IMG/VR virus record: IMGVR_UViG_3300032242_002960
Span: 1-31,689 of that record
Source of the DNA: a virus
Strand: one strand, 5' to 3'
Length of the DNA stretch: 31,689 bases
The position numbers were made by a program, and so were the translations under genes. Each line of letters opens with the position of its first letter. The first letter of the stretch is position 1. This document shows positions 1-31,689 of the stretch, piece by piece. Below the pieces are notes generated by a model. The model saw only the letters and a program-made list of their open reading frames with translations, did no database searches and had not been told where the DNA came from.

Positions 1-341
1 ATTATTTGCAGCTGCAATGGCCATACTGTCAACGCACTGCTCTAGCTTTAATTCGGGCCAGCCATACTTAGGCACACAGACGCAGTTCCAGATGGCGTAC
101 TCGAACATGGCGTTCCATGCTTGTATTTTGCCACCATTGGCAACGTGGTCAAGTAGCTTAAATAAACCCTTGTCTTTGGTTATATGTGGTTGGCTCTCTG
201 AACAAACTTCTACATTGTTAGGTTGGGTGCCGAACGCAATACACAAGACTTCTGTGCTGGGGTCGTTGGCGTAGATGTCAAGACCATATTCAACAAGGTC
301 TGTCTCGCTGCGTGTTTCAAAGTCGATGCTGTAAACCATAT
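1..341 (-). CDS. DNA polymerase family A, N-terminal 3'-5' exonuclease part (partial)
   Basis: Only the first 113 codons are present; the gene runs off the left edge. The N-terminus reads MVYSIDFETRSETDL and continues with YGLDIYA; the D and E of DFET are the metal ligands of the Exo I motif of DnaQ-like proofreading domains. WNAMFEYAIW near residues 75-85 fits Exo II. This start is typical of phage family A (Pol I-like) replicative polymerases that lack the 5'-3' nuclease. The ATG follows a good AGGAG-type site. It is the last gene of the - strand replication operon seen here, just downstream of a small nuclease gene. The polymerase domain itself cannot be seen, so a stand-alone exonuclease is possible but less likely. 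Confidence 0.85.
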
Positions 342-365
342 ATGCTCCTAAGGCAACCTGACGTA

Positions 366-845
366 TCAGGGTTGTTGTAATAAATCTCCAAGCTTCATTG
401 TATAACAGTTTGCTTTAACTGTGTTAATACTACCAGGATACCGATCTCCTGCGGTCAAGAATACTGCTTTACGCATATACTCTTGTTTAGGATACACGCC
501 TAAATACCATCCTTTTTTGTATGATGGATCTACAGCAACAAAACAGTAGTAATCACAAACCTGACGCGGGTTATACGCTGAGACGTAGCATGTAAAATGC
601 GGTTGAGGTTTATACTTTAACTTCTGCGTCTTTACTTCAATTGATCTACCATCTTGCAACAGCAAATCATGCTCGTAGCTATTCTTCTCAATACCATTTA
701 AAGCAAGGCGCGCTACTTCTTCGCCTAGAAAACCTACTATATTGCCTGCTCCGCCAGTAATGCTATTTGGACGAACGCCAAGCGCAGCAGCTTTAAGTGA
801 TGCGTTTTGAAACATACTGTCTGTAATACTAAACTCTTTAAACAT
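366..845 (-). CDS. PD-(D/E)XK-type small nuclease
   Basis: The product is 159 aa. A helix with GEEVA (about 41-45), then HD at 59-60 and the strand SIEVKTQKL (E70, K72), form the D...ExK pattern of PD-(D/E)XK nucleases (Holliday-junction resolvase or restriction-like fold). The ATG at 845 was chosen because AAGGGG sits at the right distance; the longer open frame upstream runs through a terminator hairpin. It lies directly upstream of the polymerase, so a role in recombination or replication-fork processing is likely. The exact substrate cannot be read from sequence. Confidence 0.65.
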   Translation of the reverse strand: MFKEFSITDSMFQNASLKAAALGVRPNSITGGAGNIVGFLGEEVARLALNGIEKNSYEHDLLLQDGRSIEVKTQKLKYKPQPHFTCYVSAYNPRQVCDYYCFVAVDPSYKKGWYLGVYPKQEYMRKAVFLTAGDRYPGSINTVKANCYTMKLGDLLQQP

Positions 846-857
846 TTTAATCCCCTT

Positions 858-887
858 AAAAAAGGCGTGGGTTTTTACACCCACGCC
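858..887 (-). terminator. Rho-independent terminator, - strand
   Basis: A perfect 9-bp stem GGCGTGGGT/ACCCACGCC (864-872 with 879-887) with a 6-base loop is followed on the - strand by six T residues (complement of 858-863). It lies between the DUF1289 gene and the nuclease gene, only a few bases before the nuclease ribosome-binding site. It may therefore reduce rather than end transcription into the polymerase. The preceding 888-1011 shows no convincing gene. Confidence 0.8.
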
Positions 888-1011
888 AAGTACCAACCAC
901 AAGGAAAAACTAAAGTGGAGGAGGCACAAGCTACGCCTGCCAATTCGTTGATGCCGTGGATAGAAACCCGAAAAATCACCACGTTCTTGATACTCCTCCT
1001 GTCGGGTTGAC

Positions 1012-1197
1012 TTACCTAAAAATATTATCTATTATCTGCTGCTTTTCACTGTTTGATAGGCGCGTCCAAGCTGCAATCTGATCTCTTGTCCTTTGACATC
1101 CCTTGCAAACGCCTGAGAAGTTAAGCGAACACTTTCCCACGCATGGACTTTCCACGTCCACGCTTGGTTCCAGTTGAGTAGATTTAGCGGTGGACAT
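1012..1197 (-). CDS. DUF1289 family small Cys-rich protein
   Basis: The product is 61 aa. It has the DUF1289 pattern: ESPCVGKC, then VCKGCQRT and a helical tail starting with DQIAAW. The four cysteines are spaced as in a small metal or Fe-S binding knuckle. The family is common in Proteobacteria and their phages and has no assigned reaction. The ATG at 1197 is preferred; an in-frame TTG lies two codons earlier and the SD site is weak. The gene starts within about 10 bases of the end of the ribonucleotide reductase gene and is probably co-translated with it. A redox or metal role next to the reductase is only a suggestion. Confidence 0.75.
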   Translation of the reverse strand: MSTAKSTQLEPSVDVESPCVGKCSLNFSGVCKGCQRTRDQIAAWTRLSNSEKQQIIDNIFR

Positions 1198-1206
1198 GCC
1201 CAAGGA

Positions 1207-3081
1207 TCAGATCTCACAAGAACCGGCAGAACATGCCAACATCTGCGCGCCCTCAACGTTGTCTGTATTCTCTTTTAACTGCATCCAATCAATTACTGGC
1301 ATTTTTGCTTTTAAAGCTTCGTACTCTTCTTCGGTGCACTCTTCGTACGGGGCTTGGCGATAACTTCCTCCGTCGTAGGGGAGATAACTAACTCCACTGA
1401 TTTCGTCAAAGTTGTCCCATGTCCATGCTCCAACACTTGGCCAGTCTTTTTCTTCGACTGAGATGGTGACTGAAGGCTTATGCTCGCACCACTGCTGCTG
1501 GTAAGTGAGCCAAAGTCCAAGGTGACCGATTGGGGTGATGTCGCTCCTTGTGAGCCCGTCTGGGGCTCTCTGAGGAAAACTGAAGACGGTAGTTTGGGTT
1601 GGTTTGTAAACGCAGTCTTCAGCTGGTACTCCTTGTCCAACAAGGAATTGGGAGAGAGGATCTTTTTTATCTCCGCGCACTCTTCGGATATAGAATTTAG
1701 AATGGCGAGGGTGGATGCCACTCGCCGAATCAGTGAGCTGGGATACTGTTCCACTTGGCTTGACGCATGTGATAGCAGCGCTGACAGGGATTCCGAGAGC
1801 AGCCGCCCATTCTTTATTTGTATCTCTAGCGCATTCTCTAAGTCTTGTAAGTAATTCATTTAATTCCTCTCCTTGTGTACACAAGATTTTGTTGTCATAA
1901 ATTCCCGTAATCGAGACACCAAGGAGGCGTTCCTCTTCCGTATTTCTTTGCCACACTTTTCGCAAATATGGAAATTTAGTAAAGGTACTTTGAATCGTGC
2001 CAAGGATAGTAGCAAGTCGCACTTTACGCAGTAATGTTTCTCTAGTGTCGTCATGTCGGGCTACTACCTCGCTAAGGTTACAAAATTGATAGGGCCTAAG
2101 AATAATTTCAGAGCAGGGGTTAGTTCCGAATTCAAAGTTAGGATCACGGTTCCCGTACTTCTCCACAGTTTTACGCGCAGCCTCACGATTGAATATCCCT
2201 CTTTCTCCACTATGTGAATTGTATAGAGAAAGCCATTCTTCCATAAACTTTCCAACGGTAGGTGTCTCATTATAAACCGCGCTATTGTTGGCGAGTGCAC
2301 GGTGAGGTGCGGTATCCCACCATGGTCCAGCTTTAGCATGACGAATCCTTTCATCATCAAGATCAGATAACGAGATCATTGCAGAGCGACGTACACCGCC
2401 GACTACAACCACCTCGCCAATTTTACACATCAAGTCATGGCACTCTAATGAATGCAAGCGACGCCCTTTAGCATTTTTAAATGTATTTACTGTAAATTTA
2501 AACAAATCAACTAATGGTTCTGGCCCGGAAGCTCGTCCACCAAAAGTTTTGAGTCGTGTTCCGGCAGGCCGGACATTGCTGACATCCCACTTTGGAATTT
2601 CTCCTGCCCAGAGGTTTGCAAGGAGTAAACGTAATGATTTTGCCCAACCTTCTTTCGAGTCGTGTACGACGATGGTATGCTCTGAATCAAACATTTTTTC
2701 TGGCACTTCTGGCAATTGACTAATGTACTTGGATTCAACTGAGAATCCAACGCCAGTTCCGCAGAGCAAAATAAACATGGCTTCGTCAAAGGCTTTTGGG
2801 TCATCAATTGGGAGATAGCTGCAATTATAGACGCAAGTATTGTCACGATCGGCACTCTTTCCTGCCGTCATCATGGCTCGCATGGACGGCATTACTTCAT
2901 GGTTAAAAATGGCATCGTAGATTTCTTTTTTCAATTTCTCATCTGCAGAAATCTTTTCGGTGCGGCTAAAAATATAGTCTACAAAGCGCTGTGTTGTTTC
3001 ACTCCAATTCTCACGACGACCCTTGTCATCGATAAAACGTGCGTAACGTGAAGCTGCAATGTATTCTCTGTATTGATCCAT
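1207..3081 (-). CDS. nrdJ: Ribonucleotide reductase class II (adenosylcobalamin-dependent)
   Basis: The 624-aa enzyme reduces ribonucleotides to deoxyribonucleotides. Visible motifs: NCSYLPID with C87 (active-site disulfide partner), GTGVGFS (109-114), NPCSEI with C323 and E325 (thiyl-radical Cys and general base), FCNLSEV with C334, SITGIYD, and CVKPSGT near the middle of the C-terminal half. The end is LACSAGSCEI with C617 and C622, the swinging pair that re-reduces the active site. No ATP-cone and no radical-generating small subunit are present, which points to the B12-dependent, oxygen-tolerant class. At 624 aa it is shorter than the Lactobacillus triphosphate reductase (about 740 aa) but usual for phage forms. 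It is read from its own unit between a terminator at 3111-3137 and DUF1289. Confidence 0.92.
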   Translation of the reverse strand: MDQYREYIAASRYARFIDDKGRRENWSETTQRFVDYIFSRTEKISADEKLKKEIYDAIFNHEVMPSMRAMMTAGKSADRDNTCVYNCSYLPIDDPKAFDEAMFILLCGTGVGFSVESKYISQLPEVPEKMFDSEHTIVVHDSKEGWAKSLRLLLANLWAGEIPKWDVSNVRPAGTRLKTFGGRASGPEPLVDLFKFTVNTFKNAKGRRLHSLECHDLMCKIGEVVVVGGVRRSAMISLSDLDDERIRHAKAGPWWDTAPHRALANNSAVYNETPTVGKFMEEWLSLYNSHSGERGIFNREAARKTVEKYGNRDPNFEFGTNPCSEIILRPYQFCNLSEVVARHDDTRETLLRKVRLATILGTIQSTFTKFPYLRKVWQRNTEEERLLGVSITGIYDNKILCTQGEELNELLTRLRECARDTNKEWAAALGIPVSAAITCVKPSGTVSQLTDSASGIHPRHSKFYIRRVRGDKKDPLSQFLVGQGVPAEDCVYKPTQTTVFSFPQRAPDGLTRSDITPIGHLGLWLTYQQQWCEHKPSVTISVEEKDWPSVGAWTWDNFDEISGVSYLPYDGGSYRQAPYEECTEEEYEALKAKMPVIDWMQLKENTDNVEGAQMLACSAGSCEI

Positions 3082-3110
3082 TTATTATTATTCTCTATAT
3101 TGTGGTGGGT

Positions 3111-3137
3111 AAAAAAGGGAGACCACTGGTCTCCCTT
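3111..3137 (-). terminator. Rho-independent terminator, - strand, after the ssDNA-binding gene
   Basis: A 10-bp stem AAGGGAGACC/GGTCTCCCTT (3115-3124 with 3128-3137, loop ACT) is followed on the - strand by a run of six T (complement of 3111-3116). It sits 18 bases after the stop of the ssDNA-binding protein gene and 30 bases before the reductase start, so it separates the two units. Confidence 0.85.
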
Positions 3138-3155
3138 AACTGCATGGTACTACTA

Positions 3156-3674
3156 TTAAACTGCGAAGTCAGTTGCTGCTGTTGAACCGCCGCCTAACTT
3201 TTCGCCATCTTCAAGCTTCTGAAGATTATTAAGACCGCAGGCAATGCCTTTGCTACCATTTGAATTGTAAGCATAGAACGTCAATGAAGCACGTCCAAAA
3301 CACCCGCTATAGAATTCTGATGGGTCAATAATAGCATTCATGTCTGCATCAACAAGACCGGGTTTCTGAGCGCTATTAGCGTTAATGAAATATGAGCCAG
3401 CGTATGCTTCGTCGTCTTTCTCTTCATCGCCATCACGCAATCCGCCTTTTAAACCTTTAGGCACTGCGCCGCCAAAGAATGCTGCTGCATTTGTTTTCAC
3501 ATCTTCAAAAGCTTTCTTCAACTTAGTTACAGTCTCTGTATCGCTTTTAGGGATAATGATTGAAACGCTATACTTTGGTGTGCCGCCTTCGATAGACGAA
3601 GTTGGTTGAAACACGTGCGCATAACTGAAACGCACTTTACCGGTTACTACTTTGCTTTTTGGTGCTGATGCCAT
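3156..3674 (-). CDS. Phage ssDNA-binding protein, DUF2815/Enc34-like
   Basis: The 172-aa product matches the DUF2815 (Enc34 ssDNA-binding) family. The N-terminal strand is VTGKVRFSYAHVFQP, followed by KYSVSIIIPKSD, a central glycine-rich section (FFGGAVPKGLKGGLRDGD), and an aromatic strand FYSGCFGRASLTFYAYN. The fold is an OB-like ssDNA-binding protein that coats template strands during replication. ATG at 3674 is chosen for AAAGGAAA at the correct spacing; the 12-codon upstream extension lacks an SD site. It has its own promoter with a hairpin leader and its own terminator, so it is expressed as a single-gene unit, fitting a protein needed in large amounts. Confidence 0.85.
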   Translation of the reverse strand: MASAPKSKVVTGKVRFSYAHVFQPTSSIEGGTPKYSVSIIIPKSDTETVTKLKKAFEDVKTNAAAFFGGAVPKGLKGGLRDGDEEKDDEAYAGSYFINANSAQKPGLVDADMNAIIDPSEFYSGCFGRASLTFYAYNSNGSKGIACGLNNLQKLEDGEKLGGGSTAATDFAV

Positions 3675-3696
3675 TTTTATTTCCTTTAAAACGTAA

Positions 3697-3745
3697 GAAC
3701 AGAACTTCAATCGGGGTCTGTTCGTCTACCCGTACTATCATTATA
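3697..3745 (-). promoter_or_regulatory. Promoter and leader hairpin of the ssDNA-binding gene
   Basis: On the - strand GTGTATAATGATAG (TATAAT is the complement of 3740-3745) makes a good extended -10. Downstream in the leader, GAACAGA/TCTGTTC (3697-3703 with 3717-3723) forms a 7-bp stem with a 13-base loop, about 22 bases before the ATG. The hairpin could stabilise the message or serve as a binding site for autogenous control. A clear -35 is not visible. Confidence 0.5.
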
Positions 3746-3747
3746 CA

Positions 3748-4005
3748 CTAAGCATCGTAAAAGATACCATGCGTTTCCAAAGCTTTTTTCATAGCTAAAG
3801 CCCTAAGAAAATCTGACATAATCTCGGGCTCGTGCAACGCATCTGGATCTTCTGCTACATAATCTACTACTTCTGCAATGCAACTGCGAATTTCTAATAC
3901 CGACTCGTAGGCGCCGCTTCCAGGCAGCCCATCAAAATCTTTAATAAACTTGTTAATTAGTAGATCTGGTATTTCAAACTTTGAATTTAAGTATTCTACT
4001 AGCAT
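3748..4005 (-). CDS. Hypothetical acidic 85-aa protein
   Basis: Not recognised. The protein is small, acidic and predicted helical, with stretches such as LEIRSCIAEVVDYVAED and DFLRALAMKKALE. AGAAAGG lies before the ATG. It is preceded by the small membrane-protein gene and followed at once by the ssDNA-binding promoter, so it closes the transcription unit that begins with the RecB-like gene at 5294. Confidence 0.7.
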   Translation of the reverse strand: MLVEYLNSKFEIPDLLINKFIKDFDGLPGSGAYESVLEIRSCIAEVVDYVAEDPDALHEPEIMSDFLRALAMKKALETHGIFYDA

Positions 4006-4023
4006 TACAAGCCTTTCTTATTA

Positions 4024-4167
4024 TTATTTTGCAACCATAACTAACCCCACGTTGCCCATTGCATATCCTAAAAACATTATACCTGTCCCTGTTCCGCCTT
4101 TATAGAACTGATCGCAAGCAACCACAAAATAAACGACGCCCATGGCGGCTATCAACCAAGTACTCAT
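4024..4167 (-). CDS. Small two-helix membrane protein (47 aa)
   Basis: It begins MSTWLIAAMGVVYFVVAC and ends FLGYAMGNVGLVMVAK: two hydrophobic segments (about residues 3-18 and 29-46) around a short hydrophilic glycine-rich turn (DQFYKGGTGTG). The ATG overlaps the stop of the upstream gene as ATGA, which is strong support for translation by coupling. No signal-peptide cleavage site is evident; both segments would span the inner membrane. I do not recognise a function. A holin-like role cannot be excluded, but the replication-operon context argues against lysis. Confidence 0.75.
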   Translation of the reverse strand: MSTWLIAAMGVVYFVVACDQFYKGGTGTGIMFLGYAMGNVGLVMVAK

Positions 4168-5294
4168 GCAAAATCTTCCTTTGCGCCGATGTCACGCACT
4201 AACTTAGGTTGACCTTCTGGGCGTACAATTAAATCGCCTAAATCGCTAACAATCTGACCTTTTGGTCCAAGCTTTTCTAACTGAGAAATTGTTTTTAAAG
4301 CAGGTTGTGTATAGATGTCGTCTTTAGTAAATCCGCGCTCTAATAATACATGAGCGGCAAGCGTCTCATCTTTAATCTTACGATGTGTTACGCTCTTTGC
4401 TAGCTTATAACCGAATGGAATAACATTTTCGTTTACTGCGCGCTCTAACGCGTAATTTTGAATATCAGCAGCCCAAGACTTTAACGCATCTGAACGCTGT
4501 AATACCATGTCAAGCTCTGCATCATTCAGCAGCGGAGCAGGGCGGAACTCTAATTTTGCTAATTCGTTTACGAAGTCCGACCGCGCGCGGCACGTCGCTT
4601 TGGCGCGACAGAATTGACAGTGTTCACCAGGAATAAACTCGCCCGTGCCTGCCCATGCTTTTTTAGCTTTTGTTTTGAGGAAGTAATTTGCCCAATCGAC
4701 CAGTTTAGCAATCGTTGTTCCGTCAGTTGATATACTGTCCAAGCGAGGCTGATGGATTGTGTAGCTGACTTCTTTGAGATCTGGATACTCTTCTTTAAAC
4801 TTGCTATAAGCTCCAAGGGCATAGAGTCTGAGCTGTGTGTTATCAAGTGCGTAGACAGGTAAGCCTTTTCCAAACTTGAGGTCGATGACGCGAATGGCGT
4901 GCTTAGAAAGTATAACCACATCGGCTGTACCAAAGCCGTCAGGAACCCAATCACTGAAATCCACGCGTTGCTCAAAGAGCGGCTTATCGCCCTCACCAAT
5001 TTGGCTTCTAACGTATAGAACGTAATTATCGACGTTAGCCTCGAAATCGTCATTGTAATAGGGTGTTGCTTTAATAATTTCGTATTCACGTTCATATTCA
5101 TCTAATCCAATTTGTCCGTAGTAGTGTCTAAGTTTGGCTTCTGCTAATGAGTGAGCCATGGTGCCTTCTTGACTAAAATCAAATTGGTTTGGTCCTCGTT
5201 TTTGCTCTGGGAGTGTTGCTTCAAGTCTTGCAGATGGTGTGCAAGTCAACCAACGTTTGGATGATGAAGCTGATAGTAGCGCGTGTGCCGTCAT
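4164..5294 (-). CDS. RecB/Cas4-like nuclease, DUF2800 family
   Basis: The 376-aa product matches the DUF2800 phage family of RecB-like PD-(D/E)XK exonucleases. It starts MTAHALLSASSSKRWLTC. An acidic position in FGTADVVILS and the strand IRVIDLKFGKG give the D...D-x-K core. The Cys-rich segment EHCQFCRAKATC resembles the C-terminal cysteines that hold a 4Fe-4S cluster in Cas4/AddB-type enzymes; the fourth cysteine may be the C of RWLTC near the N-terminus. The likely role is 5'-end resection for recombination with the ssDNA-binding protein encoded next to it. Start 5294 is used because the longer frame passes through the promoter at 5329. Confidence 0.78.
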   Translation of the reverse strand: MTAHALLSASSSKRWLTCTPSARLEATLPEQKRGPNQFDFSQEGTMAHSLAEAKLRHYYGQIGLDEYEREYEIIKATPYYNDDFEANVDNYVLYVRSQIGEGDKPLFEQRVDFSDWVPDGFGTADVVILSKHAIRVIDLKFGKGLPVYALDNTQLRLYALGAYSKFKEEYPDLKEVSYTIHQPRLDSISTDGTTIAKLVDWANYFLKTKAKKAWAGTGEFIPGEHCQFCRAKATCRARSDFVNELAKLEFRPAPLLNDAELDMVLQRSDALKSWAADIQNYALERAVNENVIPFGYKLAKSVTHRKIKDETLAAHVLLERGFTKDDIYTQPALKTISQLEKLGPKGQIVSDLGDLIVRPEGQPKLVRDIGAKEDFA

Positions 5295-5328
5295 GATTCG
5301 TTTTTCCCGTTTTAATTGTACATAACTA

Positions 5329-5334
5329 ATTATA
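5329..5334 (-). promoter_or_regulatory. Promoter -10 for the 5294-3748 unit
   Basis: On the - strand TTGTATAATTAG gives an extended -10 (TATAAT is the complement of 5329-5334), placed immediately after the terminator hairpin at 5342-5364 and 35 bases before the ATG at 5294. The same TGTATAATTAG core occurs at the left operon promoter (17255-17260) and, less exactly, at 3740-3745. Confidence 0.6.
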
Positions 5335-5337
5335 CAA

Positions 5338-5364
5338 GAAAAAAGGGCGATCATGTCGCCCTTT
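5338..5364 (-). terminator. Rho-independent terminator, - strand
   Basis: A 9-bp stem AAAGGGCGA/TCGCCCTTT (5342-5350 with 5356-5364, loop TCATG) runs on the - strand into a T tract (complement of the A run at 5339-5344). It ends the unit carrying the terminase-small-like gene and directly abuts the next promoter. Confidence 0.85.
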
Positions 5365-5386
5365 ACACCACTATGTGAAATATATT

Positions 5387-5788
5387 TTAGTCTTGCGCTT
5401 CTTTCAGTTGCTTGAGAAGATCGTTGACTGATGCTTGAAAATCAATCGTAACGTCTTGTTTTATATCAGCTTTTACATCATAACGCTCACGATAATCGTC
5501 TGGATACTGCCCTTTTAACGCTAATTCTGCAATGCGGCTATTAAATGCTTTATTTTCGACATTGGCAAGGATCATGTTCTCCCAATACGCTTGGCCATGC
5601 GTTGTAGCCAATGATAGCGTTTCATCAAAGTATGGATCTTCTTTTTTAAGGCGCGCAGCAGTAGCTTTGCTGATCCCTATTGCAGCGTACATGTTCTTTT
5701 GTGAACTGCCTAATTTCCCGAGTTCTAGCACAACTTTTGCATGCTCTTCGTTAAATTTAAAATCTCTTGGTTTTGGTTTAACTGCCAC
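5387..5788 (-). CDS. Probable terminase small subunit / HTH DNA-binding protein
   Basis: The 133-aa product has an N-terminal helix-turn-helix (SSQKNMYAAIGISKATAARL, about 28-47). A helical middle (DPYFDETLSLATTHGQAYWENMI) follows, then the block ALKGQYPDDYRERYDVK that is typical of small terminase subunits, and a C-terminal acidic helix (VNDLLKQLKEAQD) of the kind that contacts the large subunit. The role would be recognition of the packaging site in concatemeric DNA. It is unusual that the gene is in the - strand operon, about 18 kb from the large subunit and on the other strand. A different HTH regulator is the main alternative. Confidence 0.6.
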   Translation of the reverse strand: MAVKPKPRDFKFNEEHAKVVLELGKLGSSQKNMYAAIGISKATAARLKKEDPYFDETLSLATTHGQAYWENMILANVENKAFNSRIAELALKGQYPDDYRERYDVKADIKQDVTIDFQASVNDLLKQLKEAQD

Positions 5789-6041
5789 ACTTCCACCTTT
5801 TTAATGCTGCTGCTTTGCGTGTTGGCTTTCCATTATCGTCCTTCATAGGACCTGGCATGCCTGACATGCGAGCGCAGAATGAGTCTTTACGAGCTCCGCC
5901 TTGTGGCTGTGGTGCTTTTAAATTCGAACCAGTAGCCGCATTATATTTAGCACGACCTTTGGCGGTAAGCCCAGCGCCTTTAGATACAGGCAACTTTTCA
6001 CCACGGCCAATTGTAAGCGAAACATTTTTCTTTGTTGCCAT
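5778..6041 (-). CDS. DUF6321 family small basic protein
   Basis: The 87-aa lysine- and glycine-rich protein carries the conserved blocks GLTAKGRAKYNAATGSNLKAP, DSFCARMSGMPGPM and GKPTRKAAALKRWKC, which I recognise as the DUF6321 phage family. The function is unknown. The basic, low-hydrophobicity composition suggests nucleic-acid or virion association. It overlaps the following terminase-small-like gene by 11 bases, and its ATG overlaps the stop of the gene before it (TAATG), so the three are probably translated as a set. Confidence 0.8.
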   Translation of the reverse strand: MATKKNVSLTIGRGEKLPVSKGAGLTAKGRAKYNAATGSNLKAPQPQGGARKDSFCARMSGMPGPMKDDNGKPTRKAAALKRWKCGS

Positions 6042-6193
6042 TATTTTCTTTTAGCAGTCTTTGCTGAATCTTTAAAATCTTTTGATGTTGGAGCACCTTT
6101 AGCGCCCGGCTTGCGCATCTTCTCGCCTGAACCTGCTTTGATGCGTTCTTGCTTAGCATGGATATTTGCGTATAAACCTGGTTTAGTGGCCAT
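6041..6193 (-). CDS. Small basic phage protein (50 aa)
   Basis: It starts MATKPGLYANIHAKQERIKA and ends SAKTAKRK. The protein is strongly basic with a central GSGEKMRKPGAKGAP turn. Such short MATKPGLYANI proteins recur in aquatic phage genomes next to DUF6321 genes, as here; that is recollection rather than a search. TAATG overlap with the next gene and GGAAAA before the ATG support expression. A DNA- or head-associated role is plausible but not shown. Confidence 0.7.
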   Translation of the reverse strand: MATKPGLYANIHAKQERIKAGSGEKMRKPGAKGAPTSKDFKDSAKTAKRK

Positions 6194-6222
6194 TGTAAAG
6201 TTTTCCTAAATTATTGTAAAGT

Positions 6223-6275
6223 TCTAGGGCTTCCACCTAGACCCTCTTCACTTTTGCGCCTGCGAGTCCAAGGCG
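6223..6275 (-). other. Two tandem hairpins in the leader of the 6193 gene
   Basis: On the - strand CGCCT/AGGCG (6057-type stem at 6257-6261 with 6271-6275, loop of 9) is followed by TCTAGG/CCTAGA (6223-6228 with 6236-6241, loop of 7). They fill most of the 91-base gap between two genes, and no T tract follows, so they are not a simple terminator. They could be a translational control element, a processing site or an mRNA-stabilising structure. Confidence 0.35.
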
Positions 6276-6284
6276 ACTAATTGC

Positions 6285-6545
6285 TTAGAATATTACTGAA
6301 ACGCCAGCCATCTTTTTAGCGATGCCAGTTAGTTCTTTTGTGTATTGACCACTGATAAAGGTATTGATTTCAATAGCCTTGTCGATGATTTCTTCTGTTG
6401 TTGGAAAAGCTGGTGCTAATTCTGCAGCTTCTTTAGACGTCTTGTTGAGTACTTCCCACGCTGCCAAGTTGGCTTCGTGTTGCTTGACCAAAAGGTCTTT
6501 AGCTGCATTGAAAATAGAAAAGCGTAGTTCAAATGGGTTTAACAT
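6285..6545 (-). CDS. Conserved hypothetical helical protein (86 aa)
   Basis: It starts MLNPFELRFSIFNAAKDLL with an AGGAG site. The protein is entirely helical and amphipathic (HEANLAAWEVLNKTSKEAAEL, then EEIIDKAIEINTFISG), giving a phasin-like or small four-helix look. I recall very similar proteins in marine and freshwater phages, always unassigned. It begins its own unit, being preceded by a terminator-like structure at 6581-6612. Confidence 0.72.
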   Translation of the reverse strand: MLNPFELRFSIFNAAKDLLVKQHEANLAAWEVLNKTSKEAAELAPAFPTTEEIIDKAIEINTFISGQYTKELTGIAKKMAGVSVIF

Positions 6546-6580
6546 GTATAACTCCTATGTGTGTTGTGTGTAATGTGTAT

Positions 6581-6635
6581 AAAAAATGCCAGATTCTATG
6601 CAGGTGTCTGGCGACCTGCGGCTTTATTTACAGCC
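6581..6635 (-). promoter_or_regulatory. Terminator with competing hairpin (possible attenuator), - strand
   Basis: GCCAGA/TCTGGC (6588-6593 with 6607-6612) followed on the - strand by ATTTTTT (complement of 6581-6587) is a terminator. An exclusive alternative stem, GCAGGT/ACCTGC (6600-6605 with 6614-6619), overlaps it, so the two cannot form together. A third stem, GGCT/AGCC (6620-6623 with 6632-6635), lies upstream in the RNA. This is the architecture of an attenuator controlling 6545 and the genes after it. The region from 6546 to 6703 holds no gene; 6646-6690 also has GGAGCGC facing GCGCTCC. Confidence 0.5.
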
Positions 6636-6703
6636 TAGGGGGATTGGAGCGCTTCCCAGCGTGTCCTATATACAATAATGCAAATAGCGCTCCAAATTTG
6701 CCC

Positions 6704-6949
6704 TTACTCGTCACCGGGAATAATAATCTTCCTAATCGGCTTTTCTTCTGCCTTTTGCTGACTTTCCATCTTCTTTCGGAACATCGGCATCATGTCATTA
6801 ACAAACTGCTTAGTCATTGCCTCTGCTAACAGGCGGTGTTTCATCTCCTGCTCTTCAGAAATCTTTGCAGTCTTCTCATCAACTGCTTTTTGAATGTCAG
6901 TACTAAAGCCTCGATGCTTTAGGAACTGTCTAATAAAGTTGTCTGTCAA
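6704..6949 (-). CDS. Hypothetical 81-aa protein
   Basis: Not recognised. It is helical, with a charged middle (AVDEKTAKISEEQEMKHRLL), a Met-rich segment (FVNDMMPMFRKKM) and a basic end (EKPIRKIIIPGDE). The ATG overlaps the stop of the preceding gene (ATGA), placing it as the last gene of a coupled run from 8203 down to 6704. Confidence 0.65.
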   Translation of the reverse strand: MTDNFIRQFLKHRGFSTDIQKAVDEKTAKISEEQEMKHRLLAEAMTKQFVNDMMPMFRKKMESQQKAEEKPIRKIIIPGDE

Positions 6950-7191
6950 TTTTTTTCCTCTAACTCTACTGGAATACCATCCGCGTTCTTAACTGCATCT
7001 AACGCTTCGCGTGCTTTGGCTACTTGCGGCCCAATTTGAGTTTGCAATACATCAATAAATCTTGCCAATACAATAGTCTGTACTTGCTGCGGTGCGTTAA
7101 GTACATTAACTAATACATTCCAATCTTGAACTGCAAGTTCTACAGTTGCCGGAAACTCATTTAACTTTGCTAAGATTTGCTCTTCTGTCAT
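6946..7191 (-). CDS. Hypothetical 81-aa protein
   Basis: Not recognised. It is predicted all-helical (MTEEQILAKLNEFPATVELA, VQTIVLARFIDVLQTQI) and acidic. It overlaps both neighbours by four bases, so it is expressed by translational coupling. No Cys and no membrane segment. Confidence 0.65.
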   Translation of the reverse strand: MTEEQILAKLNEFPATVELAVQDWNVLVNVLNAPQQVQTIVLARFIDVLQTQIGPQVAKAREALDAVKNADGIPVELEEKN

Positions 7192-7505
7192 TTTTTACTT
7201 CCTTTCTTTTGTTTAAATAAAAATTCTACATCTGGTTTTAAATTCTTTAATCCTGCTGCGTCATCTGCTTTATTGAACTGGCCTTTTTCTAACATCTTTT
7301 CAAAGCCATCCCATATACGCTGGATCTTCATATCATTAACATATTTAATACCGTCTAAACGATTTAAAAACTCATCGTCTGAAAACGGTCCTTCTGTTCT
7401 GTCATAATGTTGCCTGATCAATTCATCAATATTCTCATTGGTTTCCCAGAGCTTGATGATGTCCTGCTCTAATTCAAACCTGTCATAATTGCTAAATAGT
7501 TTCAT
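7188..7505 (-). CDS. Hypothetical 105-aa protein
   Basis: Not recognised. It is acidic and helical, starting MKLFSNYDRFELEQDIIKLW, with an ENIDELIRQHYD helix and a basic tail ending KQKKGSKK. ATGA overlaps at both ends tie it to its neighbours. Charged helices without a signal suggest a cytoplasmic protein-binding role; nothing more can be said. Confidence 0.65.
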   Translation of the reverse strand: MKLFSNYDRFELEQDIIKLWETNENIDELIRQHYDRTEGPFSDDEFLNRLDGIKYVNDMKIQRIWDGFEKMLEKGQFNKADDAAGLKNLKPDVEFLFKQKKGSKK

Positions 7506-7723
7506 TTTCTTTTTTTAGCCTTTTTAATCTCTGCGTCAGCGTCCATAGAATACCAATTAAGCACAATTTTAATTGCAGGTAATAGTTCTTCCCATGATTG
7601 CTTGTCATCTTCATGCCAGCACATTTCTGGATCTTTTAAGTTGGCTGCAACGCTAATATAGCTTTTTGCAAGGCTACTTATTACAATGTCATCTGAAAAA
7701 TCATCGTCAATTTCAAGCAACAT
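7502..7723 (-). CDS. Hypothetical 73-aa protein
   Basis: The start MLLEIDDDFSDDIVISSLAK was chosen because AAGGAG precedes the ATG at 7723; the longer frame runs back over the upstream gene. It has a conserved-looking pattern ISVAANLKDPEMCWHEDDKQSWEE and a basic tail KKAKKRK. Small phage proteins of this type usually follow a similarly small partner, as here. Function unknown. Confidence 0.7.
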   Translation of the reverse strand: MLLEIDDDFSDDIVISSLAKSYISVAANLKDPEMCWHEDDKQSWEELLPAIKIVLNWYSMDADAEIKKAKKRK

Positions 7724-7892
7724 GGCGCATCTCCTTAAGTTCTTTTTCCATAGTATTACACTCTTCCATTGATTCACAAACCCAGATACCAATAATATCT
7801 TTAAACATGGATACGTCAATGTCTTCAACGCCGTGCAGCGTATCCATTACATAACTTCCCTTAACGCGATGTTCTACAATAAAGTGACTCAT
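7713..7892 (-). CDS. Hypothetical 59-aa protein
   Basis: It begins MSHFIVEHRVKGSYVMDTLH and ends KEMRHVA. The pattern suggests two strands then an acidic helix (SMEECNTMEKELKEM). GGAG lies 8 bases before the ATG, and the ATG overlaps the previous stop as ATGA. The last 11 bases overlap the next gene, whose ribosome site lies inside this one. Not recognised. Confidence 0.68.
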   Translation of the reverse strand: MSHFIVEHRVKGSYVMDTLHGVEDIDVSMFKDIIGIWVCESMEECNTMEKELKEMRHVA

Positions 7893-8203
7893 ACCTTTAA
7901 CTCCTGTTTAATTGTCTCAATTGCCTTAGCAAGATGATACCTATAAAACTTTTCTGATACATGAATATCTCTGTTGTTTTGACCTGCTAAAAACGCCTCA
8001 ATTACTGCGCGCTGTTTTTCAGGAAGTTTATTATTAATTAACTTTTTAATATCAGAAATATCATCATTATTCCACGGCAGCCAACCATCGTTTGATACCG
8101 TTGATGCTTGCGTCTGCATATCATCTAGTTCCAATGGGTCTACCTCTTCATCTGATAGGCGTGGATTTGAGCATCTTACTTTGTGAGTTATTATGTGTCG
8201 CAT
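7889..8203 (-). CDS. Small protein with sigma region 4-like helix-turn-helix
   Basis: The protein is 104 aa. The N-terminal half is acidic and probably disordered (SDEEVDPLELDDM). Residues 56-102 (NNKLPEKQRAVIEAFLAG, then a helix beginning VSEKFYRYHLAKAIETIKQE) resemble region 4 of sigma-70 proteins or a LuxR/sigma-type HTH: LP.KQR.VI is the usual first helix. It lies 9 bases after the SNF2 helicase gene. The phage also encodes a sigma-like protein without region 4 (18293-18865), so this could supply promoter -35 or beta-flap contact in trans. An ordinary HTH regulator is the alternative. Confidence 0.55.
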   Translation of the reverse strand: MRHIITHKVRCSNPRLSDEEVDPLELDDMQTQASTVSNDGWLPWNNDDISDIKKLINNKLPEKQRAVIEAFLAGQNNRDIHVSEKFYRYHLAKAIETIKQELKV

Positions 8204-8212
8204 ATTATCTAA

Positions 8213-9550
8213 CTATCCAGATTTTAAAGCATCAAGGAGCGCTTCTTGAAAATTTATTTTACCTTCTAACACCTTAACAACGCGCTGATCAATACTATTC
8301 GACACTGTTAGATGGTGTATGATAACCGGTTTTTCTTGCCCTTGGCGGTAAATTCGTGCGTTGGCCTGAATGTAATTTTCAGAGCTCCACGGGAGGTCAA
8401 ACCACACCGTCTGTGCAGTGTCACCAACGTTGCACTGTAGATTGAGCCCGATTCCCCCTGATTGGGGATGGGCAAGGAGCATACGAATCTTGCCGCGACG
8501 CCACGCTTCAATGTTGTCATCGTCCAAGACCATAGCCTGCGGGAACTGAAGACGTAGTCTCTGTAGCGAATGTTTGAAGTGGTAGAAGACCAGCGTGGGA
8601 GACGAAGATTCTTCCATGATCGACTCAAGGAATTCCAGTTTGCTACGGTGTATTTCTTTCGTTTCTCCATCTGCTGTGTAAACTGCGCCCGAGGTGAATT
8701 GCAGAAGCTTGTTCGCCAGTGTCGCTGCCGTTGGAGCTGTGATCGTTTCCCGCCCGATCTCAGCGACCATATTTTTTCTAAGTTCTTCATACTGGTTCCT
8801 TGCTTGTTTGTCTACTTCAATAGTATGGTAAAGCATTGTTAATTTTGGCAGCTGTAAATAATCGTCTGCCTTCAGTGAAAAGCAAATATCTGACACCTTG
8901 TCTTGAATTAACTTATCAGCTCCTGGCTGCAGCTTCCAGCTATAAATTACTTTAGTATGGTAATTCATTTGATCTGGCATTAAGTACTTTGCCCTGAATT
9001 TTGTAAGGCTAGTTTCAAGCCTTGTTCCAAGGTCCAAAATACCGATCTGGGACCACAAATCATGCAGACCCTGAGGTGTAGGCGTACCAGTTAAAATAAC
9101 GCGCCTAGAGAACCCTTTAAGGTACTTCTTGATCGCTTTAAACCGCTTGGTAGAGCTATCCTTAAACCGAGATGACTCGTCAATTACTAGGTTATTAAAC
9201 ATTGCCATATCAGCTGTTTCGCACAACCACGCTACGTTTTCAAGATTTATCAGGTATACGTCTGCCTCCAAGCTTAATCCAGCTAATCTTTGATTTTGGT
9301 TTCCCATTAATTTTGACACTCTTAATTGTATAAGATGTTCCCACTTCTTTATTTCCTGTTCCCATACTGTCTCCGCTACTCGCTTCGGCGCTATTATCAG
9401 TGTCTTGCCCTGCATCTGCTCCGCTATGATCGTCAATGTCGTTGCTGTCTTGCCAAGGCCAGGAGGAAGAAAAAGGCCCAAGTTCGGGATAAACTTCGCC
9501 TTCTCGATTAAAGTCGTTTGATACGGATGCAAATTTTTCCTCTTCAGCAC
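8213..9550 (-). CDS. SNF2-family superfamily 2 DNA helicase/translocase
   Basis: The 445-aa product has the complete SF2 motif set: Walker A LPPGLGKT (28-35), motif Ia LIIAPKRV, DESS Walker B (124-127), LTGTP motif III (153-157), GGIGLNLQ motif V and QANARIYRQGQ motif VI. This is the SNF2/RapA type common in phages, a dsDNA translocase acting in replication, repair or remodelling of nucleoprotein. It has no added nuclease or zinc domain. The start is GTG at 9550 with AGGAAG upstream; no ATG is available before Walker A. Its first 311 bases are also open in the frame of the upstream HNH gene. Confidence 0.88.
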   Translation of the reverse strand: MLKRKNLHPYQTTLIEKAKFIPNLGLFLPPGLGKTATTLTIIAEQMQGKTLIIAPKRVAETVWEQEIKKWEHLIQLRVSKLMGNQNQRLAGLSLEADVYLINLENVAWLCETADMAMFNNLVIDESSRFKDSSTKRFKAIKKYLKGFSRRVILTGTPTPQGLHDLWSQIGILDLGTRLETSLTKFRAKYLMPDQMNYHTKVIYSWKLQPGADKLIQDKVSDICFSLKADDYLQLPKLTMLYHTIEVDKQARNQYEELRKNMVAEIGRETITAPTAATLANKLLQFTSGAVYTADGETKEIHRSKLEFLESIMEESSSPTLVFYHFKHSLQRLRLQFPQAMVLDDDNIEAWRRGKIRMLLAHPQSGGIGLNLQCNVGDTAQTVWFDLPWSSENYIQANARIYRQGQEKPVIIHHLTVSNSIDQRVVKVLEGKINFQEALLDALKSG

Positions 9551-9911
9551 GGAGGACTTCCTTTCGTTTTTCGTGCAGCCAGTCAGCTACAGCGTAGAGT
9601 TCTGTTTCAGTTACTTCTTGTTTAATGCCGTTTGCTTTTGCAGATATAAAAACAACGTTATGCCTAATATACCCTAGTTCAGGGATGATACGGTCTAGCG
9701 ATGGCGTTTCCCTTTCTTGATCTCTTATTTCTCCCCATACAAACGGGGTTTTAAATACAGGGCATTCATCCGTAGCAATCGATTCTAAAAAATCAAGATC
9801 TAAATCAAACGCAATTTGTTTTGCTTTTGCTCGCGCTTTTGCGTTGTCTAAGTAAGTTGCCAAATGGCCGCGTTTTGTTTTACGGTAAATTCTACTTCTC
9901 TCTGTTGGCAT
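9240..9911 (-). CDS. HNH-like endonuclease with out-of-frame C-terminal tail
   Basis: The product is 223 aa. About residues 1-125 form the real domain: a basic helix (RSRIYRKTKRGHLATYL), DECPVFKTPFVWG, then PSLDRIIPELGYIRHNVVFIS and AKANGIKQE, the pattern of phage HNH enzymes with SLDR...GY...NV...AN. It lacks a clear zinc CxxC pair and the first catalytic His. The last 104 residues (rich in S, D, G: SSSWPWQDSNDIDD) overlap the start of the helicase in another frame and look like a translation of the helicase gene rather than a domain. The gene overlaps the VRR-NUC gene by 20 bases. The protein probably nicks DNA, or is a degenerate homing enzyme. Confidence 0.7.
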   Translation of the reverse strand: MPTERSRIYRKTKRGHLATYLDNAKARAKAKQIAFDLDLDFLESIATDECPVFKTPFVWGEIRDQERETPSLDRIIPELGYIRHNVVFISAKANGIKQEVTETELYAVADWLHEKRKEVLRAEEEKFASVSNDFNREGEVYPELGPFSSSWPWQDSNDIDDHSGADAGQDTDNSAEASSGDSMGTGNKEVGTSYTIKSVKINGKPKSKISWIKLGGRRIPDKS

Positions 9912-10167
9912 TTAAAAAGTCCTCAATGTCGTCGTAGCTTCGCAGCACATGCACTGGAAATCCGTGCTCGCCTAATTCGTCAAACACTAGGATTTGTCTT
10001 TGACTCAATTTGCCAATTAAAGTTTTTAACTCCACTAGATGCGCTTGATTGTTCAGGAACACTATTCTGTCCGGCACTCCCGACACTGTGCTGATCCACT
10101 TGAACGTTAGTCCGCCCAGTTCCTTCACTCTTCTGTTTAGGTACTTTTCTACTTGCTTTTCTAGCAT
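9892..10167 (-). CDS. VRR-NUC domain nuclease
   Basis: The 91-aa protein is a minimal VRR-NUC domain: an N-terminal helix (MLEKQVEKYLNRRVKELGG), then VSGVPDRIVFL (D33), AHLVELKT (E47, K49) and GKLSQRQ with a conserved Gln. These make a PD-(D/E)XK active site as in FAN1-type and phage stand-alone VRR-NUC enzymes, which cut branched or flap DNA and resolve junctions. The ATG follows GAGAAAGAA. The upstream HEXXH gene extends 188 bases into this gene in another frame. Confidence 0.85.
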   Translation of the reverse strand: MLEKQVEKYLNRRVKELGGLTFKWISTVSGVPDRIVFLNNQAHLVELKTLIGKLSQRQILVFDELGEHGFPVHVLRSYDDIEDFLNANREK

Positions 10168-10564
10168 GTTTTTCTTTCTCGTGCATACAGATTTTAAAGA
10201 TCTGACCTGCTAAATGGCCGCTGAGATAGGCGCGTGTCTCGTTAACAAAGTTATCTTCCTCGCCTATATGTTCTGCAAGGTGATCCACAGCATGACTAAC
10301 TTCGTGAGTAATGGTATCAACTAGTTCACCAAGATTATCATTAACAAGAGACATATCAAAAACCAAAATAATGATTGCCTCTTTTCCATCTCCAATGAGG
10401 TGCGTCTCTGCAATCCCACTATCCAGCGCATTAGCTTTAAGCGTAACATCATGGTCCTTTAAAATTTGTTGAAACACTTTGTCATCAAAGCACAACTTCA
10501 CAACGTCGGGAAAGAATCCAACGTTTAGCTTGTAGTAGTTGTAATTCTTTTTCTTCTTAACCAT
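9980..10564 (-). CDS. HEXXH zincin-like protein with out-of-frame C-terminal tail
   Basis: The product is 194 aa. Its core (about 1-130) contains ITHEVSHAVDH, an HExxH zinc-peptidase motif, followed by NFVNETRAYLSGHLAGQIF, where the Glu could be the third ligand as in gluzincin-type enzymes. Two lysine runs mark the N-terminus. The last 60 or so residues are S/Q/G-rich and lie over the VRR-NUC gene in another frame. The protein may be a small protease or, as in other phage HEXXH proteins, a structural relic without activity. No signal peptide. TAATG joins it to the preceding gene. Confidence 0.65.
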   Translation of the reverse strand: MVKKKKNYNYYKLNVGFFPDVVKLCFDDKVFQQILKDHDVTLKANALDSGIAETHLIGDGKEAIIILVFDMSLVNDNLGELVDTITHEVSHAVDHLAEHIGEEDNFVNETRAYLSGHLAGQIFKICMHEKEKHARKASRKVPKQKSEGTGRTNVQVDQHSVGSAGQNSVPEQSSASSGVKNFNWQIESKTNPSV

Positions 10565-10791
10565 TAGTGTCTCGTATCTTTTGGCTTATTAAGTTTTTCT
10601 ACAATCTCTTGCTGCTCTTCTTCAGATAAATCTTCAAGCGCCATGGCGTTAGCCAATATCTCGCCTGTCTCAACCATCTGCACAATACCACGCATCAGGG
10701 CGTTTAATTCTTCTTGCGTAAATGAACCGTCTGCTAACAACTCGTCAGCCCAACCTTCTTCAAACTCTACTGTTTTCTTTTTCTTTGTCAT
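10564..10791 (-). CDS. Hypothetical acidic 75-aa protein
   Basis: Not recognised. MTKKKKTVEFEEGWADELL is followed by two predicted helices (SFTQEELNALMRGIVQMVE and LSEEEQQEIVEKLNK). The basic start and acidic body recall small phage regulators of protein contacts. ATGA and TAATG overlaps with both neighbours show that it is coupled to the deacetylase and HEXXH genes. Confidence 0.65.
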   Translation of the reverse strand: MTKKKKTVEFEEGWADELLADGSFTQEELNALMRGIVQMVETGEILANAMALEDLSEEEQQEIVEKLNKPKDTRH

Positions 10792-11294
10792 TTTATTTCT
10801 TCCTTATAATAAGACACGCCAGAGTTAGCGTGAATCAAAATTGATTCGTAGTGGCGTGGTAATTCTCTTAGCGCAATGTTACTCAAATACTGTTTATCTT
10901 GCGAGTCTAATGAAAAATAAACCTTAGGCACGTTAAAATCTTTTACTGCGTTGTGCACAACTTGGTGGTGTGGATGGCCATACTCACCTTCTGCATTGTG
11001 CGTCAATATGAAATCATACTTAATTGCCTCATCACGAATGGCGCGGATAGCATCGTCTGCGCACCATGTCTTAAGGCTTAGTGACCCTAGGTCGCGGCCA
11101 TGATCCTTAAAGCCTAAAAATTTTGTTTTAATCTTACGGCGGCGCCAGTATCTTGCCATCTCACGAGCTCGCTTGTTCCACCAGTGGTGTGTCAGATAGA
11201 CAATGCTCCACTCGTAATCAGGATGGGCATCCATATACGCACTAGCAAAGATCACGCAATCATCAGGGTGGGCAACAGCAACAAGTGCTTTCAT
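10788..11294 (-). CDS. PIG-L/LmbE family deacetylase
   Basis: The 168-aa product carries AHPDD (8-12), the zinc-binding and catalytic-base motif of PIG-L/LmbE N-acetylglucosaminyl deacetylases, and the second ligand motif in THNAEGEYGHPHH (98-110). Family members remove acetyl from GlcNAc linked to inositol, diacetylchitobiose or related amino sugars. It is shorter than cellular forms (about 220-300 aa) but keeps all motifs. In a phage the substrate may be a host surface sugar or a base-linked sugar of modified DNA; neither is shown. It stands between unrelated small genes, coupled at both ends. Confidence 0.85.
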   Translation of the reverse strand: MKALVAVAHPDDCVIFASAYMDAHPDYEWSIVYLTHHWWNKRAREMARYWRRRKIKTKFLGFKDHGRDLGSLSLKTWCADDAIRAIRDEAIKYDFILTHNAEGEYGHPHHQVVHNAVKDFNVPKVYFSLDSQDKQYLSNIALRELPRHYESILIHANSGVSYYKEEIK

Positions 11295-11413
11295 TATGTG
11301 TTTCTATGGTATGCGTCATGTGGATGGGCCAGCATGCTAGCAATTAATTCATCCACAGTAAAGAACCACTGGATGACCTTCATGCCGTCTTGCTGGTAGA
11401 TGGTAAAGCTCAT
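11294..11413 (-). CDS. Hypothetical 39-aa protein
   Basis: MSFTIYQQDGMKVIQWFFTV is followed by a short helix (DELIASMLA) and a His-rich end (HPHDAYHRNT). Both ends are coupled: ATGA with the gene before and TAATG with the deacetylase after. This exact fit in a 120-base slot is the main evidence that it is real. Function unknown. Confidence 0.6.
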   Translation of the reverse strand: MSFTIYQQDGMKVIQWFFTVDELIASMLAHPHDAYHRNT

Positions 11414-11703
11414 TTTTCAATTTCCTGTGTCGACGCGGCTAATTGCCATAATGCTCGTTCTTGCTGCATGCCTAATTTGCGTCCTGCTTCAAAGCCAGCT
11501 GCGTGTTCCATTGCCTCGTAGTGGCTTTGCTTTTCAACCATGCATTCTATTTTCAGTTCCCGTAACGCCACTATTGCTGTTAGCTTGTCAATCTGCTCTT
11601 GTTGCTGGCGTAGCTTTTCAATAATCCATTTGCCTGCAATATCATCTTTAAACCATAGTGTTGGGGCTTTTTCCAATTCATCTGCAAATTCATTTGCGTT
11701 CAT
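11410..11703 (-). CDS. Hypothetical coiled-coil protein (97 aa)
   Basis: It starts MNANEFADELEKAPTLWFKD with GAGG upstream. Residues about 30-60 (EKLRQQQEQIDKLTAIVALRE) form a coiled-coil heptad run, and the C-terminal part (AAGFEAGRKLGMQQERALW) is helical. Such DELE/leucine-zipper proteins are frequent in phages and dimerise; no enzymatic motif is present. The six-codon longer frame lacks an SD site. Confidence 0.7.
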   Translation of the reverse strand: MNANEFADELEKAPTLWFKDDIAGKWIIEKLRQQQEQIDKLTAIVALRELKIECMVEKQSHYEAMEHAAGFEAGRKLGMQQERALWQLAASTQEIEK

Positions 11704-11848
11704 TTTTAATTGCCTCTTCAACTTGTTTAAGTATCTTATCAGCTAACGGATTTGGTTTAAAGATTGCGTCCCAGTTAGCCTCAAACTGTTCCTTGGGTAT
11801 AGTGAGTGGGCGTTGCTGGTCGCCCTTACCGCCGTCACGGTTTGTCAT
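11690..11848 (-). CDS. Small phage protein (52 aa)
   Basis: It begins MTNRDGGKGDQQRPL and continues with IPKEQFEANWDAIF and a helical tail (DKILKQVEEAIKNERK). Proteins starting with NRDGGKG and a WDxIF segment are common small phage products of unknown function; this is recollection, not a search. It overlaps the gene before and after by 14 bases each. Confidence 0.7.
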   Translation of the reverse strand: MTNRDGGKGDQQRPLTIPKEQFEANWDAIFKPNPLADKILKQVEEAIKNERK

Positions 11849-12020
11849 TTTCTTCTCCTGTCTTTATGGCAAAGAAATTACCGACAACTTCCATTTTCTT
11901 GCCTTCCCAGTTTTTTCTAAGTTCTTTTTCGTATTGTTCATGGCGTTTGATGACTAACTGTTTTTCTTTCTCAGTCCAATCTTCAGCATCACCAGATACT
12001 AGAAATTCGTACTGTGTCAT
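11835..12020 (-). CDS. Hypothetical 61-aa protein
   Basis: Not recognised. MTQYEFLVSGDAEDW is followed by one long charged helix (TEKEKQLVIKRHEQYEKEL) and a strand near MEVVGNFFAIKTG. Coupled by ATGA to the membrane-protein gene upstream. Probably cytoplasmic. Confidence 0.62.
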   Translation of the reverse strand: MTQYEFLVSGDAEDWTEKEKQLVIKRHEQYEKELRKNWEGKKMEVVGNFFAIKTGEENDKP

Positions 12021-12229
12021 TGTATTGCCCTCACTTGGCTAACTGGATACCACTCACCTTGAACCTTGGTGTAGCAAGTTTGCGCCACTAACTTAGTTTC
12101 ACGTTCTGTTGCTTCGTTGTATTTCTTGCACTGGTATTCATTCGAAGAGACCATAAGCATACCGAGCCCTCCAAAAATAACTATAATCGTTATGATGCCT
12201 CCAAGAATTATTTTTAGTCCGTCGTTCAT
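12017..12229 (-). CDS. Small single-span membrane protein (70 aa)
   Basis: MNDGLKIILGG leads into a hydrophobic segment (IITIIVIFGGLGMLMV, about 12-27), then a hydrophilic outer domain with two cysteines (YQCKKY and AQTCYTKV) that could form a disulfide outside the cytoplasm. The start at 12229 is fixed by AAGGA at 7 bases and by the ATGA overlap with the gene before. Together with the next upstream gene it makes a pair of small envelope proteins. An inner-membrane spanin-like role is possible but unproven. Confidence 0.7.
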   Translation of the reverse strand: MNDGLKIILGGIITIIVIFGGLGMLMVSSNEYQCKKYNEATERETKLVAQTCYTKVQGEWYPVSQVRAIQ

Positions 12230-12396
12230 CCGCATGTCCTTATCCAAGTGCCGCCTGACTTTTGCATCACGCAGCCATCTACCATTTGATTTTGTTCGTA
12301 CGGCTCTTTGACGCATTCTTTTACTTCGATTGTTGGAAAGTTCACTGAAATAGCAAACGCAACAAACAATACAAAAATAATAATGTTCTTAATCAT
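12226..12396 (-). CDS. Small exported or membrane-anchored Cys-containing protein (56 aa)
   Basis: MIKNIIIFVLFVAFAISV is a signal-peptide or anchor-like start. The short remainder holds three cysteines (ECVKE, GCVMQ, RTCG). ATGA overlaps at both ends show coupling to the coiled-coil gene before and the membrane protein after. No lipobox is evident. Partner of the 12017-12229 protein by position; function unknown. Confidence 0.65.
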   Translation of the reverse strand: MIKNIIIFVLFVAFAISVNFPTIEVKECVKEPYEQNQMVDGCVMQKSGGTWIRTCG

Positions 12397-12605
12397 TTTG
12401 TTTTCTTCTTTCCATCAATCTCAAATAAATAATCTTCAAGTCGTTTGATACGCTTGTTCTCAAAGTCTACCTGTGCAGTGTAGTATTCAGTGTGCGTCTT
12501 TGCTTGTAAGAACGCCTTGCGTGACTCTTCTAATTCTTTACGAGCCATCTCCGTAGAGTCTGGCGCGCCTAAGTATCTGTTATATATTTTTTTAATAAAT
12601 AGCAT
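12393..12605 (-). CDS. Small coiled-coil phage protein (70 aa)
   Basis: MLFIKKIYNRYLGAP is followed by a long helix (ARKELEESRKAFLQAKTHTE, then YYTAQVDFENKRIKRLEDYL) with heptad character. I recall similar short proteins in related phages, without a role. It ends KKKTK and couples to the next gene by ATGA. Confidence 0.68.
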   Translation of the reverse strand: MLFIKKIYNRYLGAPDSTEMARKELEESRKAFLQAKTHTEYYTAQVDFENKRIKRLEDYLFEIDGKKKTK

Positions 12606-12614
12606 AGCTACTCC

Positions 12615-12800
12615 TTAATGAGTTGTTTTTTCTGAATCGCGCTCTGATAACATTTTATCAGCGAGCTCATACGCGCGGCGCGCTGCAACGGTATCCCAAG
12701 TTTCTTCTTTAACGTCAAACTTCCAATCACCCGAGCAAATGCCTTGCATGATGGCAGCGGCTAAGTAATCTCTTAAATCAATCTGCGGAGGTAGTTTCAT
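12615..12800 (-). CDS. Hypothetical phage protein (61 aa)
   Basis: MKLPPQIDLRDYLAAAIMQG continues with a WKFD and TWDTVAARRAYELADKML helix. This layout (short N-terminal PP, DYLAA helix, ARRAYELAD helix) is typical of a widespread small phage family without function. AAGGAC precedes the ATG, inside the end of the previous gene. Confidence 0.7.
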   Translation of the reverse strand: MKLPPQIDLRDYLAAAIMQGICSGDWKFDVKEETWDTVAARRAYELADKMLSERDSEKTTH

Positions 12801-12942
12801 CTTTTAAGTCCTTATAGTTCATTGCAAAGTTAGCGTACTGCCACATCTGATCCGCTGCCATAGCAGGGCTCTCGCCCCTTGCTACTAATCCCATTAAAGC
12901 AAACGCAGCGTAGATCATACGCTCATCATCTTTATCCATCAT
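12778..12942 (-). CDS. Hypothetical 54-aa protein
   Basis: MMDKDDERMIYAAFALMGL begins a helical protein with a conserved-looking ARGESPAMAADQMWQYANFA stretch. The ATGATG start overlaps the primase stop (TAATG), and the end overlaps the next gene by 23 bases. The SPAMAADQMW pattern resembles the previous 61-aa type of small phage protein. Function unknown. Confidence 0.68.
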   Translation of the reverse strand: MMDKDDERMIYAAFALMGLVARGESPAMAADQMWQYANFAMNYKDLKDETTSAD

Positions 12943-15257
12943 TAAAAAATCTCCTGTGATTCAAAACTGCTGATTGAGTCAATATACTTCTGCGCTGCTG
13001 CGTTTAATTTTATGCCAATATAAACGTGTCTGCGCATCTTATTAGAGCGATCAATAGAAGTACGTACACCGCGATCTTGCGTAGCTGATATGAACCGTCT
13101 TTTGAACGCCATCTCAGTTCCAGGGTGTATATTCTTCTGCGTTGCCCACCTTTTATAACAATTAAATACTTCGTCCTTCTCTGTTAACGCGTCTTTATCA
13201 AATTCTAGCACGTCGTCCATAAACTCTATTAAAGGATTATTCAGTTCAGAAATAAAGTCTAATGTCTCTTGACCTGTTGCTGGTTGCACAAACCGTTCAC
13301 CTTGGCGCGCTAATCTACGAGCGTGACCTTCCATTGCCCAATTAAAAATACCAGGCAGCTCTTCGCTCAGTTTATCAGACAGCGTTATATCTTCACGACC
13401 AAAAAAGCTATTTGTCATCTGCAGCACAAGCATACGCCCTGTAAGCGCGTTTGAGTTTTCTTGCAACTGCAACGCCTCATTGGAATATACGATGATGCGC
13501 GTTGGTAAGAAGCCATGCCATGACTCGCGGTTTTTTCTATTCACGGTAATTGGATCATTACCTACAATCCGAAGCAGTTGCGACACAATGCCTGCACTGT
13601 CACGCCCAATCAAACGCGCGTCAGTGAACGACGCTAACACTTTACCTAACCATGGCTGCAGTCCAAACGTATCGACTAATTCTTCCATCTGCGGCGATAC
13701 AATGTTATGCTGTCCAAGCAGTGATACAAGGATTTTATTAATCGTGCCTTTACCTGATCGACGCGGACCAATTAAGTTTAAGAACTTCTGCTGCCGCGTA
13801 TCGCCTGATAAAATATAACCAAAGTATTCTTGTAATAAAGCAATACTATCTGGATCGTCGTGCCACAAATCATTTAGAAATTTTAACCATGTTGGGCAGC
13901 GCGCTGTTGGATCGTAGCTGAACTGCAACGCATTTTCTGTAAAGAAGCCCAATGTATGCGGCAGCAATACAGCATCTTCAAAGTGAAACAAACCATTCTG
14001 TAAACTAATCAGCTTCTCTGCAGGTGGTCTGTTTGTATCGTAACCTTCTAACCAAACCGGTGGTCTTGCTGATATGTTCTGCTGCAAATGCACAATCGCT
14101 TTTAACGCATCGAGTACTAAATTGACGGCTGGCGCGTTTGCATTAAAAGGCACCACGTTACCTTTGCGGTCTTGCTTCTTGCATTTGTCTAAGAATTTAT
14201 ATAACTGCGAGCGCACCGTTGCTTCTTCAATAACACGGTAGTGCGTTCCTTCATATATAAAGAAGTCATCAGCATAACGAACTAAACGCGTGCCTTCTTC
14301 GTTATCATAGAACGATTCTAAAAAGCGCTTTGCGTTATGCAGCGGGTTCTTATCATCAAGCACTACCTCACCTTTAGCAAGTGCTGCCTTTAAGTTGCGT
14401 TGTGAAATCTTAAACAGCAGCGTGCGCAACGTAACGCCTTGACCTTTAAACGTCGGCCACTTTTCGTCTGTTGCGCCTGAAACGTAATTCACTACTTTAC
14501 CGTCTGCAAAACTCCAACGCTCCCACAACTCTAACGCTTCGTAGGATCCGCTGAACTGATGATGTAAGCACATACCGACTTCGCGCCAATCATCGTATCC
14601 CATTGTAGGACTAAACTTTGATAGGATCTCTGATTCAACACGAGCAATGTCATAGCCTTCCATTGGCGGATTGTAGTTCGCTAATGGATCGCCTGATTGA
14701 TTAATTGTTCTGACAGGCACAAACGATGTGAGGTCTTGAACTTCGTCAGGCAGATCACCCTTACCGATGATATGACCTGTTACTGTAAAGAACCGTGACT
14801 TAGGATAGATCTCCAATCCAATCGAATGGTCTACGTGTGCATACGCAAGGTCAGCGCGCGTGAAGATCTTAATACCTGTTCCGGATGGCGAGACTTCAGC
14901 ATACCCTTTAACGTTGTCAAGCACCTTGTGCGCAAACTCTGTGAGCGCGCCGAAGTTCGGATCTCTTGCATCGTCTAAGTCAATGCCGATGATGTTGTCT
15001 TCACCTGTAAATACAATACCGATACCATCAAAGCCGCCTTTTTTATAAGCCTCTTCTGCTGTAAAGTAATCAATCCATGTATCAGCGTCTGTTGATGATG
15101 CAGCAGAATGATTGATTCGCAGCGGAAGCTTAGACCAGCGCTTTGTATCGCCTTTGCCAATCTCAACGTATTTCCACATAACAAATCGTGGAATCTTTTT
15201 AATCGACAACGGTATCGCCTCAAATACGACAGGCAATGCTGTTGGTTTATTTTCCAT
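12942..15257 (-). CDS. Prim-pol/SF3 helicase fusion (replicative primase-helicase)
   Basis: The product is 771 aa. Residues 20-165 form a bifunctional primase-polymerase (AEP) domain: IGIDLDD (90-95, metal ligands), SPSGTG (123-128) and GLEIYPKSRFFTVTG (147-161). PriCT-like helices (YDDWREVGMCLHHQF, 221-235) link to a D5_N-type section and an SF3 helicase with Walker A GPRRSGKGT (497-505) and a downstream NPITV-type sensor region (DPITVNRK). A C-terminal P4/D5 wing ends the protein. It lays primers and unwinds the template for the family A polymerase. Start 15257 overlaps the DUF6378 gene by 11 bases; longer frames lack an SD site. Confidence 0.88.
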   Translation of the reverse strand: MENKPTALPVVFEAIPLSIKKIPRFVMWKYVEIGKGDTKRWSKLPLRINHSAASSTDADTWIDYFTAEEAYKKGGFDGIGIVFTGEDNIIGIDLDDARDPNFGALTEFAHKVLDNVKGYAEVSPSGTGIKIFTRADLAYAHVDHSIGLEIYPKSRFFTVTGHIIGKGDLPDEVQDLTSFVPVRTINQSGDPLANYNPPMEGYDIARVESEILSKFSPTMGYDDWREVGMCLHHQFSGSYEALELWERWSFADGKVVNYVSGATDEKWPTFKGQGVTLRTLLFKISQRNLKAALAKGEVVLDDKNPLHNAKRFLESFYDNEEGTRLVRYADDFFIYEGTHYRVIEEATVRSQLYKFLDKCKKQDRKGNVVPFNANAPAVNLVLDALKAIVHLQQNISARPPVWLEGYDTNRPPAEKLISLQNGLFHFEDAVLLPHTLGFFTENALQFSYDPTARCPTWLKFLNDLWHDDPDSIALLQEYFGYILSGDTRQQKFLNLIGPRRSGKGTINKILVSLLGQHNIVSPQMEELVDTFGLQPWLGKVLASFTDARLIGRDSAGIVSQLLRIVGNDPITVNRKNRESWHGFLPTRIIVYSNEALQLQENSNALTGRMLVLQMTNSFFGREDITLSDKLSEELPGIFNWAMEGHARRLARQGERFVQPATGQETLDFISELNNPLIEFMDDVLEFDKDALTEKDEVFNCYKRWATQKNIHPGTEMAFKRRFISATQDRGVRTSIDRSNKMRRHVYIGIKLNAAAQKYIDSISSFESQEIF

Positions 15258-15537
15258 TGGCAGCAGCCTCATAGCGAAGAGCATCGACGACGAGCTGAGC
15301 ATAACCTGCTATATCAACCCATGAGTCATCGTAGTTCGGATCACCATTGAGAATGCGTGAGATCTTATGAGCAATCATTTCCATGCCCTCTTTTTGATAC
15401 GGCTTCATCTTATCCCAACCAGGATACGACGCAAAGAGAATCTGTAGTGATTGTGTTAGTTGTGAATTGGCTTCAAACGTACCGTAGCGATTACCGCGCT
15501 CTTCAAGGATTTGCGCGACGTTGTTATTATCTGACAT
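15247..15537 (-). CDS. DUF6378 family protein
   Basis: The 96-aa protein shows the family blocks ILEERGNRYGTFEANSQLTQ, then YQKEGMEMIAHKISRILNGD and YDDSWVDIAGYAQLVVDAL. The helical E..D layout suggests relation to all-alpha NTP pyrophosphatases, which would suit the nucleotide-metabolism genes on both sides, but the reaction is not established. ATG at 15537. It overlaps the dCMP deaminase end by 11 bases. Confidence 0.82.
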   Translation of the reverse strand: MSDNNNVAQILEERGNRYGTFEANSQLTQSLQILFASYPGWDKMKPYQKEGMEMIAHKISRILNGDPNYDDSWVDIAGYAQLVVDALRYEAAANGK

Positions 15538-15946
15538 GTTTGACCTTTATTTTAGATTTTTTTAAAAACGCAATGCCTTCAGCATCACGATATTGTTCTT
15601 TGTAATATACCGCTTTTATTCCTGCTTGCAAAATCAATTTAGCGCATTCAAAGCATGGTGACAGTGTAACCACTAAATCGCAGCCCTCTGTTGCCGTACC
15701 TGTTCTTGCTGCGAACATGAGCGCATTTGATTCTGCGTGCAGCACTTCTTTCTTTGTATCTCCAAAGAAGTCATGCTCGCATGCGTTATCCCAACCTGAT
15801 GGCATGCCGTTGTAGCCAACACTGATGACGCGATTGTCTTTAACGATCACAGCACCGACGTGGTTACGTTTGGCGTGCGACAGCTGCGCATAGGCTTCAG
15901 CTGCTGCCATGTGGGCTGCAATTAAGCGAGTATTGTTGGCAGGCAC
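15527..15946 (-). CDS. Deoxycytidylate (dCMP) deaminase
   Basis: The 139-aa zinc enzyme converts dCMP to dUMP. It contains HAESNAL (zinc His and catalytic Glu), TLSPCFECAKLI (two zinc Cys) and the substrate-site SVGYNGMPSGWDN. A C-terminal YYKEQYRDAEGIAFL segment is typical of phage dCMP deaminases, which are regulated by dCTP and dTTP. The start is GTG at 15946 with GAAGGG upstream; the MAAAEAY Met further in is a weaker option. It stands between the MazG-like gene and DUF6378. Confidence 0.9.
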   Translation of the reverse strand: MPANNTRLIAAHMAAAEAYAQLSHAKRNHVGAVIVKDNRVISVGYNGMPSGWDNACEHDFFGDTKKEVLHAESNALMFAARTGTATEGCDLVVTLSPCFECAKLILQAGIKAVYYKEQYRDAEGIAFLKKSKIKVKHVR

Positions 15947-16305
15947 CCGTGATTCCCTTCATGCGATGGCGCTGTCCAACCGTTTGGCTTAATTACATCA
16001 AAGCCGCCTGATTGCTCTCTGCCCGGTTTAATGCCTCTGATCTTCGTCATATTGGCATCGTGCACTGCCGACCAAGCTCGTGGAATATCAATGCCTGCTA
16101 AGTCAAGCGTACCTGTTGCTATATAAATCAAATCAATCAAAGCATCAACCACGTTCTCAGCATCTTCTGTTGAGATCGCTTCCTTGAGCTCATTGAGTTC
16201 TTCATTAAGAAGGTCAACACGAAACGCAAGCTTTGATGTTGTAAACGGTTCATCATAAAAACCATACTTCAAATGAAACGCATGAAGGTCAGTTGCGAAA
16301 CTCAT
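15922..16305 (-). CDS. MazG-like all-alpha NTP pyrophosphohydrolase
   Basis: The 127-aa product has the EExxE...ExxD core of the MazG/HisE superfamily: LLNEELNELKEAI and ENVVDALIDLIYIATGTLD. It lies between dCMP deaminase and a ThyA-family gene. Likely reactions are dCTP or dUTP hydrolysis to the monophosphate; T4 gp56 dCTPase belongs to the same all-alpha class and feeds dCMP to the hydroxymethylase. ATG 16305 is preferred since GAGGAG is 7 bases away, against 1-3 for the ATG at 16311. The end overlaps the deaminase by 25 bases. Confidence 0.8.
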   Translation of the reverse strand: MSFATDLHAFHLKYGFYDEPFTTSKLAFRVDLLNEELNELKEAISTEDAENVVDALIDLIYIATGTLDLAGIDIPRAWSAVHDANMTKIRGIKPGREQSGGFDVIKPNGWTAPSHEGNHGCLPTILA

Positions 16306-17053
16306 CAGCATACTCCTCTAGTCTTGAGATTAATTGATGCGGCGTTCCAACAAAAGACGCTAGGTCTCTTGCTCGGTGCGACGCTGCAAGGTCGTGCTCG
16401 CTGCAGTTGATCCATGTTGGCAGATCAGCAAAGTGGTGCTCATAGATGTGCGCTGAACCGACCTGAACGTGCAAGAGGCCGAGGCGCACTGCAACGCCTT
16501 GATTGAGTAGCAGCACGCGTACCATATTAGCTACTTGGCTGAACGTAAAGATGTCGTATGAGAATCCCCACACAGCATCTTGGCTGCGCATGTTTACTAC
16601 AGCGTGCAGTGTTTTGCTGCGGATGAAGAACTGCATTGACAGTGTACAAGGGATGTCCTTAGAGGGCGCAGGACGCTCTCGCCAGATACCGATGACTGCT
16701 TGCCTTGACTCAGGGTCTTGGATCAGCGTATTGACCGCATAGGTGTATTGCTCTGCTACTTTTGGACCGTATGCGCCATTGAGGAACACTCCGTCGTCGC
16801 TGAAGTCAGCATAGCGCTTCATGTGGCATTGGATTCCTGACAACCAATTGCTGCCTGAAACAATCCATGCTGCTTCGCCAAACATAAACCCATACGCCAT
16901 CTTTCTGGCGCGTTTGGTTATAACTGGAGATTGCATATCGACTGTATAGGAAGCGTTGATCACTTCGCTTATTAGCTTTCCGCGCGGTGAGCACAGTTCA
17001 CCACGATGCATGATTGCCTGTAATAGCTCAGTCCAAACCTTATTGCTGTCCAT
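16289..17053 (-). CDS. Thymidylate synthase-family enzyme, probable dCMP-specific (hydroxymethylase-like)
   Basis: The 254-aa ThyA fold contains ESRQAVIGIW (phosphate-binding Arg), IPCTLSMQF with nucleophile C136, RSQDAVWGFSYDIF (R156, S157, D159) and AHIYEHH (H202, Y204). Aligned to E. coli ThyA the position of Asn177 (the dUMP-specific residue) is D167 here. The known N-to-D change of Lactobacillus casei TS makes the enzyme act on dCMP, and T4 dCMP hydroxymethylase also has Asp there. So dCMP (hydroxy)methylation is more likely than dTMP synthesis. A divergent thymidylate synthase remains possible. It starts 14 bases inside the end of the first gene of the operon. Confidence 0.75.
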   Translation of the reverse strand: MDSNKVWTELLQAIMHRGELCSPRGKLISEVINASYTVDMQSPVITKRARKMAYGFMFGEAAWIVSGSNWLSGIQCHMKRYADFSDDGVFLNGAYGPKVAEQYTYAVNTLIQDPESRQAVIGIWRERPAPSKDIPCTLSMQFFIRSKTLHAVVNMRSQDAVWGFSYDIFTFSQVANMVRVLLLNQGVAVRLGLLHVQVGSAHIYEHHFADLPTWINCSEHDLAASHRARDLASFVGTPHQLISRLEEYADEFRN

Positions 17054-17234
17054 GGGCAGCTCGCTTTTCTGCTTTTTTAGATCTATTGGCAGCGTAAGAC
17101 TCTGGTGCTAACCATAACTCAATAAAGAATCCGTCTTTACGTAAGCGCTTAGTGTAACCATAGAACCGCTTACCGTCTTCTCTTGTAAATCCGCTCTTAT
17201 AAAAAGAGTTTGTTGCTTCGTTTAATCGTTTCAT
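17040..17234 (-). CDS. Small basic protein, first gene of the left operon (paralogue of 22359-22562)
   Basis: The 64-aa product starts MKRLNEATNSFYKSGF and has REDGKRFYGYTKRLRKDGFF, IELWLAPESY and a basic tail. The same plan (MKR.N..TN, G..REDG..FYGYT.RLR..G.FIE.WL.P.S) is seen in the first gene of the + strand operon, so the two are paralogues in mirror positions. Small MKR..N proteins with a REDG...F...Y block occur in many phages. GAGAGGAAA lies before the ATG. DNA or RNA binding is likely from the charge but unproven. Confidence 0.78.
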   Translation of the reverse strand: MKRLNEATNSFYKSGFTREDGKRFYGYTKRLRKDGFFIELWLAPESYAANRSKKAEKRAAHGQQ

Positions 17235-17254
17235 GTCGTTTCCTCTCGTGACTA

Positions 17255-17260
17255 ATTATA
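17255..17260 (-). promoter_or_regulatory. Promoter of the left (-) operon
   Basis: On the - strand TTATGTATAATTAG gives an extended -10 (TATAAT is the complement of 17255-17260), about 20 bases before the ATG at 17234. It lies between the gene and the GGTACC block. No strong -35 is visible, so an activator or a phage sigma may be needed. Confidence 0.6.
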
Positions 17261-17311
17261 CATAACACTACAAATTACTTTTTTACCTTTAAAATCAACA
17301 ACTTAGAAGTT

Positions 17312-17660
17312 GGGTACCCCTTCTTTTTACTGCTTTTTCCTTTAAAATCAAGGACTTATACAACTTGGGTACCACTTCTTTCACTTTGGGTACCACTTCA
17401 CTGAACTTCAGAACAGCGAAGTGGTACCCTTTGTTTATATACTCCAGACGTCCGTTTGTATGGTCTGGGTACCACTTGTACTACTTCTTTTATATATTAG
17501 TTAGTAAAATAAAAAAAGAATAATTCTATATATCCCCACCAACTTGCGCTTTTAGTGGTACAAGTGGTACCCAAAGCCATTTTTTGGTCGTAAGCCTTTG
17601 ATTACAAACAACTATTTTGGGTACCACTTCGTTCTCAATACTGGTACCCAAGTGGTACCC
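17312..17660. repeat. Left GGTACC block: nine palindromic sites, inverted copy of 22028-22318
   Basis: GGTACC occurs at 17313, 17368, 17389, 17423, 17468, 17566, 17620, 17643 and 17654, mostly within TTGGGTACCACTTC or its complement, in both orientations. Four unrelated spacer words are shared with the right block in inverted order: cttcactgaacttcag (17396-17411), gtactacttctttt (17478-17491), ccaacttgcgctttt (17539-17553) and gcctttgattaca (17594-17606). The block has no gene; it separates the left operon promoter from the central cassette. The palindromic, multi-copy layout is that of an operator or iteron cluster. Confidence 0.9.
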
Positions 17661-17663
17661 AAC

Positions 17664-17813
17664 TTAGTAGCAAACAACATAAGACCCTTGCGTGATGCAA
17701 ACTGTCTGTCCGCCATTAGGTTGGTTGATGATAATGATGCCGTCATCACCTGCTAATGCTACAGCAATATGCGCAAGGAAAAATAACCATACAAATAATA
17801 AAAAGAATTTCAT
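17664..17813 (-). CDS. Small secreted protein with Cys pair (49 aa)
   Basis: MKFFLLFVWLFFLAHIAVA is a signal peptide, probably cleaved near A-L-A-G-D. The mature part holds GDDGIIIINQPNGGQTVC and ends YVVCY; the two cysteines, 10 apart, could form a disulfide. Small exported proteins with this shape are frequent in phages and unexplained. AGAAGGAG lies before the ATG, which overlaps the previous stop (ATGA). Its stop is 5 bases from the last GGTACC site. Confidence 0.7.
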   Translation of the reverse strand: MKFFLLFVWLFFLAHIAVALAGDDGIIIINQPNGGQTVCITQGSYVVCY

Positions 17814-18001
17814 AATTGGTACTCCTTCTGTTTTAAGATTCTATAAAACCATTTTCTGAACTCTTCGCGGTTCTCGCTAGTTTGCTCATCCTTTGGATCC
17901 CATACTGCTTGCAGCACAAACTCACCTTCTAAATCAAATGCTTCAATACGTAGCATATCGCCATTCTCGTCATATACATCTGTTAACGTTACGCGTTTCA
18001 T
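17810..18001 (-). CDS. Hypothetical 63-aa protein
   Basis: MKRVTLTDVYDENGDMLRIE begins a likely all-beta hairpin section (FDLEGEFVLQAVWDP), followed by a helix (REEFRKWFYRILKQKEYQL). GGGAG is 8 bases before the ATG; the TTG five codons upstream is not favoured. Coupled by ATGA to the neighbours on both sides. Not recognised. Confidence 0.68.
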   Translation of the reverse strand: MKRVTLTDVYDENGDMLRIEAFDLEGEFVLQAVWDPKDEQTSENREEFRKWFYRILKQKEYQL

Positions 18002-18291
18002 TTCTTTGACTCCCAATTGTCTGATTTACCGTAATCTCCTGCTATAGCACTCATTGTCTTGCGATATGGCGCTACTTTTAACCACGCTGCAAATGCAGCC
18101 TTATATTCCAACCACAATTCATTGGGTTCATACATTGGATGGTTTGAACCCGGAACATCAACACATTTTAATACATCACTAAATGGAACGTATGGTAATT
18201 TAGCATTATTTGCTGTTTGTACTATCTTAACTGTGTCTCTGCAGCGAATGAAATGATCGTACGCTTTTTGTTGTTCTTCTGTGAGGTGCAT
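17998..18291 (-). CDS. Hypothetical 97-aa protein
   Basis: Not recognised. MHLTEEQQKAYDHFIRCRDT is helical, the middle contains KCVDVPGSNHPMYEPNELW, and another helix (LEYKAAFAAWLKVAPYRKT) follows. GGAG lies 6 bases before the ATG, overlapping the sigma gene end, so it is coupled to sigma. The function may be linked to regulation by position only. Confidence 0.68.
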   Translation of the reverse strand: MHLTEEQQKAYDHFIRCRDTVKIVQTANNAKLPYVPFSDVLKCVDVPGSNHPMYEPNELWLEYKAAFAAWLKVAPYRKTMSAIAGDYGKSDNWESKK

Positions 18292-18292
18292 C

Positions 18293-18865
18293 TTATTCTC
18301 CGTCTTCAATTGTATCTAAGTGATCTGTGTTCAATGCTTCTAATGACGACGGTTGTAGTTGAATAAAACTAAGCAATTGCCGAATGCGTTTTGGAGTGAG
18401 ATTAGTTGCGTTTGCAACCTGTTCAATCGTTGGTTCACAATTCAGATTTTTAATTAGTTGTGTTTCAGCATACTTCATACGCCTTATTTCTTCAATCACG
18501 TTTGATGGCAATCGAATAATGTTACCGTTGTTCTCTGTGTACCGCACTATTGATCGCTCAATAAACGGCTTTGCAAAGCCTACAAATTTAATGCCGTCTT
18601 GCGGTTTCCACTTCTTTGCTGCGAGCAGTAGTGCCTCGTACCCGCAAGCAATGAAGTCCTCAAAAGCAATATTGCTGTACTGCCATTGAGGCATCTTCTT
18701 TAATACGTATGGAATAAAACGTAGATTGTGCTTGACAAGTTTATTTCTTGCAAGTTCGTCTCCGTTTTGTATTTGCTCCGCTAGTTGCACCTCTTCTTCT
18801 ATCGTTAAGGGTTCAATTTCATATAACTGTCTTAAAAAACTCGAAAGAGCATTTTGCTCCATCAT
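18293..18865 (-). CDS. Sigma-70-family factor lacking region 4
   Basis: The product is 190 aa. Residues 5-57 (LSSFLRQLYEIEPLT, EEEVQLAEQIQNGDELAR) match region 1.2/2.1. 69-122 (EDFIACGYEALLLAAKKW, FVGFAKPFIERSIVRY, NNGNIIRLPSNV) match regions 2.2-2.4/3.0. 130-176 (LNCEPTIEQVANATNLTPKR) match region 3. The protein stops where region 4 would begin. It would bind core RNA polymerase and open phage promoters. ATG 18865 gives an ATGA overlap with the upstream gene. T4 gp55 likewise lacks region 4 and works with gp33; a region 4-like protein is encoded at 7889-8203. Confidence 0.82.
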   Translation of the reverse strand: MMEQNALSSFLRQLYEIEPLTIEEEVQLAEQIQNGDELARNKLVKHNLRFIPYVLKKMPQWQYSNIAFEDFIACGYEALLLAAKKWKPQDGIKFVGFAKPFIERSIVRYTENNGNIIRLPSNVIEEIRRMKYAETQLIKNLNCEPTIEQVANATNLTPKRIRQLLSFIQLQPSSLEALNTDHLDTIEDGE

Positions 18866-19152
18866 TGGTATTCCAAGCTTGAAATCGCAGCAGCCTCTGC
18901 AGCACGTTGACAATAATCTTCAATTGCCTTTGCAAATGCTTTACCAACTTCTTCGAGCAATCCGCTGTTCATTGCTTTAGCAATCGCATCAAAATACTCG
19001 CCTGTTAACGCATCGTTGTTAAGTGCTTCTAAAATTGCACTCGGATTGCCGTAATGATAATCGTGAGACAACTCATAATCAATTAAATCTTCAAGATCAT
19101 CACCTTGAGCAGATTCTGCTCCGCTTGCTAACCATTTATCATGTCCGTTCAT
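18862..19152 (-). CDS. Hypothetical 96-aa acidic protein
   Basis: Not recognised. It begins MNGHDKWLASGAESAQGDDL and is helical throughout (DLIDYELSHDYHYGN, SAILEALNNDALTGEYFDA). A C-terminal alanine-rich helix ends SSLEYQ. Overlaps the sigma start by ATGA and is therefore coupled to it; an anti-sigma or co-factor role is only a thought. Confidence 0.68.
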   Translation of the reverse strand: MNGHDKWLASGAESAQGDDLEDLIDYELSHDYHYGNPSAILEALNNDALTGEYFDAIAKAMNSGLLEEVGKAFAKAIEDYCQRAAEAAAISSLEYQ

Positions 19153-19334
19153 TATGCGTACTCCTGAATGTTATTAGAAATTAGTGAATCAATGCGATCT
19201 GTTGCTGTTCTGTAACCGTAATTAAATTGTACTCGCAAATCAAAGTCTTCGTATGGATTATCGAATTGCTCGCTCATCATGCCAGAATGATACCCTTCAG
19301 CATAAGCAATTTTCTTTTGGTGTTCGTTAATCAT
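19152..19334 (-). CDS. Hypothetical 60-aa protein
   Basis: MINEHQKKIAYAEGYHSGMM with FDNPYEDFDLRVQFNYGYRT resembles small phage proteins with a YxxG...NPY...F..GY pattern. First gene downstream of the P1 promoter module. GAAAGGAA precedes the ATG. Followed directly by the 96-aa gene (stop and ATG share a base). Confidence 0.7.
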   Translation of the reverse strand: MINEHQKKIAYAEGYHSGMMSEQFDNPYEDFDLRVQFNYGYRTATDRIDSLISNNIQEYA

Positions 19335-19354
19335 GATTGATTCCTTTCGTCGTT

Positions 19355-19370
19355 GTATGGATTTATTATA
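19355..19370 (-). promoter_or_regulatory. Promoter/operator module P1
   Basis: On the - strand TAGTATAATAAATCCATAC (TATAAT is the complement of 19365-19370; CCATAC of 19355-19360) is followed by an AAAGGAA ribosome site. It repeats the -10, CCATAC, RBS arrangement found before three other genes of the cassette. Drives 19334 through sigma and 17664. Confidence 0.6.
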
Positions 19371-19577
19371 CTACCAATCAAATGCCGTGCAAACTACTGC
19401 GCAACGTGATACTTTGCAATTGTGATTACGAATTGCTTGAGCAAGATTTCTTTCTTGTTCTTTACGCATCGAACTTGCCCACTTTACAGGTGATGCTCCG
19501 TTTTTGAGTTCCTCGCAGCGAGGGCAATCTGCTTCTTTACGTCCAAAAACTAGTTGGTGATTATGTTTTGTTGTCAT
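19371..19577 (-). CDS. Hypothetical zinc-knuckle-like protein (68 aa)
   Basis: MTTKHNHQLVFGRKEADCPRC begins with a CPRC knuckle, then a basic helix (SSMRKEQERNLAQAIRNHN) and a second Cys set (NCKVSRCAVVC). Two metal-binding pairs in so short a protein suggest a zinc ribbon. The ATG at 19577 has AAAGGAAA upstream; the 14-codon in-frame extension lies over the promoter and is not transcribed. Preceded by module P2; ends just upstream of P1. Confidence 0.7.
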   Translation of the reverse strand: MTTKHNHQLVFGRKEADCPRCEELKNGASPVKWASSMRKEQERNLAQAIRNHNCKVSRCAVVCTAFDW

Positions 19578-19598
19578 TTCAGTTTCCTTTGTTTGTTG

Positions 19599-19621
19599 GT
19601 ATGGATCTATTATAACCATAC
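19599..19621 (-). promoter_or_regulatory. Promoter/operator module P2
   Basis: On the - strand GTATGG-T-TATAAT-AGAT-CCATAC: an inverted repeat (GTATGG is the complement of 19616-19621; CCATAC of 19599-19604) flanks the -10 (complement of 19609-19614). A -35-like TTGTAC lies 18 bases upstream. This is the clearest example of the dyad, which would let one dimeric repressor cover the promoter. Confidence 0.65.
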
Positions 19622-19624
19622 TTT

Positions 19625-20059
19625 TTACAAAAGTACAACGTTTTTTGTTTCACGATGTGATAAATATAGAATATGATGCGGATTGTGCTCTTTAGTATGC
19701 TTGAAACAGTGAATGATTGGAACTAGGTGTTTTACTAGTCTGTCTCGGTGCAGATATGTTCCATGATTTCCCCACATCGCAATGACAAGATCAGATTTTA
19801 AAGCATGCTCCAATATAAACTGATTGTTGTCAGTTCCTATTGGATCAGCAATTTGCAGTAAGTTTTTAGGATCAGTTGCCCTCGCAGCGAACAGATTTGT
19901 CATGTAAAAACCCTGGAATCCAAGGTTTTTAGCAATCGACGTACAACGACGAATTGTCGGATCGTCTTCAGTATCAGTTGCTGTTGATGGATTTAGTCCA
20001 ATGAAGTTGACCATACCATTTCCATCTTCCCAATTTCTTTCAAGTTTATATCTATACAT
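19625..20059 (-). CDS. DUF1643 family protein
   Basis: The 144-aa product has the DUF1643 signature NFIGLNPSTATDTEDDPTIRR and NLGFQGFYMTNLFAARATDP, then LVIAMWGNHGTY and a C-terminal HILYLSHRETKNV. The fold resembles uracil-DNA-glycosylase-like proteins in shape, with an NPS loop, but no reaction has been established that I know of. ATG 20059 has AGGAGAATGCT. It is the only gene of the cassette without the CCATACCAAC leader; 20060-20136 upstream is A/T-rich and without a gene. Confidence 0.85.
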   Translation of the reverse strand: MYRYKLERNWEDGNGMVNFIGLNPSTATDTEDDPTIRRCTSIAKNLGFQGFYMTNLFAARATDPKNLLQIADPIGTDNNQFILEHALKSDLVIAMWGNHGTYLHRDRLVKHLVPIIHCFKHTKEHNPHHILYLSHRETKNVVLL

Positions 20060-20136
20060 AGCATTCTCCTTAGAACCATATATGAAAAAATCTACACAGA
20101 AAAACAAAGACAATAAATAAAAATAGGTATTTCAAA

Positions 20137-20361
20137 TTACGCACCAACAATATTATTAAAGAATTCTTGTGGTTTGGTTTCAGCAACAACACCATCAAGC
20201 CACTTATTAATGTGACGAGTTGTTGTTTGACTCCATTTGTATTCTGTTCTATAATAATTGCCTAATGATCTGCAAGCAACTGGAGTCGAATAACTAAAGA
20301 GAACAGTTGCACCTGGAACTTCGAGTTCAGTCATATTTGAAGCGATTGGTTTGATTTTCAT
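20137..20361 (-). CDS. Conserved hypothetical phage protein (74 aa)
   Basis: MKIKPIASNMTELEVPGATV is followed by LFSYSTPVACRSLGNYYRTE and a KWSQTTTRHINKWL block. This VLFSY.TPVA...YYRTE..WS.TT.RHINKWL pattern recurs in small phage proteins I have seen, without assigned function. It is likely beta-rich. TAA and the next gene are two bases apart, so it is in one unit with 20364-20561. Confidence 0.75.
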   Translation of the reverse strand: MKIKPIASNMTELEVPGATVLFSYSTPVACRSLGNYYRTEYKWSQTTTRHINKWLDGVVAETKPQEFFNNIVGA

Positions 20362-20363
20362 AA

Positions 20364-20561
20364 TTATTCTCCTAATTTATAAAGTTTGGTTAAATCGTTA
20401 GCAAAAGCATGCAATGCTTCCTGTTCAATATCAATATATTCATCAATGCTTTCTACTTTATTTATCACTTCCGTATTTTCACGAAGCGAATCAATGAGTC
20501 GTTCACTAAAAAGCAAATGGATTTCATTTAGCAGTTCATCAACTAATTCTTGTTTGTTCAT
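20364..20561 (-). CDS. Hypothetical acidic 65-aa protein
   Basis: Not recognised. MNKQELVDELLNEIHLLFSE begins a wholly helical, acidic protein (STEYIDIEQEALHAF-like middle, end LTKLYKLGE). Leader carries module P3 and AAAGGAAA. No metal or membrane features. Confidence 0.68.
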   Translation of the reverse strand: MNKQELVDELLNEIHLLFSERLIDSLRENTEVINKVESIDEYIDIEQEALHAFANDLTKLYKLGE

Positions 20562-20578
20562 TTTAGTTTCCTTTGTTG

Positions 20579-20592
20579 GTATGGTTATTGTA
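20579..20592 (-). promoter_or_regulatory. Promoter/operator module P3
   Basis: On the - strand TAGTACAATAACCATACCAAC: -10-like TACAAT (complement of 20587-20592), then CCATAC (complement of 20579-20584) and an AACAAAGGAAA ribosome site. Weaker -10 than P2 and P4. Serves 20561 and 20361. Confidence 0.5.
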
Positions 20593-20600
20593 CTACGTTA

Positions 20601-20750
20601 TTATCTGTTTGGATCGTTAAGAATAAAAGCTTCGCAACAACGTTTGAGGATTTCTCTTGCATCTTTATATTCTATTTTGCCTTCGTCTAACTGTTCATAA
20701 ATATCTGTTACTGAACAGAATAAATCATCGATTGAGTATGGTTTGTTCAT
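20601..20750 (-). CDS. Hypothetical 49-aa protein
   Basis: MNKPYSIDDLFCSVTDIYEQ continues with GKIEYKDAREILKRCCEAF and ends LNDPNR. Helical, slightly acidic, three cysteines. It starts one base after the stop of the 73-aa gene and is read with it. Not recognised. The stop lies about 10 bases upstream of P3. Confidence 0.65.
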   Translation of the reverse strand: MNKPYSIDDLFCSVTDIYEQLDEGKIEYKDAREILKRCCEAFILNDPNR

Positions 20751-20751
20751 T

Positions 20752-20973
20752 TTATTTTCTTTCAGTTATTAATTCGTTATCACAGTATGGTAAACCGATT
20801 TGATATTCAACTACAAAAATATCTTCTTTATAAAACCAATCTTCTTCAAGATCACGATTCTTTGTATGAAGTTCTAATGCTTTATCTAATGTTGCAAGTG
20901 CTTCTGCTTTTGTTTTACCGAATCCCTCGAATGTAAAATTCCTGGAATCGTATTGTGCTTTATAAATCTTCAT
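20752..20973 (-). CDS. Hypothetical 73-aa protein
   Basis: MKIYKAQYDSRNFTFEGFG then KTKAEALATLDKALELHTKN resembles small phage proteins with one strand pair, an EAL helix and a C-terminal VEYQIGLPYCDNE strand (HicB-like in shape but without the usual partner). GAAAGGAAATCG precedes ATG 20973; the in-frame extension to 21015 covers the promoter and is discounted. First gene of the cassette after module P4. Confidence 0.7.
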   Translation of the reverse strand: MKIYKAQYDSRNFTFEGFGKTKAEALATLDKALELHTKNRDLEEDWFYKEDIFVVEYQIGLPYCDNELITERK

Positions 20974-20994
20974 ACCGATTTCCTTTCTTTGTTG

Positions 20995-21017
20995 GTATGG
21001 TTCTATTATAACCAAAC
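20995..21017 (-). promoter_or_regulatory. Promoter/operator module P4
   Basis: On the - strand GTTTGG-T-TATAAT-AGAA-CCATAC: -10 is the complement of 21005-21010, CCATAC of 20995-21000 and GTTTGG of 21012-21017. One base differs from the P2 dyad. It starts the cassette and faces the + strand promoters P5a and P5b. Confidence 0.65.
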
Positions 21018-21048
21018 TCCCTGCAATAGGGAATTTATTTAATAGGGA
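21018..21048. promoter_or_regulatory. Possible operator between divergent promoters
   Basis: TCCCTGCAATAGGGA (21018-21032) is a 5-bp dyad, and AATAGGGA repeats at 21025-21032 and 21041-21048. It lies between P4 and P5a, where a regulator could control both directions. Confidence 0.35.
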
Positions 21049-21075
21049 CTTTACCTAGTATGCAAATCAATAAAA

Positions 21076-21158
21076 GTATGGTATACTCGCGAGCAGTAAT
21101 AGTCTTGTAATTTAGTCAAGTATAAATATATTTTCTTTTTATAAAAGTATGGTATTAT
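21076..21158 (+). promoter_or_regulatory. Promoters P5a and P5b for the + strand gene at 21195
   Basis: AAAAGTATGGTATACT (GTATGG 21076-21081, -10 TATACT 21082-21087) and AAAAGTATGGTATTAT (GTATGG 21147-21152, -10 TATTAT 21153-21158) repeat each other 71 bases apart. The GTATGG that abuts the -10 is the same half-site as in P2. A common regulator for both directions is therefore likely. Confidence 0.5.
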
Positions 21159-21194
21159 TAAATTGTAGTAAAACCAAACATAAAGGAAAATTAT

Positions 21195-21452
21195 ATGCGC
21201 GAACTTTTATTGGAAACGATTTCAAAAGATGGAACAGAATGGAATGATATTGTAAAAGTAATAGAACAGAATACGAAAATAAAAAATTTCTTAAAAGTAC
21301 GAAGTGTGATTCAAGAATTAAAAAACGAAGATTTAATTTACAGAACTGCAAATCTTCATAAAGAAATTTACGTTAAAGGTTCTGCACCGTCAGACTTAGA
21401 TGAACAAAAACGAATCAACTTACAGCAAGAATTAGCAAAACTTTCTAAATAA
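21195..21452 (+). CDS. Small possible winged-helix DNA-binding protein (85 aa)
   Basis: The only + strand gene of the central region. MRELLLETISKDGTEWNDIV begins helix 1; VIEQNTKIKNFLKVRSVIQE and LKNEDLIYRTANLHKEIYVK make a helix-helix-wing order typical of a small winged HTH. A charged helix (DEQKRINLQQELAKLSK) ends it. AAAGGAAAATTAT precedes the ATG. It is flanked by the repeated promoters and by the dyad region, so it is a candidate for the regulator of both. The fold call is by eye only. Confidence 0.6.
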   Translation: MRELLLETISKDGTEWNDIVKVIEQNTKIKNFLKVRSVIQELKNEDLIYRTANLHKEIYVKGSAPSDLDEQKRINLQQELAKLSK

Positions 21453-21458
21453 ATCCTT

Positions 21459-21491
21459 TTCTGTTCGTTACTTAAAACGTATCGAACAGAA
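21459..21491 (+). terminator. Stem-loop after the 21195-21452 gene
   Basis: TTCTGTTCG/CGAACAGAA (21459-21467 with 21483-21491) is a perfect 9-bp stem with a 15-base loop, 7 bases after the stop. The T tract that follows is poor (ATCGTATTTTGC), so it is an imperfect terminator or an mRNA-stabilising hairpin. Confidence 0.45.
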
Positions 21492-21542
21492 ATCGTATTT
21501 TGCATTTTCAGTCTTAAAAGGCATTCTGCCTTTCCCGCCCCC

Positions 21543-21897
21543 ATGCCACATAGCGAAATGGCGCACCACCACATCAGCAAGTAGTCGACTAAACTAGTCG
21601 AGCATTCAATTCTGCGTTTCAGTCCATGCCACATCGTGGCATCGTGCCAAACAGATAAATGATAATCATTCTCAGTTAGCTGACGCGCCACATCGCGGTG
21701 TGCCATGCCACGATGTGGTGGACTGCCTGCGTGCCACGATGTGGTGTGCGGCACCGCTATGTGGTGTGATGCCGATGTGCGTTGCAGGTAGATGAGGATG
21801 ATTATCATTTACTGCTGTGCCGATATGCGGGATAGGTAGATGAGAATGATTATCAGTTAATAACTGAGGGGCAAAAATTGTTTATGGCACATCGGCT
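21543..21897. repeat. Dyad and tandem-repeat region, possible replication origin or control site
   Basis: At least eight degenerate copies of a GCCACATCGNGG-type word occur in both orientations (for example 21625-21642, 21685, 21704, 21731, 21751), several being near palindromes. A 48-bp direct repeat lies at 21770-21817 and 21818-21865 (TGCCGATRTGCG ... GGTAGATGAGRATGATTATCA). TCGACTA/TAGTCGA (21585-21591 with 21595-21601) is a hairpin. An A/T-rich tract follows at about 21977-22000. No coding signal is convincing between 21453 and 22358. Confidence 0.7.
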
Positions 21898-22027
21898 TTT
21901 TAGGTACCGGTCGCGCTGCCGCCCGGAGCCTAGACAAAGACCGAATTTTTTAAAGTTGGCTCCCCTCACAGTTTTCCCCAATTTTTTTTATTTTTTATAT
22001 AGACAAAAAGGTATTGAGAAGAATTTG

Positions 22028-22318
22028 GGTACCACTTGGGTACCACTTCTAAAACCAAAGGGGTACCCAACTTTTATTAATGTAATCAAAGGCTTAGGCA
22101 AGTTGGGTACCACTTGTACTAGAAAAAGCGCAAGTTGGTCTATCCCTATAGAATTATTATTTTTTTTTATATTTAAAGTAATATAGAAAAGAAGTAGTAC
22201 AAGTGGTACCCAAGGCCAAAAACGGACACGAGAGCCAGTCCCAGACAGGGTACCACTTCTTTTTCTGAAGTTCAGTGAAGTGGTACCCAAGGGGTACTCA
22301 AACAGCAGAAGTGGTACC
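22028..22318. repeat. Right GGTACC block: eight sites, inverted copy of 17312-17660
   Basis: GGTACC lies at 22028, 22039, 22062, 22106, 22205, 22249, 22282 and 22313 within TTGGGTACCACTTC-like words in both orientations; a ninth word at about 22291 is mutated to GGGTACTC. The inverted spacer words are tgtaatcaaaggc (22081-22093), aaaagcgcaagttgg (22124-22138), aaaagaagtagtac (22187-22200) and ctgaagttcagtgaag (22265-22280), exact complements of the left ones and in mirror order. The block leads directly into the + strand operon. Confidence 0.9.
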
Positions 22319-22358
22319 CAAAGGGAACCTTTATCTTAATACCTGCATAGTTAAAACT

Positions 22359-22562
22359 ATGAAGCGCATCAACCCACATACCAACAAGCCGTTCTGCCAC
22401 GGAGACGAACGGGAAGACGGTTTTATATTTTATGGATACACAAACAGGCTCAGATCTAATGGAACGTTCATTGAGATATGGTTAAATCCAAATAGCATCC
22501 ATACGATACGTGAGAAGGACCTCGCGCGCAAGAAGGCAAAGTACTGGGAATTAACTTGGTGA
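22359..22562 (+). CDS. Small basic protein, first gene of the right operon (paralogue of 17040-17234)
   Basis: The 67-aa product starts MKRINPHTNKPFCHGDERED and contains FYGYTNRLRSNGTFIEIWLN and a basic tail (EKDLARKKAKYWELTW). Similarity to the 64-aa protein of the left operon is clear over the first 45 residues. No good ribosome site precedes the ATG, unlike the left copy, so expression may be weak or the message may be leaderless. It sits 40 bases from the last GGTACC site. Function unknown. Confidence 0.72.
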   Translation: MKRINPHTNKPFCHGDEREDGFIFYGYTNRLRSNGTFIEIWLNPNSIHTIREKDLARKKAKYWELTW

Positions 22563-22828
22563 ACTACGGGTATCAGATAACAGGCGTACTAGAATCACCG
22601 CCTGGCAATATTACAGGATTCAGGGTATTGGTTTGCACGCTGCGCCATTTTGAGACAGTCGACGTGCCGGCAAAGATATTTGATAAAGAGACGCTCAGGT
22701 ACATTAAGTTTAGAACAGATCTTCCGTACAAATTAGATATTCGAAAGCTGCCAGTGGAAGTGGAGAATAAAATTCGCTTTCCATTAAACAACTACCTTGA
22801 TCGGTGGGTAAGTGCTAACTTATCATAA
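22559..22828 (+). CDS. Hypothetical 89-aa protein
   Basis: The start is GTG at 22559, overlapping the previous stop as GTGA. NYGYQITGVLESPPGNITGF then VLVCTLRHFETVDVPAKIFD suggest a beta-rich small protein, followed by a helix (LPVEVENKIRFPLNNYLDRW). Its end overlaps the Hint gene start (TAATG). Not recognised. Confidence 0.6.
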   Translation: MNYGYQITGVLESPPGNITGFRVLVCTLRHFETVDVPAKIFDKETLRYIKFRTDLPYKLDIRKLPVEVENKIRFPLNNYLDRWVSANLS

Positions 22829-23838
22829 TGGCAATAGCATCGGACACTCCCATACCCACGGTTAAGGGTTGGCTGCCAGCAAGCCAGCTCATGGTAGGTG
22901 ATTATGTATTTGACCAGCACGGGTTTCCCCAGCGCGTTAAAGTAATCCAGCCATACATACCGCAGCAGATGTACAAGATCACGCTTGACGACGGACTGTC
23001 AATTGAAGGAGACAAGCATCTTGCGTTTTATCCTGAAACCAAACTTAATCGAGTTTGTGTTAGCCAGTTCTTATCGCGCCGCAAAGCAAACGCGCAACGC
23101 CGACCTAACCGGCGTAAGATGGTGCTAGTGCAGAAAACAGTAGAGCAGCTTTTAAAAACAGGGATCCGTAATCCTGACGACGACCGGTATGAGTATACGA
23201 TTCCAACGTGCCAGCCAGTTAATTACCCGTACCAAGATCATCCAGTCCCGCCATTTGTAGCAGGCCTATGGTTTGCAGCACAGCGCGTTGGTGGAACAAT
23301 TAAAAAAACAAAGCTGTTCCATGACCACGTGAAAGAGCGGCTGAGAGATGTTGGTTATCAGGTTGTTAATAAAACAACAGCGCGCTTTGGTGTAAAGCCT
23401 TCGGTAAACCAGTCGTTCCTAACACGGTACGCACCGATTCCTAAAGTGCTACCACCAGAGTATTTGCTTGGAACGTCAGAGCAACGTATTGATCTCTTAG
23501 CTGGAATCATGTGCTCAGATGAGTACAACTACAATATAAAAACAGATACGTATTACTACAGAACTAGAGACAAGCGGTTCTGTAGGATGCTGCAAAACCT
23601 CTGTGAATCGCTTGGAATCAGAACAATGTCCAAACTAAATTCAGAAGAGTATAGTATTTATGAAGTACGGTTTAGAACAGAAATACCTTTAGTACCAAAC
23701 CGTAACCCTCTACAAAGAACAATTAAATTCAAACGGCGTACGCTTCGTAAAATAGAAGAGATCAAACCGTTTGCTTGTGTTCACATCGAAACAGAAAGCC
23801 AGTTCTTAGCTGGTGAAGGATATATCCCGTGTCTTTGA
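22828..23838 (+). CDS. Free-standing intein-like Hint domain with degenerate LAGLIDADG endonuclease
   Basis: The product is 336 aa. Residues 5-40 (SDTPIPTVKGWLPASQLMVG, DYVFDQHGFPQRV) are an intein block A and following strands. GDKH (61-64) corresponds to block B His. 317-336 (CVHIETESQFLAGEGYIPCL) corresponds to blocks F and G. The middle has two LAGLIDADG-like helices, FVAGLWFAAQ (143-152) and LLAGIMCSDE (223-232); only the second keeps an acid. The first residue is Ala/Ser rather than Cys, and the end is PCL instead of HN, so normal splicing is unlikely. It overlaps the large terminase start by 10 bases. It may be a homing endonuclease derived from a terminase intein. Confidence 0.75.
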   Translation: MAIASDTPIPTVKGWLPASQLMVGDYVFDQHGFPQRVKVIQPYIPQQMYKITLDDGLSIEGDKHLAFYPETKLNRVCVSQFLSRRKANAQRRPNRRKMVLVQKTVEQLLKTGIRNPDDDRYEYTIPTCQPVNYPYQDHPVPPFVAGLWFAAQRVGGTIKKTKLFHDHVKERLRDVGYQVVNKTTARFGVKPSVNQSFLTRYAPIPKVLPPEYLLGTSEQRIDLLAGIMCSDEYNYNIKTDTYYYRTRDKRFCRMLQNLCESLGIRTMSKLNSEEYSIYEVRFRTEIPLVPNRNPLQRTIKFKRRTLRKIEEIKPFACVHIETESQFLAGEGYIPCL

Positions 23839-25265
23839 ATAAAAAGCAAGAAAAGATAATCGCCGATTTTGCGGTAAAAAATAAGAACTGGCCTAAAGAA
23901 GAACTAGACCTTGCGCTATGGCGTATCAACTGGGACTTAACGGCGCTAGAACATCAACGCGAACCAGAAGTAGAATACGATACGTTATTCTTATGCGCAG
24001 GCCGTGGAGCAGGTAAGACACACATGGCAGCAAACTGGATTGGGCTACGCGCTGCGCTATATGACCATACCCGCTGGTTGGTAGCAGCGCCAACATCTAA
24101 CGACATCCGTGGTACGTGCTTTGAAGGCGATTCAGGACTTCTTAACATTATTCCACACTCGTTGATTGACAACTACAACAAATCGCTGTCAGAGATTCAC
24201 CTTAAAAATGGTAGCATGATCCGAGGTATTCCAGCAACAGAGCCAGAGCGTTATCGTGGTACGCAGTGGAACGGCGCATGGATGGACGAGCTTGCAGCGT
24301 GGGATTACTTAGACGATGCTTGGGACCAAATCCAGTTTACGTTGCGTTTAAAAGATGCGCGGATTGGGCGCGTGCAGCAGATTATTACAACAACGCCAAA
24401 ACCAAAAGAATTAATTGTAGACATTGCTGAAGGAAAAATTGGCGGCGAAGTGTACATGGTTAACGTATCATCATACGCAAACCGTAAAAACCTTTCGGCA
24501 TCGTTCTTTAAAGCACTTGAAACATACGAAGGCACTGACCTTGGTAAACAAGAGATTGAAGGTTCGATCCTTGATCCAGAAGATTCTGGTATTGTGAAGC
24601 GTAAATGGTTTAAAATGTGGCCAGCAGAAAAGCCAACGCCTGTTCTTGAATACGTTATTGCGTCGTATGACCCAGCAACATCAGAAAAAACAACCAATGA
24701 CCCAACAGCCTGTATTGTATTAGGCGTTTTTGAACAGCAAGATGCTGGAACAGCCGTTATGTTACTTGATTCATGGGATAATCACCTGTCATATCCTGAG
24801 TTACGGCGCAAAGTTGTAGGTGATTACAAAGAAGTAGTGTATGGTGCTGATAATGATTTTGGAAAAGGGCGAAAAGCGGACCTTGTTTTAATGGAAGACA
24901 AGTCAGCAGGTATCTCGTTGATTCAAGACTTGCAGCAATCTGGCACGCCAGTGCGCGGATACAACCCTGGAAGGGCAGATAAAGTGCAGCGTTTAAACAT
25001 TGTTGCGCCTCTTATTGCTAAGGGCAAGGTGTTTATCCCAGAAGATAGCAACAAAAAAGGTGAATTTGCAGAATGGACAAAGCGGTTTATGCGCCAAGTG
25101 TGTTCTTTTCCAGATTCTGGTGGACATGATGATTATGTTGACGCGCTATCACAGGCACTCCGTGTATTAAGGGATTCAGGCTGGATTACTTTGGACATTT
25201 TACCAGCACGCGATTTTGATTATGCAGAAGACAGGCGCAAATATGTAAATCCTTACGCAGAATAG
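23829..25265 (+). CDS. Terminase large subunit
   Basis: The 478-aa packaging motor. ATPase: Walker A CAGRGAGKTHMAA (56-68, K63), Walker B GAWMDELAAW (149-158, D153 E154), and ITTTPKP coupling motif. Nuclease (RNase H-like): ASYDPATS (metal Asp), LMEDKSAG and HDDYVDALSQAL with paired Asp near the end. It cuts the concatemer and drives DNA into the prohead through the portal encoded next. It starts at GTG 23829 within the Hint gene end. Length is usual for the family, with no intein inside. Confidence 0.95.
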   Translation: MSLNKKQEKIIADFAVKNKNWPKEELDLALWRINWDLTALEHQREPEVEYDTLFLCAGRGAGKTHMAANWIGLRAALYDHTRWLVAAPTSNDIRGTCFEGDSGLLNIIPHSLIDNYNKSLSEIHLKNGSMIRGIPATEPERYRGTQWNGAWMDELAAWDYLDDAWDQIQFTLRLKDARIGRVQQIITTTPKPKELIVDIAEGKIGGEVYMVNVSSYANRKNLSASFFKALETYEGTDLGKQEIEGSILDPEDSGIVKRKWFKMWPAEKPTPVLEYVIASYDPATSEKTTNDPTACIVLGVFEQQDAGTAVMLLDSWDNHLSYPELRRKVVGDYKEVVYGADNDFGKGRKADLVLMEDKSAGISLIQDLQQSGTPVRGYNPGRADKVQRLNIVAPLIAKGKVFIPEDSNKKGEFAEWTKRFMRQVCSFPDSGGHDDYVDALSQALRVLRDSGWITLDILPARDFDYAEDRRKYVNPYAE

Positions 25266-25293
25266 GGGCGGAAAAGCGTGTTTTTGTGCATTA

Positions 25294-25461
25294 ATGGAAT
25301 TAGAATATCTAATTGGTCACTTAATGCAACCACTCAAAACTCCCCGTCAAATGATGTTTGAACAAGCGGGCGTACTTCCCAAATTTAAAACCGGTGGCAA
25401 ATCAAAGCCAGCGGCCAAAAGTCCACGCGCGACTCAAAAACCCAAAAAAGCTAAAAAATAA
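25294..25461 (+). CDS. Small basic protein between terminase and portal (55 aa)
   Basis: MELEYLIGHLMQPLKTPRQM then MFEQAGVLPKFKTGGKSK and a lysine-rich end (KPKKAKK). Short proteins with a FEQAG...F.TGG block recur in phages near the terminase in my recollection. It joins the portal gene as TAATG. The start is uncertain: no clear SD site precedes 25294, and the ATG at 25324 is an alternative. Confidence 0.6.
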   Translation: MELEYLIGHLMQPLKTPRQMMFEQAGVLPKFKTGGKSKPAAKSPRATQKPKKAKK

Positions 25462-28265
25462 TGGCAAATCCGCAAATTCCAATGCAGCTAGGTGGTAACT
25501 TACCCGGTCTTGACCGTGAAGAAGATCTTGAGCAGGCAGCTGAGCAAGACGCTCAGATGGATTACTACGAAGAAGCGCTTGGCTTAGACCCAGGCGACGT
25601 AGAACAAGAAGTTATTGAATTAGAAGATGGATCTGTTGTTGTAAACTTTCAACCAAAAGAAAGCCCGCTTAAGAATCCTGAGTTCTATGCTAACTTAGCT
25701 GAAGAGCTGCCTGAAGAAGTTTTAGAGGCATTGGCAGCAGAGTACCTTGAATTTATTGATGTTGATAAAGAATCTCGCGAACAGCGTGATAAGCAGTACG
25801 AAGAAGGGTTACGCCGCACAGGTTTGGGTAAAGACGCTCCTGGTGGTGCCACGTTTAACGGCGCATCAAAAGTTGTGCACCCAATTATGGCAGAGGCGTG
25901 CGTTGATTTTGCTGCATCGTCGTCAAAAGAACTTTTGCCGCCAGACGGCGTTGTTAAGTCAAACATAAAAGGCACTGCGGATCGTCTTAAAGAAGAAACA
26001 GCAGATCGCAAAGTTAACTTTCTTAATTGGCAGTTATCAGAACAAGTTCCTGAGTACCGCGATGAGATGGAACAACTGCTTACGCAGTTACCCCTCGGTG
26101 GTTCGCAGTTCTTAAAATGGCGTTTTGATTCTGAGCAGCGCCGTCCTACTTGCGAATGGGTACCAATTGACAACATTATTCTTCCGTACGCGTCAACAAA
26201 TTTTTATACATCACCTCGCGTAACAGAACAGCAAGACATTACAGAAGATGCGTTTTTACAACGCGTTGAGCAAGAGATTTATCGTGATATTGATAGCGAA
26301 TACAGCTCAGATGCGCCGCTAACAGATCAAACGCAATCTGAAAAAGCTAATAACAAAATTGAAGGTAAAAAAGAACCGTCTAAAAACATTGATGGTTTAC
26401 GCCGCGTTTATGAAATAACTTGTTTTATACGCCTTGATGACGATCCTGAGACAGAAGGCCAACGCGCGCCGTATATTCTTACAATTGATGAGTCGTCTAG
26501 CAAAGTATTAGCGCTTTATCGTAACTGGGAATGCAATGATGAAAAACTCACAAAACTTGATTGGTACGTCGAATTCAAGTTCATTCCTTGGCGTGGTGCT
26601 TACGCTATTGGTTTACCCCATCTTATTGGCGGGCTTTCTGCTGCTCTTACTGGCGCTCTCCGTGCCCTTATGGACGCTGCACATATTAACAACAGCCAAA
26701 CAATGCTTAAGCTTAAAGGTGGACGCATTGGTGGACAAAGCGACAGAATTGAACCCACTCAAGTAGTTGAGATTGAAGGCGCGCCAGGTGTTGATGATGT
26801 TCGCAAAATCGCAATGCCAATGCCGTTTAACCCACCGTCTTCAGTTTTATTAGACTTGCTTGGATGGTTAACTACTGCTGCTAAAGGCGTAGTTACAACG
26901 GCTGAAGAGAAAATTGGCGAAGCAAACAACAATATGCCTGTTGGTACTGCACAGGCTTTGATTGAGCAAGGTGCTAAGGTATTTTCAAGCATCCACTCGC
27001 GTTTGCATCGTAGCCAAGCTAAATCACTGGCAATCATCTCGCGTATCAATCACTGGTACTTGTCCGAAATGGACAATCAATCAGGTCAAGAAATTCAGGT
27101 CAGAGACTTTGCGTCAAACAATGATGTTCGCCCAGTCTCTGATCCAAACATTTTCTCTGAGACACAGCGTCTCGCTCAGAACCAGGCGTTATTGCAGATG
27201 GCAACGTCCGCGCCCCCTGGAATGTTCGACATTCGTGCAGTCTATCGTCGCGTGCTAGGTCAGTTGAAAGTGCCAGCTGTCGATGAAGTCCTGCCGAACC
27301 CATTAGGTGCTAAAGAATCTAACCCGGCACTAGAAAACGTTGCCATGACAATGGGACGTCCTGCCGCTGCGTATCCTGACCAAGACCATATTAGTCACAT
27401 TAAGATTCACTTAGAGTACGCCAACAATCCAGCGTACGGTGGTAACCCAGTTATTGGACCTACATTCACGCCACACGCGCTAGAACACATTAAGCAGCAT
27501 TTAACATTGCACTATTTGCAATCAATGCGCGCGTACGTAGCTCAAGCATCAGGCGGTCGTGATACTTTAGAGTTACACCAAGAAAAGCCGCTTAATATTG
27601 AAGCGCAGCAAGCGTTGGCTTTGGCATCGCAGATGGTATCTGAGGATTCACAAGCTACTATGACGCCGTTTGTTCAACAAATTCAAGGCCTGGCACAAAA
27701 AGTTCAGCAAGCTCAACAAGCAGCTCAGCAACAAGCAGCAAATGCTGATCCAACAGCGCAAGTTATTCTTAAAACGCAAATGGCTGAAACAGAGCGTAAA
27801 GCTGCTGAGTCTCAAGCACGTATGCAGCTGGAACAGCAAAAAGATGCTCAAGATTATCAACTTAAAATTGCGCAATTACAGCAGCAAGTTCAAGATCTAC
27901 AAGCTAAGTACCAAGTTCAAACAGCGCTTGATGCCAATAAGAACGCTACTCAGATTGCAATGGCTGATATTAACAACGCATCTCGTGAGCGGATTGCTGC
28001 TATTCAAGCGCAAGTTGGCTTGACTGCAGATCAAATGGCAATGGCTCACGAACAAAACTTAACAGCTTTAGAAGCATCGCATCAAGCCCAAAGCGATATA
28101 CGCAAGCATGGCATTGATGTGGAACAAGCAGCATTTCAGCAACAAGCTGCAATGGTAAACGCGCAGATTCAAGCGCAGCAACAAGCAGCGCTAGCCGAAC
28201 AGCAGCACAATCAAGCTGTACAACAACAAGCATTAGCACCACAACCACCTACTCAAGGACAGTAA
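25461..28265 (+). CDS. Portal protein, P22-like
   Basis: The product is 934 aa. It begins with an acidic segment (DLEQAAEQDAQMDYYEEAL), then a core with KVVHPIMAEACVDFAASS, PYASTNFYTSPRV, and WRGAYAIGLPHLIGGLSAAL/TGALRALMDAAHINNSQ as in P22-type portals. Residues about 740-934 are a Gln/Ala-rich coiled coil (VQQAQQAAQQQAANAD, QLKIAQLQQQVQDLQAK) that resembles the long P22 barrel and would reach into the capsid. The ring forms the DNA entry vertex and takes the tail. It is longer than P22 gp1 (725 aa) because of the tail helix. Confidence 0.88.
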   Translation: MANPQIPMQLGGNLPGLDREEDLEQAAEQDAQMDYYEEALGLDPGDVEQEVIELEDGSVVVNFQPKESPLKNPEFYANLAEELPEEVLEALAAEYLEFIDVDKESREQRDKQYEEGLRRTGLGKDAPGGATFNGASKVVHPIMAEACVDFAASSSKELLPPDGVVKSNIKGTADRLKEETADRKVNFLNWQLSEQVPEYRDEMEQLLTQLPLGGSQFLKWRFDSEQRRPTCEWVPIDNIILPYASTNFYTSPRVTEQQDITEDAFLQRVEQEIYRDIDSEYSSDAPLTDQTQSEKANNKIEGKKEPSKNIDGLRRVYEITCFIRLDDDPETEGQRAPYILTIDESSSKVLALYRNWECNDEKLTKLDWYVEFKFIPWRGAYAIGLPHLIGGLSAALTGALRALMDAAHINNSQTMLKLKGGRIGGQSDRIEPTQVVEIEGAPGVDDVRKIAMPMPFNPPSSVLLDLLGWLTTAAKGVVTTAEEKIGEANNNMPVGTAQALIEQGAKVFSSIHSRLHRSQAKSLAIISRINHWYLSEMDNQSGQEIQVRDFASNNDVRPVSDPNIFSETQRLAQNQALLQMATSAPPGMFDIRAVYRRVLGQLKVPAVDEVLPNPLGAKESNPALENVAMTMGRPAAAYPDQDHISHIKIHLEYANNPAYGGNPVIGPTFTPHALEHIKQHLTLHYLQSMRAYVAQASGGRDTLELHQEKPLNIEAQQALALASQMVSEDSQATMTPFVQQIQGLAQKVQQAQQAAQQQAANADPTAQVILKTQMAETERKAAESQARMQLEQQKDAQDYQLKIAQLQQQVQDLQAKYQVQTALDANKNATQIAMADINNASRERIAAIQAQVGLTADQMAMAHEQNLTALEASHQAQSDIRKHGIDVEQAAFQQQAAMVNAQIQAQQQAALAEQQHNQAVQQQALAPQPPTQGQ

Positions 28266-28266
28266 A

Positions 28267-28485
28267 ATGGCAAAAAACCCACAAGACGGCGGCGAATTAG
28301 GCTTTCGTAAAACATACAAAATGACTGGCGAAGTTGGCTACGCTGGCGGCCCAGATCAAAAAGTTGATAATGGTCCATCAGGATCAAAGCGCCCAAACAA
28401 CGCGGTTAAAGGCAAACCAGCACGTTCTTCCAAAGTTGGCCCAGGTAAAAATCTTAAAGATATTGACGGCGGTAACTTCTATTAA
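28267..28485 (+). CDS. Hypothetical glycine-rich basic protein (72 aa)
   Basis: MAKNPQDGGELGFRKTYKMT is followed by GYAGGPDQKVDNGPSGSKRP and a basic end (KGKPARSSKVGPGKN, DIDGGNFY). Low complexity, likely disordered; a virion or DNA-contact role is plausible from the location between portal and scaffold genes. It starts one base after the portal stop. Confidence 0.65.
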   Translation: MAKNPQDGGELGFRKTYKMTGEVGYAGGPDQKVDNGPSGSKRPNNAVKGKPARSSKVGPGKNLKDIDGGNFY

Positions 28486-28528
28486 TTGTTTGGGGCATAA
28501 ATATTTCATAGTTTGGATAGCTTAAATT

Positions 28529-28720
28529 ATGAAAGACTTTATTTCTGAAATTATCTCTCGGACGAGAGATGAACAAACCAAATTGGCGGAAACCCTCACC
28601 GCTGGAAATAATGTTAATACATTCGAGGATTACCAACGTTTAGTTGGTCGTTACGAAGGGTTTAAACAAACTCTAGACATTATCAACGAAATTTTGAGGG
28701 AAGACGAAGAAGACCTGTAA
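28529..28720 (+). CDS. Conserved hypothetical phage protein (63 aa)
   Basis: MKDFISEIISRTRDEQTKLA with AGNNVNTFEDYQRLVGRYEG and a helix (FKQTLDIINEILREDEEDL) follows a known plan of small head-cluster proteins: two helices around a TFEDYQRLVGRYEG turn. No strong SD site. Function unknown; location suggests head assembly. Confidence 0.68.
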   Translation: MKDFISEIISRTRDEQTKLAETLTAGNNVNTFEDYQRLVGRYEGFKQTLDIINEILREDEEDL

Positions 28721-28740
28721 AGGTTAAGGAGCACTGAATA

Positions 28741-29178
28741 GTGTTTGATGTAAAAGAACAAGATGAACCGGATTTACGATCAGAGCAGGAATGCTTCCCA
28801 GATTTAGATCCCGGTGTAGAAATTCTGGGAGACAGAGTACTTGTGCAGTTACGCAGGGAAAAGGTAACCAGTAAAGGTGGAATCATCCTTGTTGATGAAA
28901 CCCGCCAAACATTACGTTTTAATGAAACAGTAGCTAAAGTACGCGATATTGGCCCCTTAGCATATAAGAGTCCAGATGACCTTACCCCATGGCCCGAAGG
29001 CAACTGGTGTAATGTTGGCGATTTAGTTCGCACAATTAAGTACGGTGGTGATCGTTTTGTAGTGCAGCCAGAAGATGATGGTGCCCCAGTGGTATTCATT
29101 ACCCTTCAAGCTCGAGAAGTGATCTCAAAGATCAAATCGTTCGAGTATGCACAAAAAATGAAAGCGTTTGTAGATTAA
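28741..29178 (+). CDS. GroES-like co-chaperonin
   Basis: The 145-aa product has a GroES fold: VEILGDRVLVQLRREKVTSKGG (strands around a KGGI turn), ETRQTLRFNETVAKVRDIGP, then VGDLVRTIKYGGDRFVV and a C-terminal ITLQAREVISKI. The mobile loop (about RREKVTSKGG) contacts host GroEL. As with T4 gp31, a phage co-chaperonin between portal and capsid genes probably helps fold the capsid protein. It starts at GTG 28741 with AAGGAG upstream and has an acidic N-terminal 25 aa extension not seen in GroES. Confidence 0.85.
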   Translation: MFDVKEQDEPDLRSEQECFPDLDPGVEILGDRVLVQLRREKVTSKGGIILVDETRQTLRFNETVAKVRDIGPLAYKSPDDLTPWPEGNWCNVGDLVRTIKYGGDRFVVQPEDDGAPVVFITLQAREVISKIKSFEYAQKMKAFVD

Positions 29179-29194
29179 CTTTTGAAAGAAAAGT

Positions 29195-30184
29195 ATGGCA
29201 GATAATGAAAAAGACGTTCCTATCAAGGAACAAGATGATGGTTCAGTTTTAGCAAGAGTAGAAGTTCCAGAAAACTTTGACGACGAAGATAAAGGAACTG
29301 AGGTTGAATTAAAAGCTGAAGAAGATGAATCCGACGAAGAAGACTCACAGTTGTCAGATGAAGATCAGCAAGACGACGAAGAAACTGATGAAGAGCGCGA
29401 GAAAATACGCGAAGCTAGACGCGAAGAGCGCAAGCTAAAGAAAGAATTATCTAAGCAACGAGAAGCATCCGCTAAGCACAAAATTAGTGCACTTGAAAAG
29501 CGTAACGAAGATTTAGCACGTCGCTTGGCTGCAGTAGAAAACACAGCGGCGTCTTACCAGTTTGCACAACTTGACAAGTCTATTGAAGACGAAGCAACAA
29601 GAGTTGAGTACGCTAAGATGAAGATGCTACAAGCAGCGCAGAGTAACGACGTAGCATCTCAAATGGAATATTTAGAACAGCTTACAGACGCTAAACAGCG
29701 TTTACAGCAAGTTCAGCATTATAAGAAACAACAACTTGAGCAGGCTAAGACGCCTAAACAAAATGTGCCGAATCAAATCAGCGCAGAAGTTCAACAAAAC
29801 GCCACGCAGTGGTTAAAAAAGAACTCTTGGTATGATCCGCAGGCTCGAGATACAGATAGTAGAATTGCAAAAGTAGTTGACCAAGAACTCGCAACAGATG
29901 GCTGGGATCCAAGTGATCCTGAGTACTGGGATGAGTTAGATAATCGTTTGCAGTCCCGTTTGCCACACCGTTATACATCAAAAGGTGGAGCAAATACACG
30001 CCGCTCTGCAGGTCCAACAGCCTCTAGCAGAGTAGCTAATACCGCAACAGCAAAGCAAGGAACAATCACGCTTTCTCGTGATCGTGTTCAAGCAATTAAA
30101 GATGCTGGCGCGTGGGATGATACTGAAAAACGAAACAAAATGATCCGCGCGTATGCGTCGTATGATCGTCAAAATAAAGGTTAA
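29195..30184 (+). CDS. Probable head scaffolding protein
   Basis: The 329-aa acidic product: about 1-70 are Asp/Glu-rich (EEDESDEEDSQLSDEDQQDD), 70-190 form a charged coiled coil (EREKIREARREERKLKKELS, ISALEKRNEDLARRLAAVEN), and the end is basic and less ordered (TEKRNKMIRAYASYDRQNKG). This sequence order, position before the capsid gene, and solubility-type composition are those of scaffold proteins that shape the prohead. Sequence alone gives no further proof. GAAAG precedes the ATG. Confidence 0.7.
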   Translation: MADNEKDVPIKEQDDGSVLARVEVPENFDDEDKGTEVELKAEEDESDEEDSQLSDEDQQDDEETDEEREKIREARREERKLKKELSKQREASAKHKISALEKRNEDLARRLAAVENTAASYQFAQLDKSIEDEATRVEYAKMKMLQAAQSNDVASQMEYLEQLTDAKQRLQQVQHYKKQQLEQAKTPKQNVPNQISAEVQQNATQWLKKNSWYDPQARDTDSRIAKVVDQELATDGWDPSDPEYWDELDNRLQSRLPHRYTSKGGANTRRSAGPTASSRVANTATAKQGTITLSRDRVQAIKDAGAWDDTEKRNKMIRAYASYDRQNKG

Positions 30185-30190
30185 TGAAAA

Positions 30191-30748
30191 ATGGCAAATA
30201 CAAGAATAAAACGCGACTTAGATGACCGCTTAGCGGATCGGGCGCAAGAAGTATTGGAGCGCACAACAACAGCTGCTCCAGATGACATTGCACGTCGTGA
30301 ACGCCTTGATGCGTTTAGAGACAAGTGGGCAAATAGTGCGTTGCCCGATCTTCCCGCGGGAATCATTCCAGGGATGCACTTGTGTTGGTTGTCAACAACC
30401 AATACTTACGACAGTATCGACAAACGTATGGCGTTGGGTTATGAGCCAGTTAAAGCCTCGGAATTAGGTAAAGGCTTTGAAGGACTAGGTAAAATGAGCT
30501 CGGGCAAGTTTGAAGGCTGTGTTAGTTGTAACGAAATGGTTCTCTTCAAATTACCAGAAGACATCTACCAAGAAGTAATGCGTATGCTCCACCTCGAGGA
30601 TCCACTCGAGCACCAACGTAATATCACTGCTAATGTACGTGATACTGCATTGGGTAATAAGGGCGGGCGTTCAGTCTTGGAAGGTGGCACACTGGAAATG
30701 GAAAAAGAAACCGCAAGAGCGAATAATAAAAACATTCGTTTTCAATAA
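30191..30748 (+). CDS. Head-cluster protein of unknown function (185 aa)
   Basis: It starts MANTRIKRDLDDRLADRAQE (basic/helical), then IPGMHLCWLSTTNTYDSIDK and RMALGYEPVKASEL, and two cysteines in EGCVSCNEMVLFKLPEDIYQ. The end holds GGRSVLEGGTLEMEKETARAN. I recall homologues between scaffold and capsid in related phages, unannotated. It may be a minor capsid protein. It begins seven bases after the scaffold stop. Confidence 0.72.
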   Translation: MANTRIKRDLDDRLADRAQEVLERTTTAAPDDIARRERLDAFRDKWANSALPDLPAGIIPGMHLCWLSTTNTYDSIDKRMALGYEPVKASELGKGFEGLGKMSSGKFEGCVSCNEMVLFKLPEDIYQEVMRMLHLEDPLEHQRNITANVRDTALGNKGGRSVLEGGTLEMEKETARANNKNIRFQ

Positions 30749-30780
30749 CATTCTTCAAAATAACAAAGGATAAATAGACT

Positions 30781-31446
30781 ATGTCTACAGTATTTCAACC
30801 CTTTGGCATGAAGCCTAGTTTCCACCCTAGCGGTTTAGACCGTTCTGTTCCATTCGCTGGAACAAACAGCTTTACCGTTGGTACACCAAACTATAGCGCT
30901 CCTTACTCTTTGAGCTCTGGTCAGTCATTTTTCCAGTATCAACCAGTAGGAATCACTTCTTCAGGCCAATTAACAATCGCTGCTACCGCAGCTGGAACAA
31001 GCCCAGTATATGGCGTATTTGACGGTGTAGAATATACAACCGCTGAAGGTCGTCGTACATTAGGTAAATCAATCTCCAAGGCTTCTTTGGACGCTGCTTC
31101 CGCTATCGTTTTTTGGATCTTCCAAGACCCAGAAATCGTATACGAAATTCAGTGTGGTGCTGCTGTACCTTCTTCATCGATTGGTTCAGAGTACAACTTC
31201 TCCGCAACTTCAGGCTACACTACTGCTGATGGTTATACCATTGGTACAGGTGGCGCAGGCTTCTCTACTACAGCTATCGCTAATAGTGCAGTTGCTTCTG
31301 GTGCGCAAGGTCAAGTTCGTGTAGTTGGTCTCGGTCGTGAAGTAGCATATCCATCTGGTGCTTTAAACAACTGGAATGACGCTTATACAATCGTTCAAGT
31401 ACAGATCGCTAACAACACATTCCGCGCTCCTAAGGTCTCGGTTTAA
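30781..31446 (+). CDS. Head decoration-like structural protein (221 aa)
   Basis: It starts MSTVFQPFGMKPSFHPSG and is rich in S, T, G and A, all-beta by look (TNSFTVGTPNYSAPYSLSSG, GVFDGVEYTTAEGRRTLGKS, WIFQDPEIVYEIQCGA). The order FQPFG...YGVFDG.EYT resembles phage head-decoration or minor capsid proteins found just before the major capsid protein. AAAGGATAAAT precedes the ATG. A capsid-stabilising role is inferred from position and fold type. Confidence 0.75.
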   Translation: MSTVFQPFGMKPSFHPSGLDRSVPFAGTNSFTVGTPNYSAPYSLSSGQSFFQYQPVGITSSGQLTIAATAAGTSPVYGVFDGVEYTTAEGRRTLGKSISKASLDAASAIVFWIFQDPEIVYEIQCGAAVPSSSIGSEYNFSATSGYTTADGYTIGTGGAGFSTTAIANSAVASGAQGQVRVVGLGREVAYPSGALNNWNDAYTIVQVQIANNTFRAPKVSV

Positions 31447-31473
31447 TTAACAACGAAAGAAAGGTAATAAGCT

Positions 31474-31689
31474 ATGGCAACCCCAATGCGTAGTACGGAC
31501 TTTCGTGCGGTAGTCGAACCGATTATCAACGAAGTCTTTGATGGTGTTTACGAACAACGTGCTGATGAATGGAAAGGCTTTGTAGAGCAGATCCAAGGTA
31601 TCCCACGTAACTATCATGAAGAAGTAATGCTGTTCGGTATGAACGCAGCTCCTGCAATGCCTGACGGCACTCCAGTTAGCTACGATCAA
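31474..31689 (+). CDS. Major capsid protein (partial, N-terminal 72 codons)
   Basis: It starts MATPMRSTDFRAVVEPIINE and continues VFDGVYEQRADEW, GIPRNYHEEVMLFGMNAAPA, MPDGTPVSY. This opening matches the major capsid or head proteins that follow a decoration gene in related phages. AAAGAAAGG precedes the ATG. The gene runs off the right edge. The HK97 fold itself is not yet in view, so the call rests on the N-terminus and context. Confidence 0.75.
   Translation, partial: MATPMRSTDFRAVVEPIINEVFDGVYEQRADEWKGFVEQIQGIPRNYHEEVMLFGMNAAPAMPDGTPVSYDQ

Follow-up and report, generated by a model that had tools for sequence, protein, structure and literature searches.

A stand-alone class-3 intein gene, predicted to be catalytically dead, is maintained next to the large terminase gene in a group of uncultured phages

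Introduction

Inteins are viewed as parasites that at most find a regulatory use while they still splice. Among free-standing intein derivatives, the nearest precedents are the yeast proteins HO and WHO. Both are intein-derived, WHO is encoded beside a host gene, and HO, a known case of domestication, is independent of splicing and still cuts DNA (PMC7282813). Dead LAGLIDADG proteins have their nearest precedent in WhiA (DUF199), a degenerate member of this group that has lost its catalytic residues and is kept by selection for a new role (PMC3781837). For a third terminase component, the closest precedent is the HNH packaging proteins such as HK97 gp74, a terminase-linked product proposed to help the motor (PMC9410871, citing Kala et al., 2014). 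Finally, class-3 (WCT) phage inteins, such as those of LittleE TerL, Rousseau DnaB, and Traft412 Cas4, combine Hint and LAGLIDADG domains over their whole length and have Ala or Gly at position 1 (PMC5050341).

Here we analyze a 31.7-kb phage record (the window) in which the large terminase gene terL is preceded by a gene for a 336-aa protein, P0001. The protein shares the domain composition and the first residue of class-3 inteins. It resembles HO/WHO in being a free-standing intein derivative, WhiA in the loss of catalytic LAGLIDADG residues under continued selection, and HK97 gp74 in its link to the terminase.

Results

Positions 1 to ~21.8 kb of the window are occupied by minus-strand genes, replication genes among them. 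A plus-strand packaging operon follows from ~22.3 kb and comprises genes for proteins of 95, 90, and 336 aa, terL, and the portal gene (Table 1). The positions of the open reading frames bear out the original prediction, made from the sequence of the window, of an intact 336-codon gene that ends 10 bases into terL. The GTG start of terL lines up with the terL starts of relatives. A ribosomal frameshift fusing the two genes was considered; inspection by eye showed no classic slippery heptamer at the overlap.

Several neighboring genes vary among relatives. Both small genes 5' of the intein-derived gene (MKRINPHTNKPF... and VNYGYQITGVL...) occur in many relatives and are missing in some, for example in loci L029 and L092. 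The interval between terL and the portal gene holds a 302-aa gene in L256 (10628-11536) and a 437-aa gene in L261 (12152-13465); in the window it holds a short ORF only. A DUF6321 protein (Pfam E 8e-23) is encoded at 5778-6041 (-) of the window, adjoining the TerS-like gene described below.

Table 1. Coordinates of the features discussed in the text (positions in the window)
Feature	Position	Strand	Description
TerS-like HTH gene P0003, 133 aa	5387-5788	-	Far from terL, beside the phrog_69 exonuclease gene
Small conserved protein, 95 aa	22275-22562	+	Opening gene of the window's packaging operon; missing in part of the clade
Small conserved protein, 90 aa	22556-22828	+	Lies between the 95-aa gene and the P0001 gene; missing in part of the clade
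P0001, stand-alone intein gene predicted to be splicing-dead and nuclease-dead	22828-23838	+	336 aa, ATG start
N-terminal Hint half, residues 1-66	22828-23025	+	Block A has Ala as the first intein residue; block B (GDKHLAF) is degenerate and has lost the WCT Trp
LAGLIDADG helix 1, FVAGLWFAAQR	23251-23283	+	Catalytic Asp position is Ala151 (23278-23280)
LAGLIDADG helix 2, EQRIDLLAGIMCSDEYN	23476-23526	+	Asp231 kept in the window (23518-23520)
C-terminal Hint half, blocks F and G	23728-23835	+	Block F Cys317 at 23776-23778; PCL-stop in place of the THN end
Bases shared by the intein-derived gene and terL	23829-23838	+	10 bases, from ORF positions
terL, large terminase, without intein	23829-25265	+	GTG start; Pfam Terminase_6N/6C, PHROG

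The P0001 gene derives from a class-3 intein. Tblastn against isolated phages yielded full-length matches to inteins within TerL, DnaB, and Cas4-like hosts (388 records, best E 1e-19), and PHROG terminase profiles matched P0001 through their intein insert (2e-12). The only Pfam match was to Hom_end, below threshold. The profile of the P0001 family matched class-3 DnaB inteins in PDB (2e-8), so that the intein similarity on which the original prediction depended was recovered by profile search. That prediction also called for the intein-bearing terminases nearest to P0001; the closest sequences proved to be class-3 phage inteins in TerL, DnaB, and Cas4/RecB. No close relative of P0001 was found among the records of the isolated-phage collection.

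Structure prediction agrees with this descent. The AlphaFold (AF2) model, built from 19 relatives (pLDDT 90.1, pTM 0.87), has a complete Hint fold with a double LAGLIDADG domain, the LAGLIDADG helices being at residues 142-150 and 217-228. The best PDB match of the model is PI-SceI, over the whole length (E 7e-12, TMq ~0.7); archaeal VMA inteins are also matched end to end, and class-3 DnaB inteins across the first 70 residues. In BFVD, the best match is A0A6J7WN65, a 293-aa protein of an uncultured Caudovirales phage, followed by the LittleE terminase with its intein.

To compare functional residues, we aligned 18 true phage inteins with 33 non-redundant P0001 relatives, the window included, and tallied residues over 125 distinct family proteins. 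The 18 inteins have the features of class 3 as defined in PMC5050341. They mostly start with Ala, Gly, or another non-nucleophile after a host Lys (K, then ALAIDTPI...), end with THN before T or S, and contain Trp in block B and Cys in block F, except that the Trp is absent in AM4. Members of the P0001 family begin with Met-Ala/Gly exactly at intein residue 1 (Ala in 118/125, Gly in 7/125). Because class-3 inteins naturally have no Cys1, Ala1 of P0001 is not a loss and the absence of Cys1 is ancestral; hence, the missing Cys1 was dropped as a sign of decay. The first residue, earlier reported as missing, is in fact present, since residue 1 of class-3 inteins has its aligned counterpart in the Ala that follows the start Met.

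Other splicing residues were lost. The terminal HN, correctly noted as missing from P0001, is absent in all 125 distinct relatives, and the Thr of the WCT triad has gone with the THN end. The block B Trp of the triad is lost in 125/125 proteins and the block B His in 55/125; the block F Cys is retained in 99/125. The family genes have their own start and stop codons and no exteins in frame. The start codon lies just before intein residue 1 and the stop codon is at the place of THN, that is, the gene corresponds to exactly one excised intein.

The LAGLIDADG center is affected as well. The first catalytic acid is D in 17/18 true inteins and in 0/125 family proteins. The second, D in 18/18 true inteins, is D in two family proteins (the window and L001), E in one (L160), and basic (Lys or Arg) in 109/125, and both acids together occur in none of the 125. 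Among divergent members beyond this set, L029 and L034 have Glu at site 1, and L191 and L195 have Asp at site 1 and Arg at site 2; none has both acids. As the first acid is replaced by Ala151 in P0001, its endonuclease center is not intact, and judging from these residues the whole family is predicted to be nuclease-dead. Thus, of the intein blocks and two LAGLIDADG helices originally described, the fold and the helices stand (tblastn, PHROG, AF2 model), but block B is degenerate and the first acid is gone. Neither "is an intein" nor "is a homing endonuclease" fits P0001, as the defining features of each fail.

The family is also strongly basic. The median net charge is +15 in the 33 aligned members and +16 in the 125 proteins vs. 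+1 in the 18 inteins. The isoelectric point is 9.1-9.9 (median 9.6); the medians are 7.9 for the 18 inteins and 5.4 for TerL. P0001 has the highest net charge among the 24 larger window genes checked. Gains of K/R in the family map to positions 173, 231 (the second catalytic site), and 283. This basic turn would fit a protein that came to hold nucleic acid instead of cutting it.

The distribution of the gene was analyzed in 230 loci fetched via TerL or via the gene; all relatives are metagenomic contigs, and some contigs are counted more than once. In IMG/VR, a single pattern gave 433 confirmed relatives, and the best 80 of these 433 were fetched. Both the gene and terL are present in 196 of the 230 loci, the gene always upstream; in 193 of these 196, which are IMG/VR loci, it overlaps or abuts terL. 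Nineteen loci end at a contig edge. The remaining 15, with terL and enough upstream sequence but no gene, all belong to a sister clade with 57% identical TerL. Every TerL of at least 70% identity that has enough upstream sequence is accompanied by the gene, which was never seen away from terL among the loci examined. Hint domains inside terL of relatives, a check proposed with the original prediction, were not found, as no TerL of the P0001 clade carries an intein.

The overlap geometry is identical in 121 of 124 distinct relatives scored. In L135, L191, and L195 a short ORF is inserted between the intein-derived gene and terL, and so the coupling of the two genes is not absolute. The insert in L191 and L195 is HNH/endonuclease VII-like (MNTYYEQNRDKVLAYQRKRRAEMPAE..., CCAICANK, HIDHCH); that in L135 is another short ORF.

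The frame is intact over 311-338 codons in the 125 distinct proteins, core residues are invariant, and no pseudogenes were seen in the family, although P0001 is only 26-40% identical to most relatives. In 15 pairs, the gene has a dN/dS of 0.06-0.15 and terL one of 0.005-0.056, while dS is roughly comparable; the values for the gene argue against neutral decay. The family diverges far more rapidly than TerL (median difference 0.68 vs. 0.22), and its distances correlate with TerL distances (Spearman 0.46; 0 of 5000 permutations). Thus, the gene is kept by purifying selection and inherited vertically with TerL, not patchily.

In the tree with the 18 class-3 inteins, a branch supported at 100/100 separates the family from the inteins, and the family hence has one origin. 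It is not placed inside the TerL inteins. The idea of an escaped terminase intein therefore holds as regards intein descent, and an origin from TerL in particular is possible but unproven. A search for ancestral intermediates via the most divergent member, L029, returned close relatives only.

A scan of synonymous conservation revealed no sharp peak that would mark a conserved DNA target in terL or in the P0001 gene, and no excess at the P-loop codons. Synonymous identity is mildly raised across the clade over the first ~14 terL codons (23829-23870; 0.60 vs. mean 0.43). We do not regard this rise as a DNA target, since the overlap and the translation start can explain it.

Sister-clade phages have an Sf6-type small terminase gene (terS; PF20901 / phrog_1482) in the position before terL, with a similar overlap, and therefore a replaced small terminase was suspected first. 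Two outgroups likewise carry TerS upstream of TerL. The Sf6-type family is present in 3/3 sister records tested and absent in 8/8 near-complete records of the P0001 clade, these being metagenomic records of 62-68 kb whose completeness is not certified. P0001 itself matches no TerS family (Pfam, PHROG) and has the fold of an intein; an HNH fold is likewise absent (Pfam, structure match). In Caulobacter phage RW (L279), two annotated large-terminase genes with a methyltransferase gene between them lie downstream of terS.

When 94 mid-sized proteins of two relatives that look complete were scanned against PHROG, matches to phrog_309, a terminase small subunit family, emerged. The corresponding TerS-like gene is found in 8/8 near-complete relatives and, as P0003, in the window; a gene of the phrog_309 type was not found in the four sister-clade records searched. 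P0003 is homologous to TerS of Rhizobium phage RHph_X3_2 (E 2e-7) and of Vibrio phage 1.144.O, and its closest isolated-phage homologues are annotated as TerS or DNA-packaging genes directly before terL. The only solved structure matched by its model (pLDDT 73) with good probability is Sf6 TerS (Foldseek probability 0.99, with a weak E of 0.09). As phrog_309 also matches in many control genomes, the identification of P0003 as TerS rests mainly on the homologues beside terL and on Foldseek. Profile comparison of the Sf6-type and P0003-type families gave no reliable homology. It seems that TerS of the P0001 clade was moved, or swapped for another TerS family, rather than lost.

Discussion

The domestication of an intein in this phage group is well supported. 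The suggestion that the gene was given a new role gains from dN/dS of 0.06-0.15, the single origin, and the obligate synteny with terL, and the long retention of a dead intein before a packaging-motor gene suggests that it was recruited to a new function, either in genome packaging or close to it. We infer a role in packaging itself. At about even odds (roughly 0.5), P0001 is a domesticated, catalytically dead class-3 intein that serves as a DNA-binding accessory co-translated with TerL. A more specific history, which we put forward tentatively and slightly short of even odds, begins with a single capture: the ancestor of a large uncultured phage group would have taken up an entire class-3 intein, which, deprived of its splicing and nuclease functions, would have turned into a DNA-binding subunit dedicated to packaging and co-translated with TerL.

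The proposed mechanism would be as follows. The LAGLIDADG domain would still bind DNA without cutting it, and the basic residue at the former catalytic Asp (Lys/Arg in most members), together with the strong overall positive charge, would hold the DNA. Translational coupling would ensure that P0001 is made along with TerL. The protein could then assist the packaging motor without any catalysis of its own, for example, by placing TerL on the substrate DNA beside the separately encoded TerS. Its role would be analogous to that of the HK97 terminase-helping HNH protein, but its chemistry would not. Several points weigh against this scheme: the synonymous-conservation scan revealed no conserved DNA target, three relatives have a short ORF between the gene and terL, sister-clade phages package without the gene, and the basic charge, as read from the sequences, would suit binding of RNA or protein as well.

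Among the alternatives, the one that survives best, although we consider it unlikely, is that P0001 took over the job of TerS, recognizing the packaging site and loading TerL, and displaced terS from its slot. Sister-clade phages have the Sf6-type TerS in exactly this slot, where it overlaps terL in a comparable way; this TerS family is missing from all eight near-complete relatives, and P0001 is a basic, fast-evolving protein with a DNA-binding fold. However, the discovery of the TerS-like gene elsewhere in the same eight relatives and in the window, with homologues adjoining terL and a fold that matches only Sf6 TerS, led us to demote this explanation.

Improbable too is a WhiA-like role, in which P0001 would regulate transcription or translation of the late operon. 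WhiA, which has lost metal-binding and catalytic residues (PMC3781837), is a precedent, and P0001 is basic and encoded near the head of the packaging operon. On the other hand, WhiA binds DNA via an added HTH domain, while the P0001 model ends in the C-terminal Hint half and has no HTH. Regulation also leaves the almost constant overlap with terL unexplained.

A speculative and quite improbable possibility is a shield, in which the dead endonuclease would remain bound to the original homing site within terL and so keep active TerL inteins from cutting there. It would agree with the kinship of P0001 to inteins that home into the terL P-loop and with the lack of inteins in TerL of the clade; but the P-loop codons show no excess of synonymous conservation, and a shield should not need co-translation with TerL.

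An active free-standing homing endonuclease, originating from a terminase intein and spreading by cutting intein-free or gene-free terL, is what the original prediction considered first, and we now give it very little credence. P0001 does have an intein fold with a LAGLIDADG domain, and its gene adjoins a classic homing target, as terL is for TerL inteins (PMC5050341) and as is the case for WHO, which lies beside its target (PMC7282813). However, no member has both catalytic acids, the second being basic in most, in contrast to the true inteins. Wherever sufficient sequence upstream of a TerL of the clade is available, the gene is already there, leaving no empty allele to home into. The gene co-diverges vertically with TerL, has no observed pseudogenes, and never occurs away from terL. 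Finally, a decaying remnant without function, which the lost catalytic residues and the low identity within the family might suggest, is already refuted by the selection test; the intact frames and invariant core residues also speak against it.

The preferred reading, a domesticated intein assisting the packaging motor, has several implications. A complete intein in which the residues for every catalytic function have been lost is nevertheless strongly selected in more than 100 distinct phage sequences, always with the gene of the packaging ATPase. If P0001 binds DNA or TerL, it would exemplify a route from terminase parasite to terminase partner and provide a clean system for studying non-splicing uses of the Hint fold. 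If it is indeed a packaging subunit, it would be, to our knowledge and in the literature searched, the first domesticated intein serving virion assembly; the search, with subscription papers mostly outside its reach, found no description of a dead stand-alone intein upstream of terL. Similar proteins may carry homing endonuclease labels in databases. The best structural match, A0A6J7WN65, which judging by its modeled similarity is probably a member of the P0001 family, is annotated solely as "DOD-type homing endonuclease domain-containing protein," a label contradicted by the catalytic residues of the family.

Comparison with the described systems shows how P0001 differs from each. Sf6-type TerS, its positional counterpart in the sister clade, has an unrelated HTH fold, and the P0001 clade keeps a TerS-like gene elsewhere. 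HK97 gp74 has an unrelated fold and is an active nuclease that stimulates cos cleavage, whereas P0001 does not have the acids that cutting requires. WhiA carries an additional HTH but no Hint domain, is a bacterial regulator, and shows no synteny with the terminase. HO and WHO have a zinc finger and are active endonucleases, and WHO is mobile and patchily distributed; P0001 has neither the zinc finger, nor an intact catalytic center, nor mobility. Unlike the class-3 phage inteins from which it descends, P0001 has its own start and stop codons and no exteins, retains neither W nor T of the WCT triad, nor the terminal HN, nor a center with both acids, is strongly basic, and is inherited vertically.
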